DNA from: Bacteroidota bacterium
Lineage (GTDB): Bacteria; Bacteroidota; Bacteroidia; UKL13-3
Assembly: GCA_034439655.1 (NCBI GenBank)
Contig: JAWXAU010000150.1
Span: 1-35,039, forward strand
Length of the DNA stretch: 35,039 nt
Reading direction: 5' to 3'
In this document: positions 1 through 35,039 of the stretch, in pieces
Position numbering within the stretch: position 1 is the stretch's first letter
Layout: each line of letters opens with the position of its first letter
The notes under the pieces: model-generated
The model's input: the letters and a program-made list of their open reading frames with translations, nothing else
Databases searched by the model: none
What the model was told of the DNA's origin: nothing
Translations under genes and position numbers: made by a program

Positions 1-59
1 GGATGAGCGACTGGCCCGATATACAACCTGAGAGACTTTGGATGAAGTTGTCAGTAGCC

Positions 60-141
60 AGTAAACAGTAGTAAGTGGTCAGTGCTCCGCCGCGGCGGAC
101 GGCGTCAGCCACTGTTTACTGACCACTGACTACTGTTTACT
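60..141. repeat. Inverted repeat with GC-rich centre at the 3' end of the EamA gene
   Basis: Arms 60-83 and 118-141 are complementary at 23 of 24 positions. They are built from simple AGTAAACAGT/AGTGGTCAGT-like words, and the loop carries a CCGCCGCGGCGG palindrome. The right arm supplies the stop codon (TAG, 132-130) and the last residues of the minus-strand EamA gene. A related layout (CAGTT-type words around CCGCCGCGGC) occurs at 29812-29909, so this is probably a dispersed repeat family that could also act as a terminator. Confidence 0.75.
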
Positions 142-1023
142 CTTAAAAACCGGATATATCAACACCACCGCAATCAGCATCGCTGTTCCGATAAAAAAAC
201 TGGTGGATAATAATTCGTATTCTTTGAACAATACAAAAGCAAAAAGTATCGCATACACGGGTTCTAAATTTACGGTGAGACTTAAGGTAAATGGCGATAC
301 GTGTTTCATTAAATTAATACTAGCGACAAAAGTATATACCGTGCAAAGTATGCTCAGTACCACAATCCAAATATAATCATATCCTTGCAAATTAAAATTG
401 GGAAAATGATCTAAGTCGAAGAATAAAAAATATATAGTTGAAAAAAAAAGTACTGAAAATAATTCGATAAAACTTATATAATATGCATTCACTTTATTGG
501 AAATTGTAGAATTAATTACCGTGAACAAAGACGCGGTAGCTGCTGCTCCCACGCCTAGTAACATGCCTTTCCAATAACTAATTTCGGCATTAAATATAAA
601 AACCATAATCGCAATTATAACCACACCAAGAATAATTTCCCTTGGGTCAAGTTTACGCTTTAAAATAAGTGGTTCGAATATCCCAGTAAATAATGCGGTA
701 CAAGAAAAGCTAGCCAAAGCCACAGAAACATTAGAAACTTTAACGGCTCCATAAAAACATAACCAATGCAAAAAAACAATGAATCCTGTAAAAAAAACTT
801 TGAGAAATAGTTGTTTCGTGAACTTGGTCCCATTCGTAATCGGTGTTAGTTTCCTATATATAATAATTCCTGCAAGAATAGTGCAAGCAATTGCGACTCT
901 GTACCATACCAATTGAAAGGTGTCCAAATTGTTGAGCAACTTGCCCAGAACACCTGTAAAGCCCCACAAGAACACAATAAGGTGTAAATGTAAAATATGG
1001 ATACTGGGCTTTACAATTTTCAT
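130..1023 (-). CDS. EamA/DMT-family inner-membrane transporter
   Basis: 297 aa with about ten hydrophobic segments, the usual size of a ten-helix drug/metabolite transporter. The N-terminus has the family-like pattern of a short basic leader, then HLIVFLWGFTGVLGKLL, and the second half repeats the topology (EamA duplicated domain). The substrate cannot be predicted; the family includes amino-acid, nucleotide-sugar and metabolite exporters. The ATG at 1023 overlaps the stop of the upstream oxidoreductase by one base (TAATG), so the two are co-transcribed and probably translationally coupled. The last residues (KSKQ) and the stop codon lie within a dispersed inverted repeat, so the C-terminus may have been re-cut by repeat insertion. 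Confidence 0.85.
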   Translation of the reverse strand: MKIVKPSIHILHLHLIVFLWGFTGVLGKLLNNLDTFQLVWYRVAIACTILAGIIIYRKLTPITNGTKFTKQLFLKVFFTGFIVFLHWLCFYGAVKVSNVSVALASFSCTALFTGIFEPLILKRKLDPREIILGVVIIAIMVFIFNAEISYWKGMLLGVGAAATASLFTVINSTISNKVNAYYISFIELFSVLFFSTIYFLFFDLDHFPNFNLQGYDYIWIVVLSILCTVYTFVASINLMKHVSPFTLSLTVNLEPVYAILFAFVLFKEYELLSTSFFIGTAMLIAVVLIYPVFKSKQ

Positions 1024-2069
1024 TAAAGAGTAAATCTATAAATAGAATATTCTGTAGGAATTTCTTTATTATTTACAATATTCTCCGTGATCAAATTTGC
1101 AAGATGGGGAGCTAAAATTACACCCTTTGTTCCCAATCCGTTTAATATATATAGTTCTTTATTCTCTGGGTCAAAATTACCTACCACTGGTTTCCTATCA
1201 ATTACCGTTGGTCTAACCGCAGCCTTATGATCTATTATTGTATAATCATATTTGAGCACTTTGTTCAACTCATGTATCAAATACTCTTTACCAAATTCAT
1301 TAGGTTCATCATCTATATAAACCCATTCATAAGTTGCACCACAAATAAATTGATTGTTTGCTGTTGGAACAATATAAATTTTCCCATTATATATAATTTG
1401 AGGGATACTTGAAGATGCTTGTCCCCATAGCAACTGACCTTTGGCTGAATTTAAAAACTCTTGCTTCACAAATGGATTACTTCCTGCCTTTGATCCCTCG
1501 CAAAATATGATATATTTAGCTTGATAATTATTATATATTTTGTCATTCACATTTAGCTTTTCATAATCTATTCTTTCAACCAATAACTCACTATTTTTTT
1601 TGCAATATTCCAAGGTTGTATTTACATATAAATTACTATCCAAATAACCTGTTTTATTTACAAAAAAACCACCATATTCACTTTGATAATTTACTGTTAG
1701 TAATTGATCCAAAGCAGGGTCGTCATGCACCCATTCTTTTAACCTTTCTAACTTCAAACTCCAGTCATTTTGATGTGCGATATTTTGAAAGGGCATATAT
1801 AATGGAATTTCATGATAGAGTTTTATTGAACTCATTTCTTCAATCGCTTTATAATATTTCTTCGCACTGTCAAATATTTCTTGGGCATTTGCAACTGTGG
1901 TGAAACGCTTACCGATGATGGGATTAAACATACCGGCCGCTACCAAACTAGAAGTTTGTTGCAAATTGGGGTCAATACACAAACATGAAAGCCCTGCCTT
2001 TTTTAGGCTCCAATACATGCTGCATCCCGCAAGCCCCATCCCTATTATAATGGTATCAACTTGAAGCAT
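1023..2069 (-). CDS. FAD-dependent oxidoreductase (DAO family)
   Basis: 348 aa. The N-terminal Rossmann motif DTIIIGMGLAGCSMYWSL (G10, G12, G15), followed by an acidic residue at the end of the second strand (CIDP), binds the ADP part of FAD. The C-terminal NGLGTKGVILAPHLANLI resembles the closing FAD-binding segment of glycine/D-amino-acid oxidase-like (DAO, PF01266) proteins. The substrate is unknown; the general reaction would be oxidation of an amine or amino acid. No signal peptide is seen, so it should be cytoplasmic. It is the first gene of a two-gene operon with the EamA transporter, and a well-formed Bacteroidota promoter lies about 70 bp upstream. The link with a permease may mean that the pair handles one metabolite, but that is inference. 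Confidence 0.8.
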   Translation of the reverse strand: MLQVDTIIIGMGLAGCSMYWSLKKAGLSCLCIDPNLQQTSSLVAAGMFNPIIGKRFTTVANAQEIFDSAKKYYKAIEEMSSIKLYHEIPLYMPFQNIAHQNDWSLKLERLKEWVHDDPALDQLLTVNYQSEYGGFFVNKTGYLDSNLYVNTTLEYCKKNSELLVERIDYEKLNVNDKIYNNYQAKYIIFCEGSKAGSNPFVKQEFLNSAKGQLLWGQASSSIPQIIYNGKIYIVPTANNQFICGATYEWVYIDDEPNEFGKEYLIHELNKVLKYDYTIIDHKAAVRPTVIDRKPVVGNFDPENKELYILNGLGTKGVILAPHLANLITENIVNNKEIPTEYSIYRFTL

Positions 2070-2141
2070 AAGCTAATCTTTTATCTGGCAATATTTGCTT
2101 GGGTCTCATTGCTACTATTAATACACGTATCATTTGTGGCA

Positions 2142-2172
2142 CAAAAGTATTTGTATAATAGGGTATCACAAA
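2142..2172 (-). promoter_or_regulatory. Promoter of the FAD oxidoreductase-EamA operon
   Basis: On the minus strand, -33 TTTG (2172-2169), a 19-bp spacer, then -7 TACTTTTG (2149-2142). This matches the Bacteroidota consensus TTTG-N19-TAnnTTTG. The predicted start of transcription is near 2136, giving a 5' leader of about 65 bases before the ATG at 2069. It is back-to-back with the tRNA promoter. Confidence 0.75.
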
Positions 2173-2187
2173 ATTGAAAAAAATGGT

Positions 2188-2217
2188 TTTGATATTTGCC
2201 CACCAATCTTATCTTTG
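2188..2217 (+). promoter_or_regulatory. Promoter of tRNA-Leu (possibly also tig)
   Basis: TTTG at 2188-2191, an 18-bp spacer, then TATCTTTG at 2210-2217, matching the Bacteroidota -33/-7 consensus. Transcription should start around 2224, 17 bases before the tRNA. No comparable box is visible between the tRNA and tig, so read-through into tig is possible. Confidence 0.75.
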
Positions 2218-2240
2218 CTCCCGATTAACAAGACATTTTT

Positions 2241-2322
2241 GCGGATGTGGCGTAATTGGTAGCCGTGCCAGACTTAGGATCTGGTGCCGAAAGGCGTGGG
2301 GGTTCGAGTCCCTTCATCCGCA
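2241..2322 (+). tRNA. tRNA-Leu (anticodon UAG)
   Basis: The acceptor stem GCGGATG (2241-2247) pairs with CATCCGC (2315-2321), with A at the discriminator position 2322. The anticodon stem CCAGA/TCTGG (2268-2272/2280-2284) encloses loop CTTAGGA, placing anticodon TAG at 2275-2277. There is a long variable arm (TGCCGAAAGGCG-type), as in class II leucine tRNAs, and a GGTTCGAGTCC T-arm. CCA is not encoded. Confidence 0.96.
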
Positions 2323-2418
2323 CTTTTTTCTTCAAACCCTGCATCGGTGTGACAATATTGCACACCCCGTCACCTAGGAACAATAATTGGAATCTCACCA
2401 AAAAATCAATTTTATAAC

Positions 2419-3804
2419 GTGAACGTAGAACTCATTAAACACGACGACTTAAACGCTACCATCAAGGTATCCATTGCACCGGCTGATTATATGCCTGAGT
2501 ACGAAAAATCTTTAAAGCAATATGCCAAAAACATGAATGTCCCTGGCTTCCGTCCTGGACAGGCACCGAAGAGTATGGTGGAAAAAAGATTTGGCGACAG
2601 TTTGTTTTCCGATACACTCAATGTATTGTTAGAGAAGGCTGTAACTGGGCAGCTTAAAGAAAACGAATTGGACATTTTGGGCAAACCATTGGAAAACGAA
2701 AACCAGCCCTCGCATCACGCCTTTGCAAAAGACATCGAATATAATTTTATGATCGACCTAGGTCTATCGCCAAAATTTGAACTTAATTTTGATGAGCTTG
2801 GTGGTATGGAATTGGTGAAAATCAATATCGACCAAAAAATGTTGGACGATGAAACCAAACAATTGCAACGCCGTTTTGGAAAACACGACCAAGTGGAAAA
2901 CGCAGGCGATACTGATTTGGTATATGTGACCCTTACCGAGCTTGACGAAAATGGTGAAGTGCTTGAAGGTGGTGTTGCCAAAGCTACCAGCATCGGGCTT
3001 GAATTTATGAAACACGAACCTACCAAACAACAATTATTGGAAGCCAAAGTAGGTGAAGATTTTGTGGTGAATGTTTTCAATTTATTTAATGATGATATTG
3101 CCGAAATGCACCACGCACTAGATATTCCTGAAGCCGCGGTGAATGATTTGAATAAAAATTTCAAAGCCAATATTTCTCAAATATATCATATGGAATTGGC
3201 AGCTTTCGACCAAGGGCTATGGGATAAAGTATTTGGCGAAGGAACTTGCAGTGGTGAAGCAGACTTTTACGAAAAATTAAAATTAGATTTGGAAGGGTAT
3301 TATAATTCACAAGGCCGTCATTTATTCGAGCATGCATTGGTCGACAAAGTAATTGAAAGCCATCAAATACCTTTGCCAGAAACATTTTTGAAACGTTGGA
3401 TGCAACGGGAATTTCCCGATCAATATAATAGTGAGACCATCGACCACAAATTCGATAACGAAAAAGTAGGATTGCGTTGGCAGCTCATCAAAGAAAAAAT
3501 TCAAAAAGACAATGATATAAAAGTTGAACCAGAAGAAGTGAAGCAATATATGACAACGGAGATGCGCATGCAGCTAGTCCGCTCAGGCATGTCGAATATA
3601 GAAATGTTTGAGGGTTATATACAACAAGCCGTCGAAAAATCGATGACAGAACAAGACAAATATTATAGTACACATCAAAAAGTAATGGGCGATAAAGTAG
3701 TGAGAAAATTAGGTGAACTTGTTACGGTAAAAGAAACAATTTTACCTCCTGATGTGTTCTTTGATACGATAAAGAAACATAATGAAGAACACCACAAGCA
3801 CTAA
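2419..3804 (+). CDS. tig: Trigger factor (ribosome-associated chaperone and prolyl isomerase)
   Basis: 461 aa, in the usual size range. The N-terminal ribosome-binding domain carries the family signature VPGFRPGQAPKSMVEKRFG (about residues 41-59), which docks on ribosomal protein L23 at the peptide exit tunnel. A PPIase-like middle domain follows (about 150-250; the FKBP core looks divergent, as is common in Bacteroidota), then a long helical C-terminal cradle ending in His/Lys-rich EEHHKH. Translation starts at GTG 2419, fixed by homology because no suitable ATG precedes MNVELIKHD. It precedes clpP by 80 bp without a visible terminator, the classic tig-clpP operon that couples folding of nascent chains to proteolysis. 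Confidence 0.95.
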   Translation: MNVELIKHDDLNATIKVSIAPADYMPEYEKSLKQYAKNMNVPGFRPGQAPKSMVEKRFGDSLFSDTLNVLLEKAVTGQLKENELDILGKPLENENQPSHHAFAKDIEYNFMIDLGLSPKFELNFDELGGMELVKINIDQKMLDDETKQLQRRFGKHDQVENAGDTDLVYVTLTELDENGEVLEGGVAKATSIGLEFMKHEPTKQQLLEAKVGEDFVVNVFNLFNDDIAEMHHALDIPEAAVNDLNKNFKANISQIYHMELAAFDQGLWDKVFGEGTCSGEADFYEKLKLDLEGYYNSQGRHLFEHALVDKVIESHQIPLPETFLKRWMQREFPDQYNSETIDHKFDNEKVGLRWQLIKEKIQKDNDIKVEPEEVKQYMTTEMRMQLVRSGMSNIEMFEGYIQQAVEKSMTEQDKYYSTHQKVMGDKVVRKLGELVTVKETILPPDVFFDTIKKHNEEHHKH

Positions 3805-3884
3805 GGTGCCATTTTACATTTTATAATTATTATTTTACATTTTATTTTAAAAATTTTAAATCCAAATCTAAAAAACTATAATAT

Positions 3885-4559
3885 ATGAATTACGGAAAAG
3901 AATTTCACAAGTATGCCACCAAACATCATGGCATTAGCAGTTTGAAAACAGAAACTTATATTACTAGCGAGGTTAGAGACATGACCCGCACCGTGATAGA
4001 AGAACGCCCCGTCAACTTCCGCGAGATTGACGTATTCTCTCGTTTGATGGTAGATCGCATTATTTTCTTAGGGACACAAGTAGATGATTATTTTGCCAAT
4101 ATTATACAAGCACAATTACTATTTCTACAGTCGATAGATGCTAAACGCGACATACAAGTATATATAAATAGCCCAGGTGGTTCAGTATATGCTGGCTTGG
4201 GTATATATGATACTATGCAATATATAACACCAAGCGTAGCAACTATATGCACAGGTATGGCAGCCAGTATGGGTGCGGTATTGATGTGTGCTGGCGACAA
4301 AGGAAAACGTGCTGCACTTAAACATAGCCGTATCATGATTCACCAACCTATGGGTGGAGCACAAGGCCAAGAAAGCGATATTGAAATCACTGCCCGCGAA
4401 ATCAAGAAATTAAAAAGAGAATTATACGAAATTATCGCTACACACTCAGGCCAACCCTACGAAAAAGTAGAAGCTGATAGTGACCGCGATTACTGGATGA
4501 CTGCTCAAGAAGCCAAAGATTATGGCATGATTGACGAGTTATTAGTGAAGAATAAATAA
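3885..4559 (+). CDS. clpP: ATP-dependent Clp protease proteolytic subunit ClpP
   Basis: 224 aa. The serine-protease triad is visible: S128 in [11 protein letters not shown]153 in [10 protein letters not shown], and D202 in DSDRDYWM. The oxyanion glycine loop [10 protein letters not shown] (about 95-104) and the helix-forming heptamer interface are conserved. The N-terminal extension of about 25 residues before the conserved core suggests a processed propeptide. It would form the double-heptamer peptidase chamber fed by ClpX or ClpA. It sits directly downstream of tig and is followed by a strong palindrome at 4578-4615. The clpX gene that commonly follows in this phylum is not here; an unrelated cassette occupies that place. 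Confidence 0.96.
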
Positions 4560-4577
4560 TATACATATAAATTGTAA

Positions 4578-4615
4578 AAAGCACCTTTTATTATTCGAAT
4601 AATAAAAGGTGCTTT
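4578..4615. terminator. 38-bp perfect palindrome ending the tig-clpP operon
   Basis: A perfect dyad with 19-bp arms meets at TTCGAA (centre 4596/4597) and is bounded by AAAGCACC and GGTGCTTT. It lies 18 bp after the clpP stop. Only a short T run follows, so it is a terminator by position and stem strength rather than by a long U-tract, and it could work in both directions. Confidence 0.75.
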
Positions 4616-4726
4616 GAATTGTTCAAAAAATGATAACATTTATTATTGGATGAGAAATTCGATTGAAACTAATTCTGTGACAAATTTTTTTTTACTACTA
4701 AATATACAAAAAATTAAATTTAGCAG

Positions 4727-4734
4727 TAACTTTG
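4727..4734 (+). promoter_or_regulatory. -7 box of the TIGR04255-like cassette
   Basis: TAACTTTG matches the Bacteroidota -7 consensus TAnnTTTG; no clear -33 TTTG is seen. Transcription would begin around 4740. The TTG at 4732 lies inside the box and cannot be the start codon if this promoter is real, which favours GTG at 4759. Confidence 0.6.
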
Positions 4735-4758
4735 TTGCGTTTACTATTAAGTTTTCTT

Positions 4759-5484
4759 GTGCAATATTCTAATAACCATTTAATTGAAGTAAGTTGTGGG
4801 TTTGAGTTTCCAGAGGAAACTACTACTTGGGATAGTACATATTTTGGGCGTTACTTTGAAAAAATTAAATCACTGGGTTTTAATCAACGTACTGAAAGAA
4901 AGGGGGTTCAAATTAAGTTTGAAGCAAATTTGATAGATGCGAGCAAAGAACCTTTTACAACTTCGCAAGCCGAAGATCAAGTAATTTTCAGGGATGAAGA
5001 AAAAGGATTAGCTGTTCTTATAGGAAAAGGAAGAATTTCCTTCCATTGTGTTAAGAACTATATGGGATGGGAGGGATTTCTTAATGAAGTTATTAAACCA
5101 TATTCAGAACTTTATAAAACTCTTGATCTTGGAAATGGTAAGCGACAATGCAGTATAGTTTATTTGAATAGATTTAATAAAGAAGTAGGAGATGGCTTGT
5201 CAGATTATTTTACTTTAATTAGCCCTTTGGAACAAAAATTTGGTGCGGAAATCATTACTTCTGTTCAAAGAATTATCTCCAATAAAAATAATTTATTGAT
5301 TTCAAAATTAAATTCTCAAGTTATACAAAATATACAAAATATCAATTTAGAATGTGGTGCGGTTTGTATTGATGAGGAATGCATAAAAAATAATGATTGG
5401 ATTTATCAAGCAAACCAAACGCATGAACCAATTTTTAATTTCTTCAAGGCAATAACTACAGATAATTTAAGGAATACCTTATAA
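4759..5484 (+). CDS. TIGR04255-like family protein, function unknown
   Basis: 241 aa from GTG 4759 (the frame is open from TTG 4732). The N-terminus HLIEVSCGFEF, then TTWD, then KGVQIKFE, and the mid-protein YLNRFNK recall the TIGR04255 family, a sporadically distributed family of about 250 aa whose members begin with a similar 'P-x-V-E-V-x-C-x-F-x-F' strand. No enzyme motif, membrane segment or signal peptide is evident, so it should be a soluble cytoplasmic protein. It is the first gene of a tight three-gene operon (next gene 8 bp downstream). GTG is chosen because TTG 4732 falls in a promoter -7 box and because GTG gives a start close to the conserved strand. Family assignment is from memory of the pattern, not a search. 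Confidence 0.6.
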   Translation: MQYSNNHLIEVSCGFEFPEETTTWDSTYFGRYFEKIKSLGFNQRTERKGVQIKFEANLIDASKEPFTTSQAEDQVIFRDEEKGLAVLIGKGRISFHCVKNYMGWEGFLNEVIKPYSELYKTLDLGNGKRQCSIVYLNRFNKEVGDGLSDYFTLISPLEQKFGAEIITSVQRIISNKNNLLISKLNSQVIQNIQNINLECGAVCIDEECIKNNDWIYQANQTHEPIFNFFKAITTDNLRNTL

Positions 5485-5492
5485 AAATAATA

Positions 5493-5840
5493 ATGGATAT
5501 TACATCTCTTATAGCACCATCACACCAATATGATAAAAGTATTTTTAATCATATTTCAATTAAAAAAGAATATGCAATTCAAACATCCATATCTGAAAAA
5601 ACTTTGGATTACATGATGAGTGTGTACAATAGGAATGACAATTCAAATCCTTTTAATTTTGTTTATTCACTTTTCGATTCTCAACAAATTGGCTTTGCAA
5701 AAAATCAAAGTACTATACTTGGCTTAGCAAATGAAATGTTTGCGGGCTCAAGATTGCTTAATAATTTCGAGACAGAGGCATTGATGGAAACATTCTCTCG
5801 TTTGAGTATAAAAAAACCAACACTTCTAGGTAGAAAATAA
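5493..5840 (+). CDS. Hypothetical protein, second gene of the cassette
   Basis: 115 aa, family not recognised. It looks soluble: it starts MDITSLIAPSHQYDK, has a mixed charged/aromatic centre (NPFNFVYSLFDSQQIGFAKN) and ends in a basic tail (KKPTLLGRK). No signal peptide, membrane segment, HTH or metal site can be seen. ATG 5493 follows the stop of the TIGR04255-like gene by 8 bases, and its own stop is 10 bases before the third gene, so the three should be made together, most likely as partners in one complex or pathway. Its small size between two larger proteins would suit an adaptor or regulator, which is inference. Confidence 0.65.
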   Translation: MDITSLIAPSHQYDKSIFNHISIKKEYAIQTSISEKTLDYMMSVYNRNDNSNPFNFVYSLFDSQQIGFAKNQSTILGLANEMFAGSRLLNNFETEALMETFSRLSIKKPTLLGRK

Positions 5841-5850
5841 CATCTCTCTC

Positions 5851-6495
5851 ATGCCTTTTGGAGAAAATTTTGATTTAATCCTTCCTAAATATCTTGTGAA
5901 TCATGATAAAGCAAGATTGCAAGATGCGTTAAAGAAATTCATTCCAGATGGAGGCAATAAAAGAGGAGAAATAGATTATACAAATTTCTATAAAAATTCG
6001 AGTCAAACAGTTTTTTTACAATCAGACTTAATTAAAGAAATTAGGTATGCTAATTGGAATAATGAAAACTCAATTTATGAAAAGGAGTATATAAATGCAA
6101 TTATTATTTCTAATTCTTGCGATATTTCTTTTCAAAACGAGCATTCATATAATATAAAACAGTGTCTATTTGCTCCTTTAATAGATTTCAATGAATATCT
6201 AAATACTTTAAAAGCTAAAGGACACGATGCTGAAAAAATAAGTGCCGCTAGTCAAACTATTAAATCTCAATTGGTATCAAATATACTATATTTACCTAAT
6301 AATGAAAATGATAATAAAGAATATATTGTACTATTTGATAATATATTTTGGTTTCCTACAATTGAATTAAATTCTTACATAGAGCAAATGGAAGAAAATA
6401 AAATATCGTCTTTGGGGCTTTTTGGATATTATTTATTTATCTTAAAACTTTCATATCATTTATGCCGTTTACCCGATGAATATGATAATAGATAA
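5851..6495 (+). CDS. Hypothetical protein with SNSCDIS motif, third gene of the cassette
   Basis: 214 aa. A central hydrophobic strand leads into IIISNSCDIS (about residues 87-96), followed by CLFAPLIDF. It ends in an amphipathic/aromatic segment and LCRLPDEYDN. I loosely recall uncharacterised bacterial proteins with an S-Q/N-x-CDI core followed by an 'AP' strand and a C-terminal R-L-P; the Cys-Asp pair could be catalytic or metal-binding, but nothing here proves it. No signal peptide is seen; the LFGYYLFILKLSYHL stretch is hydrophobic enough to be a buried helix rather than a clear membrane span. Strongly A+T-rich, like its two partners. It is the last gene of the cassette; lolD follows after 57 bp. 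Confidence 0.65.
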   Translation: MPFGENFDLILPKYLVNHDKARLQDALKKFIPDGGNKRGEIDYTNFYKNSSQTVFLQSDLIKEIRYANWNNENSIYEKEYINAIIISNSCDISFQNEHSYNIKQCLFAPLIDFNEYLNTLKAKGHDAEKISAASQTIKSQLVSNILYLPNNENDNKEYIVLFDNIFWFPTIELNSYIEQMEENKISSLGLFGYYLFILKLSYHLCRLPDEYDNR

Positions 6496-6552
6496 GAATC
6501 AATGGGATGTTCTAATTTCACATTCTATATTTTTTAATGGGAATATATATAT

Positions 6553-7206
6553 ATGATAAAAGCAAGTAACATTACCAAAAAATTTGGGCAAATAGAAGTG
6601 CTACGTGGCATTGACGTTCACGTTAAAAAAAGTGAAGTCGTTTCTATTATAGGTGCTTCAGGTGCGGGCAAATCTACACTATTACATATATTGGGAACAT
6701 TGATGCCTACCGACGGTGGGAGTTTTAGTATTGATGGTATTGATGCACATTTATTAAAAGGTAGAAAACTCGATAAATTTAGAAACAGTAAAATCGGATT
6801 TGTATTCCAGTTTCACCAATTGATGCCCGAATTTACCGCTGCAGAAAATGCTGCTATCCCTGCCATGATTGCAGGACTCGGAAAAAAAGAAGCATTGGCA
6901 AAAGCTGCTATAATATTAGAACAACTTTCATTGGGTCACCGTTTGCAACACAAACCTTCAGAATTATCAGGAGGTGAACAGCAACGTGTGGCTGTAGCCC
7001 GTGCGTTAATCAATGACCCTGCGGTGGTTTTTGCGGACGAACCCACAGGAAATCTCGATACCAAAAACGCTACTGAGCTCCACGATTTATTTTTGGATTT
7101 GCGTGAACGCACGGGACAAACATTTTTAATAGTAACACATAACGAAGCCTTGGCTAGCAAGAGCGACCGCATATTGCATATTGAAGATGGAATGATTGTT
7201 GGGTAG
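6553..7206 (+). CDS. lolD: LolD-like ABC transporter ATP-binding protein
   Basis: 217 aa, a complete single ABC domain. Walker A is GASGAGKST (34-42), the Q-loop is FVFQFHQLMPEFTA, the signature LSGGEQQR is at 138-145, and Walker B is VVFADEPTGNLD (158-169), followed by the switch histidine VTHNE. The EPTGNLDT and LMPEFTAxEN patterns place it in the LolD/MacB/FtsE group of short exporters. In LolCDE it powers release of lipoproteins from the inner membrane to LolA. No partner permease lies in the window, so the LolD call is by sequence class. No clear promoter box is visible in the 57-bp gap, so it may be read from the upstream cassette. Confidence 0.85.
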   Translation: MIKASNITKKFGQIEVLRGIDVHVKKSEVVSIIGASGAGKSTLLHILGTLMPTDGGSFSIDGIDAHLLKGRKLDKFRNSKIGFVFQFHQLMPEFTAAENAAIPAMIAGLGKKEALAKAAIILEQLSLGHRLQHKPSELSGGEQQRVAVARALINDPAVVFADEPTGNLDTKNATELHDLFLDLRERTGQTFLIVTHNEALASKSDRILHIEDGMIVG

Positions 7207-7216
7207 ATACAGGGGT

Positions 7217-7264
7217 AGATTTGACAACTTTGCAATCAGCGACGCGGGCAAAGTTGTCAAATCT
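7217..7264. terminator. 17-bp inverted repeat, probable terminator of lolD
   Basis: The arm at 7217-7233, AGATTTGACAACTTTGC, pairs perfectly with 7248-7264 around a 14-base loop. It starts 10 bp after the lolD stop. The 'GTTGTCAAATCT' type of palindrome is, from general knowledge, a common dispersed repeat between Bacteroidota genes, so it may be both a mobile repeat and a terminator. Confidence 0.65.
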
Positions 7265-7285
7265 GAACGTACAAATTAAAAAAGT

Positions 7286-7834
7286 ATGATGAAACATTAT
7301 ATTAAATTTGGAGATGTATTTAATAGAATACTAAACTCACGGTTGTGGTTGGTGGGGACACACAACCACGGGCAGCGGGGTTCTAGCTTTTTATTTTTTA
7401 TTATAAGCATTATATCTATCAATGCTGCTCAGGCTCAACCTGTAAAAAAGCCTGCTGCTTCGCAAACGATGAAAATTGAAATGAATATTGGCGATAGTAT
7501 ATGGTTAGGCAAGCCCTCAGAACCTGACCATTTCGAATATATAGATATGATTACCAAAACACGTATCCCCGATACCAACCTCACTTATGATAGTATTACA
7601 GGAGCAGGTTTCTATACTTATTTTTTTGAAAACGGCGATATGGATGGCAAACGCTTACCCGCATTCTACCAAGGCGAACCAATGATAGTAGCCACTTCCA
7701 TTAAAGCGAAAGACAAAAAAACAGGAGAAGACAGAATGGTTATTATAGCTTGGATTAACAAAGAAAAAATGCAAGTGGCTTGGATTGAAATTGGCAGTGC
7801 TTTGGAAAATGGAGAAGTGAAGTTGAGGCGGTAA
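7286..7834 (+). CDS. Hypothetical exported protein
   Basis: 182 aa, not recognised. A hydrophobic core FLFFIISIISINAAQAQ (about 35-51) followed by QPVKKPAA looks like a signal peptide, but it is preceded by an unusually long N-region because a palindromic repeat (7345-7369) is translated there as LWLVGTHNH. The mature part is about 130 aa and rich in short beta-like stretches (DSIWLGKPSEPDHFEYID, GAGFYTYFF, MQVAWIEIG). Codons in the repeat (TTG, TTG, GTG at 7341-7355) could give a shorter, more normal signal peptide, so the start at ATG 7286 is uncertain. It lies 80 bp after lolD, separated by a hairpin. Likely periplasmic or outer-membrane-associated. Confidence 0.65.
   Translation: MMKHYIKFGDVFNRILNSRLWLVGTHNHGQRGSSFLFFIISIISINAAQAQPVKKPAASQTMKIEMNIGDSIWLGKPSEPDHFEYIDMITKTRIPDTNLTYDSITGAGFYTYFFENGDMDGKRLPAFYQGEPMIVATSIKAKDKKTGEDRMVIIAWINKEKMQVAWIEIGSALENGEVKLRR
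7345..7369. repeat. Palindromic repeat inside the signal-peptide coding region
   Basis: GTGGTTG (7345-7351) and CAACCAC (7363-7369) form the outer stem; GTG/CAC (7352-7354/7359-7361) can form an inner stem around GGGA, leaving one bulged A. The two-stem layout matches the repeat at 13343-13369. It is translated in frame, lengthening the N-region of an exported protein. Confidence 0.7.
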
Positions 7835-7844
7835 TCCTATACCA

Positions 7845-9446
7845 TCAATTCTTCACAAACTTATACCTTGCCGCTGTTCCATTATGTTTGTGCAACATTT
7901 GTATAATATATACACCCGTTGACAGGTTAGAAGTATTAAACAAATAACAATTATACGAATGTGCTATTGGGTATGCCAACAATCTACCCTCCATATCATA
8001 CAATGATATATCATAATCCTTTGTTTCACCTGCTATGCCCACAAATAATTCATCATGTGCGGGGTTTGGCCAGCATGTAACTAATATAGGTTCTTGCATA
8101 GTTGCAATACTTGTGGTACTAATATTAGCAGGGTTGTACGAGTCATTATCTATATGTATCGTGTCGGCAGCAGTAAAAGTTATATCTTCACTTGTGGGTG
8201 GGCTTCCACAGGCAAAATCATAATGCGTAGTATCTGTCCTAAAACTATCCCAACTTAGGTCAGGTTTGAAACGCAAAAAATAGGAATCCGTATATTGGTT
8301 GGCTGAATCCCACACTTTGCCACTTACCAAAATCCTTTTGTCCCTAAGTATTATCGAAAATGAAAGATCCCATTTATAGCCCGTTGGTCTCACATGGTAT
8401 TGTAGGTTGTTCAGCGTATCCCATATTCGTATATCAAGCAACCTTGTTGTTTTATTGGTCTGTTTATTAAAAGTATCTGCCCACTCAGTAGTCACCACAT
8501 AGTCCCTATTAGGGCTGACCAATGCATCTCCACCCTGTAATATTAGTCCCTTAGGGGTATAGTTTTTTAACAAACTTGCCTTTTTATTTTGCACATCAAA
8601 GTCAAATAAGGTCATATAAAGTGGTATAGCAACACTACCTACCACCTTCAAGTGTGCAGGGTCTTTTTCACTTAGCACAATTCCAGCCGCCCCCACGTAT
8701 GTATCAAAAGCCGTGGGCATTTGGTACACAAGGTTTAGGTTATCACTTCGGTACTTACTTATGGCAGGGAATCTATAATATGAATTAGAATCTGTAGGTG
8801 ACATATACCATGCAGCACCTAGGGCATAAAAATAATTACTGTCGTTCGATAGGTTCAGCCATAAATGTTCAAAATTATTAGCCCTATACGTTTTCAATTT
8901 ACCTTGGGGGCTAAACAGCATCGTGGCAGTATAATATATATTAGCTGCATTGCCTGGGTATAGCGTAAGCACAACTATATCTCCATTATTTAGTTCTATG
9001 CATCCCGTGGCGAGATAGGCTGTATCACTTACCAGTATTTTTTTCCATACCACATTGCCACATTTATCATACCTCACTATCACAGGGCAGTCTCCATCAT
9101 TACTATTCTTATTATAATATTTATAACTTGTGCCTACACCTATAAAACCCGAGTCCTTTGTCATTCTCACACTAGTAGTATAATCACCATTCTTGCCCCC
9201 TTTCAACCTTTTTTGCCAGAGCAGATTACAGTTTTGGGTGTACTTTCTAACATAGTTAATGCTCACATCGTTTTCTATCACAATATACCCTCCATCATAA
9301 TGCTCTATTCCCTGATTCCTTATTTCTTGCTCCCCTGCTTTTTTTATTACCTTTACAAAAGGCTGTGTTGTGCCTGTGTAATATAGACACAGCACACCAA
9401 GTAGCATAATGGTTTTTAATATAAATTGATTACGTAACCGCATCAT
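7845..9446 (-). CDS. T9SS-exported repeat protein with C-terminal sorting domain
   Basis: 533 aa. The N-terminal signal peptide is MMRLRNQFILKTIMLLGVLCLYYTG-type. The body contains recurrent motifs such as GGYIVIEN, NLLWQKRLKGG, DSGFIGVG, GNVVWKKI and NNGDIVVL, typical of delta-60/beta-propeller-like surface proteins. The end (TCWPNPAHDELFV...YDMEGRLL...LSTGVYIIQM...) is a type A T9SS sorting domain: it directs outer-membrane translocation by PorV/PorU-type machinery and is then cleaved. Substrate or binding role unknown. The start overlaps the stop of the upstream gene by 4 bp (ATGA; a second ATG at 9443 is possible), so it is the last gene of an operon with the beta-helix protein. Confidence 0.8.
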   Translation of the reverse strand: MMRLRNQFILKTIMLLGVLCLYYTGTTQPFVKVIKKAGEQEIRNQGIEHYDGGYIVIENDVSINYVRKYTQNCNLLWQKRLKGGKNGDYTTSVRMTKDSGFIGVGTSYKYYNKNSNDGDCPVIVRYDKCGNVVWKKILVSDTAYLATGCIELNNGDIVVLTLYPGNAANIYYTATMLFSPQGKLKTYRANNFEHLWLNLSNDSNYFYALGAAWYMSPTDSNSYYRFPAISKYRSDNLNLVYQMPTAFDTYVGAAGIVLSEKDPAHLKVVGSVAIPLYMTLFDFDVQNKKASLLKNYTPKGLILQGGDALVSPNRDYVVTTEWADTFNKQTNKTTRLLDIRIWDTLNNLQYHVRPTGYKWDLSFSIILRDKRILVSGKVWDSANQYTDSYFLRFKPDLSWDSFRTDTTHYDFACGSPPTSEDITFTAADTIHIDNDSYNPANISTTSIATMQEPILVTCWPNPAHDELFVGIAGETKDYDISLYDMEGRLLAYPIAHSYNCYLFNTSNLSTGVYIIQMLHKHNGTAARYKFVKN

Positions 9447-11830
9447 TGTTTTAATATAAGGCTATAGCACTGTGTTACGCCATTTTGTTTTACCACTGCA
9501 AAATAATAACCCGTATACCAAGCCGATGCGTCTATGCTTCTATTCAACGCCCCATTTTGTTTATAAGAAGTACCGCAGTTAGTTGCCGAGTCTATGGTTG
9601 TTTCTTCATTGTACACAATATTTCCATTCAGGTCAGATATTAAAAGGGTAATAGTTTTATTTTGGCAATCAAGATTCTCTATAGTAATGCCCAATGTATT
9701 ACTGAATGGATTAGGTGCACAAGCTATAGTAAGCGTAGGGGCTTGGGCTACACTATCCTCGTACGCACTATCTATAAGATTTGCAAGCATGGTATCCGCT
9801 GGGTATTGATACATATAAAAACCATTGGTCGAATCTTCATACGAATAAAAGTTGGTTACTATGCTCTGTGCCATTGCCCTGGCTACCGATGGATTATCTG
9901 CCATAGTTTTAATACCAGATATATTGTTTTCTATCCATGTCGAATCAAAATTGTGTCCACGTGCATCAAGTCTCCATTTCCAAATATTACATATCCCCAT
10001 TATTTCATTATTATTGGCTGAATCACTCATTAGTTGGTTCAATAAACTCCTAGCACTGGTGGTATCACCCCTTCCATATTTATGGGTAATCAAAAGATAT
10101 TTAGCTCCAAAGTGATTGTAATTGCCCAACATATTGGCAATGCTATCCCAATAAACAGGGTTTTTTATAATCCCGTATTTAATATTCCAATTTCTAACAC
10201 TTGCTGCCAAGTAATGGTCGCCGTTCAATCTACATACACTCCAAAAGCCATATTCTGTCGAGTCCACACCACCTTGGGCAATGCTATCAGCCTTAGCAAA
10301 CCAATAATTTACATTTCCTACAAGGTGAAAAGCCATGCTATCACTATAGTCATCCTTTACTCCACCCATAGGTTCGTCATCAACCATAGTGCAACTCCCC
10401 GCCAAGGTGGCTTGTTTTCTAAAAACAAGATTTGGAGTTACTTTAGCAGGCCATCTTCTATTGCCAAAGCTCAATGCTCCATCAAAATAATAGTTCATTT
10501 TATTAACACCCGCATCAAGTCTTATATTCATAAAAGTATTCGCATTATTGGTATTACAAAAATCATTTCCTGCTGAGCGGGTAGGGCTTTGCCATTGGTT
10601 TAAAAAGAGTCCACCTGTAGTTTGAGGGTCTTTTTCTGCAAATATATCGTTGTTTAATGTGGTGTTAAAAGAATTAGAAAGTACAAGAGCATTTGTATTA
10701 TCATTTCTACTATACACATTTGTTCTAATACCTGTGAACTGATTACAATGGATATTTCCACTTAATATATTCGATGCCCACACTGCTACTCCAGCATTTC
10801 TAGCATTCTGAATATTACCACTGCCAAAAATATTATTAGTGCTGATAGTAAAAGTGTTGTTATCACCTATTGCATAGTCTGTGGTAGTTTCTACCCATAT
10901 ACCAAATGAACCTACATTGCCATAGTTTCTTGGCAAGGCAAAATCATTTAAAGTCGCTAAAAAGAAATCTACATCTTTATTCCAAATTCCTGAAAAACAA
11001 TCAAAAAAGTGACTATTATTTACTGTCATATAGGTTTGTGTAGGTGATATTAAATCACGCTGGGAAAGTATACCATTAAACAATTTCCTAAACGTACAAC
11101 CATTATTTACAGTTACGATCGAGCCATTATTATATACACCTATAATATAACATGCACGTATTGCATTTGCGTTTACAGCACAACTATTTTCAAATAGCGA
11201 ATTCTTAATTGCGTTTACAAGCTGTATATTAGGACAAAGATGTATAGATATAATGCAGTTTTGATAAGCAATAGGATTAGGTACTTTCTTGGGGTTGAAT
11301 AGTAAATGTCTAACACCAAGAGGGTTTCCATTTTCGACCTGGAAATAATTTGAATGCGTGAACGAACAGTCTTCAATAATACTGTTTTGTATGTTGCCAT
11401 GCGGTGCCGTAAAGAAGAATATATCCCTATTAATATTATTCCAAAAATCACTATTCTTAGCATAAACATAACCTCCGTCAAATACCCTCACTCCATCTCT
11501 AGCCAATCTTATTTGTGTTTTTGTATTTGAATTTTGTGATGGTATACCACCCAGTAGGAGCATGCCATGTTTTGGTGCACCAAACTGTGTACGTGCTGTA
11601 TATCGCTGCATGGTATATAAAGTCATCTGCCCTGCATCTTGAAATGCGTTAGGGTCTCCAGACACCAAAATACCTTGCCAATAACCTAGTGTTCCATTAT
11701 TAGCTGCACCGTTATCAAATCTTGAAGTGAGAATAGAGTTTTTAATAACTAACATTGCTCCTTTTTCAACTATAATTCGTCCATCTGCGTCAAATATAGA
11801 GTGTTTGAGCATTAATTTCAGCATAAGCAC
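9443..11830 (-). CDS. T9SS beta-helix-like surface protein, main part of a frameshifted gene
   Basis: 795 codons are open here, but the real gene begins at 12011: the signal peptide and first strands lie in another frame (11790-12011). The region reads like a right-handed parallel beta-helix (GRIIVEKGAMLVIKNSILT, then many N-rich turns such as NNGCTFRKLFNGI and VNNSHFFDCFSGI). It ends with a T9SS type A sorting domain (CAPNPFSNTLGITIENLD...LISDLNGNIVYNEE...WYTGYYFAVV). The nominal start MLMLKLMLKH has no signal peptide, which fits a fragment. If the protein is still made it needs a frame change; otherwise this is a recent pseudogene. The downstream T9SS gene overlaps by 4 bp. Confidence 0.75.
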   Translation of the reverse strand: MLMLKLMLKHSIFDADGRIIVEKGAMLVIKNSILTSRFDNGAANNGTLGYWQGILVSGDPNAFQDAGQMTLYTMQRYTARTQFGAPKHGMLLLGGIPSQNSNTKTQIRLARDGVRVFDGGYVYAKNSDFWNNINRDIFFFTAPHGNIQNSIIEDCSFTHSNYFQVENGNPLGVRHLLFNPKKVPNPIAYQNCIISIHLCPNIQLVNAIKNSLFENSCAVNANAIRACYIIGVYNNGSIVTVNNGCTFRKLFNGILSQRDLISPTQTYMTVNNSHFFDCFSGIWNKDVDFFLATLNDFALPRNYGNVGSFGIWVETTTDYAIGDNNTFTISTNNIFGSGNIQNARNAGVAVWASNILSGNIHCNQFTGIRTNVYSRNDNTNALVLSNSFNTTLNNDIFAEKDPQTTGGLFLNQWQSPTRSAGNDFCNTNNANTFMNIRLDAGVNKMNYYFDGALSFGNRRWPAKVTPNLVFRKQATLAGSCTMVDDEPMGGVKDDYSDSMAFHLVGNVNYWFAKADSIAQGGVDSTEYGFWSVCRLNGDHYLAASVRNWNIKYGIIKNPVYWDSIANMLGNYNHFGAKYLLITHKYGRGDTTSARSLLNQLMSDSANNNEIMGICNIWKWRLDARGHNFDSTWIENNISGIKTMADNPSVARAMAQSIVTNFYSYEDSTNGFYMYQYPADTMLANLIDSAYEDSVAQAPTLTIACAPNPFSNTLGITIENLDCQNKTITLLISDLNGNIVYNEETTIDSATNCGTSYKQNGALNRSIDASAWYTGYYFAVVKQNGVTQCYSLILKQ

Positions 11831-12011
11831 CAGCTTGTATAGTTATTTTCACATAGTTCAGTGCAGGGCCAGCAGGTAATGTCAAATTGTTGTTTTGCCC
11901 ATTATTAGGCACAACAAAAGTCGCAGTGCTTAGCACCAAAGCATAGCTGGTTTTATGAACAAAGTTCATAAAAAATAATAAAAAAAATAATTTTACGAGT
12001 AATTTTCTCAT
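11790..12011 (-). pseudogene. N-terminal fragment of the frameshifted beta-helix protein
   Basis: 73 codons from ATG 12011: signal peptide MRKLLVKLFFLLFFMNF..., then the first strands of a T9SS beta-helix protein ending NYVKITIQAGAYAEINAQTLYI before TGA. Skipping one T of the run at 11794-11792 changes '...TLYI stop' to '...TLYIDADGRIIVEKGAMLVI', which continues smoothly in the 9443-11830 frame. The whole gene would be about 855 aa. The disruption is a single-base insertion in a homopolymer, so a sequencing error, a recent mutation or a slippage site are all possible. Confidence 0.8.
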
Positions 12012-12172
12012 AGCAATGTAGTTTAAGTTTTTTGCCTACTTTGCAATAGGGTTTTCGGCATTTCCCTTTAGATAATTTATATATCTTAATATTACATTTT
12101 TAGAGCTGCGTTTAACTTCATAGAGTTTAAGTTTAATAGTAAAGCAATACTAAGGCATAAAACAAGACGATG

Positions 12173-12180
12173 CAAATTTA
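12173..12180 (-). promoter_or_regulatory. -7 box upstream of the T9SS beta-helix operon
   Basis: On the minus strand, TAAATTTG fits TAnnTTTG. It would give a 5' leader of about 155 bases before ATG 12011; no -33 TTTG at the right distance was seen. The remainder of the gap 12012-12292 is A+T-rich with no recognisable gene. Confidence 0.4.
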
Positions 12181-12292
12181 TTTTAAAAATAAGTTAATAT
12201 TTTTTCTCATCTTAAAATAAAAATATACTAGAGTCTACACTTTATTGAGCAATATATAAAATCATATTTCAAAATCTCCCCAAACATTTCAT

Positions 12293-12323
12293 TTTGCACT
12301 TTCCTTCAAATCCTATAAGTTTG
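12293..12323 (+). promoter_or_regulatory. Promoter of pyrB
   Basis: TTTG at 12293-12296, exactly 19 bp, then TAAGTTTG at 12316-12323: a full match to the Bacteroidota -33/-7 consensus. Predicted start of transcription is near 12330, about 30 bases before the pyrB ATG. No attenuator hairpin or PyrR site was seen in the short leader. Confidence 0.8.
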
Positions 12324-12361
12324 TATCTTAATTCCGCCTAAGTAAAACACGGAAGTGATAA

Positions 12362-13282
12362 ATGGGCCAACTAACAACCCGGCACTTACTGGGAATTAAG
12401 AACATTAACAGCGATGACATCGGGCTAATCTTTGAAACAGCCGATGAGTTTAAGACCGTTATTAACCGCCCCATCAAAAAAGTTCCCTCCCTTAGAGATA
12501 TTACTGTTGCCAATATTTTCTTCGAGAATTCTACCCGCACCCGTATTTCATTCGAGCTTGCCCAAAAAAGGCTGAGTGCCGATGTGGTCAATTTTTCTGC
12601 TTCTGGCTCTTCGGTTTCAAAAGGTGAGACACTGATTGATACGGTCAAAAATATCCTTGCCATGAAGGTGGATATGGTGGTGATGCGTCACCCAGTACCT
12701 GGGGCTCATATATTTTTATCGAAACATATCGATGCACAAATTATCAATGCAGGCGATGGCACTCATGAGCATCCTACACAAGGTTTGTTGGATGCATACT
12801 CCATCCGTGAGAAACTCGGAAGTTTGGAAGGCAAAAAAGTGGTGATTGTGGGAGACATTATGCACAGTAGAGTTGCACTCTCAAATATATTCGCACTACA
12901 AAAAACAGGAGCCGAAGTGATGGTTTGCGGCCCAGCTACTTTAATTCCCAAACATATAGAATCGTTAGGAGTGAAAGTAGAAACGAATTTACTGAAAGCT
13001 CTTAACTGGTGCGATGTGGCAAACATGCTTCGTATACAATTGGAAAGACAGGACATCAAATATTTTCCTTCACTGCGAGAATACTCGATGCTGTATGGAT
13101 TGGATTTGAACCTGCTAAACAAACTGGACAAAACCATCACCATTATGCACCCAGGACCTATTAATCGTGGTGTGGAAATAACTAGTGATGTAGCCGACAG
13201 TGCACACTCTATTATACTTGACCAAGTAGAAAATGGTGTTGCAATTAGAATGGCAGTGATGTATTTGCTTGCAAATAATTAA
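12362..13282 (+). CDS. pyrB: Aspartate carbamoyltransferase catalytic subunit
   Basis: 306 aa, typical length. It catalyses carbamoyl phosphate + L-aspartate to N-carbamoyl-aspartate, the committed step of de novo pyrimidine synthesis, in the cytoplasm. Visible motifs: the carbamoyl-phosphate loop FFENSTRTRISFE (STRTR 57-61), the SxSSxxKGET 80s loop (about 80-90, residues S and K that reach into the neighbouring subunit's site), HPTQ (137-140) and HPGPINRG (263-270). A single gene with its own strong promoter. No pyrI regulatory chain follows, so the enzyme is probably of the unregulated trimeric class, though pyrI could lie elsewhere. The protease gene 24 bp downstream may be co-transcribed but is not metabolically related. 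Confidence 0.96.
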   Translation: MGQLTTRHLLGIKNINSDDIGLIFETADEFKTVINRPIKKVPSLRDITVANIFFENSTRTRISFELAQKRLSADVVNFSASGSSVSKGETLIDTVKNILAMKVDMVVMRHPVPGAHIFLSKHIDAQIINAGDGTHEHPTQGLLDAYSIREKLGSLEGKKVVIVGDIMHSRVALSNIFALQKTGAEVMVCGPATLIPKHIESLGVKVETNLLKALNWCDVANMLRIQLERQDIKYFPSLREYSMLYGLDLNLLNKLDKTITIMHPGPINRGVEITSDVADSAHSIILDQVENGVAIRMAVMYLLANN

Positions 13283-13306
13283 TAAAAATGGTATTATATA
13301 AATGCC

Positions 13307-14929
13307 ATGAAGAAATCCTGTAAATATATGTTCAATTCCCTCTGTGGTTGGCGACAACGCCAGACCACAAGCAGTAATAATTTAAAATATATTTTAGTTC
13401 TCATAATATTACTTTCTATTAATATATTTTCTAACGCACAGTATTTACCCGGCAAACTCTTTTTTAAAGTAAAACCAAATTGTGAAAAGTACATTCCTTT
13501 ATTCCAAACAAAAACTAATGATATACTATATAGTTCTTTTTGGCAACAAGCAATTACCGATTATCATATTATACAAATAGAAAAACCTTTTAAAACAGAG
13601 GATGCCGAAGTACAAAAATTATATAGAGTTTCGTTTTTAAACTATGATAGTTTGTATAGTTTTGTGAATCATTTGCAAAAGGAAAACTATATAGAATTTG
13701 CCCATTCTTGTCCCGTATATCAAAAATTTTCTACACCCAATGATATAAACTCTCGTCAAAGTTGGATATTCCAATCCATCAGTATGGACAATGCTTGGGG
13801 GCTTGTAGGCAATAATAAAAGTACCATTGCCATAGTTGATGATGGTGTAAAAATAGACCATCCAGATTTGAATATTTGGACCAATCCAAAAGAAATTGAT
13901 TCGAATAAAATTGATGATGATACCAATGGTTTTGTGGATGATGTTCATGGTTATGATGTAGCCGATAATGACAATAATCCCATTCCACCCGTCTCACAAT
14001 TTTGGACACATGGCACACATACTGCTGGAATTGCAGGAGCAAACACCAATAACAATTTGGGGATTGCTTCGGTCAGTTATAATACAGTTTCTATTATAGC
14101 AGTGAAATGTACCACTCAGCCTGTAGTACTTACCCATGCTGAAGAAGGATTGGATTATGCGATAAAAGCAGGGGCAAATATTATATCTTTGTCGTGGGGT
14201 GGGAAAGATACATCCTTATATAAAACTTTACATACGCTCCTTGATGCTGCACATAAAAAGAATATAATATTAGTTGCTGCGGGCGGTAATGATGGAGAAG
14301 ATTCTGTGAATTATCCCGCCGGTTTCGATCATGTAATAGCAGTAGGAAGCACAGGTGTAAATGATATCGTTTCTAAAAATTCAAATTATGGAAACTATAT
14401 AGATTTGATGGCTCCAGGTGATACTATATATAGCACGGTCGTATATAGTCCTTACTATGGAACCTTAAGTGGTACAAGCATGAGTTGCCCTATGGTAGCA
14501 GGTCTTTGCGGATTAATGCTTTCTGTAAAACCAACATTAACATCTGATCAAATAGAAATTTGTTTGAAAGCTACTGCCGATAATATTGACAATACAAATA
14601 ATATAAAATACAAAAACAAATTGGGAGCAGGAAGAATTAATGCAGTGAATGCGATGCAGTGTGCTATCAATAATAATATAACAGAAACTATATATAATCA
14701 CAGTATTCTCACTTGGCCCAATCCTGCAGCAAATACGATACATATAAGTTTGCCTACACCCAATAAATCAAGTTTACAAATATTGGATATGATGGGAAGG
14801 ACTGTATTATATACTCCATTCAACAATCAGGCAAGTATTGATTTGACTAGCTATGCAGCAGGTTTGTATCTGATTAATATATATAGTGAAAGTGGTATTG
14901 CCGTGCGTAAATTTTTGAAAGTGGATTAA
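13307..14929 (+). CDS. Subtilisin-like (S8) serine protease with T9SS sorting domain
   Basis: 540 aa. N-region (MKKSCKYMFNSLCGWRQRQTT), hydrophobic core YILVLIILLSINIFSNAQ, a propeptide of about 100 aa, then the catalytic domain: D178 in IAIVDDGVKIDHPD, H235 in WTHGTHTAGIAG, oxyanion N328 in AAGGNDG, S391 in LSGTSMSCPMVAG. The C-terminus (LTWPNPAANTIHI...ILDMMGRTVL...YAAGLYLINIY) is a T9SS type A sorting domain, so the enzyme is secreted or anchored at the cell surface and probably degrades external protein. A palindromic repeat (13343-13369) is translated in the N-region before the signal core. ATG 13307 is the best start; ATG 13328 is also possible. It follows pyrB by 24 bp. Confidence 0.93.
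   Translation: MKKSCKYMFNSLCGWRQRQTTSSNNLKYILVLIILLSINIFSNAQYLPGKLFFKVKPNCEKYIPLFQTKTNDILYSSFWQQAITDYHIIQIEKPFKTEDAEVQKLYRVSFLNYDSLYSFVNHLQKENYIEFAHSCPVYQKFSTPNDINSRQSWIFQSISMDNAWGLVGNNKSTIAIVDDGVKIDHPDLNIWTNPKEIDSNKIDDDTNGFVDDVHGYDVADNDNNPIPPVSQFWTHGTHTAGIAGANTNNNLGIASVSYNTVSIIAVKCTTQPVVLTHAEEGLDYAIKAGANIISLSWGGKDTSLYKTLHTLLDAAHKKNIILVAAGGNDGEDSVNYPAGFDHVIAVGSTGVNDIVSKNSNYGNYIDLMAPGDTIYSTVVYSPYYGTLSGTSMSCPMVAGLCGLMLSVKPTLTSDQIEICLKATADNIDNTNNIKYKNKLGAGRINAVNAMQCAINNNITETIYNHSILTWPNPAANTIHISLPTPNKSSLQILDMMGRTVLYTPFNNQASIDLTSYAAGLYLINIYSESGIAVRKFLKVD
13343..13369. repeat. Palindromic repeat inside the protease signal-peptide coding region
   Basis: Outer stem TGTGGT/ACCACA (13343-13348/13364-13369), inner stem GGCG/CGCC (13350-13353/13358-13361), loop ACAA, with 1- and 2-base bulges. 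Same architecture and core words as the repeat at 7345-7369. It is read in frame as part of CGWRQRQTT. Confidence 0.75.
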
Positions 14930-14938
14930 TGACTCTAA

Positions 14939-15221
14939 CGTCATTCTGAATCTCGTCAATTTCAAATCTCAATAATTTATACCGAAACTCAATATATAAT
15001 AGTGCAAAAGAAAGGGACTAATCCCGAATGCTTTCGGGATGTAGTTAGGCATTAGCAATCTACAAACAAAATCCGCCACAGGCGGAGAACTATTATAGTT
15101 TAAGAATTGGTATTATATATCCTTTAAAGACGCGATGAAGAATCTCTTGAATCGGAGACGAATTTGAAGGAGAGCAAACTTTTATAAGATTCTTCGTATT
15201 GAAGCAATACTCAGAATGACG
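14939..15221. repeat. Outer composite repeat bounded by inverted CGTCATTCTGA words
   Basis: CGTCATTCTGA at 14939-14949 faces its exact complement TCAGAATGACG at 15211-15221. Between them are further AATCTC/AAGATTCTTCG-like words and one complete copy of the MITE-like element (14979-15113). From general knowledge, CGTCATTCTGA...AAGAATCT words are frequent intergenic repeats in Bacteroidota. The 391-bp gap between the protease and the LOG-family gene is almost entirely repeat DNA. Confidence 0.65.
14979..15113. mobile_element. MITE-like element, copy 1
   Basis: About 135 bp with imperfect terminal inverted repeats: it starts ATACCGAAACTCAATATATA and ends with TTTAAGAATTGGTAT (complement ATACCAATTCTTAAA); both ends share ATACC and a TATAATAGT word. 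Inside are the hairpins ATCCCGAA/TTCGGGAT (15021-15040) and CCGCCACAGGCGG (near 15072-15084). No ORF. The same order of words recurs at 18141-18301, which shows a discrete dispersed element. It could have been moved by a transposase encoded elsewhere. Confidence 0.7.
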
Positions 15222-15289
15222 CTAACGCCTGATATCGGGTCTGAAACAAGTTCAAAAAACAATAAAACAAAAAATTAACCGTCACCTAT

Positions 15290-15297
15290 TACATTTG
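15290..15297 (+). promoter_or_regulatory. -7 box of the LOG-family gene
   Basis: TACATTTG fits TAnnTTTG and lies 24 bp before ATG 15321; no good -33 TTTG is present. Transcription would start near 15304. Confidence 0.55.
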
Positions 15298-15320
15298 CAA
15301 AATAAACAATTACAAATAAA

Positions 15321-16037
15321 ATGACCGATAACGAACACGAAAGCAAAATAAAAGAAGCATTTCAAAGCAAAGAATGGCCTGAGATAAAGATATCCGACAG
15401 TTGGATGGTGTTTAAAATAGTTGCTGAATTTGTTCAGGGATTCGAACGTTTGAGTCGCATTGGACCTTGTGTATCTATATTTGGATCGGCCCGCACCAAA
15501 GCGGATAATCCCTATTATATATTATCTGAAGAAATTGGATACAAGCTTACCCAACAAGGATTTGGTGTAATTACTGGTGGAGGTCCCGGCATTATGGAAG
15601 CAGGAAACAAAGGAGCCAAACGAGGAAACGGAAAATCAGTTGGACTTAATATTGATTTGCCTTTTGAACAATTTAGCAATCCTTATATAGACCATGATAA
15701 AAATATTGATTTCGATTATTTCTTTGTTCGCAAAGTGATGTTTATGAAATATGCCCAAGGGTTTATCGTATTGCCCGGTGGCTTCGGCACGATGGATGAA
15801 TTGTTTGAGGCTCTCACGCTGATACAAACAGAAAAGATTGCAAAATTCCCAATTGTATTAGTTGGCACTAGCTATTGGAAAGGTTTTATAGCGTGGATCA
15901 ATGAAATTATGTTGCTAAAAGAACACAATGTAAACGCAATTGATATGGAACTTTTCAAACTAGTAGATACCGCAGATGATGCCGTAAAAGTAATCACCGA
16001 TTTCTACAGTAAGTATTCTCCGTCACCCAATTTCTAG
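15321..16037 (+). CDS. LOG-family protein (TIGR00730-type Rossmann fold)
   Basis: 238 aa. It has both signature motifs of the LOG ('lonely guy') family: GGGPGIMEAGNKGAK (86-100) and PGGFGTMDE (152-160), which form the nucleotide phosphate-binding and catalytic site. Family members with these motifs hydrolyse nucleoside 5'-monophosphates at the N-glycosidic bond to free the base and ribose 5-phosphate; some release cytokinins. Here a role in nucleotide salvage or AMP/IMP breakdown is most likely. Cytoplasmic, no signal peptide. It has its own -7 box; a 19-bp hairpin separates it from the downstream sensor kinase. Confidence 0.9.
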   Translation: MTDNEHESKIKEAFQSKEWPEIKISDSWMVFKIVAEFVQGFERLSRIGPCVSIFGSARTKADNPYYILSEEIGYKLTQQGFGVITGGGPGIMEAGNKGAKRGNGKSVGLNIDLPFEQFSNPYIDHDKNIDFDYFFVRKVMFMKYAQGFIVLPGGFGTMDELFEALTLIQTEKIAKFPIVLVGTSYWKGFIAWINEIMLLKEHNVNAIDMELFKLVDTADDAVKVITDFYSKYSPSPNF

Positions 16038-16042
16038 TATAC

Positions 16043-16083
16043 TTTTACCTTTCCAAAAGTTTAGAACTTTTGGAAAGGTAAAA
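16043..16083. terminator. 19-bp stem hairpin, terminator and dispersed repeat
   Basis: Arms 16043-16061 and 16065-16083 pair perfectly around a 3-base loop; one arm runs TTTTACCTTTCCAAAAGTT. It begins 5 bp after the LOG-family stop and the arms end in A/T runs, so it can terminate in either direction. The core CTTTCCAAAAGTTT...AACTTTTGGAAAG recurs at 34830-34864 after the OmpA gene. Confidence 0.75.
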
Positions 16084-16096
16084 AATCGTAAATGAA

Positions 16097-17251
16097 ATGA
16101 ATCAGCCTCGCAAAACCCGAATATTGTTTTTCGTAATCAGCGGATATGCATTGGCAGCTTTTGGTTGGTGGTTTTATATACTCACACAAAATAGTCGGGA
16201 GCAACATGATACTGCCTTGCAGAAAGTATATGATGATGCCCTAAAGGCGAAGTTAGAAATCTATGATTGTTGTAAAGATATGTTTGATGAAGAGCAGGAA
16301 TTGAACATTGATTCTTTGCAGAATTATATCATCACCTATTTTCCAGATTATACTTTGCGATTTTTGCAAAAGCCGAAAAATTCAGATAAAGAAAATGGAC
16401 TATTGGCAAAAATTGAAGTGAATCCCAAAGCATATATTTTTGAAAAAATAGAGCAGAAATATCAACGCAAGCTTACCCAATACGTGATGGAAGGACTGGT
16501 ATTTGTAGGTTTACTTTTTTGGGGCATCTATTATATATATAAAGTAGTGAGTAGAAGAATAGATGTGAACCGACAGCAAAATAATTTTTTATTGGCCATT
16601 ACCCACGAATTAAAAACTCCAGTGGCTTCAATCAAACTGATGTTGGAAACTTTGCAAAAGCGGCAACTCCCCGACCAGCAACGCACTGACTTATTGGCCG
16701 ACACCCTCAATGATACTGAGCGATTGGGGAAACTTGTAGAAAATATTTTGATGGCTACGCGTATTGAAGGCGGGCATCATAATTATCATTTTGAAGAAAC
16801 TAATTTAGCAGGTGTGGTGGAAGATACGGTTTCGAAATTTGCCAAAGGAACAGAGAAAAAACAAAGCGTTGAAGCACTATATAACGATGAGCCCTTTATT
16901 ACTGCCGACAGATTAGCCCTAGGTGTGGCTCTGAGTAATTTATTATCGAATGCCATAAAATATTCACCCGAAGGAGCTGACTTAAAAGTGGAGTTGAAAG
17001 AGCAGGAAGATTATATAGAACTAAATGTTTATGATCGTGGTCAACAAATTGACCCAAAAGAAAAAACCAAAATTTTTGAAAAGTTTTATAGAGTTGGGAA
17101 CGAAGAAACACGGACCAATAAAGGCACAGGTTTAGGATTATATATTGTGAAACAAATTATCTCATCGCACCATGCTACCATTTCTATATTAAAACGTGAT
17201 GGTGGTGGAAATATTTTTGTCATCCATTTCCCAAAAGAATCAGGTGCTTAA
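16097..17251 (+). CDS. Membrane sensor histidine kinase
   Basis: 384 aa. Two membrane segments (about 8-29 and 130-150) enclose a periplasmic sensor domain of about 100 aa with no recognised fold. The cytoplasmic part has H-box AITHELKTPVASIK (phospho-accepting H170), N-box NLLSNAIKYSPEG (281-293), G1-like YDRGQQI and G2 GTGLGLYIVK: a complete HisKA-HATPase_c kinase. The G1 box reads DRGQQI rather than DNGxGI, a mild variation. The paired response regulator lies 131 bp downstream, so the two form one two-component system. The signal is unknown. A terminator-like hairpin lies just upstream, and no clean -7 box was found. Confidence 0.93.
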   Translation: MNQPRKTRILFFVISGYALAAFGWWFYILTQNSREQHDTALQKVYDDALKAKLEIYDCCKDMFDEEQELNIDSLQNYIITYFPDYTLRFLQKPKNSDKENGLLAKIEVNPKAYIFEKIEQKYQRKLTQYVMEGLVFVGLLFWGIYYIYKVVSRRIDVNRQQNNFLLAITHELKTPVASIKLMLETLQKRQLPDQQRTDLLADTLNDTERLGKLVENILMATRIEGGHHNYHFEETNLAGVVEDTVSKFAKGTEKKQSVEALYNDEPFITADRLALGVALSNLLSNAIKYSPEGADLKVELKEQEDYIELNVYDRGQQIDPKEKTKIFEKFYRVGNEETRTNKGTGLGLYIVKQIISSHHATISILKRDGGGNIFVIHFPKESGA

Positions 17252-17382
17252 TATTGATTTCATTGATGTTTGAGTTTTCTAAATCAAATTTGGAGGTCAA
17301 TAACATTTATCATATTTATGTCAAATGCATAAAAAACCAAATATTTTGATTTCATTTGTGGTTCGAACCAACCAATCCTTTT

Positions 17383-18093
17383 ATGAACTCTGCCAATAAG
17401 AAACGCATCCTTTTTGCCGATGACGAAGAAACCATCCGCCAATTAGTGAAGATAAACCTCGAAGAAGAAGGTTATTATGTAGCTGCCGTAGATAATGGAC
17501 TTAAAGCTATACATCGGTTCAAAGAAGAAAAATTCGATTTGATTATTTTAGATATCATGATGCCCGAAATGGATGGTTTAACTGCATGTGAAAATATCAG
17601 GCTACAAGACAATAAAATCCCCATCTTAATACTATCAGCCCGTGATGCTGGAGAAGACCGTGTAAAAGGTTTAAAACTGGGTGCGGATGATTATCTAAGT
17701 AAGCCTTTCAATTTAGAAGAATTATTATTACGCGTGAGCAAACTTATTGCACGTGCCGAAAATATGCCCAAGAAACCCAGCTTTAACGAATATAGTTTTG
17801 GCGACAATTATGTGAATTTTGAAACATACGAAGCTAAAGGCGAACATGGTGAATTTAAACTCACCAAAAAGGAAGCATTATTGCTAAAACTCATGATTGA
17901 CCACAAAGGAGCAGTAGTGAGTCGTGAGAAAATTTTGCAAACAGTTTGGGGCTATTCTGTGTTCCCTTCAACACGTACCATCGATAATTTTGTACTCTCT
18001 TTTAGAAAATATTTTGAGAAGGATCAAAAAAATCCTGTTTTCTTTCACTCATTAAGAGGTGTGGGCTATAAGTTTATGGACGGCAGCAAATAA
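17383..18093 (+). CDS. OmpR/PhoB-type response regulator
   Basis: 236 aa from ATG 17383. Receiver domain: acidic pair D13/D14 in FADDEE, phospho-acceptor D57 in IILDIMMPEMDG, SA switch residue in ILILSARD, conserved K in YLSKPF. The winged-helix DNA-binding domain follows (FKLTKKEALLLKLMIDHKGAVVSREKILQTVWGY...TRTIDNFVLSFRKYFE...FHSLRGVGYKFM). It should be phosphorylated by the kinase encoded just upstream and then regulate transcription. The frame is open from TTG 17356, but those nine residues (MWFEPTNPF) lack family similarity and that TTG lies in a near -7 box (TTCATTTG), so ATG 17383 is preferred. Confidence 0.94.
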   Translation: MNSANKKRILFADDEETIRQLVKINLEEEGYYVAAVDNGLKAIHRFKEEKFDLIILDIMMPEMDGLTACENIRLQDNKIPILILSARDAGEDRVKGLKLGADDYLSKPFNLEELLLRVSKLIARAENMPKKPSFNEYSFGDNYVNFETYEAKGEHGEFKLTKKEALLLKLMIDHKGAVVSREKILQTVWGYSVFPSTRTIDNFVLSFRKYFEKDQKNPVFFHSLRGVGYKFMDGSK

Positions 18094-18140
18094 ATTGATC
18101 TTTCAATTTATTTAATTCTGCGAACAAAACAAAACCGTTT

Positions 18141-18301
18141 ATACCGACACTCAATATAATAGTCCAAAAGAAAGGGACTAATCCCGCTTAATCCCGATAA
18201 TTATCGGGATTAAGCGGGGCATTCGGGATGTAGTTCGGCATTACCATTCTACAAACCAATCCGCCACAGGCGGAGAACTATTATAGGTTAAGAATTGGTA
18301 T
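18141..18301. mobile_element. MITE-like element, copy 2, with nested palindrome
   Basis: It starts ATACCGACACTCAATATAAT and ends TTAAGAATTGGTAT, with the same word order as copy 1 (AAAGAAAGGGACTAATCCCG, TTCGGGATGTAGTT, CCGCCACAGGCGGAG). It is longer (161 bp) because a 36-bp perfect palindrome (18183-18218, centred on GATAATTATC) is present inside. No ORF. The copy lies just after the response regulator stop, where it may serve as a terminator. Confidence 0.72.
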
Positions 18302-18361
18302 AACATTCTAAAAACTAAATCTGCCACAGGCGGAGAACTATTTTAGTTTAAGAATTGGTAT
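18302..18361. repeat. Tandem duplication of the MITE 3' end
   Basis: This 60-bp block repeats 18242-18301 with a few substitutions: both carry a CATTCTA-AAAC word, then GCCACAGGCGGAGAACTATT and TTAAGAATTGGTAT. The right end of the element has been duplicated in tandem, so the element family is structurally plastic. Confidence 0.75.
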
Positions 18362-18486
18362 TATATATAATAGTTTTGCAAATAAATACAGGCCTATGAG
18401 GCTCCTCCTACTTAAAGTGACTACAAAAACAGTCAGGAGACGCAAACCCTTCCCCATCAAAGATCTTCGTTGTTTTCCTGAATTTT

Positions 18487-18710
18487 GCGATTACAATCCT
18501 CAAATTTGACCGAATTTGGCGATTACAATCACAGAATTTGGCTCATTTTTGCGATTACAATCCTCACATTTGACCGAATTTGGCGATTACAATCACTGAA
18601 TTTGGCTCATTTTTGCGATTTAAATCATTGAATTTGACCGAATTTTGCGATTGCAATCAGCTATTTATCATTATATTTGCGATTACAAAATTGTATAATT
18701 ATAGACATTG
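18487..18710 (+). repeat. Seven-unit direct repeat array with exact 32-bp period before the ATPase
   Basis: GCGATTACAATC-like words begin at 18487, 18519, 18551, 18583, 18615, 18647 and 18679, each exactly 32 bp apart. Units 1 and 3 (tail ...TTTGACCGAATTTG) alternate with units 2 and 4 (tail ...TTTGGCTCATTTTT), giving a 64-bp higher-order repeat; units 5-7 diverge. The last unit overlaps the ATPase reading frame and a TATATTTG -7 box (18672-18679). Equal spacing of about three helical turns suggests an operator or iteron-like protein-binding array. The rest of the gap (18362-18486) shows nothing recognisable. Confidence 0.85.
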
Positions 18711-19828
18711 AAAGAAAACTCCTAGCTATACTGAAGAAAAAAATGTTTAAAGGCAAAGCCATCATTCTAGTTGGGGCTAGGCAAACGGGCAAAACAACAT
18801 TATTAAAAACATTACTCAAAAATGAAAAAATGGGTTTATGGCTCAATGCAGACAATCCCGATGTACATACCCGTCTAGAAAACATATCACCTTCGGGCTG
18901 GAAAAAATTGATTGGGAAAAACAAAGTCATAGTGATCGACGAAGCACAGCGAATAGAAAATATTGGTCTTAAAATTAAATTGATTACCGATGAACTTAAA
19001 GGTATCCAACTGATAGCAACTGGTTCTTCTTCTTTTGAATTATCAAGCAAAGTAAATGAACCACTTACAGGAAGAAAATGGGAATATATGTTATACCCTA
19101 TTTCTTATGGCGAAATGGCGAACTACCATGGCATCATAGAAGAAAGCAGTTTAATAGAACACAGACTTATATATGGGTATTACCCTGAAGTAATGACTGC
19201 TGAAAGTAATGAAAAAGAAATATTAAAACAACTTACAGATAGCTATTTATATAAAGATCTATTAATGCTTGACAGCATAAAACGCAGCAATAAAATCATC
19301 AATCTTTTACAAGCTTTAGCATTACAATTGGGCAACGAAGTATCATACAGTGAGCTTGGAAAATTGCTGGGCATGGACAACCAAACCGTAGAAAAATATA
19401 TAGATTTATTGGAAAAATCTTTCGTTATTTTTAGGTTAAATGCCTTTAGCCGTAACTTGAGAAATGAATTAAAACGCAGTAGAAAAATATATTTTTATGA
19501 CAATGGCGTTCGTAATGCACTCCTCGCTAATTTCTCTCCTCTAAGTTTACGCTCTGATGTTGGACCATTATGGGAGAATTTCCTGATTGCAGAGCGAATG
19601 AAGTTTTTATCTTATAACCAAAAATGGGTGAACTCCTATTTTTGGCGAAGTCATGAACAACAAGAAATAGATTATATATAAGAAACCGATGGGAAAATTA
19701 CCGCTTATGAATTCAAGTGGTTCGACCGAAAAAAATCAAAACTCCCAGCAATATTTGGAAAAGCTTATGACGTTGATAATTTAACCATAATCAACAAATC
19801 AAATTTTGAAGACTTCCTGACCGAATAA
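18677..19828 (+). pseudogene. AAA ATPase of the COG1373/DUF4143 type with one internal stop
   Basis: The frame runs 383 codons but has a TAA at 19679-19681 (codon 335). Part before the stop: Walker A GARQTGKTT (33-41), Walker B VIVIDEAQ (84-91), sensor ATGSSSFEL, then winged-helix-like VSYSELGKLLGMDNQTVEKYIDLLEKSFVIF and the DUF4143 nuclease-like domain. After the stop it continues as ETDGKITAYEFKWFDRKK. The family motif is EIDYxE...EFKW, so TAA very probably replaced GAA (Glu) and separates the E-x-D from the ExK half of a PD-(D/E)xK-like site. If terminated, the 334-aa product would keep the ATPase but lose the last strand. The TTG at 18677 lies in a -7 box; the true start is unclear (ATG 18743 would delete the conserved ERKL helix). 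Confidence 0.8.
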
Positions 19829-19860
19829 AAGCTGTTAATTATGATATAATGAATTTTATT

Positions 19861-20553
19861 TTACTTCTTCCGCTTAAACTGCCCATCCTGCCATGCTTTA
19901 AAAAATTGAGACCAAGCCAAGGGATCCAATAAACGAATAGGAGGAGTTTGACCGTTCCAATACATGCGGTCGTTATAATTTTTCATATAATTCTGGTAAT
20001 TTTCACCGCCATTCATTGGCGTTTGGCTTGCTACTTCTGCCAATTTATCGCGTGACAATCGTCCTCTTGCCTGTTCGCTCATATCATCAATAGTTTCATC
20101 GTGTACCATTCGGTAATCAAATTCCTGCTTACTGGGATAGGGTTTAATATAAACTGGCTGCAAAGTATCGGATTTTGAATCCAAAAGTTGAACAATAGAG
20201 TATTTCATCCCATCTATATCCCTTGGTATTATAAAAGATTTGGGGTTATAGCCATATTCTCTGAAAATTACGGTATCGCCCTTCCGTGACACAAAGGTGA
20301 AAAAACCTTCACGGTCGCTCATTGCAAGCATCTTACCACGCATATTACTAATAGTAGTATAAGGCAAGGGAATCAAGCTATCATTGGTAAGTACCAAACC
20401 CGAGAACTGAATAATGGTAGAGTCTACAATAGTGGCAGGGGCTTGAGAATAGGCAAGATTTGGAAAGCAGAACATCCCGATAGCTATCGGGATTAACATT
20501 GCAATAACATATCTTTGCACACCTAATTTTATGAAAGAAAAAGCCACCTTCAT
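19861..20553 (-). CDS. Exported CarboxypepD_reg-like domain protein
   Basis: 230 aa from ATG 20553. The signal peptide ends FCFPNLAYSQA. It is followed by a carboxypeptidase-regulatory-like fold (IIQFSGLVLTNDSLIPLPYTTISNMRGKMLAMSDREGFFTFVSRKGDTVIFREYGY), a beta-sandwich common in Bacteroidota envelope proteins. A C-terminal part of about 100 aa, rich in Asn/Tyr/Met and basic at the end (FKRKK), is unassigned. A 20-bp palindrome is read inside the signal core as IPIAIG. The frame stays open to 20679, but that would overlap the divergent gene by 149 bp. ATG 20553 (basic N-region MKVAFSFIKLGVQR), GTG 20520 and ATG 20499 are the real options. Role unknown; probably periplasmic. Confidence 0.7.
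   Translation of the reverse strand: MKVAFSFIKLGVQRYVIAMLIPIAIGMFCFPNLAYSQAPATIVDSTIIQFSGLVLTNDSLIPLPYTTISNMRGKMLAMSDREGFFTFVSRKGDTVIFREYGYNPKSFIIPRDIDGMKYSIVQLLDSKSDTLQPVYIKPYPSKQEFDYRMVHDETIDDMSEQARGRLSRDKLAEVASQTPMNGGENYQNYMKNYNDRMYWNGQTPPIRLLDPLAWSQFFKAWQDGQFKRKK
20474..20493. repeat. Perfect palindrome ATCCCGATAGCTATCGGGAT in a signal peptide
   Basis: A 20-bp perfect dyad within the coding region for the exported protein, read on the minus strand as part of MLIPIAIGMF. Related ATCCCGA...TCGGGAT dyads occur at 15021-15040 and 18183-18218, and half-copies at about 23876 and 29851, so this is a dispersed repeat that has entered a gene. Confidence 0.75.
20510..20517 (+). promoter_or_regulatory. 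-7 box of the LtaS-like gene
   Basis: TATCTTTG matches TAnnTTTG. Transcription would start near 20524, giving a very short leader before ATG 20531. No -33 TTTG at the standard distance. The box lies within the longer possible start of the divergent minus-strand gene. Confidence 0.5.
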
Positions 20554-22414
20554 TCTTGTTTTTATAAAACGATTCCTCATTTTAATGTTGCTGTTTACCA
20601 TTAGTAGGATTTTGTTTTTTTGCGAAAATACATCATTTTTTTCATCGAACAATATATCAGATAACTTTTTATGTTTCATGAGTGGTTTAAGGTTCGACTT
20701 ATCTGGCCTATTAACAATAAACCTGCCAAGCTTGTTACTTATTCTGATAGCACAAATATCCTTTTGGCTATATCCTGTGCGATTGGAAAAATTTATAGCC
20801 CTTACCGTAAAAACTGAGACTATTTATTTTTATGTAATCAACGCTTCAGCCTTAATTCTAAACTTTATTGATATCTACAATTATAAGTATATGCTAAAAC
20901 GCATTGGCTTTAATATAATGTTCTTCTTTCGCACCGGCGATGGAGCCTTTAATATATTGTTATCGGGCATTGTTCAGTATTGGTGGGGATTAATACTGTT
21001 CGGGGTTTTTATTTGGGGTTGGATGTATATAAACAAGAAATTTGCATCGTACAATATCAAAACTTTCACCCCTAAAGCTCCTCCTATACCTTACGCAATC
21101 CTATTGGTTGTTTTTATGATAGGCTTTGCTGTGGTTGGTGTCCGTGGCGGCTTTCAACTTAGACCCATATCGGTAATTTCTGCCATTGAAGGCGATAATC
21201 CCAATAATGCCCAGTTTGTTATGAACTCACCTTTTTGTTTTATACAAGCAACGATGCTCCCCTCTATCAAACCTATTAATTATATGAATGATGCACAAGC
21301 AAAAGAAATATTTAATAATATTTTCACGCCCAGACAAAATGAAAATAGTAAAAAGCAAAATTTATGTATCATTATTGTCGAAAGCCTCTCATGGGAAGCT
21401 TTGGAAATGGGTGGCAATAAAGAGAAATCCACGAGATTTATTGATTCATTAGCAAAACACAGCACTGTGTTTAAGCGTATGTATGCAAATGGTAAACAGA
21501 GTATAGATGGTATTCCAGCAATTTTATCAGGTTTCCCTGGATTAATGGACGAGCCCTATCTCACCTCTGCATTTGCAAGTAACGAGCTTACCAGTATTGC
21601 AGCTTTATTAAAACCTCAAGGCTACCATTCCTCTTTCTTTCACGGAGGTAAAATCGGTACTATGAATTTTGATAAATATACCAAAGCAGTTGGATTCGAC
21701 CAATATTATGGTAAAGAAGATTTTCCCGATCAAAGCCAGTTTGATGGCAATTGGGGAATCTGGGATAAACCCTTTTTGCAATATTATGCTGATAATTTAG
21801 ACAAAATGCAAAAACCTTTTGTGAGTAGTGTTTTCACACTCTCATCGCACCCTCCTTATGCTATACCCGAAGGTGAGAAGAATATATATAATAATATTAA
21901 TAGTCCATTTTTAAATACGATTCATTATACAGACGATGCTTTGAAACTATTCTTTGAAAAAATAAAAAAATCTGATTGGTATCATAATACCCGTTTCGTA
22001 ATAGTTGCCGATCATATCGGCGAGCTAGGCGGCAACAAAGGCCGCAAAGAATTATATCATATTCCTTGTATCATGTTCGACCCTGAAAATCCAGTTGAAA
22101 AAGAAATTGCGATACTGGCCCAACAAACAGATATATTACCCTATTTGTGTGAACAATTTGGCATAAAACAAAAAATTGTTTCTTGGAGTAACTATAATAA
22201 ACCAAATACTTTTTCCATCAATTATATGAGTAGCACTTACCAATTAATTATGGGCAATAGTGTATTAATTAGTGATGGGGAAATCATAGTAAAACATTAT
22301 AATGATTCCACCAAGTTACCCAACCACAGCGAAGCCGAAATGCTCAAGTTTATGCAGGCTTACATACAACAGTATAATAATGGCATTTTGGATAATAAGT
22401 TGGTGTGGAGGTAG
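20531..22414 (+). CDS. LTA synthase-family membrane phosphatase/transferase (sulfatase fold)
   Basis: 627 aa. About five N-terminal membrane helices (to about residue 205) precede an extracytoplasmic sulfatase-fold domain. Metal and catalytic residues seen: E284 in IIVESLSWE, nucleophile-position S324 in KQSIDGIPA (LtaS itself uses Thr), H440 in LSSHPPY, and D494-H495 in VADHIGELG. Such enzymes transfer or hydrolyse phosphoglycerol or phosphoethanolamine head groups at the outer face of the inner membrane. Gram-negative members are poorly characterised; lipid A or lipid modification, or glycan decoration, is possible. It faces the convergent DUF1111 gene, with a small hairpin between them. 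Confidence 0.88.
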   Translation: MKEKATFILVFIKRFLILMLLFTISRILFFCENTSFFSSNNISDNFLCFMSGLRFDLSGLLTINLPSLLLILIAQISFWLYPVRLEKFIALTVKTETIYFYVINASALILNFIDIYNYKYMLKRIGFNIMFFFRTGDGAFNILLSGIVQYWWGLILFGVFIWGWMYINKKFASYNIKTFTPKAPPIPYAILLVVFMIGFAVVGVRGGFQLRPISVISAIEGDNPNNAQFVMNSPFCFIQATMLPSIKPINYMNDAQAKEIFNNIFTPRQNENSKKQNLCIIIVESLSWEALEMGGNKEKSTRFIDSLAKHSTVFKRMYANGKQSIDGIPAILSGFPGLMDEPYLTSAFASNELTSIAALLKPQGYHSSFFHGGKIGTMNFDKYTKAVGFDQYYGKEDFPDQSQFDGNWGIWDKPFLQYYADNLDKMQKPFVSSVFTLSSHPPYAIPEGEKNIYNNINSPFLNTIHYTDDALKLFFEKIKKSDWYHNTRFVIVADHIGELGGNKGRKELYHIPCIMFDPENPVEKEIAILAQQTDILPYLCEQFGIKQKIVSWSNYNKPNTFSINYMSSTYQLIMGNSVLISDGEIIVKHYNDSTKLPNHSEAEMLKFMQAYIQQYNNGILDNKLVWR

Positions 22415-22428
22415 GGGATTGGACATCT

Positions 22429-22444
22429 AGTGGTGAAAACCACT
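22429..22444. terminator. Small hairpin between convergent genes
   Basis: AGTGGT (22429-22434) pairs with ACCACT (22439-22444) around GAAA. It lies between the LtaS-like and DUF1111 stop codons. The stem is only 6 bp and no T-tract follows, so it is a weak terminator candidate, or a remnant of the AGTGGT-type repeat seen at 60-141. Confidence 0.35.
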
Positions 22445-22459
22445 GACCACACTGTACAC

Positions 22460-23839
22460 TCACAAACTATCCAAAAATTTCACCAAAGCGTCGCGTTCTT
22501 CTTTGCTTAATTTCTTGAAATTATCCTTTGCTGATTGTGCTTCGCCACCATGCCACATAATTGCTTCTATATAATTTCTTGCCCGCCCATCATGCAAAAA
22601 ATTAGTATTGCCATTTACACGTTGGGTAAGCCCTATACCCCAGAGTGGCGGGGTTCTCCACTCATATCCGGTGGCATCAAATTCGGGTCTTCCATCGGCA
22701 AGTCCTGCACCCATATCATGCAATAAAAAATCGGAATAAGGACGAATAATTTGTGCTGATAATGGTTTGAAGGAAACATCAGTTGAGGTCTCATGCTTAT
22801 CTACATGACATTTCACGCAACCCGAAACTTTAAATAATTTCTGTCCCAATTTTATGGTCTCATCTTTCACATTTCTGCGTGCAGGAACTGCTAAAGTTTT
22901 CATGTAAAAAGTTAATGCCGTTACTATGCTATCGTGCAGTTCTATTTTCCCTCCTTGTTGGGTAGTTTCATACTCAACTGGGAATATGGAAGTGGTGATA
23001 CCAATATCTTCATTCAATGCTTTTGCAACTTGGTTTTTAATATTGGGTACTGCTGCTTTCCAACCAATTCTTCCCAAACAATTAGATTTATTTGTTATAT
23101 AGTCATATACATAATTAGGTCTGCCAGAAACCCCATCACCATTAACATCATTGGGATCGGCATGGCTTAATATACTTTCTTCGCTAATTGCTTCTATCAA
23201 TCCCATTCCAAAATTGGGACGGGCCACGCGGGGAGAGTATAATACATTTGCAGGCATCGCAGTATATAAATTCACAAATTGATATACGGGTTGTCTTAAG
23301 GATATATCAGTACCGTCAGCCAATTTTTCGGTGAAATAATTATATGCCAATTGCATGGTTCCTTCAGCATTCACTCCTGCTATAGATTTGTCTTGCAATT
23401 GTGTGCCATAACCAGGCACTGACAGCGGAGCTCCATGATCGTCAACACCGGGTAAACTCAATTTAAAAAACATAGATTGATAAGGTTGCCCAGGCATAGG
23501 AGGTGTGCCTCTTCCTTCATTTATATGGCAGCGAACACAAGTAACCTGGTTGAACAAAGGTCCCAATCCCACCCCTAGTGAAATAGCACTTACTGGCACA
23601 AATGTTTTCTCAAAAAAGCCATCTCCCAAATCGTGTACGCGTGTGTCTTCATCCGACAGTCCGCCAATCACATTGCCAAAAGCTCCTGCACTTTCATCAA
23701 ATGCAGTGCAGTCACCTCCACTCATGCGTTCATCCAAATTCTCATCATCAAATGGCTGTGGCTTTCTGCACGAATATATAATACTAGTAATTGCCAGTAG
23801 AAAGAAGGCGAGGTATATGTATATCTTTGTTTTGAACAT
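22460..23839 (-). CDS. Di-haem cytochrome c-like lipoprotein (DUF1111/COG3488, IrpB-like)
   Basis: 459 aa from ATG 23839. Lipobox SIIYSC24 predicts a lipoprotein. Two haem-c motifs: CVRCH (101-105) and CVKCH (341-345), as in the DUF1111 'di-haem oxidoreductase' family (size about 450 aa). DPNDVNGDGVSGRPN (about 228-242) looks like a calcium loop. The family is related to MauG/cytochrome c peroxidases and is often coded beside imelysins in iron-regulated loci (irpA-irpB, icmP); the imelysin gene is immediately upstream here. Its likely role is periplasmic redox work coupled to iron uptake. The extra 11 codons up to TTG 23872 are derived from repeat-like DNA and are not used. It is the last gene of the minus-strand iron island. 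Confidence 0.88.
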   Translation of the reverse strand: MFKTKIYIYLAFFLLAITSIIYSCRKPQPFDDENLDERMSGGDCTAFDESAGAFGNVIGGLSDEDTRVHDLGDGFFEKTFVPVSAISLGVGLGPLFNQVTCVRCHINEGRGTPPMPGQPYQSMFFKLSLPGVDDHGAPLSVPGYGTQLQDKSIAGVNAEGTMQLAYNYFTEKLADGTDISLRQPVYQFVNLYTAMPANVLYSPRVARPNFGMGLIEAISEESILSHADPNDVNGDGVSGRPNYVYDYITNKSNCLGRIGWKAAVPNIKNQVAKALNEDIGITTSIFPVEYETTQQGGKIELHDSIVTALTFYMKTLAVPARRNVKDETIKLGQKLFKVSGCVKCHVDKHETSTDVSFKPLSAQIIRPYSDFLLHDMGAGLADGRPEFDATGYEWRTPPLWGIGLTQRVNGNTNFLHDGRARNYIEAIMWHGGEAQSAKDNFKKLSKEERDALVKFLDSL

Positions 23840-23934
23840 TTTTGAAGTTGGCGGTTTGTAGTTTACTCTCAATAACTATCGGGATTTTAATTTGTTTGCA
23901 TTTTAACTATTAACATCAAACTGTATACTGTGCA

Positions 23935-25002
23935 CTAATTTTTCACATAGGTTTGTATCAAAGGAATAAGTTCGTTTTCTAATATATTTTTCAAATCTGC
24001 TAATAACTGAACCGTACTTTCCACCGCAGGTCTTTCATTGTATATAGCTTTTCCAAACTTTGTAGAATATGCATTCAAATTACTATAGGCAGCATCCATT
24101 TTTTGGGTAATTTTTAAATCCAATGATTTATTATATAATTCTGTGAGGGCATGTAAGCCTGATCCATTGCCAGAATAGTTGCACAAATATACATTTTTTG
24201 CTCCTTTAATATTCATTGCAAAATCTTTCCATGAATTACCTGAGAACGGTGATTCTTCAAGCATTGAATCCATAGCTGTATAAGGTTCGCCTATCTTTGC
24301 TTCTCCTACTTCACCTATAATACCAATCATAGCATTGGCAATTTCCAACAATGCCTCTTTGCGAGTTTTGTACTTACTATTAACTGTGCCCGCACTTTTA
24401 ACCTGTAATGAAAAATTACTTCCTTGGGCTTGCCATTCTGTATACATTTGTGTAGTTACTAATTTAAGATTTTCTGCTAAGGCCAAAAGATAATCTTTCT
24501 CACGGGAGGTTAATTCATTAGCTTTGCGATTACCACCAAATCCAAATAACATATATTCAATTGGATGAAATCCTTTTAAAGTTGTATTCAAACCTTGTAT
24601 ATAAGTTGCACTAAAGACGTTACTGCTTTTTAATACTGAATCAATCTCAGTATAACTAATAGGCCAATCATCGATGGAGGGATCTAACCCTTTATCGGCA
24701 ACGGGGCCAAATAAGAATGATTCAGACTGCTCCCAAATTTGACGCGTACCGTACCAAGATTGTTGTGCTGCCAATAAATTAGCGTCAGTAGAAGTAATCA
24801 CAAATGTTTGAATAGCATTTTTTAAGTCATTTGCTTTATTAGACAAATCAAGTAGAATTGGTTCCGCAATATGTGTCGGGAAATCGTTTAAAATACTACT
24901 GGTAACTTTATTTACATCGGGTTCGGTAACTACTGGCTTTTTATTGCACGATACCGAAATAAATATAGCATACAGAGTTATAATATAAAGATATTTTTTC
25001 AT
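23935..25002 (-). CDS. Imelysin-family lipoprotein (IrpA/IcmP-like)
   Basis: 355 aa. Signal peptide with lipobox FISVSC19, then one imelysin domain (peptidase M75 / insulin-cleaving metalloprotease-like). The family motif GxHxxE is present as G144-F-H146-P-I-E149 in LKGFHPIEYMLFG; LAAQQSWYGTRQIWEQSESFLFGP (about 77-100) is the other conserved helix. These proteins are now mostly regarded as periplasmic iron-binding or iron-regulated factors rather than true proteases. It is flanked by a Rieske protein (11 bp upstream) and the di-haem protein downstream, as in irpA-irpB-type loci. Confidence 0.88.
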   Translation of the reverse strand: MKKYLYIITLYAIFISVSCNKKPVVTEPDVNKVTSSILNDFPTHIAEPILLDLSNKANDLKNAIQTFVITSTDANLLAAQQSWYGTRQIWEQSESFLFGPVADKGLDPSIDDWPISYTEIDSVLKSSNVFSATYIQGLNTTLKGFHPIEYMLFGFGGNRKANELTSREKDYLLALAENLKLVTTQMYTEWQAQGSNFSLQVKSAGTVNSKYKTRKEALLEIANAMIGIIGEVGEAKIGEPYTAMDSMLEESPFSGNSWKDFAMNIKGAKNVYLCNYSGNGSGLHALTELYNKSLDLKITQKMDAAYSNLNAYSTKFGKAIYNERPAVESTVQLLADLKNILENELIPLIQTYVKN

Positions 25003-25013
25003 GGATTTATTTA

Positions 25014-25442
25014 CTATAATGTTATTACTAGATTTTCCTGTTCTATATTGTAATTTAATTGCTTTAAAGGCAATGAGGCAGGCCCATTAACTACTTTACC
25101 TTCTGTATCGAAAGTGCTTCCATGCAAAGAGCAGTTAAAACCTTTGGCATTAGGACTTAACAACCAATCTTGGTGGGTACATTTTAACACGAAAATGATA
25201 TATGTGTCATCCTTTTTCTTTATCATAATATCATATTCCAAATCCAAATCTCGAACTATGGTATCTTTATTTTCTTTCACACTTAACAAAGGGACTTTTA
25301 TCATCCCTTTATCGTGTTTTGTTTTAATAACAGGGAAGGGGGAACAACCTTCAACATTGAGCATGCTAATTGCCAAACCTGCACTACATGCCGCATTGCA
25401 AGTAAATTTGATGAAATCTTTTCTGTTTAATTTACGTTCCAA
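25014..25442 (-). CDS. Exported Rieske [2Fe-2S] protein
   Basis: 142 aa. Cluster ligands C88-T-H90 in KCTHQDW and C104-S-L-H107 in FNCSLHGSTFD; the 13-residue gap between the two boxes is a little shorter than usual. The N-terminus RKDFIKFTCNAACSAGLAIS looks like a Tat-like or lipoprotein-type leader (NRKDF, then C residues), so it is periplasmic or membrane-anchored. The start is TTG 25442: an in-frame TAA lies immediately upstream and no ATG precedes the leader. It sits 14 bp after the porin and 11 bp before the imelysin, so it probably passes electrons within the island's periplasmic iron-redox chain (inference). Confidence 0.85.
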   Translation of the reverse strand: MERKLNRKDFIKFTCNAACSAGLAISMLNVEGCSPFPVIKTKHDKGMIKVPLLSVKENKDTIVRDLDLEYDIMIKKKDDTYIIFVLKCTHQDWLLSPNAKGFNCSLHGSTFDTEGKVVNGPASLPLKQLNYNIEQENLVITL

Positions 25443-25456
25443 TTATCAATTTTTCG

Positions 25457-26674
25457 TTAAAAGCTATAACAAACACCCAAATTTATATAATGATTATTCG
25501 TATAATAAGGCAATGCATAAGGAGGTGGGTTAAGCACTAGCTGTTGGTTAAATTCTCCATTATTTATATAATGATAATCGAATTTCACACCCACTCCACG
25601 ATGTGGCATCCAAGTAAAGCCAGCAAATATATGCTGTTGGGTATAATATTTATTGGCGATTCCATTGGTTGGTAATTTGGCGTTCATATCTACAAATTCA
25701 TAACGGGTAAATATATTGAATTGTTTATCTCCTTGATGTTTCTTATAAAATATATCATAAGAATATTCTGCATATAAACCACGGGAAATATTTGCAATAT
25801 TATTAGAATAAGCAGTATTGAGCAAACTGGCATCAGGTACATTGATTTGTACTGCTAAAAATTTAATATGAACTGCTCTTTTACGATATTGCAAGTTAGC
25901 CTCATTCAGAAACACAGGTGTACCAAATGGTCCAGTAGAAAGCCCTAGTATATCTGCAGATTGATTGTCAGTACCCACACTGCCTCCCACATAAGAGGAA
26001 GCCTGCAAACGCCATGGGCCATAATAATATAATACAGCTGCGGTAATTGCTTTCTGCCTAGCTTGTGCATTGCTGCCTTCACCTCTGCCTCCTCTAATGC
26101 CTTCGCTCAAACTAAATCCGGATGCATTCAATCCGTTCATTAACGCTATACTATAATTAAACCCTGGAATGCTTCGTGGACTTCCATATATAGCTACACC
26201 TACCTCACGCCAAGTAGCAGGAATAAGCATAGTTTCTACTACAGGTCTATCGTTAGCATTAAAAGTTGTGGGCAGATGGTTTTCGTTTAAAAGACCTATA
26301 CGTGGCGTGAAAAAACCAGCGTTTACATATAGTGATCTGTTTATGTCGAACTTGATAAAACATTGCTCCAAACTTATCTCTCCCGAAGCTTTCCCGCCTT
26401 CCACTTTTGCATTCTCCAATTCCAATTCACTAAAGAACGATAATTTCTCATTGAACCTATTGCCTACAAATAAGACATTTCTCCGCAAATTGGCCAAACC
26501 AAGCTTATTATTGATATCGTGGGTATATAATACTTCTCCATAACCCGATATGGCCGTAGCTCTATTTCCCCTTAACTGCAATCCAGCAGCCAAACTATCT
26601 TCGTGGGTAATTATTTGCCCCGATGCCAACAATGGAATAATGGCTAAAAATAAAATGATGATGCGTTTTAACAT
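25457..26674 (-). CDS. Outer-membrane porin-like beta-barrel
   Basis: 405 aa. Signal peptide MLKRIIILFLAIIPLLASGQ. The body shows alternating hydrophobic/polar strands (GYGEVLYTHDIN, LSFFSELELENAK, LYVNAGFFTPRIG, KAITAAVLYYYGPWRLQASSYVGG) and ends in aromatic YINLGVCYSF with a terminal Phe, typical of outer-membrane barrels. It resembles phosphate-selective-porin (OprP/OprO)-like Bacteroidota proteins. As head of the porin-Rieske-imelysin-DUF1111 unit it may admit an iron complex or a small redox substrate; specificity is unknown. A -7 box lies at 26701-26708. Confidence 0.8.
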   Translation of the reverse strand: MLKRIIILFLAIIPLLASGQIITHEDSLAAGLQLRGNRATAISGYGEVLYTHDINNKLGLANLRRNVLFVGNRFNEKLSFFSELELENAKVEGGKASGEISLEQCFIKFDINRSLYVNAGFFTPRIGLLNENHLPTTFNANDRPVVETMLIPATWREVGVAIYGSPRSIPGFNYSIALMNGLNASGFSLSEGIRGGRGEGSNAQARQKAITAAVLYYYGPWRLQASSYVGGSVGTDNQSADILGLSTGPFGTPVFLNEANLQYRKRAVHIKFLAVQINVPDASLLNTAYSNNIANISRGLYAEYSYDIFYKKHQGDKQFNIFTRYEFVDMNAKLPTNGIANKYYTQQHIFAGFTWMPHRGVGVKFDYHYINNGEFNQQLVLNPPPYALPYYTNNHYINLGVCYSF

Positions 26675-26700
26675 TTTGCCTATGGTTTTTTTTTATGGGG

Positions 26701-26728
26701 CAAAATTATTATCTGTATTCAGTCCAAA
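26701..26728 (-). promoter_or_regulatory. Promoter of the porin-Rieske-imelysin-DUF1111 unit
   Basis: Minus strand: TAATTTTG at 26708-26701 matches TAnnTTTG. A TTTG at 26728-26725 is 16 bp further upstream, shorter than the usual 19. It would start transcription near 26695, 20 bases before ATG 26674, so this half of the island can be expressed separately from the HmuY/TonB half. No Fur-box was recognised by eye. Confidence 0.5.
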
Positions 26729-26775
26729 CAAGTTTATTTAGAATTTTTCTAAATAAAATCACAAAAATCTCATTG

Positions 26776-27789
26776 TCAACGCAATTTTTTAAACACGAAC
26801 TTGGGAACGCCAGGCTTGCCTTGTTTATCATAATAATCAACAAACTTAAGTTTAAAATAATCATTGCTTCGGTTACGAATAATATAATTCCTGTTTTTAC
26901 GAACTGTATAACGCGACAAAGCAAAATCATAATACTTCCAATCATAACCTATGGCATCTTTGAAGTCGCTATATTGAAAAGTTTTGGCAACTTGCAAACT
27001 AATATCTTCATATTTATAGTTGGAATCAACTGCACAAAGCACATTATAATGATTGGAAATAACTCCCCTTACTATATAGGGATAAGGTTGCCCTAAGTTA
27101 ATTAGGAAATCTGTATACTTGGTAATCTTAAAATCCCAGTCTTCTTTGGGAGGTTCAAAAAATAATACTTTCTTATTGGCAAATTTATAATGCACAAAAT
27201 TATAATTTTTATCGAAGAATACTTTTTCTACCGTATAATTAGTTGATGAAGATTCTAAATACCTCCATCGGAACTTAAAATAATTAGCCGTCTTTTCCAA
27301 GGCTTGAAATATAATAAATCTGTCCTGGGGTCCTGAGGTATCTTTAACATAACGTATAATAAATATACTTTTATTTAAGATCAAGGAAAATTTATCCCAA
27401 CATTGTCTAAACCCTGTGCTGTCCAATGATCCTTGAGGATGATCGAACTGTAATTTATTTAACGGTGGTTTACTATATTTATTATGGAAAGCGGTGTCAT
27501 TGGTATTATACACCGCTAAATTACTTCCCGTGTTTAGTTGTATACCAAATTTGTTTGGGTCGCATGCAAATGCAATATCCCAATCATGAATACTTTTCGA
27601 AATAAAATTTCCTGTTTCGCAATCAAAGAAAACTACATTTTGAAATGAATCGCCCATATTAAACTCTTCCACTAGCCCATCGGCATTATTCTCCAATTTC
27701 CATTTGGGATCCTTCTTCATACAGGATTGTGTACTGAATAAAGCCAGTGCGAAAATTATATATATACTATGTCTATTTACTAATTTCAT
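26776..27789 (-). CDS. HmuY-like lipoprotein
   Basis: 337 aa. Lipobox STQSC23. The pattern VVFFDCETGNFISKSIHDWDIAFACDPNKFGIQLNTG resembles the HmuY beta-fold opening (Y/F-F-D-L-x-T-G...DWDIAF...IxxNxG). HmuY of Porphyromonas binds haem at the surface and hands it to the TonB-dependent HmuR. The second half repeats 'DWDFKITKYTDFLI', hinting at two related beta-modules. ATG 27789 overlaps the stop of the TonB receptor by 4 bp (ATGA), so synthesis is coupled. Haem ligands cannot be assigned by eye; a different ligand is possible. Confidence 0.75.
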   Translation of the reverse strand: MKLVNRHSIYIIFALALFSTQSCMKKDPKWKLENNADGLVEEFNMGDSFQNVVFFDCETGNFISKSIHDWDIAFACDPNKFGIQLNTGSNLAVYNTNDTAFHNKYSKPPLNKLQFDHPQGSLDSTGFRQCWDKFSLILNKSIFIIRYVKDTSGPQDRFIIFQALEKTANYFKFRWRYLESSSTNYTVEKVFFDKNYNFVHYKFANKKVLFFEPPKEDWDFKITKYTDFLINLGQPYPYIVRGVISNHYNVLCAVDSNYKYEDISLQVAKTFQYSDFKDAIGYDWKYYDFALSRYTVRKNRNYIIRNRSNDYFKLKFVDYYDKQGKPGVPKFVFKKLR

Positions 27790-29798
27790 GACTTTAAAAT
27801 TTTAGAAAAATCATATTTAAAGGTGATAAAAAACACTCTTCCCATTCCAACAGGGCTTGACCCCGACTGTGTATGAGAGCCCTCTTTCATGGTTGAATTC
27901 ACGCTGGTTACATTCAATAAATTCTTGATGCCTGCAATAAGTTTTATGTGTTGTTTTGCAAATTTCTTATTGAACGACACATCCATCCATTGCCAAGGAT
28001 TAATATATGCCACAGCTATATTATTATATTCGTCGTAAATATATCTTTGTTGTTTGCCATTTATTTTATAAAACAATGAAATACTGCTATTATATTTTTT
28101 AAACTTATAATCGCTGCTAAAATTAATTTCATTATAATAAAAAAACTTGTCTGATTGATTGAAATAATTATTCAGCCCAGTTTTGGAAATACCTGTTCGA
28201 ATTGTAAATTTGGGGCTATGATACGCTAATTGTAGTGTACCACCCTTACTAGCAAATTTATCAATATTTACATACTGATTTAGGTTCGTTAAAGCATCCA
28301 ATTGTAATAAGGTAATCATGTTATTCAACCTGTTATAAAAGGTGGAAACATCAACTTTGATTGAACGTTCTTTTCTAAGTGGCTTGGTATAGGTATAATT
28401 GAGTTGTATATTATTTGAACGTTCGGCTTTTAAACTTTCATTCCCCAAAACTATATGATTTGCATCCACAAAGTTAAAGGTAAGTTCTTTGAGCGTAGGT
28501 GCACGAAATCCTTTACTAGCTGAGAATCGGATAACATTATTCTTGTTCAACTGATAACGCATACCAAGCATTGGCGTAACAGGGGCTGAAAAACGTGTAT
28601 TATAAGCAAACCTAAACCCGATTTTTATATCCAAATTTTTGGTGGGCTTATATTCATTATTAAAAAACAAAGCATAATCATTGATATAGTTTTTTGCTCC
28701 TCCAAATCTTTTACCTGCGGCATGATCGGAGTTTATATCATAACCGAATTGGCTGGTGTAGTTCCCTTTTTTATTTTGCCTGATATAATTCCCTCTTAAC
28801 TGCAACAAAGCAAAGCGAGTAGTGTCCTGGTTTTCCTTATTGCCAGATAGTATCGTTTTCCCATCCACCAAATCTTTTACGTATTCATTATGCTTGCGTT
28901 GGTAGAAACTATATGAATTTAAAAAACTAAGTGTACCTCTTTTCCCTAATTTTTTATCAATCTGCCATGTTAATTGCGAACGATGCGTAATGAAATGGTC
29001 ATCTATTCCCTTGGCATCAAAAGGAGTTACATTGGGCGAACCTTTACTTAATAAAAATTCTCTATAATAGTTTGCCGCAATACGGTGTGCTATTTTCCCA
29101 GTATTAAAATTATAATATATATTGACAAAATATTGCTCCTTGGGTTTCCATAACATTTGTCTTTTATAGGGGTCTTCATTGGGATCCCAACCATCAAACA
29201 GATAACGCCCGAGACTAATCCCTAGTAAAGATTTTCTTATTTTTGTAGTTCCTCCAAAGTCATAGTTATAATTGCCTTTGTTATCGTGATATATATTGGC
29301 ATTGATATCATACAAATTTTTTGTGCTCTTTTTGGTAATCAAATTCACCACGCCTGCACTCGCATCGGTACCGTATATCACGGACATAGGTCCTTCTATA
29401 ATTTCGATGCGTTCTATATTATTCAGGTTAATTTGATTCAAATCTATATTGCCATCCAAACGACCAATAATAGGAACACCATCCAACAATATTTTTACTT
29501 GACTACCGCTGAGGCCCTGCACGCTAATGCGGCTTCCCAGAACCGCATCCTGGGTGATACGAAAATTAAGCTCGTTGGTAAGTACATCTCTCAAACTAAT
29601 CGCACCCATTTTATCAATCTTAGCCCTATCTATCACTTTCACTTTTTGCACCGACAAATCAACGGTTGTATTTTTCATTTGCCCTGTTACTATCATAGAG
29701 TCTAAGGGTGTTTGAGAATAGGAATCCTCAAATAATAAAAACAAGCAAAGCACCCCAATGAGGTGCTTCGCATGTGATATGTTTTTTTTGTGGTACAA
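27786..29798 (-). CDS. TonB-dependent outer-membrane receptor (HmuR-like)
   Basis: About 670 aa. A plug domain (KVKVIDRAKIDKMGAISLRDVLTNEL...ISVQGLSGSQVKILLDGVPIIG...IERIEIIEGPMSVIYGTDASAGVVNLITKK) is followed by a 22-strand-type barrel. VNSTMKEGSHTQSGSSPVGMGRVFFITFKYDFSKI is the aromatic-rich barrel end. It should import haem or a siderophore using TonB energy; the HmuY-like partners on both sides favour haem. No ATG start exists: the frame is open to TTG 29888, but the first 30 codons come from a dispersed repeat. TTG 29798 gives a normal signal peptide (MYHKKNISHAKHLIGVLCLFLLF). The codons ACT AAA AAA GTT just upstream look like a former ATG AAA AAA GTT. Confidence 0.88.
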   Translation of the reverse strand: MYHKKNISHAKHLIGVLCLFLLFEDSYSQTPLDSMIVTGQMKNTTVDLSVQKVKVIDRAKIDKMGAISLRDVLTNELNFRITQDAVLGSRISVQGLSGSQVKILLDGVPIIGRLDGNIDLNQINLNNIERIEIIEGPMSVIYGTDASAGVVNLITKKSTKNLYDINANIYHDNKGNYNYDFGGTTKIRKSLLGISLGRYLFDGWDPNEDPYKRQMLWKPKEQYFVNIYYNFNTGKIAHRIAANYYREFLLSKGSPNVTPFDAKGIDDHFITHRSQLTWQIDKKLGKRGTLSFLNSYSFYQRKHNEYVKDLVDGKTILSGNKENQDTTRFALLQLRGNYIRQNKKGNYTSQFGYDINSDHAAGKRFGGAKNYINDYALFFNNEYKPTKNLDIKIGFRFAYNTRFSAPVTPMLGMRYQLNKNNVIRFSASKGFRAPTLKELTFNFVDANHIVLGNESLKAERSNNIQLNYTYTKPLRKERSIKVDVSTFYNRLNNMITLLQLDALTNLNQYVNIDKFASKGGTLQLAYHSPKFTIRTGISKTGLNNYFNQSDKFFYYNEINFSSDYKFKKYNSSISLFYKINGKQQRYIYDEYNNIAVAYINPWQWMDVSFNKKFAKQHIKLIAGIKNLLNVTSVNSTMKEGSHTQSGSSPVGMGRVFFITFKYDFSKILKS

Positions 29799-29811
29799 AA
29801 CTTTTTTAGTT

Positions 29812-29909
29812 GGCAGTTGACCGTTAGCAGTTGACTCCCCCCGCCGCGGCAAGACTATCGGGATTGCAGAATTGTTCGCCGTAGGCAACTGTAAACTGCT
29901 AACTGTTAA
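29812..29909. repeat. Dispersed inverted repeat between the HmuY-T9SS and TonB receptor genes
   Basis: The left arm (GCAGTTGACCGTTAGCAGTTG, in part) and right arm (CAACTGTAAACTGCTAACTG, in part) are imperfectly complementary. The centre holds CCCGCCGCGGC and a half-palindrome TATCGGGAT. Same architecture as 60-141. It begins directly after the stop codon of the T9SS gene and runs into the start region of the TonB receptor, where it seems to have replaced the original start codon. Confidence 0.7.
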
Positions 29910-31238
29910 CTATTGAATCACTAATTTCTCTGTTTGTTGACTATTGCCACATTGAATATTTACTATATATAATCCTTTGCCCAAATTTTCGGTAGGCAGA
30001 CTATATACATGGAAACCATTATTTTTTGCTTGTTGGTTATATATTAATTTGCCATTTAGGTCATATATATTTATTTGCATAGCACTCAATTTCTCAGTAT
30101 TCACAAACAATTGTGTGTTTCCATTTGACGGATTGGGTGACAATGTATATACAAATTTATTTTCGTCTACGGTATTGATTGCCGTATTTAGAGTCAACAT
30201 TTTTTGCGTAGCAAATGCAACTTTTCCATTGGCACCGCCCCCAAAACCAGTGAACTTTAATTTATATATTTCGTAGGTAACTGTTGCATTCGATTCTACA
30301 TTTGAATTAAGCACTACATATGTTAACGAATCGCCCATAAGAAATTTATTGGAATTAAAATCAAAAGTTTTCCAATCGTAACCAATCGTATTTATTTTAT
30401 CGCTAAACCTGCTGTCGCCAGTGTCGGTTACACTAACTAGGTCACTTAATTCACCTTTAATTCTGATTGCCTTGCAAGGAACATTGTGAAGCACACCAGT
30501 TACTTGATAGTAGGGATTACTGGGGTCAGTTTGTTTTGCAAAATAGCGAGTGAAAAGAAGATCCCATTTATTGTTATCAGGCTCACGTTTTAATTCTTGA
30601 TCTTTCATTAAGTTATAATACATGAAATTATTTTTGTTATAGTTATTATCCATTAAGGTAACAGTGGTATCACCTGTTCCATCCAAATTTGCATATCTGA
30701 AGGTCCATGAACGAACACCAGAAACTGATTTGCGAGCGACTACATAAAATTTCTTTGCCCAAGGCTGAGCTGGCGGGTTAGGTGTGGCATAAATTACAAA
30801 AATAGAGTCACCATCAATTTCTCCAGCCACATTACTATTATATACACCCCATGAATAATAAGGATGCGATTCTGGGTCTCTGTTCAATGCTCCTTCTGAC
30901 CATTTCTCGTCGCCATTGAAAAATCTACGCCATGATTTCCAACCTGCAGTATCGAATGCTGACCAACCCGTGATATCACTATTGGGATATTTAGCGACAC
31001 GAACATCGTTAGAATGATTTACCAAAATGGTATAATAGGCTGCGTCTTTACCTCCCTTTGCACTAAAGGCCATATGCCAATTGCGAACAGGAACAGTATC
31101 AACCATTTTGTTTTTGAGCGAATAATAAACTTCGTTACGATAGCCAGGGCCAAGGTAAACACTATCGTATACCCAGTTTTGGGCATAAGTAGTAAATGCT
31201 GTAAAAGCTAATAAAGAGAATAGGAATTTTTTAATCAT
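29910..31238 (-). CDS. HmuY-like protein with T9SS sorting domain
   Basis: 442 aa. Signal peptide MIKKFLFSLLAFTAFTTYAQ. The first module reads NEVYYSLKNKMVDTVPVRNWHMAFSA...YYTILVN, a HmuY-like opening (W-x-x-AF then I-x-VN). A second similar module follows around DNNKWDLLFTRYFA. The end (YTLSPNPSNGNTQLFV...IYDLNGKLIYNQ...LGKGLYIVNIQ) is a T9SS type A sorting domain, so the haem-binding-like part is delivered to the surface or medium rather than lipid-anchored. It is first in the order HmuY-T9SS, TonB receptor, HmuY lipoprotein; the next gene starts within the repeat immediately downstream. It carries its own -7 box. Confidence 0.78.
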   Translation of the reverse strand: MIKKFLFSLLAFTAFTTYAQNWVYDSVYLGPGYRNEVYYSLKNKMVDTVPVRNWHMAFSAKGGKDAAYYTILVNHSNDVRVAKYPNSDITGWSAFDTAGWKSWRRFFNGDEKWSEGALNRDPESHPYYSWGVYNSNVAGEIDGDSIFVIYATPNPPAQPWAKKFYVVARKSVSGVRSWTFRYANLDGTGDTTVTLMDNNYNKNNFMYYNLMKDQELKREPDNNKWDLLFTRYFAKQTDPSNPYYQVTGVLHNVPCKAIRIKGELSDLVSVTDTGDSRFSDKINTIGYDWKTFDFNSNKFLMGDSLTYVVLNSNVESNATVTYEIYKLKFTGFGGGANGKVAFATQKMLTLNTAINTVDENKFVYTLSPNPSNGNTQLFVNTEKLSAMQINIYDLNGKLIYNQQAKNNGFHVYSLPTENLGKGLYIVNIQCGNSQQTEKLVIQ

Positions 31239-31296
31239 GATTTTTTGATTGTGTCTAATAAATGAAATAAAATTTACTTGTTGATTTGATTGGCTG

Positions 31297-31304
31297 CAAA
31301 GTTA
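31297..31304 (-). promoter_or_regulatory. -7 box of the HmuY/TonB operon
   Basis: Minus strand TAACTTTG matches TAnnTTTG; a TTGACA word lies about 25 bp further upstream, but not at the standard -33 position. The transcript would start near 31291, with a leader of about 52 bases before ATG 31238. The stretch 31305-31593 shows no gene. Confidence 0.55.
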
Positions 31305-31593
31305 TTGTAATATTAGGTGTGAGTTATGTCAAGATTGGGATTTTGACGAATATGTTACAATATGCTTTTGGGAGTTTGCAATAAAAATATAGGAATAAAA
31401 ATAAGGAGCCGAATTTTTAGATTTTGTGTTTTTAATATACATGTATCATAGTTTAGGAACGTAATAACAAAATAGCAAACTTGCTTCATGCAAAAATAAT
31501 CTTTGTTAGCCTTTTTTAAATTTGAAAATCATGAATTATTAAAGTGGTTCATAGCAAAGATTGCGTCGATTGTGATGAATTCAGCCAAACATA

Positions 31594-31832
31594 TTACCAT
31601 TCTAAAAACTCTGGAGATTGCTTCCATTATTTAAAATGCACTTCTATATCCCAAAAAACTAACTATTAAATAACTACCCTCGGTTGCTGGCTTAAGTACA
31701 TGCATGTTGTGAAATCCTTCTAAACGGTCGATGGCTTTGGTTCTTTTGCAAAAAAACACCTCAAATCGCTCTACAATAGTCTGGTTCACAATAAATATAA
31801 TTAATAGCTATCTGATTTTTCTCTGTGTTCAT
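31594..31832 (-). pseudogene. Decayed antibiotic-biosynthesis-monooxygenase / IsdG-type haem monooxygenase
   Basis: On the minus strand, ATG 31832 opens with INYIYCEPDY. After skipping one T at about 31775 the reading continues VERFEVFFCKRTKAIDRL, EGFHNMHVLKPATEG and SYLIVSF. After skipping one T in the run 31658-31653 it continues WDIEVHFK-stop-WKQSPEFLEW. This is the ABM fold pattern (ERF..FF..R..AID...GF..M.VL.P....YLIVSFWD.E..F..W..SPEFLE) shared by HmoA/HmoB/IsdG haem-degrading enzymes. Damage: two +1 shifts, a TAA where another residue (perhaps Glu) is expected, and loss of the last 20 or so residues. It lies upstream of, and on the same strand as, the haem-uptake operon, so it was probably the haem-opening enzyme of this locus. 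Confidence 0.75.
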
Positions 31833-32001
31833 TTTTGTATGTTTTGGTGGCAAATATTTATCTATTTAGACTTAACCAAAATAATAATGTTTCCCACACG
31901 ACTATTATAAAAATAGAAACTATCATGGTGTTTAAATATACCCTGATAACGGTATCGCAAAATACCACGAAAAGCGTATATTAGTTTAACAAACTAGACC
32001 C

Positions 32002-32009
32002 TACTTTTG
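32002..32009 (+). promoter_or_regulatory. -7 box of the PorE-like gene
   Basis: TACTTTTG matches TAnnTTTG. Transcription would begin near 32016, 18 bases before ATG 32034. The TTG inside the box (32007) is in frame with the gene but cannot be the start if this promoter is used. No -33 TTTG at 19 bp was seen. Confidence 0.6.
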
Positions 32010-32033
32010 CATCAAATAAAAACCAATAAAACC

Positions 32034-34820
32034 ATGAAAAAAATTCTAAGTTCAATTCTCACGATTATGACTATTCTGCTTACCTTTAGTACTTTAAGGG
32101 CTCAAGAAGGAGACAAATTTTTCACCCAGCGAGAGTATTTGAAGGCTATGGGCAGCTATCAACAAGAAGCTAAAACTGACCCTTCAAAATACCTTCCACT
32201 CGCCAAATGCTATTTTGCCAATCACCAAATACCCGAGGCAATAGATGCCATTAAACTTTATTTGGAAAAAGACCCCAAGGCAAATAAAGAAGTTGGAGAT
32301 AGTTGGTTGGAACTATTACAACGGAATGATGATGAAGTACGTGTGAAAAACATGGGGAGTATAATCAATACGAAAGGTGATGAGTATAGTCCTGTAATTA
32401 GCAACGATGGCAAAACACTTTATTTTGTGGGCTATGACCGAGCTGGCGGATTGGGTGGAGAAGATATTTGGTTCAGCAAACGCGATTCAACTACAGGTAA
32501 TTGGGGCACAGCCGAAAATTTCAGACAACTCAATACCACCTCACACGAGGCACTTAAAGCTATGTCGCCCGATGGCAACTCTGCTATTTTATTTGGTAAC
32601 TATGTGGGCAGTTTCGGTAGTGGCGACTTATTCTATAGCTGTAAAGTAGCTGGTGGATGGACAACTCCTTGTAATCTGGGAGGAGCAATTAATACCAATA
32701 ACTGGGAATCGCAAGCAAGCTTAGGACCCGATGGTAAGACCTTATTGTTTATCAGTGACCGCGAAGACAAAAGCGAAGCCGACATTTATGTTTCATTCCT
32801 TACCAATGAAGGATGGACTAAACCTTTAAACATTGGCCCAACCATCAATGTTAAAGGCAAATTTGAAGGAGCCCCACAACTTGCAGCCGATGGCAAAACA
32901 TTATACTTTTGTTCTAATGGTCACCCTGGTTTTGGTAAAAAAGATATATTTTATGCCAAACGCTTAGATGACAGTTGGACAAGTTGGAGCAAGCCCGTAA
33001 ACTTGGGGAAATATGTAAATACATTAGAAGAAGAAAAATACTTTACATTACCTGCATCGGGCAATAGGGCTTACCTAATTCGTGGTGACCAGCCTGATGG
33101 ATTGGGTGCAACAGATATTTATGAAATGGTAATGCCGCAAGGGGCACGACCAGAAAAAACATATACCGTAACTGGTTTGGTGATTAACGAAAAGGACTCG
33201 ACAGAAGGTGTGGTGCTCAAATATATTAATATGGCTACCAATAAAGAAGCTGCCCGAATTTCAAGTAATAAAGCCGATGGAAAATATTATGTATCATTGC
33301 CTGCGTATCAAAAATACTTGGTGGTGATAGACCAACGTGGTTTCTTATATCTTCAAGATACATTGGACTTAGAAAACCCAAACTTATATGTAAACAAAGT
33401 TCCTATCCAAGAAAAATTTGGGGCAAGAATGAACCGTATCAAAGAACTTAAAGCTGATTTGGATAAGTACAATGCCGAAATGCAAAAACTGATTGATAGT
33501 AAAAATACCAATATCAGCGAAGCGTTCGCACAATATACTACGTTGAGCGAAAACTATAAAAAAGCTTCCAAAGAATTCGACTATTTAGTATATGATGCCA
33601 AAGCACAATGGCTAGGTGAAGAGAACGATTTGCAATTGAACATGAATTATAAAGTAACACGTATTATAGTAGGTGCGAAATTTGAATTGAAGAACATATT
33701 TTTCGATATCGGAAAAGCAACCTTGCGTAAAGAATCTATGATAGAATTGGACAAATTGGTTGATATTATGAACCGTAGTGAGATTATTATAGAACTTGGC
33801 GGACATACTGATAATGTTGGTGCTGACGATGCCAACCAGAAATTATCTCAAGAACGTGTGGCCTCTGTAAAAACATATCTGGTGAGCAAAAATGTTCCTG
33901 ATAATCGTATGACTGCAGTTGGATATGGAGAGGCACAACCTATTGCCCCCAACGAAACTGACGAGGGCAAGCAACGCAACCGTCGTGTGGAAGTAAAGAT
34001 TACCGAAATCAAACCCCGCGAAGGAAGTGGTGAATTTGCCAAATTGGAACAAGAGAAAAAAGATTTGAGTAAGTTTGATATGTTATCATCTTTACAAAAA
34101 GCGGGTAAATTGGGCGGACTTCCCGCAGGTAGTGTTTGTAGCGATGGTGTTACATTTATTGATAAATCATATAAACCTGCATCAAAAAATTTCTATGGAA
34201 AAACACCAAACCTCAATTTAGATAATGATAATTCTCCTATCAAAATAGAAGAATATCCACAGAAAAAATTCAATGCGTTTGTGGGAAATTATGGATTAAG
34301 ATATAATCCCAAAGACAATGGGTCAAATACAAAAGATATGTTAATAGGTGGTGGAATCAATATTGTTAAATTCTCCGAATCGAGCAGTACACCGCTTAAA
34401 GCACAAAGTATCGCTATATATTTACCTGCAAAATCAACTATTACTAAATGGTTGGTAGATGCAAGCACTGTCCGTGAAATGCGTTTCATGAAAAACTATG
34501 TTGCTCTAGCAGGATTTAATGCCCAATTGTATAAAACAGATTCGCCCTATGTCGGCAAATCAGGAGTTAAGTTTGCCTCATCCTTCCCTATTGGAATCCG
34601 TGCTATGTATAAAGCTGCCAAAGGAATTAATGTATCGCCTGAGTTGTGGTATAATATAGGGTTGCTGCGTACCGGTGGGGTTAATGATAATTATAATGCA
34701 GCTCCGCGTTATGTGCATTTGGGCGTATCAGCCCGCATGAAAATATTTAGCGGAAGTATATATATTAATTCTGGCCCATTGATTCGCTTTGTGGGTGTGA
34801 GAGCAGGGATAAGTTTGTAG
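32034..34820 (+). CDS. PorE-like envelope protein: TPR, PD40 propeller, CRD-like and OmpA domains, plus extra C-terminal domain
   Basis: 928 aa. Signal peptide MKKILSSILTIMTILLTFSTLRAQ. TPR-like helices (about 25-95) precede WD40-like PD40 blades (YSPVISNDGKTLYFVG, SQASLGPDGKTLLFIS, APQLAADGKTLYFCS), a CarboxypepD_reg-like module (TYTVTGLVINEKDSTEG...), a coiled segment, and an OmpA C-like peptidoglycan-binding domain (about 548-665: IFFDIGKATLRKESMIELDKL, GGHTDNVG, NRRVEVKI). This order is that of PorE, which links the type IX secretion machine to peptidoglycan. Unusually, about 260 residues follow the OmpA domain and end in barrel-like strands (SGSIYINSGPLIRFVGVRAGISL). ATG 32034 is chosen because the in-frame TTG 32007 lies in a -7 box. 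Whether it serves the T9SS or is a paralogue is uncertain. Confidence 0.85.
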   Translation: MKKILSSILTIMTILLTFSTLRAQEGDKFFTQREYLKAMGSYQQEAKTDPSKYLPLAKCYFANHQIPEAIDAIKLYLEKDPKANKEVGDSWLELLQRNDDEVRVKNMGSIINTKGDEYSPVISNDGKTLYFVGYDRAGGLGGEDIWFSKRDSTTGNWGTAENFRQLNTTSHEALKAMSPDGNSAILFGNYVGSFGSGDLFYSCKVAGGWTTPCNLGGAINTNNWESQASLGPDGKTLLFISDREDKSEADIYVSFLTNEGWTKPLNIGPTINVKGKFEGAPQLAADGKTLYFCSNGHPGFGKKDIFYAKRLDDSWTSWSKPVNLGKYVNTLEEEKYFTLPASGNRAYLIRGDQPDGLGATDIYEMVMPQGARPEKTYTVTGLVINEKDSTEGVVLKYINMATNKEAARISSNKADGKYYVSLPAYQKYLVVIDQRGFLYLQDTLDLENPNLYVNKVPIQEKFGARMNRIKELKADLDKYNAEMQKLIDSKNTNISEAFAQYTTLSENYKKASKEFDYLVYDAKAQWLGEENDLQLNMNYKVTRIIVGAKFELKNIFFDIGKATLRKESMIELDKLVDIMNRSEIIIELGGHTDNVGADDANQKLSQERVASVKTYLVSKNVPDNRMTAVGYGEAQPIAPNETDEGKQRNRRVEVKITEIKPREGSGEFAKLEQEKKDLSKFDMLSSLQKAGKLGGLPAGSVCSDGVTFIDKSYKPASKNFYGKTPNLNLDNDNSPIKIEEYPQKKFNAFVGNYGLRYNPKDNGSNTKDMLIGGGINIVKFSESSSTPLKAQSIAIYLPAKSTITKWLVDASTVREMRFMKNYVALAGFNAQLYKTDSPYVGKSGVKFASSFPIGIRAMYKAAKGINVSPELWYNIGLLRTGGVNDNYNAAPRYVHLGVSARMKIFSGSIYINSGPLIRFVGVRAGISL

Positions 34821-34829
34821 TTAATATGA

Positions 34830-34864
34830 TAACTTTCCAAAAGTTTAAAACTTTTGGAAAGTTA
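34830..34864. repeat. 17-bp inverted repeat after the PorE-like gene
   Basis: Arms 34830-34846 and 34848-34864 are perfect complements around one base; the core is CTTTCCAAAAGTTT. It shares this core with the hairpin at 16043-16083. It starts 10 bp after the stop codon and may contribute to termination. Confidence 0.75.
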
Positions 34865-34880
34865 GGTAGAAGAGTATATA

Positions 34881-34918
34881 ATAGCCATTAGTTGAAATAT
34901 ACTAGTGGCTATTTTTTT
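34881..34918 (+). terminator. Rho-independent terminator of the PorE-like gene
   Basis: The stem ATAGCCATTAGT (34881-34892) pairs with ACTAGTGGCTAT (34901-34912) with one G-T pair and an 8-base loop, followed by a run of seven T (34912-34918). Classic intrinsic terminator layout on the plus strand. Confidence 0.85.
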
Positions 34919-34937
34919 GATGGCGATAAAGAAAATA

Positions 34938-35039
34938 ATGCCGAAACTCAATAGACCTCTTTCATAATTCGATTCTAATAAATATAAAGGTTTGAAACAC
35001 GAATTTTAAAACTTAGAATGCTGCCCTTTTTTATTTACA
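34938..35039. other. Window end, intergenic, with a MITE-like head sequence
   Basis: ATGCCGAAACTCAATA at 34938 resembles the left end of the element at 14979 (ATACCGAAACTCAATA), but the rest does not follow copies 1 and 2. It may be a truncated or related element. No gene is visible before the window ends. Confidence 0.35.

Follow-up and report, generated by a model that had tools for sequence, protein, structure and literature searches.

Between clpP (3885-4559) and lolD (6553-7206) of the 35,039-nucleotide stretch of Bacteroidota DNA analysed here, referred to below as the window, lie three small same-strand ORFs (Table 1). Their layout raises the question of whether they belong to the clp locus by descent or were brought in as a unit, and what such a unit would do.

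The cassette and its insertion site

The ORFs and their intergenic gaps of exactly 8 and 10 bp agree with the initial annotation, as does the composition of the cassette, which has a G+C content of 28.4% compared with 36.1% in the remainder of the window. The 38-bp terminator that had been placed after clpP is a perfect inverted repeat, folding with an MFE of -20.6 kcal/mol (z -7.7). The cassette had also been credited with its own TAACTTTG box, and this holds only in part: the box sits at a sensible location and is plausible as a promoter, but since its motif is present at 3 sites in the window, close to the 2.6 that chance alone would give, it is not significant by count and on its own provides no evidence. 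GTG 4759 is a likelier start for gene 1 than TTG 4732, because the family match of the protein begins there and 4732 falls inside TAACTTTG. A search for Rfam RNAs in the cassette returned none, and neither direct repeats flanking the insertion nor transposase marks were found.

Table 1 Features of the cassette and its upstream region (positions in the window)
Feature	Position	Strand	Description
Inverted repeat, clpP-cassette	4578..4615		Perfect 19+19 nt, terminator-like hairpin without a long T run
TAACTTTG	4727..4734	+	Bacteroidota-type -7 box (TAnnTTTG), ~25 bp upstream of the likely GTG start
Gene 1	4759..5484 (alternative start 4732)	+	TIGR04255 family protein, 241 aa from GTG
Gene 2	5493..5840	+	115 aa, without family match
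Gene 3	5851..6495	+	214-aa phrog_4575 protein, predicted divergent MazF/PemK-like barrel

The positions of clpP and lolD were determined in the source genome and 14 relatives. In one congener (G002) the two genes are only 84 bp apart and the site is empty, while in another (G001) they enclose a different insert of ~0.5 kb, which suggests that the clpP-lolD gap is an insertion-prone spot. The G001 insert (L175, G001:C263) encodes a small membrane-protein-like ORF. The cassette had been described as holding the position usually taken by clpX. This is correct for four other genera of the family, in which clpX adjoins clpP, but not for the two congeners examined, where lolD is the next conserved gene after clpP; in the source genome clpX is located on a different contig.

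Gene 3 is absent from all 57 related genomes searched, and of 395 genomes surveyed from the phylum, 4 have a member of its family, phrog_4575, the source genome among them. For each of the three window proteins the closest relative is found at one and the same locus (L019) in a Cyclobacteriaceae MAG, with 55-59% identity for genes 1 and 3 and 45% for gene 2. Horizontal acquisition is indicated because the site is empty in the congener, the 57 relatives lack gene 3, and distant relatives in the same gene order are located at unrelated sites and in prophages. Judged from these comparisons of sequence, the cassette is a compact accessory module that was acquired horizontally into the clpP-lolD gap, much as the initial annotation had proposed. 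The observation it had named against itself, a fixed vertical part of the clp locus, is not what the genomes hold: G002 is empty, and neither clpP nor clpX lies near the cassette at any of 102 loci fetched from genomes and viruses.

Conservation and spread of the module

These loci, 60 in genomes and 42 on viral contigs, were retrieved by an alignment- or profile-based scan with gene 3, a single gene 3 sequence having recovered zero loci as a genome query, and genes 1 and 2 were then detected at the fetched loci with iterated profiles. As only gene 3 motifs were used for fetching, the co-occurrence of genes 1 and 2 is independent of the retrieval. The conservation of the motif stretches that were used is partly by construction, and the QGD and SN[ST]CD motifs had no part in the retrieval of the genome loci.

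All three genes are present in the order 1-2-3 on one strand at 45 of the 60 genome loci and on 40 of the 42 viral contigs (25 non-redundant). Within this gene 3-based set the partners thus recur in the same order, and the separation of the partners from TIGR04255 proteins that had been named as evidence to the contrary was not seen. At six further genome loci (L020-L025) the gene 2 slot, which is occupied at every complete locus inspected, contains a diverged middle ORF, and contig ends truncate three genome loci. According to the record titles the module is found, sporadically, in Bacteroidota, alpha-, beta- and gammaproteobacteria, Desulfobacterales/Geobacter-type bacteria, Verrucomicrobia, Lentisphaerae, Fibrobacter, Hydrogenedentes, Cloacimonadota, Ignavibacteria, Chlorobi and Campylobacter/Helicobacter-type bacteria. 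Phages returned no tblastn match to the window TIGR04255 protein, although with a relative as query the same phages are retrieved.

The genes are tightly packed, with median gaps of -8 nt between genes 1 and 2 and, over 60 loci, of -0.5 nt between genes 2 and 3, so that a small coupled gene lies directly upstream of the putative toxin gene as in type II toxin-antitoxin operons. Between the three proteins the distance matrices are correlated (Spearman 0.55-0.70, against no more than 0.22 in permutations), to which shared locus ancestry contributes. In all 38 testable cassettes the G+C content is below that of the flanks, on average by 11 points. Genes 2 and 3 occur without a detectable TIGR04255 gene at L057, L058 and L070 and behind an unrelated protein at L041, L053 and L115, and therefore look like a core pair to which gene 1 is a swappable addition.

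The source genome carries a second, diverged module at a contig end (G000:C205; L013, 9688-10793, minus strand), consisting of a TIGR04255-like C-terminal piece, a 121-aa gene and a 173-aa 'SQSCDL' gene whose family is homologous to gene 3 (prob 97.8). Beside prs (G000:C108; L014, 9276-10645) a TIGR04255 gene has decayed, its match being interrupted by two stops; after it come a 169-aa gene and a fragment similar to third genes of the 'IPQ/PVYLHF' type. The N-terminal part of another TIGR04255 gene runs off a contig end (G000:C138; L015, 8920-9379). The pieces on C138 and C205 were considered as a single gene, which was rejected as no sequence overlap between the contig ends was found.

Proteins encoded by the cassette

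Gene 1 matches the NCBIfam family TIGR04255 with 78 bits against a cut-off of 30 (E 9.5e-22), over residues 11-249 as counted from TTG 4732 and profile positions 1-250 of 252; the resemblance noted at the outset is thus a full-length match above cut-off. The predicted structure (pLDDT 87) has a TBP-like fold with a duplicated beta-alpha-beta4-alpha arrangement, and its structural matches include TBP in the PDB as well as viral TBP/TFIID proteins. No SecB is found among the Pfam matches of 61 TIGR04255 members, and no paper in the open-access literature searched mentions the family.

Gene 2, which had been called unrecognised, retains that description: the window protein has no match in Pfam, NCBIfam or PADLOC and only chance-level ones in PHROGs, and no known antitoxin or DNA-binding domain was detected with these libraries. 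It is the least conserved of the three proteins, and across the set its C-terminal segment is conserved and its N-terminus variable. Of 81 distinct gene 2 sequences, 25 have a 19-residue hydrophobic stretch with a Kyte-Doolittle mean above 1.6, which the top examples carry close to the N-terminus; the window protein (0.53) and the L019 copy (0.55), to which it is most closely related, have none.

The HMM search that the initial annotation had proposed places gene 3 in the uncharacterised phage family phrog_4575 (E 4e-45). When its AlphaFold2 model (pLDDT 88) was compared with the PDB using Foldseek, the top seven matches were all MazF or MazF toxin-antitoxin complexes (4mdx, 5cr2, 6l29, 7du4, 6kys, 5hjz and 7ewj; E 1.4e-3 to 0.2). 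The best of these, 4mdx, has an E of 1.4e-3, a probability of 1.00 and a TM of 0.67 on the target, with the qualification that for the models of both gene 3 and gene 1 E never reaches 0.001 and the query-normalised TM is ~0.3-0.4. Profile comparison points in the same direction, as hhalign of gene 3 against 35 PemK proteins gives a probability of 80 (P 1.4e-5), compared with 0.1-0.3 for genes 1 and 2. In this alignment QGD corresponds to RGD/RGE, SNSCDI...N to S...N, and APLI to APxT. Gene 3 is accordingly modelled as a PemK-type barrel, at borderline E, to which an N-terminal extension, an alpha-helical insert (a helical pair) and a C-terminal helix are predicted to be added.

MazF proteins depend for catalysis on an arginine of the RP motif and a threonine of the PIT motif. 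Both are replaced in gene 3, where the aligned positions (~81-82 and 111) are variable or hydrophobic, and neither gene 3 nor its 65 relatives match PF02452 at the Pfam gathering score. Since the catalytic residues and the Pfam score are both lacking, gene 3 is not classified as a MazF, and the loss of the arginine and threonine means that it could be a non-catalytic binding module. A different polar set is conserved, with Q57, D59, N88 and C90 invariant and D91 and N96 present in 65 of 66 sequences.

Related TIGR04255 modules and phage context

Of 395 genomes of the phylum, 24 encode TIGR04255 proteins, and at most of the inspected loci the TIGR04255 gene is combined with two others, a middle and a third one. 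At L129 the third gene encodes a genuine PemK (E 4e-13) with MazF/PemK matches in the PDB, and PemK proteins were also identified by profile at L122, L123, L130 and L131. The third gene of L121 is HEPN-like, with a weak match to a HEPN protein in the PDB (E 0.039), and is probably the source of the single HEPN_IX match obtained with PADLOC among 104 module proteins; its product is homologous to that of the third gene in Sulfurimonas phage SNW-1 (E 1e-5). Profile comparison of several other TIGR04255-linked third genes gave no similarity to MazF. At least three further uncharacterised types of middle and third gene pair follow TIGR04255 (L126/L128/L133/L139; L124/L135; L132/L136/L137), and the middle gene type of L128 has weak HEAT-repeat similarity.

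The cassette of phage Dobby directly adjoins the portal gene gpQ and is thus located within the interval between gpA (primase/helicase) and gpQ, which is an antiviral hotspot of P2-like phages (Rousset et al., PMC9122126). The same study reports that a P2-related vibriophage has a hotspot between cI and integrase (PMC9122126), and in VW-6S the cassette is located between cI and integrase. Other prophage sites are beside antiterminator or lysis genes, within tail operons and ahead of terminase; placements outside annotated phages come from visual inspection of the protein sequences. A known PADLOC system was considered and rejected, as the window genes have no match in PADLOC 2.0.0 (2023) and the module proteins yield the lone HEPN_IX match. 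PADLOC models matched in neighbours number 217 near and 91 far from the cassettes. These counts are not used as evidence of defence-gene enrichment, since many models can be hit by a single protein and defence genes abound in the far set too. The possibility of a defence or toxin system, raised with caution in the initial annotation, is strengthened by the MazF-like predicted fold, by the PemK and HEPN-like third genes of the sister modules and by the location in the P2 hotspot.

Proposed function and alternatives

It is proposed, with somewhat better than even confidence, that genes 1-3 constitute a single, horizontally mobile operon, often carried by prophages, for a tripartite toxin-antitoxin-like system that is most likely directed against phages. 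Gene 3 would be a toxic effector with a divergent version of the MazF/PemK fold, probably acting on RNA, and its active site would consist of Q57, D59, N88, C90, D91 and N96 in place of the MazF arginine and threonine. Gene 2 would serve as the antitoxin or connector, its conserved C-terminal segment restraining gene 3 and its variable N-terminus being read by gene 1. As a sensor or stabiliser, the TBP-like gene 1 protein could then hold gene 2 in its bound state up to the point where a cue from infection dislodges it and gene 3 is released, a logic similar to that of CmdTAC. The conservation of the operon, its mobility, the predicted folds, the exchangeable first slot and the toxin folds in the third slot of sister modules are results of the computation, whereas we infer toxicity, its neutralisation, sensing and phage defence.

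Descent within the clp locus, or the chance adjacency of three unrelated ORFs, would account for genes that sit directly between clpP and lolD, and is extremely improbable given that the three genes are conserved together elsewhere, that one congener has an 84-bp gap and another a different 0.5 kb insert, and that gene 3 is missing from 57 relatives; a vertical clp-locus gene is excluded by that gap together with the absence of clpP and clpX from the other loci. A more serious, if still unlikely, alternative is that the module is non-toxic prophage cargo, which would exclude superinfecting phages by binding their nucleic acid or protein or would control phage or host expression, its MazF fold serving for binding only. 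Its occurrence in 25 non-redundant viral clusters at sites as varied as cI/integrase, antiterminator/lysis, tail, terminase and the P2 portal is compatible with this, as are a TBP-like gene 1 that may bind nucleic acid and a gene 3 devoid of MazF catalytic residues. However, the tight and conserved pairing of genes 2 and 3 and the PemK or HEPN-like equivalents of gene 3 better fit a toxin pair.

Within such a pair the roles might be reversed, so that gene 2 is the toxin and disrupts membranes through its N-terminal hydrophobic segment while gene 3, with its MazF fold, and gene 1, with its TBP fold, sense or inhibit it. The hydrophobic stretch in 25 of 81 sequences speaks for this arrangement, but the window and L019 copies do without it, gene 2 is the least conserved protein where gene 3 has an invariant polar set, and the sister modules place PemK or HEPN-like proteins in the third slot, all of which makes a gene 2 toxin rather improbable. 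More broadly, TIGR04255 could be the shared sensor of a large undescribed three-gene immune class, in which RNA-targeting effectors that can replace one another (PemK/MazF, HEPN, the SN[ST]CD barrel) are governed by a TBP-fold receptor and a small adaptor or antitoxin, the SN[ST]CD barrel being a new catalytic variant of the MazF fold; this wider reading is tentative, and falls a little short of probable.

Comparison with known systems

The TAC systems, CmdTAC and HigBA-SecB(TA) of M. tuberculosis (PMC11618068, PMC6377645), likewise consist of three small genes for a toxin, an antitoxin and a separate protein that may control the antitoxin, roles that are proposed here for the cassette. In CmdTAC, an anti-phage system, degradation of the antitoxin follows once a capsid protein has displaced the chaperone (PMC11618068). 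The additional component of the cassette is instead a TIGR04255 protein, with a predicted TBP-like fold and without a SecB match, and its effector is a predicted MazF-like barrel rather than an ADP-ribosyltransferase or HigB. A SecB-type TAC was therefore rejected, and the cassette is not classified as a TAC because SecB is lacking.

With MazEF/PemIK (PF02452) the cassette shares the predicted barrel, a weak but specific profile similarity (GD, S...N, AP) and a small gene immediately upstream. It differs in having no PF02452 match, in the replacement of the catalytic Arg/Thr, in the N- and C-terminal extensions and inserted helical pair, in the lack of a recognisable MazE-type antitoxin and in the presence of a third gene. 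The TIGR04255 modules of L122, L129, L130, L131, L121 and SNW-1 have the same first gene, followed by a middle and a third gene in the same order, but their third gene is a genuine PemK or HEPN-like and their middle genes show no recognisable relationship to gene 2. Gene 3 belongs to phrog_4575, a family without an assigned function; a literature search found no paper on this family, the operon partners are not described in the sources searched, and the family libraries searched do not describe the cassette as a system.

TIGR04255 has been a named but unexplained 'sporadic' family, and its place as the first gene of three-gene modules that can end in a toxin-fold protein gives it a testable role, in a module that is present in many phyla and in prophages, at one position within a known antiviral hotspot. 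If confirmed, the cassette would constitute a new class of defence, possibly with new RNA-targeting chemistry, and would add to the known tripartite toxin-antitoxin systems a type that combines a TBP-fold third component with a MazF-fold effector devoid of the MazF catalytic residues.
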